DNA of 37,549 nucleotides from assembly GCA_029251785.1 (NCBI GenBank), contig JAQXCQ010000184.1, forward strand, positions 1-37,549. The letters are read 5' to 3'. Positions 1 to 37,549 of this stretch are shown one piece after another; within the stretch, counting starts at the first letter, position 1; every line of letters starts with the position of its first letter. Below the pieces are notes generated by a model. The model saw only the letters and a program-made list of their open reading frames with translations, was not told the DNA's origin and made no database searches. Origin of the DNA: Maricaulis sp. Its GTDB lineage: Bacteria > Pseudomonadota > Alphaproteobacteria > Caulobacterales > Maricaulaceae. A program made the translations under genes and the position numbers.

Positions 1-494
1 CGTTCGATTTCATCGGCGTCTTTGAATTCAACGATCCGGTCCAGATTGCCGTCATCATCCAGGATCAAACGGCCATAGGCTGCGGGGTCTTCCGGTTCAA
101 AACCGAGCACCGCAACGGCCGCACCACCCTCAAGGGCCTTAAAGACGCGCTCAATGGTCTCCGGCTTGATCAGTGGCGTATCGGCATAGAGCACGATGGA
201 ATTGCCATCATGCTTGCCAAGCAAATCTTCGGCGGATTGTACGGCGTGGCCGGTTCCCTTTGGCGGATCCTGCAATGCCACTTTCGAACCGGTTGCCTTC
301 GCGGCTTCGGCCACAGCGGGAGAATGCGCACCATACACCGTCACAATCTCTTCGGCACGGCAGGTCTTCGCCAGATCAATTGCCCAATTGAGCATCGGCC
401 GACCACCGACACTGTGCAGCACTTTCACCGTCTTGGATTTCATGCGGGTGCCCTGACCCGCAGCAAGAATGATGGCAGCACGTGATGAGGACAT
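1..494 (-). CDS. glmU: GlmU N-terminal half (UDP-GlcNAc pyrophosphorylase / GlcN-1-P acetyltransferase), partial
   Basis: The 164 visible codons form the uridylyltransferase part of GlmU, the cytoplasmic enzyme that makes UDP-N-acetylglucosamine for peptidoglycan and lipopolysaccharide. The nucleotide-binding loop LAAGQGTRMKS is at residues 10-20, GTGHAV at 80-85, and the metal-site strand appears as YADTPL at 103-108, where many family members read YGDVPL. The start is the ATG at 494-492. The gene runs off the left edge, so the left-handed beta-helix acetyltransferase domain is not seen; a single-domain nucleotidyltransferase cannot be formally excluded, but the motifs fit GlmU best. It diverges from gph, with 118 bases between the two starts. 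Confidence 0.88.
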   Translation of the reverse strand, partial: MSSSRAAIILAAGQGTRMKSKTVKVLHSVGGRPMLNWAIDLAKTCRAEEIVTVYGAHSPAVAEAAKATGSKVALQDPPKGTGHAVQSAEDLLGKHDGNSIVLYADTPLIKPETIERVFKALEGGAAVAVLGFEPEDPAAYGRLILDDDGNLDRIVEFKDADEIE

Positions 495-528
495 GTCGGG
501 GGCTCACTTGTGAATCGCAAAATGAAGT

Positions 529-567
529 CTTGTCAGTTGGCGCTATAGCCTATTGGCGCAAGACAAG
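529..567. repeat. Repeats in the glmU-gph divergent spacer
   Basis: The spacer holds two copies of TTGGCGC (537-543 and 553-559, 16 bases start to start) enclosed by the inverted hexamers CTTGTC (529-534) and GACAAG (562-567). Such an arrangement could be an operator or promoter element between the two divergent genes. No regulator is identified, and short matches like these can arise by chance. Confidence 0.25.
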
Positions 568-612
568 TAACCATGATTGGACGCTGTTGTGTGCAGACAA
601 GGATCAGATTTC

Positions 613-1323
613 ATGTCGCAATCTTTCAAGACGGGGCTGCCGACCGTCAAACTGTTCGCGAATGCTTCCATCGCCTTCGACCTTGACGGCACATTGGTGG
701 ATACGGCGCCGGATCTGGTGCGCGCCCTCAATGAGGTTGTTGGTCCGCATGGTATCAATGAAGTCAATCTCGACGATGTGCGCGCCATGGTCGGACGCGG
801 ATCGCGCCATTTGATCGAGCGCGCCTTCGCCCGCGAACGCCTGCCTCTGACGGATAGCTTGACCGACGAACTCGTCACCGCATTCATCGAAACCTATCGA
901 AACGACATTGCCGCTCGCAGCACAATTTTCCCCGGAGTCGTCGACACGCTGGACTGGATGCGATCGACCGGAGCCACGCTATCGGTCTGCACCAACAAGC
1001 CCAGCGTTTTATCCGACATGCTACTCGATACGCTCGACCTGACACGCTTCTTCGACCGGGTCATTGGGCCAGAACGCACGCACGCAAAAAAGCCCGCAGC
1101 GGATCATGTCCACTCGGCTTTGGGCGACAAATACACGGTCGCTGGAATGGTTGGGGATTCGGCACCGGATGTAGACTCAGCCCGCGCTGCAGGCGTTCCC
1201 AGCGTCGTTCTCAGCTATGGCTACAGTGAAAATCCGGTCAGCTCACTCGGAGCGGACCGGATTGTTCATGCATTCAGCGATGTACCGAAAGCGCTTGCCA
1301 ATTTGTGGCAAGCCGGGCGCTGA
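613..1323 (+). CDS. gph: Phosphoglycolate phosphatase, HAD superfamily
   Basis: A 236-aa HAD hydrolase. Motif I FDLDGTLVD gives nucleophile D23 and acid/base D25; motif II lies in SVCTNKP; motif III is the lysine of HAKKPAADH; motif IV is MVGDSAPDVDSARAAG. The cap sits between motif I and motif II, and length and motifs match Gph, which removes 2-phosphoglycolate formed by oxygenase side reactions or DNA repair. An in-frame TTG lies 36 bases upstream, but the ATG at 613 has an AAGGA ribosome-binding site at suitable distance and starts the family-like sequence. The stop abuts that of the opposite-strand small gene with no base between them. Other HAD substrates (for example pyrophosphate or N-acetylmuramate-6-phosphate) remain possible. 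Confidence 0.85.
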   Translation: MSQSFKTGLPTVKLFANASIAFDLDGTLVDTAPDLVRALNEVVGPHGINEVNLDDVRAMVGRGSRHLIERAFARERLPLTDSLTDELVTAFIETYRNDIAARSTIFPGVVDTLDWMRSTGATLSVCTNKPSVLSDMLLDTLDLTRFFDRVIGPERTHAKKPAADHVHSALGDKYTVAGMVGDSAPDVDSARAAGVPSVVLSYGYSENPVSSLGADRIVHAFSDVPKALANLWQAGR

Positions 1324-1542
1324 TTAAGCGGTGCGACGCTCGCGGCCCGTGTCATTGGCTGGCCGGCGTGGCATGCCATTGACGAGATTGGAGCGGACGT
1401 CCGTGCGGGCCGAACGCATCGCAGGCATAAAGCCGGCATCCACGAGGTCTACATTCACGTCATATCCACGCTCGGACCAATAGGTTTCGATACGGGATTT
1501 AAGGCGGCGTGCGCCTTCAGGCGTACAAAGGTCATTACTCAT
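1324..1542 (-). CDS. Small conserved-looking protein, 72 aa, unknown function
   Basis: A short basic, soluble protein beginning MSNDLCTPEGARRL with a central YWSERGYDVNVDL segment and RSARTDVRSNLVNGMPRR near the end. It has no signal peptide or membrane segment. The layout resembles short uncharacterised proteins that I associate with alphaproteobacteria, where a conserved Arg/Asn-rich C-terminal motif follows a YW-x-RG motif, but I cannot name a family. Its TAA lies directly next to the TGA of gph on the opposite strand. The even codon use and the lack of a better frame support it being real. Confidence 0.65.
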   Translation of the reverse strand: MSNDLCTPEGARRLKSRIETYWSERGYDVNVDLVDAGFMPAMRSARTDVRSNLVNGMPRRPANDTGRERRTA

Positions 1543-1743
1543 CTACAAAACCTCCAAAACAGCTGGGCTCTACCGCAGCCGGGGATGTTGCCAATAAAAA
1601 GAATATCGGTTGGCGATCACGCAACGTGACCTCCGGTTCGGGCAGGCTGATATAGGTGGACAGCGCCCCTGACGAGCAAAACTTGATGCGACAAGTTGAC
1701 GCACCGAGAGACTTGACTTTCCCAAACATCACCAGCGTCTTGC

Positions 1744-1771
1744 TTGACCCCCTGAAAACGCCTGATTATAT
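1744..1771 (+). promoter_or_regulatory. Sigma-70-type promoter of the tRNA-Val gene
   Basis: TTGACC at 1744-1749 and TTATAT at 1766-1771 are separated by 16 bases, a good housekeeping promoter. Transcription would begin around 1778, about 13 bases before the tRNA. The 200 bases before it (1543-1743) hold no feature I can support. Confidence 0.55.
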
Positions 1772-1790
1772 GGGCTCATTCCGGATATCC

Positions 1791-1865
1791 GGGCGATTAG
1801 CTCAGCGGGAGAGCGCCTCGTTCACACCGAGGAGGTCACTGGTTCAATCCCAGTATCGCCCACCA
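1791..1865 (+). tRNA. tRNA-Val (anticodon CAC)
   Basis: A complete cloverleaf of 75 bases including an encoded CCA. Acceptor arm GGGCGAT (1791-1797) pairs with ATCGCCC (1855-1861); D stem GCTC/GAGC (1800-1803, 1811-1814); anticodon stem CCTCG/CGAGG with loop TTCACAC (1821-1827), so the anticodon is CAC, reading GTG; five-base variable loop; T arm ACTGG-TTCAATC-CCAGT (1838-1854); discriminator A1862, then CCA. It decodes the most G-ending valine codon, suited to this GC-rich genome. Confidence 0.96.
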
Positions 1866-1933
1866 TCTCTCCCAACAAAAAGCAGTGATTCGCTTTCAGC
1901 CGCGGCATCTCGCCGCAAACCTGCCGGCCCCAC

Positions 1934-1950
1934 TTGCGAAACATTCGCAA
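1934..1950. promoter_or_regulatory. Fur-like operator upstream of the iron ABC operon
   Basis: TTGCGAA-ACA-TTCGCAA is a perfect 7-bp inverted repeat with a 3-base spacer, 56 bases before the start of the iron-binding-protein gene. Read as a 7-1-7 Fur-type site it is TGCGAAA-C-ATTCGCA, close in layout to Fur-family boxes. An iron-uptake operon is the expected target. The assignment to Fur rather than another iron regulator is inference. Confidence 0.5.
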
Positions 1951-2005
1951 TAATGGCATCCCGTGATCATAAGCTGGACCAACCACCACTCCTTCAAGGT
2001 GAATC

Positions 2006-3058
2006 ATGAAGTTTGCTTCCGCCGTGCTTGCTACCGCCGCACTGACACTGTCAGCCTGTTCGCAGCCAGACTCCGCGACCTCTGACACGATCCAAAGCGA
2101 ACAGCGCGTGGTCAACGTGTTTAGTGCCCGGCACTATCGCAGCGACGAGCACGTCTACGCCGCCTTCACCGCGGCAACGGGCATCGACGTCAATCTGATT
2201 GGCGCCAATGGCGATCAATTGATTGAGCGCGTCCGCGCCGATGGCGAGCGAAGCCCGGCTGATGTCATCATCACAGTCGACGCGGCCCGTCTTCACCGCG
2301 CCGAGGAAGCCGGCCTGTTTGCTCGCACTGATTTCAGCCAGCTCGCCGCAAATGTCGACGACCACTTGATCGATCCGGACGGCTATTGGGTCGGCTTCAC
2401 CATGCGTGCCCGTGTCATCGCCTATTCAGCGGACCGGGTGGCCGAGGGCGACATCACTACTTACGAACAGCTTGCTGACCCCCGCTGGGCGGGCCGCGTC
2501 TGTATCCGCGAGAGCGGCAATGCCTATAACCAGTCACTCATGGCCACGATGGTTGCCAAATCTGGTGAGGAAGCCGCGGAAGCCTGGGCCGCGGGCATCG
2601 TCGCCAATATGGCTCGGCCTCCGCAGGGCGGTGATCGCGATCAGCTGCGCGGTATCGCCGCTGGCATTTGCGACGTGGCGGTCGTCAATCATTATTACTA
2701 CGCCATGCTGGCCAATTCCGGACAGGAAGCCGATCAAGACGCCGCCGCTGCTTCAGTCCTGCTATTTCCCAACCAGGATGATTCCGGCGCACACGTGAAT
2801 ATTTCAGGCGTTGGTATCGCCGCGAATGCCCCGCACAGTGCCGAGGCCCGCGAGCTCGTCGCCTTTCTGCTCTCTGCCGATGCGCAGCGCCTGTTTGCCG
2901 AAATGACCCACGAAGTGCCGGTCATTGATGGTGTCGAATGGGACAATGCAGTGCTTGAAGCCATGCTCCCTTTCCGCGAAGATCAGCGTAATGTTTCAGA
3001 GCTGGGCGATCACAACGCCACAGCACAGCGGATCTTTGATCGGGTGGGATGGCAGTAA
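2006..3058 (+). CDS. Fe(III) ABC transporter substrate-binding lipoprotein (FbpA/FutA-like)
   Basis: A 350-aa extracytoplasmic iron-binding protein. A signal peptide with lipobox LSAC puts the lipidated cysteine at residue 18, so it would be anchored to the inner-membrane face of the periplasm or on the outer membrane. The mature part opens with VVNVFSARHY, the FbpA/FutA-type first strand. The iron-ligand tyrosines typical of the family appear in NHYYYAML at residues 228-235 (Tyr230-232). Sequence order (SPADVIITVDAARLH, WVGFTMRARVI, ISGVGIAANAPH) follows ferric-binding proteins. An AAGG ribosome-binding site precedes the ATG. It overlaps the permease gene by 10 bases, and the Fur-like box lies upstream. 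Thiamine-type binding proteins are an alternative but lack the tyrosine run. Confidence 0.87.
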   Translation: MKFASAVLATAALTLSACSQPDSATSDTIQSEQRVVNVFSARHYRSDEHVYAAFTAATGIDVNLIGANGDQLIERVRADGERSPADVIITVDAARLHRAEEAGLFARTDFSQLAANVDDHLIDPDGYWVGFTMRARVIAYSADRVAEGDITTYEQLADPRWAGRVCIRESGNAYNQSLMATMVAKSGEEAAEAWAAGIVANMARPPQGGDRDQLRGIAAGICDVAVVNHYYYAMLANSGQEADQDAAAASVLLFPNQDDSGAHVNISGVGIAANAPHSAEARELVAFLLSADAQRLFAEMTHEVPVIDGVEWDNAVLEAMLPFREDQRNVSELGDHNATAQRIFDRVGWQ

Positions 3059-4686
3059 CCGGCACAGCCGCTCCACGGGCGGCACAAAAAGGCTTTAATG
3101 CGACCTCACTGGCTGTGGTGGCAGCGCTGATTTGCGCGGCTCCGATTCTGGTCGTCGCCTGGATCGCCCTGACCGGTGATACCGGCGATTACCTCGCCCA
3201 TCTGGCCCAAACACGTCTGCCCACCTATCTGACCCATTCCGCTTATGTGGCTGGCGTTGCCGCTCTGGGCACTGGCTTGCTCGGCACCTCGCTCGGCTGG
3301 CTGATCGCTCGTACACAGTTTCCCGGTCGCGAATTTCTCGGCTGGGTCTTGATCCTGCCCCTCGCTGTGCCGGCCTATGTCGCCGCCTATGCCTGGTTGG
3401 ATCTGAGCACGGCGGGTGGCCCGCTTTACACCGCCACCAACGGCCTGTTCCCGACCATTCGCGGCTCCTGGGGGGCCGGTCTGATGTTCTCCTTGGTCCT
3501 CTACCCCTATGTCTATCTGCTCGCGCGCGACGCCTTCGCCTCACAATCCGCCGACGTCTATGACGCCGCGCGCACACTGGGTTCGGCGCCCTGGCACGCT
3601 TTCATGCACACTGCCTTGCCGATGGCCCGCCCGGCCATTGCTGCAGGGCTGGCCCTGGTAATGATGGAAAGTCTCGCCGATTACGGCACCGTCTCGCATC
3701 TGGGTGCGCCAACCCTGTCGATTGGTCTGGTTCGCGCCTGGAGTGGCGCAGGATCGCTCGTAGACGCCGCACGACTGTCGCTGGTGCTGGTTGTGGTAGC
3801 GTTGTTTATATTCGGGCTCGAGCGCGCCCAGCGGCGCCGTGCGCGTTCTGTGACGGGTTCAGGCAAGACCCGCCCACCCCAGCGCTTCGTCCTGGGCGGA
3901 TGGAAGGGCATCGCCGCCCTCTTATTTTGTCTACTACCCCTCGCCCTGGGCATGTTCATCCCGCTCGGTCGCCTCGCTTATCTGGCCCTGTCAGAGCCTT
4001 CGACCACGGACCTTCTGGACGCCAGCCTTAACAGCCTGACACTGGCCATCACCGCCGCGATCATCGCGGCAGCCCTCGGTCTTTCCACCGCCTACGCCCT
4101 GCGCTCAAAAGGCATCATCGCCACAATGTCCGCCCGCGCGGCTGGCCTTGGATACGCTGTACCCGGGGCGGTCGCGGCGGTCGGCGTCATCGCAATCCTC
4201 TCGGGCACTCAGCAAATCCTCGACCCAATCTGGCGCGACCTGACCGGTGCGGTCTTCCCGATCTTGCTGACCGGCGGCGCCGCCGCCCTGATTTTTGCCT
4301 ATCTGTCGCGTTTCGCCGCCGCCGCGATTGGGCCCGCAGAGAGCGCCCTGTCCCGCGTCACGCCAGCCCTGGACGGCGCGGCGCGCACATTGGGCGCGAC
4401 ACCTCTGCAGACCGCACGCCTTGTCCACTGGCCGCTGATTGTCGGCGGGCTGACCTCTGCCGGCCTTCTTGTTTTTGTTGAAGTGCTTAAGGAATTGCCC
4501 GCCACTATGATCCTGCGTCCGTTCAATTACGACACGCTGGCCGTCATCGCGCACTCGTATGCGGCTGATGAACGTCTGGGCGAAGCTGCGATGCCATCTA
4601 TTCTGATCACACTGGTGGCGCTGCTTCCCATGGTCTTCGTCGCCCGCTACCTGTCTTCCAGAAGCGCCGGGGGGCAGGACAGATGA
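3049..4686 (+). CDS. Fe(III) ABC transporter permease, fused double-domain (FbpB-like)
   Basis: A 545-aa integral membrane protein carrying two tandem BPD-permease halves, about 12 membrane segments in all. Each half has an EAA-type cytoplasmic loop for the ATPase: DAARTLGSAPWHAF in the first and GAARTLGATPLQTA in the second. This duplicated layout is typical of FbpB/SfuB-type ferric permeases. The ATG at 3049 lies inside the end of the binding-protein gene, and the stop overlaps the ATPase start as ATGA, so the three genes are translationally coupled. Confidence 0.88.
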   Translation: MAVTGTAAPRAAQKGFNATSLAVVAALICAAPILVVAWIALTGDTGDYLAHLAQTRLPTYLTHSAYVAGVAALGTGLLGTSLGWLIARTQFPGREFLGWVLILPLAVPAYVAAYAWLDLSTAGGPLYTATNGLFPTIRGSWGAGLMFSLVLYPYVYLLARDAFASQSADVYDAARTLGSAPWHAFMHTALPMARPAIAAGLALVMMESLADYGTVSHLGAPTLSIGLVRAWSGAGSLVDAARLSLVLVVVALFIFGLERAQRRRARSVTGSGKTRPPQRFVLGGWKGIAALLFCLLPLALGMFIPLGRLAYLALSEPSTTDLLDASLNSLTLAITAAIIAAALGLSTAYALRSKGIIATMSARAAGLGYAVPGAVAAVGVIAILSGTQQILDPIWRDLTGAVFPILLTGGAAALIFAYLSRFAAAAIGPAESALSRVTPALDGAARTLGATPLQTARLVHWPLIVGGLTSAGLLVFVEVLKELPATMILRPFNYDTLAVIAHSYAADERLGEAAMPSILITLVALLPMVFVARYLSSRSAGGQDR

Positions 4687-5717
4687 GCACACCAATTTTG
4701 ACCATTCGCGGCGCACGCCGCCGCTACAACGCCGACACCCCTGCCCTTCAGGGTGCCGATCTGGAGCTGCAGTCAGGGACCATCACCGCGCTGCTCGGCC
4801 CGTCGGGCAGCGGCAAGTCGACGCTATTGCGGGCGATAGCCGGGCTTGAACCGCTTGACGCTGGCGAAATCATCTGTGGCGCACAAAGCTGGAATGGCAA
4901 TGGCCCGGCGGTTCCGCCTGAAAAGCGTCGCGTTGGCATGGTGTTCCAGGATTACGCCCTGTTCCCGCATCTCAACGCCATCGCCAATGTCGCCTTTGGC
5001 CTCAACGGCAGCGACAAAAAGAAACGCGCCCTCGCACAGCTGGAAGCTGCCGAGCTGGGCCACAAGGCCAACGCCTATCCCCACGAGCTCTCCGGCGGCG
5101 AGCAACAACGTGTCGCGCTGGCCCGGGCCCTGGCCCCCAACCCGGCTATCGTTCTGCTCGACGAACCGTTTTCCGGCCTCGACCGCCGCCTGCGCAGCGA
5201 ATTGCGCGCCCGCACGATTGCCAGCCTGAAGGCAGCAGGAGCCACCGCCTTGATCGTCACCCACGACGCCGAAGAAGCCATGGCTGTCGCTGATCAACTG
5301 GCCCTGATGGGCGGCGGACGCATCATCCAGACCGGCACGCCGGACGATGTCTGGATGAATCCGGCCAGCGCCGCCGCTGCCCGATTGCTGGGCGATGTGG
5401 ATGTGTTCACCGGCAAGGTCGCCAACGGGCAGGTCTCGACGCCGCTCGGCGACGTGCCCGCGCCGGATTTCAAGCCCGGCCAGCTCGTTGATGTCCTGGT
5501 TCGGCCTGCGGCGATCTCCGTCATCCCCGCCGATGACGGGGCCTATGCGCTCACTGAGTGTCGCTCAACCGGTGCCGAACTGGCGATGACACTTAAGGCC
5601 GCCGACGGCTCGCACTGGCGCGCCAGCACGCCGGCGCCCTGTGATTTGAGGACGGGCGACAGCGTCAATATCAAGCTCAACCAAACCTTCGTCACCGTCA
5701 CCAATTCGGCAGGCTGA
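4683..5717 (+). CDS. Fe(III) ABC transporter ATP-binding protein (FbpC-like)
   Basis: A 344-aa ATPase that powers the permease. Walker A GPSGSGKST is at residues 39-47, the Q-loop in VFQDYALFPH, the signature LSGGEQQRVALARAL from about 136, Walker B IVLLDEPFSGLD at about 156-167, and the switch histidine in VTHD. About 110 residues after the ATPase core form a TOBE-like regulatory domain (LVDVLVRPAAISVIPAD), usual for the FbpC/PotA class. It begins in the ATGA overlap with the permease and ends three bases before the next gene. Confidence 0.88.
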   Translation: MSTPILTIRGARRRYNADTPALQGADLELQSGTITALLGPSGSGKSTLLRAIAGLEPLDAGEIICGAQSWNGNGPAVPPEKRRVGMVFQDYALFPHLNAIANVAFGLNGSDKKKRALAQLEAAELGHKANAYPHELSGGEQQRVALARALAPNPAIVLLDEPFSGLDRRLRSELRARTIASLKAAGATALIVTHDAEEAMAVADQLALMGGGRIIQTGTPDDVWMNPASAAAARLLGDVDVFTGKVANGQVSTPLGDVPAPDFKPGQLVDVLVRPAAISVIPADDGAYALTECRSTGAELAMTLKAADGSHWRASTPAPCDLRTGDSVNIKLNQTFVTVTNSAG

Positions 5718-5720
5718 GCG

Positions 5721-6353
5721 ATGGACCCGCTCGACGGCCCCCTCGATGATTTGATGGGCGACGAAGCCCATCTGGATGAAGACGGCAATCCACTCGCCCC
5801 CGACGAGATAGGACAGCCGGATATCATCCAGCATCACTTCTACATGCTGCCCAAAGTCCGCGTCCGCTCGCGCGTCTCGAAATGGATCCCGATGGAAGAG
5901 GTTCGTGCCGGCACAAGACTGGTCTCCATGGTGCGTCGTGGTCGCTCCTATGTCGACGAAGTCCACACCGCCGAAACCCCGCTGATCCGCCTCGAGATCG
6001 AAAGCAAGAAATCCTTTGTCACCGTGGTGCTCTCCGCCTGGCAGGAAATCCGCTACCTCGAGCCGCAAGACCGCGCCCGCGGCGTCCGCAAGGCGTTGCT
6101 GGCTGATCTGGTCGGACGAGACGCGCCCTTCTTCATCCCTGTCAAGAAGGGCCTCTATGGCGAGTATGCCATCCGCGCCTCACACCGTTCCAAGGCTACC
6201 AAGCGAATGTTCGCCAAAGTCGATCGTGCTGTTCCAGCCGGAGATGGCGAATGGCGCTGGCCCGTGATCGACAAGCGCAGTGACTGGGCCTGCCAGGTGG
6301 TGATCGAACCGGGGTTGAGCTTGCCTGCGTCTGGCTTGCGGGAGCCGCATTGA
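5721..6353 (+). CDS. Unknown 210-aa protein coupled to the iron transporter operon
   Basis: I do not recognise this protein. It has an acidic N-terminus (MDPLDGPLDDLMGDEAHLDED), no signal peptide and no clear membrane helix, then a basic mixed alpha/beta body with KVRVRSRVSKWIPMEEV and SFVTVVLSAWQEIRYL. The ATG lies three bases after the ATPase stop, so it is almost certainly cotranscribed. A cytoplasmic role linked to iron supply is possible only by context. The codon use resembles that of its neighbours, which favours a real gene. Confidence 0.7.
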   Translation: MDPLDGPLDDLMGDEAHLDEDGNPLAPDEIGQPDIIQHHFYMLPKVRVRSRVSKWIPMEEVRAGTRLVSMVRRGRSYVDEVHTAETPLIRLEIESKKSFVTVVLSAWQEIRYLEPQDRARGVRKALLADLVGRDAPFFIPVKKGLYGEYAIRASHRSKATKRMFAKVDRAVPAGDGEWRWPVIDKRSDWACQVVIEPGLSLPASGLREPH

Positions 6354-6411
6354 GTTCTCCCCTTTACTCGCTCCCACTTTCTGGCACACTTTCATCCAAG
6401 GGGGACTCCAT

Positions 6412-7863
6412 ATGAAATCTCGTTTGATCGCCTTGCTCGCCGCCTCGGCTTTCGCCCTGTCAGCCTGCTCGCAGCAATCCACCAGCGCCGTAGACCAACA
6501 TTTGTCGACGCCGGGCCTCACATATGACGAAGCGCAGCTGGCGCAAGATTTGTCGCGTGCGATCCAGATCCAGACGATCTCGCACCCCGAACGCGACAAC
6601 ACCGCCGACCTGGCGCTGTTCCGTGATTTCCTGGCGGAAACATATCCCCTGATGCATGCCCGGCTCGACCCGATCAATCTTGGCGAGGGATCGCTCTTCT
6701 TCACCTGGGAAGGCAGCGACCCGGCCCTTCAGCCCATCGTGCTGCTCGCGCACCAGGATGTTGTGCCAGTGGAACCCGGCACCGAGGATCAATGGACCCA
6801 CCCGCCCTTCGCCGGAACCATCGCCGATGGATTTGTCTGGGGACGGGGGGCGCTGGACATGAAGGGTCATCTGATCACGCTTCTGCACGCCATCGAACAG
6901 CATTTGCGCGATGGCACACAGCCTGCCCGAACCATCTACATTGCCCTTGGTGCGGATGAGGAAATCGGCGGAGCGGGTGCCCGCCTTGCCGCCGCCCGTC
7001 TGGCCGATGAGGATATTCAGGCCTGGTTTGTTCTCGATGAAGGCGGGCTGGTCTTGCAAGAACATCCGTTGACCGGGCAACCCGCCGCCATGATCGCCGT
7101 CGCCGAGAAGGGTTATATGACCGTTGAGGTGACCGCCCGCGCTCGCGGCGGTCATTCCTCCACTCCACCGCGCGACAGTGCCGTCAGCCTGCTGGCCCAG
7201 GCTATCGTCGCCATCGAAGCCAACCCGTTCGAGCACGGACTGGAGGGCGGCCCCAACACGGCCATGCTCCTGGCGATCGCGCCACAGGTCGAAGGCATGG
7301 CCGGCTTTGCCAGCGCCCGACCGGGCCTGTTTGGCGGCATGATCGTCTCCTCCATGATGGAAGAAGACGCCACACGCGCCATGCTGGGCACATCCATCGC
7401 CCCGACCGTCATCCGGGGCGGCATCAAAGACAATGTGCTGCCCCAGGAAGCCAGCGGACTGATCAATCTGCGCCTTCACCCCAGAGATACGACCGACAGC
7501 GCCCTCGCGCATCTGAGGGCGTCTGTGGCGCATATGGACGGTGTCAGCATCGATGTCTGGAACGTTGCGAGCAATCCGCCGCCCGTCGCAGACTTTGAAG
7601 GCGATGCCTGGCAGATCATCGCAGGTTCAGCGCTTGGATACGCGCCCGAAGGCGCACCCGCCGTGCCCTTCATGGTCACCGGGGCGACAGACGCCCGCGC
7701 TTTCGCCGATGTGGCCGACAACCTCTATCGTTTTGCCCCTGTCTGGGGGACATTGGAGGACACACGCCGCATCCACGGCGATGACGAACGCCTGGCCATC
7801 GACGATCTGGGCCGCATGACCGCGTTTTTCTACACAGTGATCGAGCAGGCGGCGGTGGAATAA
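6412..7863 (+). CDS. M20 family metallopeptidase lipoprotein (carboxypeptidase-like)
   Basis: A 483-aa zinc peptidase with a lipoprotein signal (LSACS, lipidated Cys19). The M20 metal and catalytic set is visible: H114 and D116 in LLAHQDVVPVE, bridging D149 in WGRGALDMKG, catalytic E183 and zinc ligand E184 in GADEEIGG, the aspartate of FVLDEGG, and H455 in RIHGDDER. A lid domain with RGGHSS lies between them. The order and length resemble carboxypeptidase-S/CPS1-like M20 enzymes, which trim peptides or N-acyl amino acids. A GGGGA ribosome-binding site precedes the ATG. It is 58 bases after the unknown gene, so it could be a separate unit. The exact substrate cannot be read from sequence. Confidence 0.87.
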   Translation: MKSRLIALLAASAFALSACSQQSTSAVDQHLSTPGLTYDEAQLAQDLSRAIQIQTISHPERDNTADLALFRDFLAETYPLMHARLDPINLGEGSLFFTWEGSDPALQPIVLLAHQDVVPVEPGTEDQWTHPPFAGTIADGFVWGRGALDMKGHLITLLHAIEQHLRDGTQPARTIYIALGADEEIGGAGARLAAARLADEDIQAWFVLDEGGLVLQEHPLTGQPAAMIAVAEKGYMTVEVTARARGGHSSTPPRDSAVSLLAQAIVAIEANPFEHGLEGGPNTAMLLAIAPQVEGMAGFASARPGLFGGMIVSSMMEEDATRAMLGTSIAPTVIRGGIKDNVLPQEASGLINLRLHPRDTTDSALAHLRASVAHMDGVSIDVWNVASNPPPVADFEGDAWQIIAGSALGYAPEGAPAVPFMVTGATDARAFADVADNLYRFAPVWGTLEDTRRIHGDDERLAIDDLGRMTAFFYTVIEQAAVE

Positions 7864-7884
7864 CCCTTCGCTCTACGCCGACAA

Positions 7885-7920
7885 ACAAAAAGGCCCCCTG
7901 CACTGCAGAGGGCCTTTTAC
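7885..7920. terminator. Bidirectional intrinsic terminator
   Basis: AAAAGGCCC (7888-7896) pairs with GGGCCTTTT (7910-7918), a GC-rich stem flanked by A and T runs on the two sides. It lies between the convergent M20 peptidase and dehydrogenase genes and can serve both. Confidence 0.8.
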
Positions 7921-7940
7921 GTTGATCAGTCGAAAATGCC

Positions 7941-9014
7941 TTAAGCGGTCTCGAGAACCTTGCCGCCCCGTGCGTCTTCGATGCGGTTGCGGGCCATTTC
8001 GTCTGCGATCAGGTTGGACGGGCGACCTTCGCTGTCGGAAATGTCGAGAATGTCCGCCAGGGTCGTTTCCAGGCCATCCAGCTTGCCCTGCACCCATGAT
8101 GGATCAAAGTCGCCGGTAATCTCGCCCATCACATTGATGATACCGCCCGCATTAAGCACATAATCTGGCGCATAGATCTTGCCGCGCTTTTGCAGCTCAG
8201 CGCCCATATCCTGGGTGGCCAGCTGATTATTGGCTGCGCCGGCGATCACTTTCGCCTTGATGCGATCAATTGTATCCGGATTGATGATTGAACCCAATGC
8301 ACAGGGCGCGAACACGTCAACGTCAGCGTCATAAATCTCGTCGGGACCGACGATTTGCGCGCCGTACTTCTCGTTCAATGCCTTCAGGCCGGGCTCATTG
8401 ATATCGGTGATCACCAATTCCGCTCCCGCGCCAGCAAGATGCCCGGCAAGGTAGTTCCCCACATGGCCCGAAGCCCCCTGGATCGCCACGCGAACACCGT
8501 CCAGGCTTGATTTGCCGAGGCCGCGCTCAACACACACCTTCAGCCCACGGAAAACACCTTCAGCGGTGATCGGTGACGGATCACCCGAAGCTGCCTTACC
8601 CTCCGGCAAGCCAACCGCATGCTTGGTGAATTTACGAACCGACATCATATCCGACGGGTTCACACCCACGTCTTCGGCAGTGATATAGGCACCATTCAGG
8701 CTTTCGACCGCACGTCCGAAGGCTTGAAACAGGGCATCGCGATCAAAATCGCCATCCGGCTTCATGATCACGCTCTTGCCGCCGCCGATCGGCAGGCCGG
8801 CCATGATATTCTTGTAGCTCATACCCTGGGACAGACGCAGTGCGTCATTGAGGGCAGCCTCGGAAGTCGAGTAGGACCAGAAGCGGCAACCACCGCAGGC
8901 CGGGCCGGTGACAGTGGTGTGAACGGCGATGATCGCCTTCAGCCCTGTTACCTTATCGGTCGCAAAAAGAACTCGTTCGTGATTGTCGAAGGACGCGTGC
9001 TCGAAAACACTCAT
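7941..9014 (-). CDS. Glu/Leu/Phe/Val dehydrogenase (leucine-dehydrogenase type)
   Basis: A 357-aa NAD-dependent amino-acid dehydrogenase that would deaminate branched-chain or related amino acids in the cytoplasm. The substrate loop GPACGGCRFW, then LSQGMSYKN (Lys68) and LPIGGGKSV (Lys80, the catalytic region) mark the N-terminal domain; the Rossmann fold follows with VAIQGASGHVGNYLA and ITDIN. The length fits leucine/phenylalanine dehydrogenases rather than the longer glutamate enzymes. An in-frame ATG three codons upstream (9023) is also possible, but its AGG lies too close; the ATG at 9014 has AGG at a better distance. The gene has its own terminator downstream. Confidence 0.85.
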   Translation of the reverse strand: MSVFEHASFDNHERVLFATDKVTGLKAIIAVHTTVTGPACGGCRFWSYSTSEAALNDALRLSQGMSYKNIMAGLPIGGGKSVIMKPDGDFDRDALFQAFGRAVESLNGAYITAEDVGVNPSDMMSVRKFTKHAVGLPEGKAASGDPSPITAEGVFRGLKVCVERGLGKSSLDGVRVAIQGASGHVGNYLAGHLAGAGAELVITDINEPGLKALNEKYGAQIVGPDEIYDADVDVFAPCALGSIINPDTIDRIKAKVIAGAANNQLATQDMGAELQKRGKIYAPDYVLNAGGIINVMGEITGDFDPSWVQGKLDGLETTLADILDISDSEGRPSNLIADEMARNRIEDARGGKVLETA

Positions 9015-9065
9015 AAGGCACATACCTGTTCAGCGTTGCAGCCAGTGTGCTGCGATTTCCGCGCC

Positions 9066-9094
9066 GGAATACGCCTTCCCGCACCATCAGACAA
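9066..9094 (-). promoter_or_regulatory. Possible promoter of the dehydrogenase gene
   Basis: On the minus strand TTGTCT (9094-9089) and TATTCC (9071-9066) are separated by 17 bases. Both hexamers are partial matches, so this is only a candidate. The rest of the gap 9015-9121 shows nothing else. Confidence 0.3.
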
Positions 9095-9121
9095 GCGCGT
9101 GTCCACAGGTGCGTGGTTAAC

Positions 9122-9757
9122 TCAGTGTAACAATTTTTTGATACGCATGCGAAGCAATGGCAGAATATTGTCCGCAAACCACGGATTTTTCTTGAGCCAC
9201 GCACTATTCCTCCAAGAAGGATGCGGTAGAGGCAGGTAATCTGGTTGATAGTCCGCCGCATTCTTCACGGTTTCCGTAAGCGTAAGGCATGCTTTTTTAC
9301 CGAGCACACGGCGCTGGGCATACATACCGACCAGTAAAGTCAGTCCAACCTCGGGCAGAAGCGCTTGTACCCTGTCTTGCCACAAGGGGGCGCATTCCTT
9401 GCGCGGCGGCAAGTCGGAGCCCTTGGCATCCAGCCCCGGGAAACAAAAACCCATAGGCACGATGGCGATTTTTGAGGTGTCGTAAAACACCGCCTCATCA
9501 ACACCCATCCAGTCGCGCAATCGATCGCCAGACGGATCGGTGAACGGCATGCCGCTGTCATGCACCCGCGTGCCGGGCGCCTGGCCGATAATCATTATTT
9601 TTGCTGACGTGGCCGCCTGAATAATCGGACGCGGAGTATGTGGCATATGCTCGGCACATACGCGACAGGCTCGGATATCCCTGAGAAGTGTCTCGAGAGG
9701 ATCGATTTTACGGGGCCGGGCGCGTGATTCTATACACGCCCTTGAATTTGGCCGCAT
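9122..9757 (-). CDS. Uracil-DNA glycosylase family protein
   Basis: A 211-aa member of the UDG superfamily (PF03167 type) that would excise deaminated bases from DNA. The water-activating motif is IIGQAPGTRVHDSG and the second loop is LPHPSWRN. N-terminal RACRVC resembles part of the Fe-S cysteine pattern of family 4/5 enzymes, but the full four-cysteine set is not evident, so it sits closer to the uncharacterised UDG family. The start is the ATG at 9757 (a TTG lies two codons earlier); no later in-frame start exists before the conserved core, so it must overlap the upstream DUF3253 gene by about 50 bases. Confidence 0.8.
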   Translation of the reverse strand: MRPNSRACIESRARPRKIDPLETLLRDIRACRVCAEHMPHTPRPIIQAATSAKIMIIGQAPGTRVHDSGMPFTDPSGDRLRDWMGVDEAVFYDTSKIAIVPMGFCFPGLDAKGSDLPPRKECAPLWQDRVQALLPEVGLTLLVGMYAQRRVLGKKACLTLTETVKNAADYQPDYLPLPHPSWRNSAWLKKNPWFADNILPLLRMRIKKLLH

Positions 9758-9971
9758 CTTCAACCGGCTTGCCCTTGCGCAAAATCACTACCTCGCCACG
9801 TAGCGCAAGCCGCACCGCCGCCTGGCGCACATGGCCGAAGCGTTTTTGCCAGTTCACCGGGTCTGCCGCACGGGCCGCATCCGTTGGATCGATGGACTTG
9901 CCTTCAGGGGCCGCTTTGACCAATTGCAGGATTGCGGCTTCGATTGGATCGTCTATTGGGGTATCGCTCAT
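9708..9971 (-). CDS. DUF3253 domain protein
   Basis: An 87-aa basic protein of winged-helix-like appearance. The sequence AILQLVKAAPEGKSIDPTDAARAA, then WQKRFGHVRQAAVRLALRGEVVILRKGKP and GVYRI, fits the DUF3253 pattern. The function is unknown; a small nucleic-acid-binding role is plausible from the helix-turn-helix-like layout (inference). The ATG at 9971 is chosen; a GTG at 9980 with AGGGA four bases before it is an alternative. Its end overlaps the glycosylase gene, suggesting cotranslation. Confidence 0.78.
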   Translation of the reverse strand: MSDTPIDDPIEAAILQLVKAAPEGKSIDPTDAARAADPVNWQKRFGHVRQAAVRLALRGEVVILRKGKPVEDAAKFKGVYRITRPAP

Positions 9972-10015
9972 GGCGAACACATATTCCCTGTCGCTTCACA
10001 ACACCAGAGCCCCAT

Positions 10016-10738
10016 ATGCGCCGCGATCACAGACCCTATTGGATGCACCGTCTCTGGGAGACGTTAGAAGACGATTGGACCGCGCATTTTCTGCGTCCCC
10101 ATTTCGAGGCTTTGGGCGAAAAACCAAAAATCGTCCGGCCCTGGCATGTCGAGGTTTTTGGACCCAATATTCGGGCCGGACGCTCGCTACACATTATCGC
10201 CAGCGCCTCCGATCCGGTCCGCCTCACAGTCTGGTCGCCCCAGGATAATCCCGGACGGATTGATATCGGTGACTACACATTCATGGCCGGCGGCACCCGC
10301 CTTTTGGCAGCGGGCTCCATCACCATCGGCGATGGTTGCCTGATTGCCCGTGAGGCGACGATCACCGATTGCGACTGGCACAGCTTGTATGATCGCGTTG
10401 ATCCAGCCCCACCGTCCAAGCCAGTTGTGTTGGGTCATAACGTTTGGGTCGGCGATGGTGCCTTCATCGGCAAGGGCGTCACCATTGGAGATCACGCTGT
10501 GATTGGTGCCCGCGCGATTGTCACGAAGGATGTTGCCCCCTATCAAGTGGTCGCCGGCAATCCGGCGCGGGTGGTGAAAACGCTCGATCCCGACACACCC
10601 ATGAAAACCCGCATGGACCTGCTCGCCGACGCGCCGGGCCTCCACCAATTCATGGAAAACGCTTATCGCGACACTATGAAGGGCAATTCGACGCTTGGCT
10701 GGTTGCGCAGCAAATTTTTCCCGAAGGCAGGTGATTGA
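10016..10738 (+). CDS. Hexapeptide-repeat (left-handed beta-helix) acyltransferase
   Basis: A 240-aa protein of the CatB/NodL/WbbJ-like acetyltransferase class. Hexapeptide repeats appear from IGDYTF to VWVGDGAFIGKGVTIGDHAV, followed by the typical VTKDVAPYQVVAGNPAR closing segment; DCDWHSLYDR provides a candidate catalytic histidine. The acceptor could be a sugar or surface polysaccharide. Longer upstream in-frame sequence exists, but the repeat-free, overlapping start region makes the ATG at 10016 the best choice; only about 40 bases separate it from the divergent DUF3253 start. The stop overlaps the next start by one base (TGATG). Confidence 0.82.
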   Translation: MRRDHRPYWMHRLWETLEDDWTAHFLRPHFEALGEKPKIVRPWHVEVFGPNIRAGRSLHIIASASDPVRLTVWSPQDNPGRIDIGDYTFMAGGTRLLAAGSITIGDGCLIAREATITDCDWHSLYDRVDPAPPSKPVVLGHNVWVGDGAFIGKGVTIGDHAVIGARAIVTKDVAPYQVVAGNPARVVKTLDPDTPMKTRMDLLADAPGLHQFMENAYRDTMKGNSTLGWLRSKFFPKAGD

Positions 10739-10941
10739 TGAACACCCCGAATGATACGCCCATCAAAACGCCTTGCGTGCAGGTGTGTTTTGTCGACCCC
10801 AAGGTCGGTCTCTGCGTTGGTTGCTTTCGCAATATGGAAGAACTCGCCCGCTGGACCAAATACAGCGACGCCGAGCGGGACGCCGTCACCAACGCTTTGC
10901 CAGCACGTGAAAAAGCCTATCGCAACAGCAAGTCGACCTAG
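10738..10941 (+). CDS. DUF1289 domain protein
   Basis: A 67-aa cysteine-rich small protein: TPCVQVCFVDPKVGLCVGCFRN gives four cysteines in a C-x3-C-x8-C-x2-C spacing, followed by MEELARWTKYSDAER. This is the DUF1289 signature; a metal- or Fe-S-binding role is often supposed but is not shown. It is coupled to the acyltransferase by a TGATG overlap. Its TAG stop shares the palindrome CTAG with the stop of the opposite-strand exporter gene. Confidence 0.85.
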   Translation: MNTPNDTPIKTPCVQVCFVDPKVGLCVGCFRNMEELARWTKYSDAERDAVTNALPAREKAYRNSKST

Positions 10942-11750
10942 GCCATAAACGCCTTGCGCACCATCATCACACCGACCACGACCAGACCAACAGCAAAAAA
11001 CCGCTTGAGCTGATCCGCCGGAAGCGAATGCGCCAGTCGAGCACCTATCGGCGCGACAAAAAACGCCGATCCAGCCAGCAGGACAAAGCCCGGCAGGTTC
11101 ACATAACCCAGCGAGTATGGGACGATATCCTTGCCCCAGCCATTGGCGATATAACCCATCGCGCCCGGCAGGCCGATCGCCACACCAAAGCCGGCCGCCG
11201 TGGCCACAGCCTTGTGGATAGTCTTGCCGCACAGCGTCATCAACGTGACACCAAACACACCACCACCGATGCCCATCATTGCCGACAGTCCACCGATGAA
11301 ACCACCTAGGCCGAAGCGCGTGACGCCGTCAGGCATATCTTCGCGCAAGGTCCAGTCCGGACGACCGAAGAAAAATTGCAGCGACAGGATCAGCGCCATG
11401 CCGCCAAACAGGCCCGTCAGCACCGTCCCGGGTGTGTAATCGGCCACAACAGTCCCCAGCAGGGTGCCGATCATGATCCACGGCACCCATTTGCGCAGGA
11501 TGTCAAAATCAACGGCCTTTAGCTTTGCATGGGCCGAGACACTGCGCAGCGAGGTGGCGACGATCACCGCCAGCGACGTCCCCACGGCCACGTGCATGAT
11601 GCGATCATCAGTATAGCCAAGCGACTGAAAAACATAATACATGGCCGGCACCATCACCACACCGCCGCCAATTCCAAACAGGCCCGCGATGAGCCCGGCA
11701 AACGCCCCGGTCGTTGCCAGGGCAAAAACCAGCAACAGCAATTCACTCAT
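10938..11750 (-). CDS. TauE/SafE family sulfite/organosulfur exporter-like permease
   Basis: A 270-aa polytopic membrane protein with about eight hydrophobic segments in two related halves. Each half has the family glycine pattern: GLIAGLFGIGGGVVMVP in the first and GFIGGLSAMMGIGGGVFGV in the second. Members export sulfite, sulfoacetate or other anions; the substrate here is unknown. The start ATG overlaps the dusA stop in an ATGA quartet, so it is cotranscribed with dusA. Confidence 0.85.
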   Translation of the reverse strand: MSELLLLVFALATTGAFAGLIAGLFGIGGGVVMVPAMYYVFQSLGYTDDRIMHVAVGTSLAVIVATSLRSVSAHAKLKAVDFDILRKWVPWIMIGTLLGTVVADYTPGTVLTGLFGGMALILSLQFFFGRPDWTLREDMPDGVTRFGLGGFIGGLSAMMGIGGGVFGVTLMTLCGKTIHKAVATAAGFGVAIGLPGAMGYIANGWGKDIVPYSLGYVNLPGFVLLAGSAFFVAPIGARLAHSLPADQLKRFFAVGLVVVGVMMVRKAFMA

Positions 11751-12745
11751 GAGGCAACTCTTTCTTCGTTGGTAACGGCGGCAATAGCTTCGTCCAAAAC
11801 ATCGAGTCCTGCCCCCGGCTTATTGGCTTGTTCCGACAGAATCCGTCGCCATTGACGCGCGCCCGGCACGCCATGGAACAAACCCAGGATATGTCGTGTT
11901 ATGGAATGCAGGCGTGTGCCAGAGTCCAGATGGTCCGAAATGTAATCCCGATAAATTTCCAACGCTTCCATGCGCGTGCTGACCGGATCCGCTTTGCCGT
12001 AAACGGATGAATCTACCCGCGCCAGGGTCCAGGGTGTGTGATAGGCGGCGCGCCCCAGCATGATCCCATCGAGCCCCTGCATCTCCTCGACACCATGGGC
12101 AAGACTGTCCAGCCCGCCATTGAGAATGATTTCCAGCTCCGGCCGCTCACGCTTTAGACGCCGGACCAAATCATAATCCAGAGGCGGGATCGAGCGATTA
12201 TCCTTGGGGCTCAGCCCCTGGAGCCAGGCCTTACGGGCGTGCACGGTGAAGCTCGTCACCCCGGCAGCCGCCACAAGCCTCACCAGCTCAAACAGTGCGA
12301 TTTCCGGATCCTGGTCATCTACCCCGATCCGGCATTTCACTGTCACGGGAAGGTTTGTCGCATCCTGCATCGCGCTCACACAATCAGCGACAAGTTCCGG
12401 TTCAGCCATCAGGCATGCGCCAAACTTTCCCGACTGAACGCGATCAGACGGGCAGCCAACATTTAAATTGATTTCGTCATAGCCGTAAGCGGTGGCCATG
12501 CGTGTCGCCTCGGCCAGCTCTTCGGGAATCGAGCCACCCAATTGTATCGCCACCGGGTGCTCACGCGCATCAAACCCGATCAGGCGCGGTGTATCGCCAC
12601 GGATCACCGCCTTGTCGACCGCCATCTCGGTATACAGCAAGGCATGCCGGCTCAACACACGATGGAAGGCGCGACAATGCCGGTCGGTCCAGTCCATCAT
12701 CGGTGCCACGCTGACGCGGCGATCAAGGGTTTGCTGATGACTCAT
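11747..12745 (-). CDS. dusA: tRNA-dihydrouridine(20/20a) synthase
   Basis: A 332-aa FMN enzyme that reduces uridine 20/20a in the tRNA D-loop. RVSVAPMMDWTDRHCR marks the start of the TIM barrel; YTEMAVDKAV, NVGCPSDRVQSGKFGA with catalytic Cys98, VKCRIGVDD, VHARKAWLQGLSPK and ILNGGL follow. The PKDNRSIPPLDY element separates DusA from DusB and DusC. An in-frame ATG 26 codons further upstream is unlikely because the added residues lack homology features and the ATG at 12745 gives the usual length. It is first in an operon with the TauE-like exporter. Confidence 0.88.
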   Translation of the reverse strand: MSHQQTLDRRVSVAPMMDWTDRHCRAFHRVLSRHALLYTEMAVDKAVIRGDTPRLIGFDAREHPVAIQLGGSIPEELAEATRMATAYGYDEINLNVGCPSDRVQSGKFGACLMAEPELVADCVSAMQDATNLPVTVKCRIGVDDQDPEIALFELVRLVAAAGVTSFTVHARKAWLQGLSPKDNRSIPPLDYDLVRRLKRERPELEIILNGGLDSLAHGVEEMQGLDGIMLGRAAYHTPWTLARVDSSVYGKADPVSTRMEALEIYRDYISDHLDSGTRLHSITRHILGLFHGVPGARQWRRILSEQANKPGAGLDVLDEAIAAVTNEERVAS

Positions 12746-12884
12746 GCCCGCCACATAGCGCGCCGCGGCGTCCGCTTCAAACCTGCACTGTCTCCAAGCC
12801 GATAAAAAAGCATCAAATGCCAACTAAATCCTTCACGTCATCTCAAACCGCGCATGGTCCACTGGAACAAACGGGAGGGCGATC

Positions 12885-13445
12885 ATGGCCAAGGCAATCT
12901 ATCACAAGCATCAGCGGGTTTATGTGCATCCCGTCGGGACGTGGGCTTCGATTGAGCAGGTCAAACCGCAATGGGTGAAGGATGTCGAAGAGCCGGTGCG
13001 CGTGTATTACGACTGCGGCCTGGGCCGGGACTTTGTCACCAAAGAGCTTTCCGCAGAACAAAATGAGTCCGTTGAGGCCGGTCATTGGCGTGTTCTTCGC
13101 GCCAAAAACAAATGGCAAAGCATGGAAGAATGCGCGCGGCACCCCTTCCCCGGCACATTTCCCGTCATCGTGACCGACGCGATGGAATGGGGCGGCTGGC
13201 GCGTGCCAGCGGCGGAATACGATCGCGATCCGGCACGCATAGAGGCACAAGCCCGTCTACTGGTACAAACACCAAGCCTGCTGGAACTGGCCAATAAACT
13301 CAGTGCATTAACGGATGACAATACCGGTCTGCCTAGCGAAGTTGCGGAACTAGCCCGGCAAGCAGCCGAAATTTTGAAACAAGTCACCACCCGCCCCGCC
13401 GCCGATGGCGACGAAAAAAACCGGGACAGCGCTCAAGCCGCTTGA
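12885..13445 (+). CDS. Unknown 186-aa cytoplasmic protein
   Basis: I do not recognise the family. The N-terminal two thirds (KAIYHKHQRVYVHPVGTW, VYYDCGLGRDFVTKEL, HWRVLRAKNKW, VIVTDAMEWGGWRVP) look like a compact beta-rich domain rich in tryptophan; the last third is helical (LLELANKLSALTDD, EVAELARQAAEIL). No signal peptide or membrane helix. GGGAGG stands five bases before the ATG, a strong ribosome-binding site, and the gene diverges from dusA. It ends 81 bases before the EAL gene. Confidence 0.72.
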   Translation: MAKAIYHKHQRVYVHPVGTWASIEQVKPQWVKDVEEPVRVYYDCGLGRDFVTKELSAEQNESVEAGHWRVLRAKNKWQSMEECARHPFPGTFPVIVTDAMEWGGWRVPAAEYDRDPARIEAQARLLVQTPSLLELANKLSALTDDNTGLPSEVAELARQAAEILKQVTTRPAADGDEKNRDSAQAA

Positions 13446-13458
13446 TCCGAAATCACAC

Positions 13459-13500
13459 CGCCTTAAGGCGCTAATAACGTTTTTGACTGAAAACTGTTAT
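13459..13500. repeat. Palindrome and hairpin upstream of the EAL gene
   Basis: CGCCTTAAGGCG (13459-13470) is a perfect 12-bp palindrome. Right after it, ATAACGTTTT (13474-13483) pairs with AAAACTGTTAT (13490-13500) with a single bulged base around a six-base loop. The pair could act as an operator for the EAL gene or as a leader or weak terminator of the preceding gene; no T-run follows, so simple termination is less likely. Confidence 0.4.
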
Positions 13501-13526
13501 ATTATTGATCAGTTTCAGGTCTATGC

Positions 13527-15092
13527 ATGTCGCTCATCGAACAACGCAACCGGTTTCTTTCCTTTGCTTTCGCATCGGCGGACATACTGGTGGAAACTGA
13601 TATGGAAGGCACGACCAGCTTTGCTGCCGGCGCCGCCGCCCTCTTGGGTGAACCATCAATCACAAACGGTGGAGACGAGTTTGCCCAGCGCCTCGACCGC
13701 ACGTCTCGCCCGGTTCTTAAGGCGCTGATCCTAAGCCTGAAGCCCGGCAAACGCGTCGGACCGACCCGCGTCACAATTGGCGGGCGCGAAGCAAAACTCT
13801 GCGGGTGGTTGCTCGGGGATGATCATAAAATTCGCTGGACTCTGTCATTCGATGCGATCGACGCACCGGAGGAAGTGTCTCCGGAAAACTTTGCCAATAC
13901 CGCAGAGAACGCCATCGCGGCCGGTCGCGAAAATGATGCATCAATGGGCATGTCAGTGCTGCGTCTGATGGATGTTGATGATATCGATCACGCGCTGGGC
14001 ACAAACGCCGCGACGCGCCTGCGCAAGGCAATCCATGCCAGCGCGATGCTGATCGTCGGACAAGGCGGTGTGGTGAAGCCCATCGGCACCCATCGGTGGG
14101 CATTAATTCATCATCGCAAAGCGAAACTTGAAGACCTAACGACCGAGGTTTCTGCAATCCTCAAGGAAAACAATCTTGGTGAAGCCAAGGCTGTGATTGA
14201 ATCTGTCGCCGATGCCCCTTCACTGGATCCAAAAGTTGCGGTGCAAGCCTTCCTACATGCGGTCAACCAGGCTGCCGACAGCGACGTCGCGCTGGATGTG
14301 ACCAGCCTTCAAGAAGTCGCTAATTCCATGATGGAAGAAACGACTCGCCGCATGAATGACATTCGAACCACGATTGCCGGTCGTGTATTCGAGCCGTTTG
14401 CCCAGCCGATTGTCCTATTGGAAACCGGAGCGATTCATCATTACGAAATGTTGCTGCGTCTCCCCGGAGGCAAGCCAGTCGCTGAAAGTGTTGAATTTGC
14501 CGAAAGCACCGGTTTAATTCAGGAGATCGATATGGCGATGACAGAAATCGCCGGCAATTTTCTGCGGGATGACTATGACCGGCCAGCCTTGGCCGTAAAC
14601 CTCTCGGGAAAGTCTTTGGCACATCCCCATTTCGGTCAAAAGTTTTTGAGAATGCTCGGCGACCTGAAAATTGACCGAAAGAAGCTGTCCTTTGAGATCA
14701 CTGAAACCGCCAAAATTTCTAATACACGGACGACCAATGCTGTAATTCAGAAGATTCGAGAGCGCGGACATGATGTTTATCTCGATGATTTTGGCAGCGG
14801 CGCTTCCGGTTTTGGCTATCTAAGGGACTTTCCCGCCGATGTTATCAAGATCGACGGATCCTATGTCCGCCGAGCCGAAAAATCGGATCGAGACATGACC
14901 ATCATAAAAGGCATGGCCGATTTGTGTAGAAATCTTGGTGCCAAAACAGTCGCCGAGATGATTGAAACCAAAAGCCAGGCCGAACAAATGAAGGCCATCG
15001 GCATCACCTATGGGCAGGGTTACTATTTCGGTAAACCTATTCCCCTAAAAACGTTGGCAGACCCGCGCTCCAATACAAATCATGCAGCCTGA
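13527..15092 (+). CDS. c-di-GMP phosphodiesterase-like EAL protein with degenerate GGDEF-like middle
   Basis: A 521-aa cytoplasmic protein. About residues 140-220 (VLRLMDVDDIDHALG, IGTHRWALIHH) follow the shape of a GGDEF domain, but the signature is replaced, so synthase activity is not expected. The EAL domain occupies about 285-515. Its motif reads EML (E307), and the catalytic set is kept: N358, E390 in FEITET, D420-D421 in DDFGSG, K441 and D443 in IKIDG, E477 in VAEMIET. It may therefore hydrolyse c-di-GMP or act as a c-di-GMP receptor. AGGT precedes the ATG. The receiver gene starts 19 bases later, with the PleC-like kinase beyond. Confidence 0.85.
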   Translation: MSLIEQRNRFLSFAFASADILVETDMEGTTSFAAGAAALLGEPSITNGGDEFAQRLDRTSRPVLKALILSLKPGKRVGPTRVTIGGREAKLCGWLLGDDHKIRWTLSFDAIDAPEEVSPENFANTAENAIAAGRENDASMGMSVLRLMDVDDIDHALGTNAATRLRKAIHASAMLIVGQGGVVKPIGTHRWALIHHRKAKLEDLTTEVSAILKENNLGEAKAVIESVADAPSLDPKVAVQAFLHAVNQAADSDVALDVTSLQEVANSMMEETTRRMNDIRTTIAGRVFEPFAQPIVLLETGAIHHYEMLLRLPGGKPVAESVEFAESTGLIQEIDMAMTEIAGNFLRDDYDRPALAVNLSGKSLAHPHFGQKFLRMLGDLKIDRKKLSFEITETAKISNTRTTNAVIQKIRERGHDVYLDDFGSGASGFGYLRDFPADVIKIDGSYVRRAEKSDRDMTIIKGMADLCRNLGAKTVAEMIETKSQAEQMKAIGITYGQGYYFGKPIPLKTLADPRSNTNHAA

Positions 15093-15111
15093 CGCGGGAG
15101 GGAATTGAAGA

Positions 15112-15645
15112 ATGGCCGTAGATTTCAGCCGTGTTCGTGTTTTGATTGTCGATGACAATGGCTACATGCTCACCATCCTGCGCACCATCCTGCATGGCTT
15201 CGGCATCAAACAGATCCACGAATCCCGCGATCCGGCGGATGCCTTCGATCTGGTGCGTTCCGACAGCGTGGATATCGTAATCACGGACTATCAGATGGAC
15301 ATTCTTGATGGGCTGGATTTCGTGCGACTGGTGCGCACGGCGGACGACAGTCCCAATCCTCTCGTGCCCATCATTATGCTCACCGCCTATTCCGAGCGCT
15401 CTAAGGTTGTGCAAGCGCGCGATGCGGGCGTGACCGAGTTTTGCTGTAAACCCATTACAGCCAAGGAAATGTTCGCCAAGATCGCTGCGGTGATCAACGA
15501 ACCCCGGCCATTCATTCGTACGAAGGCGTATTTTGGACCCGATCGGCGCCGCATGGATCCTGAGGATTCTAAATACAAAGGCGATGAACGTCGCAAGGGT
15601 ATGAAGAGTGTGGCTTCCCAGGGCGGCGACGCCAGCGCAGCTTGA
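15112..15645 (+). CDS. Stand-alone receiver-domain response regulator
   Basis: A 177-aa protein with one receiver domain and no DNA-binding output domain. The acidic pocket is LIVDDN, the phosphoacceptor is Asp59 in ITDYQMD, the switch threonine lies in MLTAYSE, and the lysine in CCKPITAKE. The C-terminal tail contains YFGPDRRRMDP and GDERRKG, a basic extension seen in several alphaproteobacterial receivers. GGAGGG lies nine bases before the ATG. Position between the EAL gene and a PleC-like kinase suggests that it takes or passes phosphate in the same circuit (inference), perhaps like the DivK class. Confidence 0.88.
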   Translation: MAVDFSRVRVLIVDDNGYMLTILRTILHGFGIKQIHESRDPADAFDLVRSDSVDIVITDYQMDILDGLDFVRLVRTADDSPNPLVPIIMLTAYSERSKVVQARDAGVTEFCCKPITAKEMFAKIAAVINEPRPFIRTKAYFGPDRRRMDPEDSKYKGDERRKGMKSVASQGGDASAA

Positions 15646-15705
15646 TCGCGCAACAGGCGTGTTCTTCGGTCGACAGTGAGGCCTCTGGCGCACTAGTTTG
15701 TAACC

Positions 15706-18354
15706 ATGAGTCGGAAATCTCACAATAATCGAGCGTCCAGCGACGCCGCGACGGATTCAGCGCCTTCAAGGAGTGACGCATCCGTACAGGCGGGCGGCCG
15801 GGCGAAGACTGGGAATATACGCTGGATTATCATTGCGATAACGGCATTCACACTCGCCTATGGGGGGATTATCCTCACCAAGGTTCAGCAAGAAATTCAG
15901 ACCTTTGTCGCTGATGCCGAGCGTTCCCAGGCGAATAGTGCCGGCTATCTGGCCGAACGAGTCAGTGCCCGTATTGACGGCGCGCGCATTCGTCTGACCT
16001 CTGCCAGCGCGGATCTCGAAACTATTCCGCTGGCGCAAATAGAAGCGGTCGCAGAAGCGCGAATGCGGTCTCTCGATCAGACGGGCTTGTTTCACACGCT
16101 CGCCCTCCTCCTGCCTGATGGCCGGGTTTTGTCTGTCCGCGCGCCCGCTCCACAATTGCGTGACATTATGGGGCGTGCACTTGACGCTGAAAACGGCCTG
16201 ACAACGCATGTAACGCCTGAAGGTGACGCCTTCCTCGCTCTTGCCATTCCGGTTCAACTGGCCGACGGCACTGTGGGGGCCTTTCTCGCACAGCTGCCTG
16301 CCACCGCAATCTTGCCCGAATGGGGCGATGACCGAATTATTGCGCTCACCGACGCAGACGGCGGAATGCTGACCATGCGCCCACAAATGGAGGGCGCGCG
16401 CGCCGGTTTGCCAATCGCCCAACATTTCAACCTCAGCACTGAGCAGATACAAGCACTGGCCGCCGATAGTGGCGGGGCAACGTCGGACGCCAGTATCGGG
16501 GAGGAACGTGTCACTTTTGCCGTTGCCCCGATATCTGACACGGATCTTCTCGTCTTCGCGCTGGGTGAAACCCGGATCGACAACACCGCACTCTTTAACA
16601 CCGCCCTGTTCTATTTCGTCGTCTTCATTGCTCCGATCTTCGTGGCGCTCGGACTCAGCGCCGTTGTGCTGGGTCAGAACCGACGACTCAATTTCACGCG
16701 CCAGAAACTTATCGACAATGAACAACGCTTCCGCTTTGCCATCGAAGGCGCGCGCTGTGGTGTCTGGGATTGGAGCCCGGCGGAAGACAAGGTCATTGTT
16801 ACGGATTCTCTCGCTTTGATGCTTGGCCTTGACCACGCGATCCAGTGCAATAGTCAAGAATTTCTGAGTCTGTTTTCCCGACCCGACCGAGAACGTATCC
16901 GGGCCGCAATGCGAGGCGCTCCTGCGGGTGGCGAGGTCGATCTGGAAGCTATGGCATCGATCGCACCGATCTGGTTACAGTTAAGAGGCCGCCCGCTGGT
17001 CGATGATAATGGTGAATTGACGGGACGCATCGTTGGGGTGGCGATCGATGTCACCGAGCGCAAAGGCGCCCAGGCCCGGGTTGCCGCCGCGGAGTCTCGA
17101 TTGCGCGCTGCTCTGGAATCCATGTCAGAATCCTTTGTGCTTTGGGATGCCAAACATCGCCTGGTGCTGTGGAATCGAAAATTCCGCGATCTGTTTGATT
17201 TCGGAGATGGCATTCTCAAACCCGGCATGGCGTATGCGTCGGTGGAGAAAGCCGCCGCCCGCGCAATTCGCGCCGTCCATGGCGAGACTGTCAGTGCCGA
17301 AACCTACGAGCTGGAACTCGCCGACGGCCGCTGGCTGCACTATTCAGAACGCGCGACCGTCGATGGCGGCCTGGTCAGCGTTGGCGCAGACATCACGGCC
17401 CTCAAACATCAAGAAGGCGCGCTCAAGGAAAGCGAAGGCCAGCTCCGCAAGACCGTCGACGACGTTCAGCGTAGCCAGACCCGTATTTCTGAGTTGGCCA
17501 AAAGCTATGAGGTGGAGAAAATCCGGGCTGAAGAAGCCAATCGCTCGAAGAGTGAATTCCTCGCCAATATGAGCCACGAATTGCGCACACCACTGAACGC
17601 GATCAATGGCTTTTCCGAAATCATGCTCCGCGAAATGTTCGGCCCAATCGGCGATGAGCGTTATGTTGGTTATATGAACGACATTCTGTCCTCGGGTCAG
17701 CATCTACTTGAATTGATCAATGATATTTTGGATATGTCGAAGATCGAAGCGGGCAAGATGGAGCTGCAGACCGAACTCTCCGATACCAGCGAATTGATCG
17801 AACAATGCCTGCGCATCACCCGGGGACGGGCCGAAGAAAAGCAGCTCCTCGTCCGCTCCGATGTCAGCGATCTGCCGGAGGTCGATGTCGATCCTCGCGC
17901 CTTCAAGCAGATCGTACTCAATCTCATTTCCAACGCCGTCAAATTCACACCGGAAGGCGGACGTGTCACCGTTCGCGGCTTCCTCTCCGGTCAGGGCGTT
18001 GCGTATCAGGTTTCGGATACCGGTATCGGCATTGGGACAGACGATTTGCCGCGACTTGGTCGGCCGTTTGAACAGATTGAAAGCCAGCACGCCAAGAGTT
18101 TCCAGGGCTCTGGCCTTGGACTGGCCTTGTCCAAATCCCTGGTCGAACTACACGGCGGCACTCTGACCATTGAATCAACGCTTGGCGAAGGGACGACTGT
18201 CAGCGTCGTGATCCCGATCAATCAGGAACAGCCAATGGTCGTTCAATCCACCAATCAATTGGGGGCGTTTGATGACGAATTTCTCAATAGTGATGGGGAG
18301 TTTGTCGAGACAGATGACGACGAAGAACCCATCGCGTCGTCGGAAACCGCCTGA
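15706..18354 (+). CDS. PleC-like membrane PAS sensor histidine kinase
   Basis: An 882-aa sensor kinase. Order: cytoplasmic N-terminus, transmembrane helix ~39-58, a periplasmic domain ~60-290, helix ~300-322, two PAS domains (~340-455 and ~465-575, the second with LRAALESMSESFVLWD), a coiled segment, HisKA with FLANMSHELRTPLNAI (phospho-His624) and HATPase_c with NLISNAVKFTPEGG, VSDTGIGIG and GSGLGLALSK. An acidic tail closes it. This layout and the HisKA stretch FSEIMLREMFGPIGD resemble PleC/DivJ-type cell-cycle kinases of Caulobacter relatives; another PAS kinase is possible. The ribosome-binding site is weak. It ends six bases from the convergent CnrR-like gene. Confidence 0.85.
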   Translation: MSRKSHNNRASSDAATDSAPSRSDASVQAGGRAKTGNIRWIIIAITAFTLAYGGIILTKVQQEIQTFVADAERSQANSAGYLAERVSARIDGARIRLTSASADLETIPLAQIEAVAEARMRSLDQTGLFHTLALLLPDGRVLSVRAPAPQLRDIMGRALDAENGLTTHVTPEGDAFLALAIPVQLADGTVGAFLAQLPATAILPEWGDDRIIALTDADGGMLTMRPQMEGARAGLPIAQHFNLSTEQIQALAADSGGATSDASIGEERVTFAVAPISDTDLLVFALGETRIDNTALFNTALFYFVVFIAPIFVALGLSAVVLGQNRRLNFTRQKLIDNEQRFRFAIEGARCGVWDWSPAEDKVIVTDSLALMLGLDHAIQCNSQEFLSLFSRPDRERIRAAMRGAPAGGEVDLEAMASIAPIWLQLRGRPLVDDNGELTGRIVGVAIDVTERKGAQARVAAAESRLRAALESMSESFVLWDAKHRLVLWNRKFRDLFDFGDGILKPGMAYASVEKAAARAIRAVHGETVSAETYELELADGRWLHYSERATVDGGLVSVGADITALKHQEGALKESEGQLRKTVDDVQRSQTRISELAKSYEVEKIRAEEANRSKSEFLANMSHELRTPLNAINGFSEIMLREMFGPIGDERYVGYMNDILSSGQHLLELINDILDMSKIEAGKMELQTELSDTSELIEQCLRITRGRAEEKQLLVRSDVSDLPEVDVDPRAFKQIVLNLISNAVKFTPEGGRVTVRGFLSGQGVAYQVSDTGIGIGTDDLPRLGRPFEQIESQHAKSFQGSGLGLALSKSLVELHGGTLTIESTLGEGTTVSVVIPINQEQPMVVQSTNQLGAFDDEFLNSDGEFVETDDDEEPIASSETA

Positions 18355-18360
18355 TTCCCC

Positions 18361-18894
18361 TCAATTATCGCCGCGTTCCGCAGGTGTCGGTCCACGTCTG
18401 CGCCCTCGCAGCGGTCCGCCGCGGCCCTGTCGCCCAGCCGCCAACGCTTGCTCACGCTGTTCGGGCTCAAGGTCTGCGACAAGTTCCAAAACAAGCCCTT
18501 CCACAAAGCCTTCGGCAAGTCGTCGGCTGGCATGCATCTCATCCATTGCGGCGCCCGCCGCGTCGGGATCAAATGGTGTCCGTGACATGATGGCCTCGGC
18601 ATCCAGCCGCGACTGTCGAGCCTGCTGCATCAATTCGCGCGCCTGAGGCATGTTTGCACGCATGCGCTGGCGGGCGTGCGCACGGGCTTGCTCGGGCAAG
18701 GCTTGGACAAATGCGCGAACATTAAAGCCGCCCCGACGGCGGTTTTCACGCCGGGTCTCTTGTCCCCCAATCTGGCCCGTTGATGCCACCCAGCTCGGTC
18801 GATCCGCGCTGCGATGCCACATAAAGCCGATCAGGGCACCGTTCAACAGTACCGATACAAGCAGGGCAATAATCCAGGGTGTGGGCTGCTTCAC
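18361..18894 (-). CDS. CnrR/ZraP-like periplasmic heavy-metal-sensor-type protein
   Basis: A 177-aa protein with one N-terminal membrane helix (residues ~7-27) and a helical periplasmic part: ALPEQARAHARQRMRANMPQ, then a long helical stretch (ARELMQQARQSRLDAEAIM, DEMHASRRLAEGFVEGLVLEL) and an Arg/Gly-rich tail. This fits the periplasmic metal-sensor/chaperone group (CnrR, ZraP, Spy-like). The GTG at 18894 is chosen because it overlaps the upstream stop as GTGA; an ATG at 18912 is the alternative. Being third after an ECF sigma factor and its putative anti-sigma suggests a sensor or effector of the same pathway, as in CnrYXH-type systems (inference). Confidence 0.72.
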   Translation of the reverse strand: MKQPTPWIIALLVSVLLNGALIGFMWHRSADRPSWVASTGQIGGQETRRENRRRGGFNVRAFVQALPEQARAHARQRMRANMPQARELMQQARQSRLDAEAIMSRTPFDPDAAGAAMDEMHASRRLAEGFVEGLVLELVADLEPEQREQALAAGRQGRGGPLRGRRRGPTPAERGDN

Positions 18895-19301
18895 GTTTCG
18901 GACTCCAGCCAATCCACATAATCATCGTCAAAACCGGAAAAGGCATCCGCATAGAGCGCTTCGGCGTCGTCCAGCGGCGTTGTCGCCGCGCCGCCCGCAA
19001 ACCCCAAAGCCACGCCGATCATCAAGGCCGCTGCCGCCGCGACTGGCGCGCGCCATCCCCACACCATCGCCGCGGTCGGAACTGGCAATTCACGCAGAAT
19101 TTTCTGTTCCAGCATCTCGCTCGGCGCAATTTCACCACTGCCAAGCATCTCATCCAACTCGGCTTCCAGCGCCATCGCCGCCTCTGCCAATTCCGGATTC
19201 TGGTCAGCGAACGCCATGGCGTTGGCACGCTCACGCGCGGGCCAACGCTGTGGATCAGCGCCGTAACATTCCAGAATTTGCATAAACCGTTCTTGGGTCA
19301 T
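18891..19301 (-). CDS. Putative anti-sigma factor, single membrane helix
   Basis: A 136-aa protein with a cytoplasmic helical N-terminal region of about 80 residues, one transmembrane helix (VAAAAALMIGVALGF, about 86-107) and a short acidic periplasmic tail. Topology and its position directly after the ECF sigma gene, with a 4-base overlap, are those of anti-sigma factors. The zinc-binding H-x3-C-x2-C motif is absent (only Cys12 is seen), so it is not a typical ZAS-domain protein. Family assignment is by context. Confidence 0.6.
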   Translation of the reverse strand: MTQERFMQILECYGADPQRWPARERANAMAFADQNPELAEAAMALEAELDEMLGSGEIAPSEMLEQKILRELPVPTAAMVWGWRAPVAAAAALMIGVALGFAGGAATTPLDDAEALYADAFSGFDDDYVDWLESET

Positions 19302-19942
19302 GACGTTATACCTTCATTCAATGACGTCGCCTGGCCATAGCTCGCCATCAATTCACCTGCATCCTTGACCAGCAGGGCTTTCAATTTTCTGCGTCCGCGC
19401 GACAGCAGAGATTCCAGTGCATCGACACTCACCGACATAATTTCAGCCGCCTCGATATTGCTCATTTCCTGGAAATGCACCAGTTCCAGGGCTCGTTTTT
19501 GCCGATCCGGCAAATTGACCAGGGCCGCGCGAATTTTTTGCGCCGTTTGCGATCGGCTCAGCTCCGCTTCCTGATCAGCCGATATATCCGGGCGGTCCGG
19601 TGGCGTGTCCGTCAGCACTTCGCGGCGCTTGCGCATGCGGTCATAACAAAGATTGATCGCGATCCGACCAATCCAAGTCGACACCTTGGCCCGCCCGGGT
19701 TCCCATCGTCCAGACGCATTCCACACGCGGATAAACGTTTCCTGCGCAATGTCCTCGGCCTCAACCGCATCATTGAGCATACGGTTCGCCATACCCACCA
19801 CACGGGGCAGACATCGGCCCATAAGCGTGCGCGCCGCAATGCGGTCGCCCTTGGCGATCCGCATCATCAGCGCTTCATCGGTATCATCCTTGACGATATC
19901 CGGGGTGCGCAAACCAGCCCGGCCCTGTTCGGCCATGCTCAT
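19298..19942 (-). CDS. ECF RNA polymerase sigma factor
   Basis: A 214-aa sigma-70 family protein. Region 2 covers about residues 25-95 with DAVEAEDIAQETFIRVWNAS and the -10-binding helix AKVSTWIGRIAINLCYDRMR; region 4 covers about 140-190 with LPDRQKRALELVHFQEMSNIEAAEIM as its helix-turn-helix. Regions 1 and 3 are missing, as in ECF factors. The ATG at 19942 has AAAGGA five bases ahead and is preferred over an upstream extension that would reach into the EF-hand gene. It overlaps the anti-sigma gene by four bases. Confidence 0.86.
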   Translation of the reverse strand: MSMAEQGRAGLRTPDIVKDDTDEALMMRIAKGDRIAARTLMGRCLPRVVGMANRMLNDAVEAEDIAQETFIRVWNASGRWEPGRAKVSTWIGRIAINLCYDRMRKRREVLTDTPPDRPDISADQEAELSRSQTAQKIRAALVNLPDRQKRALELVHFQEMSNIEAAEIMSVSVDALESLLSRGRRKLKALLVKDAGELMASYGQATSLNEGITS

Positions 19943-19979
19943 TATTTTCCTTTCACGCACCTCGGACAAGTCGATGATT

Positions 19980-20531
19980 TTAGTCACGCCACCACTGCCT
20001 GCGATCCTGCCTGCGCTCTGCGGCCGCGTCCAGTTCATCGGGGGAGATCACGCCATCGCTGTTGGAATCCAGCCGGCTGAACAATGGGTCGATTGCGGCC
20101 ATGAATTCAGCCTCTGAGACGCGTCCATCCTGGTCAGTATCTGCCCGCCGGTTATCACCGCCGCGCCCGCGACCGCCACGGCCACCCTGACGGCGGCCCC
20201 GGCGACGCTCACGCATCTCCTCTCCCGCCTCGTCAGCCATCGCGCGTCGCTCCTCGCGCATCGCTTGCATCCGCTGATGAATTGGGGACCTGTCTGCGTT
20301 ATCAATGAATCCATCGCCATTGCGATCCATATAGACAAACATTTCACCCTGCAGCTCGTCGATTTCGGCGCGCGTGACTGAATTGTCGCCATCCGCGTCC
20401 CCCGCGCGCAACATCATGCTCGCGCGCTGCTGAGGTCCACCGCGCCCACCCCGCTGCTGGGCCTCTGCAAGAGCACCCGACAGCAATACAGCTGTTCCTG
20501 CGAGGGTCGTAAGCATTTTGAGAGTATTCAT
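19980..20531 (-). CDS. Secreted EF-hand calcium-binding protein
   Basis: A 183-aa protein with a cleavable signal peptide (LTTLAGTAVLLSGALAEAQ) and four EF-hand loops: DADGDNSVTRAE (45-56), DRNGDGFIDNAD (69-80), DTDQDGRVSEAE (131-142) and DSNSDGVISPDE (155-166). The loops are split by an Arg/Gly/Glu-rich linker (RRRGRRQGGRGGRGRG, 109-124). It probably acts in the periplasm as a calcium buffer or sensor. The ATG at 20531 begins the signal peptide; a longer upstream reading would place extra residues before it. It lies between glnE and the ECF sigma gene with only 37 bases to the latter. Confidence 0.85.
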   Translation of the reverse strand: MNTLKMLTTLAGTAVLLSGALAEAQQRGGRGGPQQRASMMLRAGDADGDNSVTRAEIDELQGEMFVYMDRNGDGFIDNADRSPIHQRMQAMREERRAMADEAGEEMRERRRGRRQGGRGGRGRGGDNRRADTDQDGRVSEAEFMAAIDPLFSRLDSNSDGVISPDELDAAAERRQDRRQWWRD

Positions 20532-20584
20532 GATCCGTATCCTGTATTGTTGTGTCTCACTCGAAACTCCAACGTCGCAACAGA

Positions 20585-23479
20585 TCAATTTCCGTCGCGA
20601 TGAACTGCATCCGGTTGCAAATAACGCGTGAACAGGGCGCGCACACGCTTGCTCCGACCTTGCAATTCCTCCTGCAAAGCGCGCAGGCTGTTCACCTTGC
20701 CGAGCCCCGCCAACAATTGGGCGAAGCCTGAGCTGGCACCATCTGGATCAAAACCGGTGCCGTGAGCCGACCGGATCAATTGCGAAATACCCAGATAGAT
20801 ATGCGCCGTTTCAGTCAGGAAACGTGCATCTTCAATCGACATAATTCCCGTCCTGACGAGCGCCGAAAATGCCGAAGCGGTGCCGCCACGCACGACATCC
20901 TTGTCCGCATGTACCACCTGCAGGCTTTGAGCGATGAATTCGATATCCTGAAGGCCGCCGATACGGGCCTTGAGGTCCCAGACGCCGGATGCGGGCTTGT
21001 CGCGTTCCAGGCGCGCGCGCATATCGCGTGCATCGTCCAGCAAATCGCCAGGTGAGCGTGGCTTCTCAAGCGCGCGATCGATCGCAATCGCAACCGTTTC
21101 CGCTAACCCTGCATTGCCGCTCACCGTGCGCGCGCGCGTCAATGCCATCAATTCCCAGGTCCACGCTTCCTCGTAATAATAGCTGGAAAAGCGGCTCAAC
21201 CGAACAGCAACTGGCCCTGCCCGTCCCGAAGGCCGCAATTGCATGTCCACCTCGTAGAGCTCCCCCTCCTCGGTTGGCACGGACAGCGCGCTGATGAAGC
21301 GTTGGGCAAACCGGGTAAACCATTGTTGGGAATTTTCTTCGCCGTCATAAACAATCACCAGATCGATATCAGAATCCGCCGACAACTCGCCGCCACCCAG
21401 CTTGCCCATGCCCAAAATCACGTAATGGCCGGGCATATCGCCATAGCGCCGGCAGGTTTCGGCCTGCGCTGCTTGTGCCATACATTCCACAGCCGCATCG
21501 GCTATTGCTGTATAGGCAGCACCCGCCGTTTGCGCATCGGCGGCACCGCGCAAAACCTGCGCGCCCACGCGGTAACGCTCCTCACGAACTGCACGGCGGG
21601 CAATATTGAGCATGTCCTCATAACCATCAGCCGCCGCCACGAGCCGCTTCAGACGGCTCAGGAACGCGTCTGGGGCGTCATCGGCCAACGGCGTGGAGAA
21701 ACGCGCATCCAGCATCACATCCAGCATGGCTGGCCGGCGCGCCAATGTCTGCGCCATGCGCGGAGCCATGGTTAAAATGCCGACCAAATCGGCAGCCAGG
21801 CCCGGCTCATTCATCATCAAGGACAGGGGTTGCACACCAAATGGCAAATTTTCGAAGAACACCACAAATCGCAAGAAGGCGGCGTCCGGCTCGCCGGTTT
21901 GCGACATCGCGTCGAGCAGGCGCGGAGCCAGCTTGGCCAACAATGTGCGCGCGCGTGGGCTTCTGACCGCACGAACGCGGCCCGCCGTCCAGTCACTCAG
22001 CGTCTTCCAGACGAGGGCGGCGTCATCAAAACCCAGCGTTTCCAATGTCAAAATTGTGTCTGGCGTCGGCTCAACGCCGGTCAATACCAGAGAACCCGCC
22101 TGCGAGGACATACTGTCTTCGGCATCATGAAACTGGTCGGAGAAATGACCATGCACCCGTCGCAGAACGCCCTCAACCTCCTCATCGAACCGGGCCAAAT
22201 CACCAAATCCAGACAAGGACGCAATCGCGGCTCTCTGCGCTTCATCATCCGGCAGGGTCTGACTCGCCTCATCCTGCAACATCTGCACGCGATGCTCCCA
22301 GGACCGTAGCTTTGAATAATCGGCACTGAGCGCCTTTAACGCGTCATTACTGACCGCTTCACGCCCGCTCAGCGCCCGGAGGGAGTCCAAGGTTGCCTGC
22401 GTCCGCACATTTGGATCACGCCCGCCAAACACCAATTGCGGCACTTGGGCAAAAAATTCGATCTCTCGGATACCGCCCCGCCCAAGTTTTAGATCATGGC
22501 CAGCGGGGGAAATGCGGGCTCGTCGTCCGACCGTCTGGATTTGACGCGCCAGATTGCGAATATCGTCAACGGCCGCAAAGTCTAAGGAACGACGCCAGAT
22601 GAAGGGCTGCATCCAAGTTTGAAATTGCTCGGCCGCCTTCTGGTCACCCGCACATGGCCGGGCCTTGATCCAAGCCGCCCGCTCCCAGGTCTGTCCAAGA
22701 GATTCATAGTAATGAAGGGCGGCATCCGTGGACATCGCAACCGGCGACGCGCCAGGATCAGGCCGCAACCGCAAATCTGTCCGGAAGACATATCCCTCCG
22801 ATGTCTGTTCCTGCAGTGAGCGCATGACAGCTTGAACCAGGCGCGGCAAATGTTTGCGCATCTCCTGCCCGTCCGGAAGCTGGACAGCGTCCGCATCAAA
22901 AAAGCAGATCAAGTCGATGTCTGAGGAATAATTGAGCTCGCACGCGCCCATCTTGCCCAGGGCCAGAATGAAAAGGCCCGGCAACGGATTATTGGCGTCC
23001 TGCACAGGAAGCGCCAGCCCACGTTGACTCAAAAAGCGGACATGAGCCAAAAGCGCCGCGGCAACGGCGGCGTCAGCAAATTGAGTTACGGCCTGAACCG
23101 CCTGCGTCACCGACCAACGACGACACAAATCGGCGAGTGCCACCAGCAAATGCATATCGGCCTTGGCCTGCCGAAGGGCCGTCTCCAGAGCGGGTATGTC
23201 CGCACTCCGCTCGCCGGCCTGACTTACCGCAGCGAGGCAGTTCCGGAGCATGACTTCAGGAGGCTGATTCATGCCGTCGCGCAAAATATCAGGACGTCGG
23301 CGGGCCAATCGTGTCAGATAGGGAGACGCATCAAAAACGCTTCGCAGAAAGTCCCCAGCCACCGCGTCGATATCAGCGTCCAGATCCGGATATTGCGCGC
23401 ACCCGCCCGTCGACCATTGCGGGTCAATCTTCGGCAAGGCGGTCAATTTGGCATGCAGGAGTGGTCGGGCGTCAGTCAT
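20585..23479 (-). CDS. glnE: Glutamine-synthetase adenylyltransferase/deadenylylase
   Basis: A 964-aa bifunctional enzyme that adds AMP to glutamine synthetase and removes it, setting nitrogen assimilation under PII control. Two nucleotidyltransferase domains are seen: the N-terminal one with GKMGACELNYSSDIDL near residue 175 (deadenylylase) and the C-terminal one with GMGKLGGGELSADSDIDL near 690 (adenylyltransferase), separated by helical regulatory segments and each followed by a HD-like helical part. Length matches the family. It lies 39 bases after the sensor kinase gene. Confidence 0.93.
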   Translation of the reverse strand: MTDARPLLHAKLTALPKIDPQWSTGGCAQYPDLDADIDAVAGDFLRSVFDASPYLTRLARRRPDILRDGMNQPPEVMLRNCLAAVSQAGERSADIPALETALRQAKADMHLLVALADLCRRWSVTQAVQAVTQFADAAVAAALLAHVRFLSQRGLALPVQDANNPLPGLFILALGKMGACELNYSSDIDLICFFDADAVQLPDGQEMRKHLPRLVQAVMRSLQEQTSEGYVFRTDLRLRPDPGASPVAMSTDAALHYYESLGQTWERAAWIKARPCAGDQKAAEQFQTWMQPFIWRRSLDFAAVDDIRNLARQIQTVGRRARISPAGHDLKLGRGGIREIEFFAQVPQLVFGGRDPNVRTQATLDSLRALSGREAVSNDALKALSADYSKLRSWEHRVQMLQDEASQTLPDDEAQRAAIASLSGFGDLARFDEEVEGVLRRVHGHFSDQFHDAEDSMSSQAGSLVLTGVEPTPDTILTLETLGFDDAALVWKTLSDWTAGRVRAVRSPRARTLLAKLAPRLLDAMSQTGEPDAAFLRFVVFFENLPFGVQPLSLMMNEPGLAADLVGILTMAPRMAQTLARRPAMLDVMLDARFSTPLADDAPDAFLSRLKRLVAAADGYEDMLNIARRAVREERYRVGAQVLRGAADAQTAGAAYTAIADAAVECMAQAAQAETCRRYGDMPGHYVILGMGKLGGGELSADSDIDLVIVYDGEENSQQWFTRFAQRFISALSVPTEEGELYEVDMQLRPSGRAGPVAVRLSRFSSYYYEEAWTWELMALTRARTVSGNAGLAETVAIAIDRALEKPRSPGDLLDDARDMRARLERDKPASGVWDLKARIGGLQDIEFIAQSLQVVHADKDVVRGGTASAFSALVRTGIMSIEDARFLTETAHIYLGISQLIRSAHGTGFDPDGASSGFAQLLAGLGKVNSLRALQEELQGRSKRVRALFTRYLQPDAVHRDGN

Positions 23480-23518
23480 CTCGTCAACTTGCGATGATTT
23501 GCCCGACAGTGGAAAGCC

Positions 23519-24955
23519 TCAGTCATTGTCCGCGTCTGGTGCCGCCGGCAAACACAGCGAAGCGCGCAGGCCGGGCCCACCTTCTTCCGGGATACCCGAA
23601 CCATCGGCCAGGTCGATTTGACCGTTATGAACATCGACAATCGCCTTCACAAGCGACAGGCCGAGTCCGGTGCCTGGTAAGCTGCGCGAACTGTCGAGGC
23701 GAACAAATCTCTGCAAGGCGCGCTCGCGATCATCGGGCGGAATACCGGGGCCGTTATCCGTCACCGAATACTCAATCCAGCCAGTCGAATTTTGACGTAA
23801 CCGCAAGCAAATTTTTCCACCTGCCGGCGTGTATTTCACCGAGTTTTCCAACAAGTTCGACAGGGCTTGAGAGATCAGACCCCGGTCAGCATAAATCTGC
23901 ATTCCGCCCTGAATTTCCGAGCTGAATTCCAGATTTTCATCCTCGCAAACTGGCTCATACAATTCGGCAAGATCGACCGCGATTAATGCAGGATCCATGC
24001 GAACAATCGACGCCCGGCTTTCGCCGGATTCCAGCCGTGACAGGCTCAGGATCGAATTGAAAACACTCAGCAATTCGTCTGTATCGGAGACAGCTTGTTC
24101 CAGCGCAGCTTCGCGGGATTCCAGGCTCCCCTCATCAAGCAAAGCCTGATCGAGGCGGTTTCGCATTCGTGTCAGAGGCGTGCGCAGATCATGGGCGATA
24201 CTATCGCCCGCATGTCGCATCCGGTGCATCAACGCCTCAACACGGTCCAGCATACCATTAAAATTTTCCGCCAGCTCATCCAGCTCATCACCGGTGAAAT
24301 TGCGCGGCGCGCGCTGCTTCAGGTCGCCCGCCTTTACACTGCGGGCCACCACATTGATGTCATCCAGCCGACGAGCGAAGCGGCGACTGACGAAAATGCC
24401 ACCCGCGACACCCAGCGCCAGCGCCAGCGCCGAGGCCGCCAGGATTGTCGTCGTCATGCGTTCAAGGAGATTGATCTCCTCATCCACATCCAGACCAATC
24501 AATAGGCGATATCCGCCCGGCAAAAGCAGGATGCGTGCACGTGCTTCGCTTTGCCCCTTATCACTCACAGCTACGCCGGTAACAGCCTGTCTATTATAAG
24601 AAAATTGCACCCGGCCGTCACTGTCCGGCACGACATCGCGCGGCCAGCTCAGATTGGATGACCCTGAATCCCGGCCACTTCGATCGACCATCACATACAG
24701 ATAATCGCCCGCCCCGCCTGCGATACGCTCCAGCATATAGGTGTGGATCGAGCTGATGCCGCCCGCATCAAATTGTTCCATCACCGTATTCAATTCTTCA
24801 GTGATGACCGTGTCAGCCCGGCGCAGCATCATCCCCGCCGACGCCGCATAGACGAAGCCGAGGATGACGAAACTTGAAAAGGCAAACAGCCCAGCCGACA
24901 GAAGTGTCTGTCGGAAGGCTGTTGTCCTCAGAAAGGCGGGGGGGCGGTATTTCAC
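23519..24955 (-). CDS. Sensor histidine kinase of the htrA-linked two-component system
   Basis: A 478-aa inner-membrane kinase. Two membrane helices (about 17-40 and 168-190) flank a periplasmic domain of ~125 residues; a HAMP domain follows (RRFARRLDDINVVARSVKAGDL), then HisKA with AGDSIAHDLRTPLTRM (phospho-His255), and HATPase_c with LSNLLENSVKYTPAGG, VTDNGPGIPPDD and LPGTGLGLSLVKAI. It pairs with the OmpR-type regulator immediately upstream, seven bases away. The lipid- or envelope-sensing role is inferred from the linked periplasmic protease. Confidence 0.9.
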   Translation of the reverse strand: MKYRPPAFLRTTAFRQTLLSAGLFAFSSFVILGFVYAASAGMMLRRADTVITEELNTVMEQFDAGGISSIHTYMLERIAGGAGDYLYVMVDRSGRDSGSSNLSWPRDVVPDSDGRVQFSYNRQAVTGVAVSDKGQSEARARILLLPGGYRLLIGLDVDEEINLLERMTTTILAASALALALGVAGGIFVSRRFARRLDDINVVARSVKAGDLKQRAPRNFTGDELDELAENFNGMLDRVEALMHRMRHAGDSIAHDLRTPLTRMRNRLDQALLDEGSLESREAALEQAVSDTDELLSVFNSILSLSRLESGESRASIVRMDPALIAVDLAELYEPVCEDENLEFSSEIQGGMQIYADRGLISQALSNLLENSVKYTPAGGKICLRLRQNSTGWIEYSVTDNGPGIPPDDRERALQRFVRLDSSRSLPGTGLGLSLVKAIVDVHNGQIDLADGSGIPEEGGPGLRASLCLPAAPDADND

Positions 24956-24962
24956 GGCTTAA

Positions 24963-25634
24963 TCAAGCCTGCAGGCGATAACCGGCTCCACGGACCGTGT
25001 GCAGCAGCGCGCGGTCGAATGGTCGGTCGATTTTTGAGCGCAGACGAGAAATATGCACGTCGATGACATTTGTCTGGGGGTCAAAGTGATAATCCCACAC
25101 TTTTTCCAGCAACATCGTCCGGGTGACCACCTGGCCGCTATGTTTCATTAAAAACTCAAGCAGGCGAAACTCGCGGGGTTGCAGTAAGATTTCTTCTGCT
25201 TCCCGGATCACCGTCCGGGCGAGAAGATCCATTTCCAGATCTCCAACCACCAGCTTTGTGCGAACCGCTTCGGGATCCCGGCGGCGGGCCAGAGCCTCGA
25301 CGCGGGCCAGAAGTTCGGCAAAGGCATACGGCTTGACCAGATAGTCATCGCCGCCAGCTTTGAGGCCTTCAACCCGATTATCCACCTCACCCAGAGCTGA
25401 GAGGATAAGAACCGGCGTCCGATCCTCATCGCCGCGCAGGGCTTCGATCATGCTCAGACCATCCATGCGAGGCATCATCCGGTCTACGACAAGCACGTCG
25501 TATTCCGCTGCCCGGGCCATTTCCAGACCCTCCTCACCGTCACCGGCGTGGTCAGCAACGTGACCAGACTCGCGTAGCCCCTTGCGGATATAACTCGCCG
25601 CTTCACGATCGTCTTCAACTATTAGAATGCGCAT
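24963..25634 (-). CDS. OmpR/PhoB-family response regulator (CpxR-like context)
   Basis: A 223-aa transcription factor. Receiver domain with EDDREAAS, phosphoacceptor Asp51 in VVDRMMPRMDG, switch residues in LILSALGE and LVKPYAF; winged-helix domain with LLQPREFRLLEFLMKH and DVHISRLRSKID. GGAGG is eight bases before the ATG at 25634, better than the GTG two codons upstream. It sits between htrA and its kinase, and the tandem repeats before htrA fit the dimeric binding of this family. Confidence 0.9.
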   Translation of the reverse strand: MRILIVEDDREAASYIRKGLRESGHVADHAGDGEEGLEMARAAEYDVLVVDRMMPRMDGLSMIEALRGDEDRTPVLILSALGEVDNRVEGLKAGGDDYLVKPYAFAELLARVEALARRRDPEAVRTKLVVGDLEMDLLARTVIREAEEILLQPREFRLLEFLMKHSGQVVTRTMLLEKVWDYHFDPQTNVIDVHISRLRSKIDRPFDRALLHTVRGAGYRLQA

Positions 25635-25649
25635 CTGCACAGCCTCCGT

Positions 25650-27167
25650 TTAGTCTTCGTCTTCCACGGAGAGCGCCACATAGCGCTGGCCCCGGGCTGT
25701 TTCCACGAGCAGCAGGATTGCGGCTCGGTCTGCACTTCGGGCCGCTTCGATTGCGCCCTCGAGATCTTCCAGTCCAACCAGCGAGCGATCGCCGGCATCC
25801 AGGATGACATCACCGACGCGCATCCCCTTGCGGGACGCCTCGCTGGTGCCAGAGATACTTCTCACGACCAGACCCGTTTCGGACTCGTCGAGATTGCGCA
25901 GATTGCGGGTTTCGTCGTCGAGCGGCGCCAATTCCATGCCAAACAGCATGCTTGGCGCGACGGTCTCTTCATCGGTGTTTTGTAAGTTTGCCAGATCATT
26001 GTCGGTCGGCCGTTCCGCCAGGCGAATGCGAACGGTCTGTTCGCGGCCGTCCCGCCAAATACGGAAAGACACGCGATCTCCCACCGGAATATCTGCGACC
26101 TTGCGTGTCAGATCGCGTGCGTCCTCAACGGCGTCATCATTCACCGACAGGATGACATCCCGACGCTCCAGACCGCCAGCAGCGGCCGGCCCGGTTGCAA
26201 CAAGCGAACTGACCATGACGCCACGCGGCTCGTCCAGACCCAGGCTCGCACCGACATCCTCAGTCACCGTAACGATACTCACGCCCAACCAACCGCGAAT
26301 GACACGGCCGTTTTCGCGCAATTGGCTGACAATACGCGCCGTCAGATCAGACGGGATCGCAAAACCAATACCCACATTGCCGCCGGTCGGCGAAATCAGG
26401 CGTGAATTGACGCCCACCACATTGCCGTTGAGGTCAAAAGTGGGCCCGCCGGAATTACCGCTATTAATCGGCGCATCAATTTGCATGAAATCGGTATAAT
26501 TGGATCGACCCATTTCACGGCCTGTGGCGGAAATTATGCCGGCAGTTGCCGTGCCACCGAGGCCAAATGGATTACCCACTGCAACCACCCAGTCACCAAC
26601 CCGATAATCGGGGTCTTGATCAAGGGCAACAAACGGGAAATCAGGCTCATCATCAATCTTCAGCAATGCCAGATCGGTCTGAGGATCCACACCGATTACG
26701 CGAGCCGGATAGGTCTCCCCATCCACGGTGCCAACATTGATTTCCGTAGCACCATCAATCACATGATTGTTGGTAACAACAAAACCGTCTGCCGAGATGA
26801 AAAACCCGGAACCCAGTGAGGCGCGCGGCGCGGGAGACGGCGCCCCTTGGCCACCCTGCTCTTCCAGCCAACGCCGATAAGCCTCTTCCAGCTCAGGCGG
26901 TATGGGTTGTCCATTCGGGCCGACGAGTGCGCCATCATCCTCAATCACAGTCTGGATTGTCACCACAGCGGGACTGACGCGTTCGATCAAATCGGCGAAG
27001 GACATCGGCGCGCCATCGGGCACAGCGGCCGCAAAATGCGGCTGGCGATCATCCTGCATCGCCTCGGCAGCAGAGCTTGTGTATTCCAACACAGCGCCTG
27101 CACCAATTACTGAAAGAACCAAGAGAGAAACTCCGCCAAGGCGGCGTATTTGATCAACCGAAATCAT
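25650..27167 (-). CDS. DegP/HtrA-family periplasmic serine protease
   Basis: A 505-aa protein of the DegP/DegQ class that degrades or refolds damaged periplasmic proteins. An N-terminal hydrophobic segment (LLVLSVIGAGAVLEY) directs export or anchors it. The catalytic triad is His135 in TNNHVIDGA, Asp165 in DPQTDLALLKI and Ser239 in INSGNSGGP. Two PDZ domains follow at about 285-385 and 405-500. An extended segment rich in Pro/Gln between the signal and the His loop matches the LA loop of the family. It is the first gene of a regulator-kinase operon, an arrangement typical of envelope-stress control. Confidence 0.92.
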   Translation of the reverse strand: MISVDQIRRLGGVSLLVLSVIGAGAVLEYTSSAAEAMQDDRQPHFAAAVPDGAPMSFADLIERVSPAVVTIQTVIEDDGALVGPNGQPIPPELEEAYRRWLEEQGGQGAPSPAPRASLGSGFFISADGFVVTNNHVIDGATEINVGTVDGETYPARVIGVDPQTDLALLKIDDEPDFPFVALDQDPDYRVGDWVVAVGNPFGLGGTATAGIISATGREMGRSNYTDFMQIDAPINSGNSGGPTFDLNGNVVGVNSRLISPTGGNVGIGFAIPSDLTARIVSQLRENGRVIRGWLGVSIVTVTEDVGASLGLDEPRGVMVSSLVATGPAAAGGLERRDVILSVNDDAVEDARDLTRKVADIPVGDRVSFRIWRDGREQTVRIRLAERPTDNDLANLQNTDEETVAPSMLFGMELAPLDDETRNLRNLDESETGLVVRSISGTSEASRKGMRVGDVILDAGDRSLVGLEDLEGAIEAARSADRAAILLLVETARGQRYVALSVEDED

Positions 27168-27245
27168 CTAGTAACGAGACCTTTTCTTGTACAAACCAGA
27201 AATGAGGTTTTGCCCGATAGGGGTTTTCCACTTCCTGTCTTGTAT

Positions 27246-27271
27246 ATTACAAAAACATTACAAACCGTAAC
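27246..27271. promoter_or_regulatory. Tandem CpxR-like repeats upstream of htrA
   Basis: On the minus strand, GTAAT (27261-27257) and GTAAT (27250-27246) are 11 bases apart start to start, each within TTTGTAAT, with a third related GTTAC (27271-27267) ten bases further upstream. One-helical-turn tandem half-sites are the classical target of OmpR-family regulators, and GTAAA-N5-GTAAA is the CpxR type. The site lies about 80 bases before the htrA start. Confidence 0.5.
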
Positions 27272-27311
27272 CCAACGGAAATGTAGACGAATACGCGAAA
27301 TCCCCCAAATA

Positions 27312-28547
27312 TTATGAATCCCTGCCCGCTTCGCGGGTCCGGATCACAACCGGGCTGTTCAAAGTTCGATGCACCGGACACATGTCGGCGATTTCCAGCA
27401 ATCGTTTGCGCTGCGCCGCATCTAATTCACCGACGAGTTCAACGGATCGCTCAATAATATCGATCCGCTTTTCCTGCCCGTCGACACAGTTTGCGCAATC
27501 TTCCGCATGCCCTTTTTCATGATTTAGCGTCACGCTGACCCGCCGTAACGGCCACTTTTTACGTTGCGCATACATCCGGATTGTCATTGAGGTGCAGCTG
27601 CCAAGGGCCGCATTCAGATACTGATAGGGCGTGGGACCGCTCTCATCGCCACCAAAGCTCTCGGGCTCGTCGGCCAGCATATGATGTGGGCCAATCACAA
27701 CGTGATTTTGAAATTTGCCCGCCCCTGTTTCCGCCACAACAACACCGCCCTTGCGATCCGGCTTCGGTGGTGCGGACATTACATCGTCGAACACATAACG
27801 CTGCGCCCAGGCAGCAATGACATCAGCGGCATGCAAGGCATCCTGCTCCTGGCTCAACAAATGGTCCGCGCCATCCAGGCTCAAATAACTCTTGGGGTGC
27901 TTGGCCGCTGAGAACAGCCGAGTCGCATTGTCAACGCCGACAATTGCGTCGATCGGCGAGTGGGTGATCAACAGAGGTCGTTTCAACGCGGCCGCTGCTG
28001 TCTCCAGCTGCCGGCCCGCAATGTCATCGAGGAATTGCTTCTTCACCGTGAACGGGCGCCCCGCGAGAGAGACCTCGGCTACGCCTTCAGTTCGGATTGT
28101 CTCAATCTGCTCGGCAAATTGGCACTGCACATGCTCCGCATCCGCGGGTGCGCCAATCGTGGCAACCGCTTTTACAGTTGGCATCTCAAGTGCGGCGGCA
28201 ATCACAGCAGCACCGCCCAGACTATGCCCGACAAGCAGGGCCGGCGCTTTGTATTCCGCCGACAAAAATTCGCCAGCCTTCACCAGATCTGCGATATTTG
28301 AAGAAAAATTTGTATTGGCAAAATCACCGTCTGATTGTCCCAATCCGGTAAAATCAAACCTCAAGACCGCAAGACCCATCTGCGCTAATCGTCGAGAAAC
28401 CCGGCTTGCCGCGAAGATGTCCTTCGAACAGGAAAAACAATGCGCAAAAATCGCATAGGCGCGCGGTGTTCCGACCGGGAGCTCCAATCGCGCAGCGATG
28501 CGGTCGCCCTGAGCGCCGGCAAATTCAACTTTGATTGATTTGGCCAT
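27312..28547 (-). CDS. Alpha/beta-hydrolase-OsmC fusion protein
   Basis: A 411-aa two-domain cytoplasmic protein. Residues 1 to ~250 form an alpha/beta hydrolase with nucleophile elbow LVGHSLGGAA and a later DAIVGV acid region and GADHLL histidine; residues ~275-405 form an OsmC/Ohr-like peroxidase domain with paired cysteines in GSCTSMTI and DMCPVHRTL. This fusion is a known family associated with oxidative-stress or organic-peroxide detoxification. GGGAG lies before the ATG at 28547; 14 extra upstream codons in frame are not used. Confidence 0.88.
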   Translation of the reverse strand: MAKSIKVEFAGAQGDRIAARLELPVGTPRAYAIFAHCFSCSKDIFAASRVSRRLAQMGLAVLRFDFTGLGQSDGDFANTNFSSNIADLVKAGEFLSAEYKAPALLVGHSLGGAAVIAAALEMPTVKAVATIGAPADAEHVQCQFAEQIETIRTEGVAEVSLAGRPFTVKKQFLDDIAGRQLETAAAALKRPLLITHSPIDAIVGVDNATRLFSAAKHPKSYLSLDGADHLLSQEQDALHAADVIAAWAQRYVFDDVMSAPPKPDRKGGVVVAETGAGKFQNHVVIGPHHMLADEPESFGGDESGPTPYQYLNAALGSCTSMTIRMYAQRKKWPLRRVSVTLNHEKGHAEDCANCVDGQEKRIDIIERSVELVGELDAAQRKRLLEIADMCPVHRTLNSPVVIRTREAGRDS

Positions 28548-28635
28548 CTTGCCACTCCCTTGCTTTAAACAAGAGCTAGTGTCGACCAAGAAACGTTACA
28601 ACACAAAGACTGATGACGTTTTCGTCATCACGGGA

Positions 28636-29079
28636 TCACTCGTCTTCATCGCCCTGCCAGACGCCTGTTTCACGGAGCGCCTCAGCCACTTCCGGCGGCA
28701 TATAGGTCTCATCATGCTTGGCCAGCACGGTTTGCGCGACAAAAACATCGCCATCCCCGAAACTTCCCTCGGCGATCACACCCTGACCTTCGCGAAACAA
28801 ATCAGGTAAAATATCGTCAAACCGCACACGGACCTGTTCAGCGCCATCCGTGATGACAAAGCTCACACCACCGGTGGCCGCTTCAGCGACCGAGCCGTCC
28901 AGCACCAAACCACCAACACGAATACGCTGTCCGGATTGTGGAGCTTCTGCGGCAATCTCGCTTGGACTATAGAAAAACACGACGGCATCATTGAGGGCAA
29001 ACAGCGCAAGGCCGATCGCCGCACTCAATATGACCGCCGCGACACCAATCGTGGCCAGTCGTCGATTACGATGCCGCAT
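28636..29079 (-). CDS. ccmE: Cytochrome c maturation heme chaperone CcmE
   Basis: A 147-aa membrane-anchored periplasmic protein (helix ~8-28) with an OB-fold; it carries heme covalently before delivery to apocytochromes. The heme site is VLAKHDETYMPPEV with His122 and Tyr126 in the H-x3-Y arrangement of the family. Three tandem ATG codons (29085-29079) make the exact start uncertain; the last, eight bases after GGGA, is used. The coding region overlaps the end of the methyltransferase gene by 14 bases. No ccmF or ccmH follows. Confidence 0.88.
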   Translation of the reverse strand: MRHRNRRLATIGVAAVILSAAIGLALFALNDAVVFFYSPSEIAAEAPQSGQRIRVGGLVLDGSVAEAATGGVSFVITDGAEQVRVRFDDILPDLFREGQGVIAEGSFGDGDVFVAQTVLAKHDETYMPPEVAEALRETGVWQGDEDE

Positions 29080-29731
29080 CATCATTATCCCGACGGAAAA
29101 CCAGCGAGAGATTATTCGCCGGCATCTCAACACGCTGGCACAGCTTGAAGCCACAATCTGCAAACACACGCTCCACAGAATCGAGTGTGCGAACACCCCA
29201 CTCCGGATTGCGGGATTTCAGCGACTGATCAAATGCCCGATTGGATTCGGCCGTGCGTTCACCCTCCATGTAGGGCCCATACAAGAACACCAGCCCCCCC
29301 GGCGCGAGCATAGCACGGGCACCGGCGGCCAATCCCCGGGCCACGGCCCAGGGCGATATGTGAATAACATTCATACAGACAAGGGCGTCAAATCCGGCCA
29401 CACCGTCAAACCAGCCGAGCTTTGTCAGATCAAGGTCGATCGGATTGCGGCAATCGCCCTCCAGCGCCTCTAGCCATGCAGCCTGGCTTTCCCGCGATCG
29501 ATCATCAGGATCACTGCACTGCCAGTCCAAATCCTGACGCGCCGCGCAAAAGGCATGCCCGTGCTCGCCGGTGCCGGATCCGATTTCCAGCACACGGGCA
29601 CCCTGCGACAGCAACGGCTGGAGAACATCGAAGATGCCCGGCAGGTTTCGCGCCGTGCTGGACGAAAACAGGCGCGCCTCTTCGCTATGGCGTTTTTCGA
29701 GGGCGATTTCTGGCTTTTCAGGAGTGCTCAT
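29066..29731 (-). CDS. DUF938 SAM-dependent methyltransferase-like protein
   Basis: A 221-aa class I methyltransferase. VLEIGSGTGEHGHAF is the SAM-binding loop; the N-terminal KRHSEEARLFSSSTARN and later VCMNVIHISPW and GGLVFLYGPYMEGE are DUF938 signatures. The natural substrate is unknown. Its last codons overlap the ccmE start region, suggesting translational coupling. Confidence 0.87.
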   Translation of the reverse strand: MSTPEKPEIALEKRHSEEARLFSSSTARNLPGIFDVLQPLLSQGARVLEIGSGTGEHGHAFCAARQDLDWQCSDPDDRSRESQAAWLEALEGDCRNPIDLDLTKLGWFDGVAGFDALVCMNVIHISPWAVARGLAAGARAMLAPGGLVFLYGPYMEGERTAESNRAFDQSLKSRNPEWGVRTLDSVERVFADCGFKLCQRVEMPANNLSLVFRRDNDDAAS

Positions 29732-29785
29732 AGGGCCGGGTTAAGCATTCGCCAGCGCTGCTGGCAAGTCGGTTCCTTCGCGACA

Positions 29786-31150
29786 TCAGGCCGCAGCAGC
29801 AGCCACACCGCGGCGTCGCAGCAAATTTGCTGACTCATCTCGGCCGGCCAAATCCAGTAATACGACAGTCATATCGAGCCCCTCGCGGGCCACATTCTTG
29901 TTTTGACCTTCACTGTCCGCCACAAGATCAACCAATAACTCACCCGCATCTTCCATGCGTGTGACCGCCGCTTCAATGATGCGTTTTTGCGAACTGGCGA
30001 CCGCCGCATCCTTGGCATGCTCACGGGCTGCAGCGATGAAATACAAAAGTCCCTGTAACCGTTCGATTGAAGCTTCGGGCGGCAATTGTGCTGGAATGAC
30101 CCGGCCGCTCCGTCCGCGGCGCGGTTCCGGCAGGCCTGAGTCCATTGCCAGGGGTACTTTGTCAAAGGTGCGCTCAACATTTCGGGACGCCTCCGCGCGC
30201 ACCCCAAACAATGACTGTCCCCAGCGCCCATCTTTGCGAATGCCAAACTCCTTGGTCATTCCCATAGAGAACGCCACGAACCGATCAAACGTCGCGTAAT
30301 ATTCTTTGGCCTCACTCAAATTGGCGGGCGGGTGTTCAAGCTGCGCAGCAAAAAACCCAGTGTCTGCCAGCACAGCATCACCGACCGCCGCCAGATCTGT
30401 TTTGGAAATAACCAAATCATCATTACGCCGGCCAATTTTCTCAACCACGCGGAAAATCTGCCAGGGCGAATCAAGACGTCCCATAACAATTCGCAAAACC
30501 CAAACAGCCGCCGGCGCAGAACCGCCTTCCATCAGGTCTTCATGGATTTTCTTGAGTCGGTAACACAGGTCCTCATCCAGATCGATGATCCGCGATGGCA
30601 CTTTGGCCAGCGAATCGATGACGCATTCACTGTGCTTGAGGAGGGTAACCGCGTCGGTCAGCATATCGCGACCGTTTGGGCCAAAGCGTTTGATCAGCGC
30701 TGTCATATCCTTGGGGACCCGGTCGGCACTATTGATCGCATCTTCAAGGGCAATGCCCGCCGCAAGCCGGTATTCATGCCAGACGGAATCGGTTTCCGGC
30801 TTTTTGCACTTGCGCATGGTGGGGATGAGGTCCTTGGCGAGACGACGCCCAAGCCAACCCCAAATTTTGCTGATCTCCTCGGGATTGAAGCGTGCCCGAG
30901 ACGGGGGAGAAGTCTTTGGATCTGCAGTGAGGGATCGCATTGGCGCAAACAGATACGCCTTGGCCAAATCCCCGGCCGGCTCTAGCAAGGCTTCTTCCAA
31001 ATCTTCAAGGATTTCGACGAGCGATTGCGCGCTCTCATCGGCCGTGGCCGCTGCCTTCGCCGAAGCAAGCAGAGATGCCCGCATCTGCGCAGGCATGCTG
31101 CGCCAGAGTGCTTCTAGCTTAGCTCTTTGATTTGGCGAAAGTTTTGCCAT
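29786..31150 (-). CDS. Unknown 454-aa helical cytoplasmic protein
   Basis: I do not recognise it. It has no signal peptide or membrane helix and looks almost wholly alpha-helical, with heptad-like stretches (SLVEILEDLEEALLEPAGDL, MLTDAVTLLKHSE) and a C-terminus ending in an alanine run (GVAAAAA). Charged surface and many paired Leu/Ala suggest a scaffold or repeat-like structure. It is monocistronic in appearance, with 54 bases to the next gene downstream and a near-CtrA box 48-63 bases upstream. Codon use is ordinary. Confidence 0.72.
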   Translation of the reverse strand: MAKLSPNQRAKLEALWRSMPAQMRASLLASAKAAATADESAQSLVEILEDLEEALLEPAGDLAKAYLFAPMRSLTADPKTSPPSRARFNPEEISKIWGWLGRRLAKDLIPTMRKCKKPETDSVWHEYRLAAGIALEDAINSADRVPKDMTALIKRFGPNGRDMLTDAVTLLKHSECVIDSLAKVPSRIIDLDEDLCYRLKKIHEDLMEGGSAPAAVWVLRIVMGRLDSPWQIFRVVEKIGRRNDDLVISKTDLAAVGDAVLADTGFFAAQLEHPPANLSEAKEYYATFDRFVAFSMGMTKEFGIRKDGRWGQSLFGVRAEASRNVERTFDKVPLAMDSGLPEPRRGRSGRVIPAQLPPEASIERLQGLLYFIAAAREHAKDAAVASSQKRIIEAAVTRMEDAGELLVDLVADSEGQNKNVAREGLDMTVVLLDLAGRDESANLLRRRGVAAAAA

Positions 31151-31197
31151 TTACAGCGCACGGGTCTCCTTGTCCGCAGCCATCATGCACAAATACA

Positions 31198-31213
31198 GTT
31201 AACGGCGCTTTAG
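31198..31213 (-). promoter_or_regulatory. Near-consensus CtrA box upstream of the 454-aa gene
   Basis: On the minus strand CTAA-N7-TTAAC differs by one base from the full CtrA consensus TTAA-N7-TTAAC, 48-63 bases before the ATG of the 454-aa gene. It overlaps the stop codon of the upstream kinase gene, so part of it is also constrained by coding. A cell-cycle link is inference. Confidence 0.3.
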
Positions 31214-32589
31214 CGTGACACGGCCGGGAGCGTCAGCGTGACAAGTAAACCCGCCATATCCGAACGCGAGAGTTCAATATTGCCCTCATAGGCCTTGGCC
31301 AGGTCTGCAACGATCGCCAGACCCAATCCGGTTCCTGGGGCTTGTTCGTCGAGGCGCACGCCGCGCCCAAGGGCTTTTGTACACCCGTCCTCATCCAGTC
31401 CGGGGCCATCATCCTCAATCAGGATCGTGAGGCTCTTCTCCGCTGAGGCCCGCGCCGTCACACGCACCTCACCGCCCGACCACTTGCAGGCATTATCCAT
31501 CAAATTGCCAATCATCTCCTCGAGATCCTGCCGCTCGCCACGAAAGAAAAGCCCGGCCTCGGTCTCGGTTTCGATATGGATGCCGCGGCGTTGATTTATG
31601 CGCGTCAATGTTCGCGCCAGGTCTCCCACGAGCGGCGCCACCTCTGTTCTCGCGCCAACCGCTTTAGCGTGGGCCGCTGCACGTGCACGGCGCAAATGGT
31701 GGTCGACTTGCTTCGCCATGATATCAGACTGTCGGCTAACCAGTGTGGCGAGCGTGGAATCGTTCTCGCGGGCCTCATTACTCAAAACAGCCAACGGTGT
31801 TTTCAGAGCATGCGCCAAATTTCCCACATGGGTTCGCGATCGCTCCACAAGCTCCCGGGAATGATTCAGCATGGCATTAAGCTCATCGGCCAGGGGCTGC
31901 AATTCGGTAGGAAACTCCCCCTCGACATGCTCCACACGCCCCTCGCGTATATCCACCACCCCGTCACGCATCCGCAGCACAGGCGCCAGTCCAACCCGGA
32001 CCTGGAAATATACACCCGCCGCAATCACAGCGGCGAATAAGAGGAACATCGATCCGGAAGTAATGCCAAAATTCAACACATCCGCATCGGCTGGCCGGCG
32101 ATCTTCCCCCGCCACCGCGATGATGAGATGCTCCCGGCCCGGTAGCAACACGCCCTGCACGACAAACCGCAAAGGCTCACTCTCGGGCCCCTTGCCCGAG
32201 ACGATCTGGATCGTTGCCGGATCGGCAATCACCGCATCGATAACGGATTGAGGCAGATAAAGCGTCTCATCCCAGAGAGATCGTGACACCAGCAACACGT
32301 CGTCATCACCGGTGTCATCGATATCCAGAATTTGCCAATAACGCCCTGAAAAAACCCGCCCAAAGGCAGGATCAGAGGGTCGCCGAGCCAGCTCAATCTG
32401 TCCTGATTCATCTGTGTCCGCGGCAGCCAGAAGCGCACTGACCGTACCGGTCAGACGGTCATCCAGCGTTCCCAACACAGACTGGCGATACAAGGTGGTC
32501 AGTGCCAACGCACCAACCAGCAATAGCAGGACGGCCACAGTGGCCGCACCGGCAAACAGACGAAAGGCGAGGGAGCCGCGACCGATCAC
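31210..32589 (-). CDS. PhoQ-like sensor histidine kinase
   Basis: A 459-aa inner-membrane kinase. Two membrane helices (about 11-33 and 176-196) enclose a periplasmic domain of ~140 residues with an acidic patch DIDDTGDDDVLL (residues 89-100), reminiscent of the Mg2+-binding surface of PhoQ. A HAMP-like linker follows, then HisKA with VGNLAHALKTPLAVLSN (phospho-His260; the HALKTPL form is PhoQ-like) and HATPase_c with MIGNLMDNACKWSGG, IEDDGPGLDEDG and APGTGLGLAIV. It overlaps the regulator gene by four bases. Confidence 0.87.
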   Translation of the reverse strand: MIGRGSLAFRLFAGAATVAVLLLLVGALALTTLYRQSVLGTLDDRLTGTVSALLAAADTDESGQIELARRPSDPAFGRVFSGRYWQILDIDDTGDDDVLLVSRSLWDETLYLPQSVIDAVIADPATIQIVSGKGPESEPLRFVVQGVLLPGREHLIIAVAGEDRRPADADVLNFGITSGSMFLLFAAVIAAGVYFQVRVGLAPVLRMRDGVVDIREGRVEHVEGEFPTELQPLADELNAMLNHSRELVERSRTHVGNLAHALKTPLAVLSNEARENDSTLATLVSRQSDIMAKQVDHHLRRARAAAHAKAVGARTEVAPLVGDLARTLTRINQRRGIHIETETEAGLFFRGERQDLEEMIGNLMDNACKWSGGEVRVTARASAEKSLTILIEDDGPGLDEDGCTKALGRGVRLDEQAPGTGLGLAIVADLAKAYEGNIELSRSDMAGLLVTLTLPAVSR

Positions 32590-33263
32590 GAAACCGCGCG
32601 CGCCACCGGATCAATCAGACGATATCCAAGACCACGCACCGTCTCGATCCGTTCGCCGCCAATTTTTTTGCGCAAGCGCCCGACAAACACTTCGATCGTA
32701 TTGCTGTCGCGATCAAAATCCTGATCGTAAATGTGTTCAACCAATTCGGTCCGCGAGATGACCCGGTCTTGATGATGCGCAAGATAGCTCAGCATACGAA
32801 ATTCGTGGGACGTGACCTTCACCGGCGCCCCATCGATGAACACCCGCGCACCGCGCGTATCAATGTGCAACGTGCCACACTCAATGGTCGCGGAGGCATG
32901 CCCCGCCGCGCGACGTGTCAGTGCGCGCAGTCGGGCCAGCAATTCCTCGGTATGAAATGGCTTGGTCAGATAATCGTCTGCGCCGGCATCAAAGCCCGCA
33001 ACTTTTTCGCTCCAGCGATCACGCGCTGTCAGGATCAACACCGGATGGTCACGACCATCGGCGCGCCAGCGTTCAAGCACAGACACCCCATCCAGCTTGG
33101 GCAGGCCCAAGTCCAGGACCACCACATCATAGGCTTCTGTATCACCCAGAAAATGTCCGTCCTCGCCATCCAGGGCAGTATCAACGGCATAGCCGGTATC
33201 TTCCATCGCACGGCAAAGCTGGCGATTGAGGTCCGGGTCATCTTCTACGATCAAAGCGCGCAT
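32586..33263 (-). CDS. PhoP-like OmpR-family response regulator
   Basis: A 225-aa regulator. Receiver pocket EDDPDLNR, phosphoacceptor Asp51 in VVLDLGLPKLDG, LILTARDRWSEKV and LTKPFHTEELLARL; winged-helix domain with VTSHEFRMLSYLAHHQDRV and EVFVGRLRKKIGGERIETVRGLGYRL. It would be phosphorylated by the adjacent PhoQ-like kinase, and its end overlaps the kinase start as ATGA. It starts eight bases after the stop of the PepSY-like gene. Confidence 0.9.
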   Translation of the reverse strand: MRALIVEDDPDLNRQLCRAMEDTGYAVDTALDGEDGHFLGDTEAYDVVVLDLGLPKLDGVSVLERWRADGRDHPVLILTARDRWSEKVAGFDAGADDYLTKPFHTEELLARLRALTRRAAGHASATIECGTLHIDTRGARVFIDGAPVKVTSHEFRMLSYLAHHQDRVISRTELVEHIYDQDFDRDSNTIEVFVGRLRKKIGGERIETVRGLGYRLIDPVARAVS

Positions 33264-33271
33264 GTTATTCC

Positions 33272-33649
33272 CTATCGTTCACAAAGGATTTCAGCTGTCT
33301 GGGCATTGAGGACCACATTGATCCGGCGCGATCCGGCAACACGGATTTTCACCAGATAACGCGGACCCGAGCCGGCGATACCGGGACACTGCAATTGCAT
33401 CCCGTCCATCACCAACGCCACATCATCCAGGCTCATGTCCGGATAATTACGACGCACGGCTGCGATCATGCGACGTGATGGCAAAACCGCCCCGCCTCTT
33501 GATTGCTCCCGTGCCTGATCCGCAGTCAAACGACCACGAAGGTCCTGACTAAACGAGGCCATTGCCCAGTTCAGTGCGTCGGCTTGTACCGGAGCCGGCG
33601 TCGCCAGCGTGCCCAGAAAAGCGGCAGATATGATCAAAGTTCTCAACAT
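33272..33649 (-). CDS. Small secreted PepSY-like protein
   Basis: A 125-aa exported protein: signal peptide LRTLIISAAFLGTLATPAPVQA, then one PepSY-like unit (RRMIAAVRRNYPDMSLDDVALV ... YLVKIRVAGSRRINVVLNAQTAEI). Cys88 and Cys123 could form a disulfide. PepSY-type proteins next to two-component genes often modulate the sensor from the periplasm; that role here is inference. AAGGTG lies five bases before the ATG at 33649; longer upstream reading adds a proline- and glycine-rich stretch that crosses the direct-repeat operator and is rejected. Confidence 0.75.
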   Translation of the reverse strand: MLRTLIISAAFLGTLATPAPVQADALNWAMASFSQDLRGRLTADQAREQSRGGAVLPSRRMIAAVRRNYPDMSLDDVALVMDGMQLQCPGIAGSGPRYLVKIRVAGSRRINVVLNAQTAEILCER

Positions 33650-33671
33650 GATTTCACCTTGACCCGGCCCC

Positions 33672-33689
33672 CCTGAACCCGGCCTGAAC
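33672..33689. promoter_or_regulatory. PhoP-box-like 11-bp-spaced direct repeat
   Basis: On the minus strand GTTCAGG occurs twice (33689-33683 and 33678-33672), exactly 11 bases start to start; with the preceding bases it reads TGTTCA-N5-GGTTCA, the layout of the enterobacterial PhoP box ([T/G]GTTTA-N5-[T/G]GTTTA) with one substitution per half. It is 22 bases before the ATG of the PepSY-like gene heading the phoP-phoQ-like operon. The short distance makes its position relative to the promoter unclear. Confidence 0.5.
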
Positions 33690-33713
33690 AAATTCCTAAA
33701 AAATCACAACGGC

Positions 33714-34625
33714 CTAAAATTTCATTCCCTTGCGGGGGTCATCCGCACTCGACGGGTGCCAGGTCGCCAGAAAGTCTCTCAATTCATCGTCCTGCTCCGG
33801 CAAGGCTACAAGCAAACGCACCATCTGGTCACCCCGCTTGCCGTTACTCCCAGCAAAACCCTTGCCACGCAAACGGAGCAAACTGCCAGAGGTCGACCCC
33901 GCGGGGACGCGCACATCCACGGCACCATCTATGGTCGGCACCCGCACCTTTGCCCCCAGCGTCGCCTCTTTCAGACTGACGGGCAGTTCCAGATGCACGG
34001 TTTCATGCTCCCGGCGGAAATATTTATGGGTTGCCACCTTAATCTCAATCAAAGCATCACCGGCTTGCCCGCCCTGCAGCGACGCATCGCCCTGGCGACG
34101 CAGTCTCAGCACCTGGCCATCCATGGCACCGGGCGGCACCGACACATCCATCGAACGGCCACCTGGCAGCGTCACACGGTGTTTGCCGCCCCGCGCCGCA
34201 TCCATGAAGTCCACGCGAACGGCTTGGCGAATATCACTGCCACGTGGCGGTGGCGCACGGCGCTGCTGCTGTTGTTGCTGGGCGCCGAAATCCGTGAATA
34301 GGTCGGAAAAAATATCGCCCATGCCCTCGAAATTGCGGCCACCGCGCGATTGGCGGTGATTAAATGGACCGCCAGCACCCGGGCGCCCGCCCATGCCGCC
34401 CATACCGCCAAAGCCTGCTGCGCCGCCGGCATCGTATTCTGCCCGTTTTTCCTTGTCAGACAGGGTATTGAAGGCCTGTGAGACGCGCTTGAAACGTTCC
34501 TCGGCCGCCTTGTCGCCCGGCTTGGCATCGGGATGCAGCGCCTTGGCAAGCTTGCGATAGGCCTTCCGGATCTCTGCATCAGATGCAGTCTTCGAAACAC
34601 CAAGAATTTTATACGGGTCGTCCAT
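33714..34625 (-). CDS. DnaJ-class co-chaperone, CbpA-like
   Basis: A 303-aa Hsp40 protein. The J-domain is residues 1-~66 with the DnaK-activating HPD at 31-33; a Gly/Phe/Met-rich region (GFGGMGGMGGRPGAGG) follows; a Gln run (GAQQQQQQRR) precedes two C-terminal substrate-binding beta domains (VDFMDAARGGKHRVTL, IKVATHKYFRREHETVHLEL, LRLRGKGFAGSNGKRGDQMV). The zinc-finger of true DnaJ is missing, so CbpA/DjlA-type type II. It lies 71 bases downstream of the GTA gene with nothing recognisable between. Confidence 0.88.
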   Translation of the reverse strand: MDDPYKILGVSKTASDAEIRKAYRKLAKALHPDAKPGDKAAEERFKRVSQAFNTLSDKEKRAEYDAGGAAGFGGMGGMGGRPGAGGPFNHRQSRGGRNFEGMGDIFSDLFTDFGAQQQQQQRRAPPPRGSDIRQAVRVDFMDAARGGKHRVTLPGGRSMDVSVPPGAMDGQVLRLRRQGDASLQGGQAGDALIEIKVATHKYFRREHETVHLELPVSLKEATLGAKVRVPTIDGAVDVRVPAGSTSGSLLRLRGKGFAGSNGKRGDQMVRLLVALPEQDDELRDFLATWHPSSADDPRKGMKF

Positions 34626-34696
34626 GCACTCTGGCCCTTGTCGACGCTGTTACCCCCTTGCATGTAGGCGGGTTTGTCGCCCGGTGCAAAACAGGC

Positions 34697-37549
34697 TCAC
34701 AGATCGAGCTGCACGCAAGCCGCGCGACCCGCCCCGATTTGTTGGGAGAGCTGGGCAATATGCACGGTGATCGAGGCGGGAATTTCGCCATACACAGAGA
34801 GCAATTCGGCATCGCTCAGACTGCATTTGGGCTGGCTGGTAACCGTTTTAAAAGCACTCGCATCATTCACCCACAAATCCACCGAATATCGCTCATCATC
34901 CTCCGCCAGCGGGATCTCACTGGCCGCCCAATCATCTGACCCGATACGTCCACACCGCACCCAGCTAATTTCGACATTGGCGCCGACACGATGCGCGCGC
35001 ACATGAACCGGCGCGTAAGGCCGCCGCCAGACCTGCCTGGAGACCAATGTCGTCACAGCGGCCCCGCTCCCGTGCGGGTCACCACTGGCACTTACAACGC
35101 GGCACTCGAGATCCACACCGTGCTCATGGCTCTGCAGCGCCAGACCGCCCGCCTGCTCACGCCAGCCTGCCTCAAGAAGCACCACACGGGCGCCTGTCTG
35201 TGCAATCCCCGTTGAGGACGTGCCCCTCTGCCCACGCAGCAAATCCCGCAACCGGTATCGCCGAGGTGCGATCAATTCCGCCTGTGCATATTGCAACACT
35301 TCCCACTCACCATCGGCTTGCTCAACCGCCAACGCATTGCCCCCGTTGAGCACATCCAGCGCTGTCACGCTGTCCAGCACGCCCGAATACAATTCAACCT
35401 CCAACACACTCCCCCGGTCCCACCGACCACGCGCTGCCGAAGCCAAATCTGCGGTGAGCCGGCCCATAATCGCGGCCGACCTCACCTGACCCCGCAATTG
35501 CGGCACACCGCCTAGTGTCGACAGAACAACGTCGTGTGGCCCGGCCCACGGTTCGGCGAAGGCAGCAAGCAGCGGACTTTGCGTCTCGCCCACGACCTGT
35601 TCATCAAGCAATGGCAGGTCCAGCACACACAAATCTGGACGTGACGGGATCGGATACCCGTCCGGCCCTACGCCTGTCTCACTTCCGGAAATCACAGATG
35701 TGCGCGGGCTCGGCGCGCAGGCAGAAACCTGCCGCGTCTGCGCACCGTCCATCGAACACACACGCATCGGCCCGTCACCGAGATTAATCCCATCACCCAT
35801 TTCAAGCCGAAGCGCCGAGGGCGGCAATGTGGCGCTGATCCGTCGGCGACGCGCCTCGATTTCGCTCAGTCCGGCCTGGCACATCTGCCGCGCCTGCCCG
35901 GCATCACACAGCAAGGGCAATTGCCAGCTGGAGACACCGGCCTCGCCAAAAGTATCGCGAGCAAACACTTGCCCCGGCCGATACTCCGCACCGTCATCGA
36001 CAAAGCTAAGTCGTAGATCACGCGGCAGATCGACCAGCGCTTCATCCGAGACCTCGATGGACGGGCTGCCCTCGACCTGCACGAGGTCTGCAACGTCAAT
36101 CGATTGAAGCGAAATGCCCGCCGAGCGAAACACCAGCCCCGCCGCCCCAGCCACCATCCCAAATCCCATCACCGTCGATAGCGGCTCCAGCATGGCCCGC
36201 GGCGTCACCGGGCCCGGCGCGCTGTATCCTGCGACCAGATCATCCAGTCCCGACACATCCACTGGCGCAATGCCCGCCTCATCGCACACCTCGGAGACAA
36301 TCGCGCTGACCGGTACCAGCCCCGCCCGGCCGTTCAGCCAATGCCCGGTGCGCCAATTCTCGCCATCCGCCCAGATATCACCGCGCGCCGGAAAGTCCGG
36401 CCACGGCCGAGCGTCATAGGCCCAGACATGGATAAGGTCCCTATCCACCATCGCCGCGCCATAGACTGGCGAGATCGGGTTTTCCGTTGTTGAGGTCTGA
36501 AAATGCGAGATCATCGCTTCCAGATAACGACGCTGAATCAAATCATCCCGCACCCCGTTCGAGCCATGCGGAAGGGCGCTCTCAGCGCTTTTGGGATCGA
36601 CAAATACATTCGGCTGATTGCTGCCCAGATCGACACCTGGACAACCAATTTCCGTCAGCCAGATCGGCTTGCCCATTGGCGTCCAGCTGGTCGAATTTGC
36701 GGCGCGGATGCCTGCCGGACGGTCATGGTGAGGCTGCGACCACCAATTGACCAGATCCTTGTAACGCCACACCCAGGGCTCGCCATGTTGGGCATCGGTG
36801 ATGGCCGTACGCACCTGCGCATCGCGATTTGATTCGGATGCATAATACCAGTCATAGCCCTCTCCGCCCGCCACATTGGACCGCAAATAATCCCGGTCCT
36901 GTACACGCGCATATTCGCTGGAATCCAGATGGCTATCCCCCGCTCGCCAATCCGATAGCGGCACATACCAGTCAATCGCCACGGCATCGATATTGGCATC
37001 GGCCCACAGCGGATCGAGATGAAAATGCTTCGCCCCGCCGCCTGGCTGATGGCCGGAATACTCGCTCCAGTCCGCTGCATAGGAGAGGCGCGTCTGCGCG
37101 CCCAGCAATTGCCGCGCCTGCGCGGCCAGAGTTTTCAAATGGCCGACCGCCGGATAAGCGCCGGCCGCATCGCGCACTATGGTCAGCGACACCATTTCCG
37201 AACCGATCAGAAATCCGTCCACTCCGCCCGCAGCCTGGGCCAGCGCCGCACAATGGAGAATAAAGCGATTGAGGCCCCAATCCGCGCCCGCTGCACAGCT
37301 CACCTGCCCGCCCGAAACCGTAAAATCCGCCGCTTCTGCCGAGCCGAAAAACGCCGCCACCTGCGCCGCGGCATTCGCGGTTTGGTCGACTGTGCCAGCC
37401 TGCCCCGGCCCTGGATCACAGCTAATCCGCCCGCGCCAGGGAAACGCTGCCTGCGCCGCCCCGCCCCACGGGTCTGGCAACACATTATCCTCGGGCACAT
37501 CCATCAAAATGAAGGGGTAGAGCGTCACCGCCAGTCCGCGCGCCTTCAA
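34697..37549 (-). CDS. GTA TIM-barrel/baseplate tail protein, C-terminal part
   Basis: The visible 950 residues are the large tail/baseplate protein of the RcGTA-type gene transfer agent (gp15/Rcc01698 group, annotated as glycoside-hydrolase/phage-tail protein). The TIM-barrel-like domain carries WGLNRFILHCAALAQ, DGFLIGSEMVSLT, DWSEYSGHQPGGGAKHFHLD, DAVAIDWYVPLSDWR, WYYASESNRD and GKPIWLTEIGCPGVDLG; the phage-tail-like second half includes GSPSIEVSDEALVDLPRDL, LEVELYSGVLDSVTALDVL and RYRLRDLLRGQRGTSSTG. The reading frame is open at the right edge, so the N-terminus lies outside; the first codon is an internal leucine, not a start. The rest of the GTA cluster would be to the right. Confidence 0.88.
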   Translation of the reverse strand: MKARGLAVTLYPFILMDVPEDNVLPDPWGGAAQAAFPWRGRISCDPGPGQAGTVDQTANAAAQVAAFFGSAEAADFTVSGGQVSCAAGADWGLNRFILHCAALAQAAGGVDGFLIGSEMVSLTIVRDAAGAYPAVGHLKTLAAQARQLLGAQTRLSYAADWSEYSGHQPGGGAKHFHLDPLWADANIDAVAIDWYVPLSDWRAGDSHLDSSEYARVQDRDYLRSNVAGGEGYDWYYASESNRDAQVRTAITDAQHGEPWVWRYKDLVNWWSQPHHDRPAGIRAANSTSWTPMGKPIWLTEIGCPGVDLGSNQPNVFVDPKSAESALPHGSNGVRDDLIQRRYLEAMISHFQTSTTENPISPVYGAAMVDRDLIHVWAYDARPWPDFPARGDIWADGENWRTGHWLNGRAGLVPVSAIVSEVCDEAGIAPVDVSGLDDLVAGYSAPGPVTPRAMLEPLSTVMGFGMVAGAAGLVFRSAGISLQSIDVADLVQVEGSPSIEVSDEALVDLPRDLRLSFVDDGAEYRPGQVFARDTFGEAGVSSWQLPLLCDAGQARQMCQAGLSEIEARRRRISATLPPSALRLEMGDGINLGDGPMRVCSMDGAQTRQVSACAPSPRTSVISGSETGVGPDGYPIPSRPDLCVLDLPLLDEQVVGETQSPLLAAFAEPWAGPHDVVLSTLGGVPQLRGQVRSAAIMGRLTADLASAARGRWDRGSVLEVELYSGVLDSVTALDVLNGGNALAVEQADGEWEVLQYAQAELIAPRRYRLRDLLRGQRGTSSTGIAQTGARVVLLEAGWREQAGGLALQSHEHGVDLECRVVSASGDPHGSGAAVTTLVSRQVWRRPYAPVHVRAHRVGANVEISWVRCGRIGSDDWAASEIPLAEDDERYSVDLWVNDASAFKTVTSQPKCSLSDAELLSVYGEIPASITVHIAQLSQQIGAGRAACVQLDL

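Follow-up and report, generated by a model that had tools for sequence, protein, structure and literature searches.

FeuPQ, the regulator–kinase pair known from Sinorhizobium meliloti, is also present in Rhizobium and Brucella. In the S. meliloti account, the gene for a small periplasmic protein, FeuN, is predicted to be co-transcribed with those for the OmpR-type regulator and the kinase, at least 14 genes, including feuN, need FeuP to be activated, and a motif (Motif 3, TTCA-N7-TTCA) is found upstream of 12 genes, five of which are known to be FeuP-dependent, as well as upstream of feuN, and has been put forward as the site of FeuP (PMC3616915). FeuN is reported to bind and restrain FeuQ as a periplasmic protein (PMC12486126). 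A second module of this kind, DbfQRS of Vibrio cholerae, has the gene for a PepSY protein immediately upstream of those for its regulator and kinase; the sections of its report available here suggest positive autoregulation, place such modules across phyla, and describe no regulator box (PMC12714742). For Salmonella PhoP, promoters of architecture I are described as keeping 12 nt between the box and the −10 hexamer (11 for yrbL), which is the class II arrangement (PMC3335776).

We compared these systems with an operon in a stretch of Maricaulis sp. DNA of 37,549 nucleotides (contig JAQXCQ010000184.1 of assembly GCA_029251785.1), which we call the window. The kind of operon is already known, as it matches FeuN–FeuP–FeuQ of S. 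meliloti down to the same candidate site upstream of the small gene (PMC3616915). The gene order of FeuNPQ recurs here, all on the minus strand: a small secreted protein of 125 aa in the FeuN-like position (33272..33649), a FeuP-like response regulator of the OmpR/PhoP type with 225 aa (32586..33263), and a PhoQ-like, FeuQ-like sensor histidine kinase of 459 aa (31210..32589), whose gene begins at a GTG and shares 4 bp with the regulator gene. The original prediction had placed a tandem repeat, TGTTCA-N5-GGTTCA with 11-base spacing, in front of this operon, and it is there: a pattern search of the window found GTTCAGGCCGGGTTCAGG at 33672-33689 on the minus strand with 0 mismatches, and the minus strand over 33674-33690 reads TGTTCA-N5-GGTTCA. 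The core of the repeat is the putative response-regulator box TTCA-GGCCGGG-TTCA (33674..33688, minus). The repeat is held in a 64-bp gap with the stop of a dnaJ-like gene (33714) on one side and the ATG of the small gene (33649) on the other. It had also been called PhoP-box-like, which is accurate in that both are direct repeats with an 11-bp period and 12 nt to the −10 (PMC3335776); the half-sites differ, with GTTCA in the window in place of the GTTTA of the PhoP box.

The letters of the repeat could not by themselves settle whether it is functional. The exact 18-mer has a single exact copy in the genome searched. With at most 2 mismatches there were 23 sites in the window's own genome versus 17 for the reversed control, which is little or no enrichment, and near-matches in the window (at most 3 mismatches) numbered 2, with 3.0 expected. 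Searching the genome with this 18-mer (GTTCAGG-N4-GTTCAGG) had been suggested as a check; it proved too strict, and a pattern combining the box with a −10 element was used instead. Because the motif was not clearly above chance in the window or the genome once mismatches were allowed, we put the functional question to relatives, and it is conservation, rather than the window alone, that points to function. Scored with a position weight matrix (PWM) from whose training loci the window was excluded, the window box reached 27.4, which is also the training median (27.4).

Related loci were taken as the best 80 of 323 from a kinase search, or 81 with the window. The regulator adjoins the kinase in 78 of the 81, window included, and in the other three (L040, L047, and L066) the kinase lies at a contig edge. 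Upstream of the operon, on the coding strand, TTCA-N7-TTCA is present in 71 of the 75 related loci that have at least 640 bp upstream (window included; from the best 80 of 323), and no other spacing between 0 and 20 on either strand occurs in more than 6 of the 75. What recurs upstream of the orthologous operons is the core of the repeat, TTCA-N7-TTCA, plus a −10 element; the flanking GG varies among the related loci. We also sampled 289 Alphaproteobacteria genomes, of which 50, the window's own included, contain a close regulator (E up to 1e-85). Among the 49 others the box was found within 640 bp in 34 and within 900 bp in 36, and other spacings from 0 to 15 reached at most 2; this class sample partly overlaps the related loci, with L140, L141, and L152 repeating the promoters of L043, L062, and L083. 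Measured from the small gene, a box within 120 bp upstream was seen at 68 of the 71 related loci, where shuffles average 0.12 with a maximum of 1, and at 35 of the 46 class-sample loci, where they average 0.16 with a maximum of 2; in both counts the choice of start favored ATGs near the box, and the count of ATG distances given below was redone blind to it.

We rescanned the 17 box-negative loci (13 from the class sample and 4 related) with the PWM. A TTCA-N7-TTTA variant was present at the usual place in two of the four related negatives (L072 and L086) and three of the 13 class negatives (L158, L163, and L164), the L086 variant scoring just 6.0 where the background maximum is 7.9. No convincing box was found, with one letter relaxed or with the PWM, in 12 of the 17, namely 10 of the 49 class genomes plus L076 and L088. 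Six loci (L148, L149, L153, L167, L170, and L179), from genomes of 1.2 to 1.8 Mb, have the regulator and a small secreted gene with no recognizable box. An inverted second box, TGAA-N7-TGAA, stands 22 bp upstream of 43 of 103 boxes when at least 6 of its 8 letters are required (the next best offset gives 8), and is not recognizable by eye in the window.

The sequence between the box and the small gene is also regular. An A is present at box end +13 in all 71 box-bearing related loci, window included, and a T at box end +12 in 44 of them; in the class sample the corresponding counts are 32/35 and 28/35. We read these positions as −11A and −12T of a predicted −10 hexamer 12 nt after the box, which is the spacing described for Salmonella PhoP class II promoters (PMC3335776). 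In the window this predicted hexamer is CAAGGT (33656..33661, minus), a weak match to TATAAT. The start of transcription predicted from the −10 is box end +24, in the window the A of the small gene's ATG (33649..33649, minus), which would give a leaderless mRNA. In 64 of the 71 related loci the small-gene ATG follows the box by 23 to 28 nt, a count for which the choice of start looked at the box; when we repeated it, choosing the ATG by signal-peptide likeness alone, the ATG was at 23 to 28 nt in 93 of 121 loci and elsewhere in 9, and the remaining 19 had no box within 150 bp. In the 65 loci with an ATG 20 to 30 nt from the box, Shine–Dalgarno-like 4-mers precede the small gene in 12, versus 49 of 76 for the regulator, and a C occupies position −1 of the small gene in 50. 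Given that the A of the ATG coincides with the predicted start, that the ATG keeps its distance of 23 to 28 nt from the box, and that Shine–Dalgarno-like 4-mers are few, the mRNA of the small protein is probably leaderless. In the window, an AAGG shortly before the ATG could act as a Shine–Dalgarno sequence. The leaderless start is not universal, since in four Methyloceanibacter/Methyloligella loci (L052, L055, L063, and L067) the ATG is 33 to 52 nt from the box, and in Pannonibacter (L081) we found no ATG start at the usual distance.

The small protein had been predicted to be secreted and PepSY-like, and this was borne out at the level of its family. PepSY (PF03413) is matched by 52 of 56 aligned family members, counted at E up to 0.05 instead of the curated cut-off and with the window's own protein unmatched. 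The window protein has a signal-peptide-like start, no Pfam match above threshold, and no NCBIfam match. Its structure model (mean pLDDT 78.0) has CD1622, the C-terminal domain of YpeB, vibriolysin, and YpmB among its first seven Foldseek neighbors (E 0.3–0.9, probability up to 0.99), with nothing at E up to 0.001. From the family matches and the predicted fold we assign the small protein's family to PepSY. This distinguishes it from DbfQ, which is a recognizable Pfam PepSY protein, whereas here only the relatives are; for FeuN, a PepSY identity is not stated in the available parts of its published accounts. In 117 of 124 loci a signal-peptide-like small ORF precedes the regulator, again with a choice of start that favored ATGs near the box. 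The window protein also has an insertion containing Cys88, which together with Cys123 could form a disulfide, and cysteine pairs are seen in some relatives as well.

The regulator is of the OmpR/PhoP type, as predicted, and its orthologues among the matches listed are 62–92% identical to it. Against curated models it scores best with PmrA, below the cut-off, and not with PhoP, where it reaches 192.6 of the 336 bits of the curated NCBIfam cut-off. The kinase justifies the description PhoQ-like in that the PDB structure closest to its catalytic domain is PhoQ, although at 157.8 of 497 bits it is still below the cut-off of the curated NCBIfam PhoQ model. With both proteins far below the curated cut-offs, we rejected membership in PhoPQ proper. 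The sensor domain of the kinase is predicted (pLDDT 96.3) to have a PAS/PDC-like fold; its top structural matches are PAS/LOV and Cache-type domains, PhoQ sensors ranking 15 at best with a TM of 0.39, and its conserved positions are YW, SRSL, and GP. The original prediction had further proposed that an acidic periplasmic patch senses cations, for which we found no support. The acidic run, DIDDTGDDD, lies in a loop, flanked by the conserved motifs YWQI and SRSLWD, whose length and sequence both vary; this loop has at least four acidic residues in 11 of 77 relatives, most having few, and an acidic run of at least three in 3 of 77, all Maricaulis (L015, L016, and L023). The whole sensor region of the window kinase is nonetheless among the more acidic ones, with a net charge of −12 versus a median of −5. 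The predicted sensor thus differs from PhoQ in being without a conserved acidic patch for divalent cations, and to our knowledge phoPQ has no PepSY gene at its head.

We then looked at whole genomes with a pattern consisting of the box and a −10 carrying a T at −7, the control being the reversed pattern, which corrects for nothing beyond base content. The 16 genomes to which the operon loci had led gave 48 matches versus 3 for the reversed control, 16 class genomes with the regulator gave 66 versus 16, and 16 class genomes lacking a close orthologue gave 31 versus 24. All three sets of 16 were chosen by hand and are unequal in size and composition. For the window's own genome, a slightly looser pattern gave 13 matches versus 2 for the reversed control, and not all 13 are plausible promoters. 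Apart from the operon and the RNA described below, 11 of the 13 remain, several of them intragenic or low-scoring, and we counted none as targets. In one of our side observations, the box precedes a small secreted protein (MKT-I...) in the Maricaulis genome (G000 contig C45, 307-335, minus; L090) and at L207 and L209, with PWM scores of just 13.6 to 16.3.

The genes around the operon provide a further point of comparison. A downstream block (20585..27167), assigned by Pfam and all on the minus strand, consists of degP (25650-27167), a second response regulator (24963-25640), a second kinase (23519-24955), and glnE (20585-23479). In Methyloligella, the FeuNPQ-like operon is followed by genes for CcmH_CycH-TPR, CcmF, and CcmH (Pfam), and after these ccm genes come degP-, regulator-, kinase-, and glnE-like ORFs, identified solely from the sequence and order of the ORFs. 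The window has the degP-to-glnE block as well but no ccm genes between it and the operon. We take the neighborhood of ccm (cycHJKL), degP, and glnE to be that of rhizobial feuNPQ. Gene order, the motif, and this partial synteny are what would make the regulator an orthologue of FeuP. Upstream of the operon, on the minus strand, are a dnaJ/cbpA-like chaperone gene (33714..34625), immediately adjacent, and just beyond it a gene transfer agent (GTA) tail protein gene (GTA_TIM, Rcc01698_C; 34697-37549); in Pannonibacter (L081) and in L138, too, the operon has ORFs upstream that by eye resemble the GTA tail gene.

We consider it very likely that this is a FeuP-type self-regulated operon, with its own regulator acting at the box in class II activation and a leaderless PepSY brake as its first gene. 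We infer that the operon's FeuP-type OmpR-family regulator would bind the repeat as a dimer, head to tail on TTCA-N7-TTCA, occupying roughly −40 to −25 and leaving 12 nt to the −10 hexamer, and would recruit RNA polymerase as a class II activator. Transcription would begin at the A of the ATG, giving a leaderless mRNA with the PepSY-family protein as the operon's first product. By analogy with FeuN and DbfQ, this protein may, once exported, act from the periplasm to restrain the kinase, in which case positive autoregulation would also raise the brake. The autoregulation put forward in the original prediction is therefore very probable, on the conserved box and the class II spacing. With the dnaJ-like gene lying 64 bp upstream in the same orientation, read-through into the operon is possible as well.

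Three other explanations of the repeat have to be weighed against activation by the operon's own regulator. It could be a functionless product of chance or composition in a GC-rich spacer, as the lack of clear enrichment of the 18-mer with mismatches in the window or genome would allow; set against the 68/71 and 35/46 upstream regions with a box, for which shuffles average 0.12 and 0.16, and against the fixed distances to the −10 and to the ATG, this is so improbable as to be negligible. An 11-bp period is common to OmpR-family sites, which would be compatible with a box belonging to another regulator of the family, for example one beside degP, or ChvI, and with the operon as a mere target. 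A second regulator–kinase pair is indeed present about 6 kb downstream in the window. We nevertheless regard this as distinctly unlikely: the box accompanies the operon in most loci tested, the excess of box plus promoter is slight in genomes without a close orthologue (31 versus 24) and clear in those with one (66 versus 16), and FeuP-dependent genes are where the motif was reported in S. meliloti (PMC3616915).

Finally, the box could be an operator at which the regulator represses, so that an active kinase would keep the operon in check (negative autoregulation). The box does overlap the promoter, and FeuN itself is described as a brake (PMC12486126), but the 12-nt spacing to the −10, with the box taking the −35 place, is that described for class II activation by PhoP (PMC3335776), and FeuP is reported to be needed to activate at least 14 genes, feuN included (PMC3616915). 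We therefore think repression unlikely and prefer positive autoregulation by the operon's own regulator.

The same box recurs upstream of a structured RNA outside the window. A strong box was found repeatedly, at C94 18115 in the own genome (PWM 27.0) and at L192, L193, L197, L210, and L212 (25.4–28.9), and after it comes conserved sequence with a terminator hairpin at its end. In the own genome this is an RNA of ~105 nt with a terminator (G000 contig C94 18152-18256, plus strand; L248:1501-1605). The three RNA sequences tried fold much more stably than their shuffles, with z scores of −6.0 to −7.3. We built a covariance model from six sequences, leaving out the box. At E < 1e-6 it found the RNA in 13 of the 26 genomes handled and, in an order sample of 100 genomes, in all 6 of the genus (the own genome and 5/5 others), in 2 of the 14 other family members, and in a single genome outside the family. 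The box starts 36 to 37 nt before the RNA at all 18 distinct loci with E < 1e-6, 12 of which were outside model building, two of these 12 being earlier matches of the box pattern as well. The next matches of the model, at E 1.7e-6 and weaker, are mostly without a box at the usual place; matches weaker than E 1e-6 were treated as noise, with L231 (E 0.004) as an exception. None of the 4227 Rfam families matched at the gathering threshold in the three RNA loci searched, and a relaxed threshold gave two sub-threshold matches on the opposite strand.

Within the RNA, the apical loop of the first hairpin, GUCCCUCGC, is letter-identical in 18/18 strong loci, and this invariance of the loop GTCCCTCGC contrasts with the surrounding stems, which vary. 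The C-rich terminator loop is less constant, reading CCCCCAA in 13 of 18. Of 26 pairs, 22 were changed on both sides among 20 aligned matches, as high as in 0 of 500 shuffles, the alignment being fitted to the model and including one weak antisense row (L225). A first loop that is invariant while the hairpins covary is what would be expected of a pairing seed. We considered whether the RNA does no more than serve the downstream gene as a leader or attenuator, as the conservation of the next gene in most Maricaulis loci might suggest; the neighbors differ, however, in five distant loci (L228, L229, L253, L254, and L255), which leads us to favor, short of proof, a free-standing RNA. The divergent gene upstream of the C94 RNA resembles, by eye, one for a pentapeptide-repeat protein. 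Overall we lean towards a joint reading, in which the box-positioned leaderless promoter of the small gene would be an ancient device of much of the Alphaproteobacteria and, in the Maricaulis lineage, the FeuP-type regulator would also control a trans-acting sRNA of ~105 nt through the same box and spacing. ChvR of Caulobacter crescentus is said to be under the control of ChvI, a regulator different from the FeuP-type one here. That case, as described, likewise links an envelope two-component system to a small RNA (PMC6237742).

The original prediction held that such a circuit would be little described in this lineage. This stands for Maricaulis itself: among the matches listed in the openly licensed literature there was no report of the Maricaulis box, the leaderless start, or the RNA, and among the literature matches listed there was no study of the two-component system in Maricaulis and some relatives. 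It does not stand for the kind of circuit, which the available accounts of FeuNPQ (PMC3616915) and DbfQRS (PMC12714742) already describe. What is new is the fixed promoter geometry across the class and the structured RNA behind the same box. One rhizobium's candidate motif becomes a class-wide promoter grammar of fixed box, −10, and start codon, and FeuP-type regulons can now be sought directly in genomes. Placing the operons' small modulators in the PepSY family ties FeuN-like and DbfQ-like brakes together. The small RNA is a testable further output of the circuit in the marine genus Maricaulis and some relatives, and, if the joint reading is true, this envelope stress circuit would have both a protein arm, the leaderless PepSY brake, and an RNA arm.
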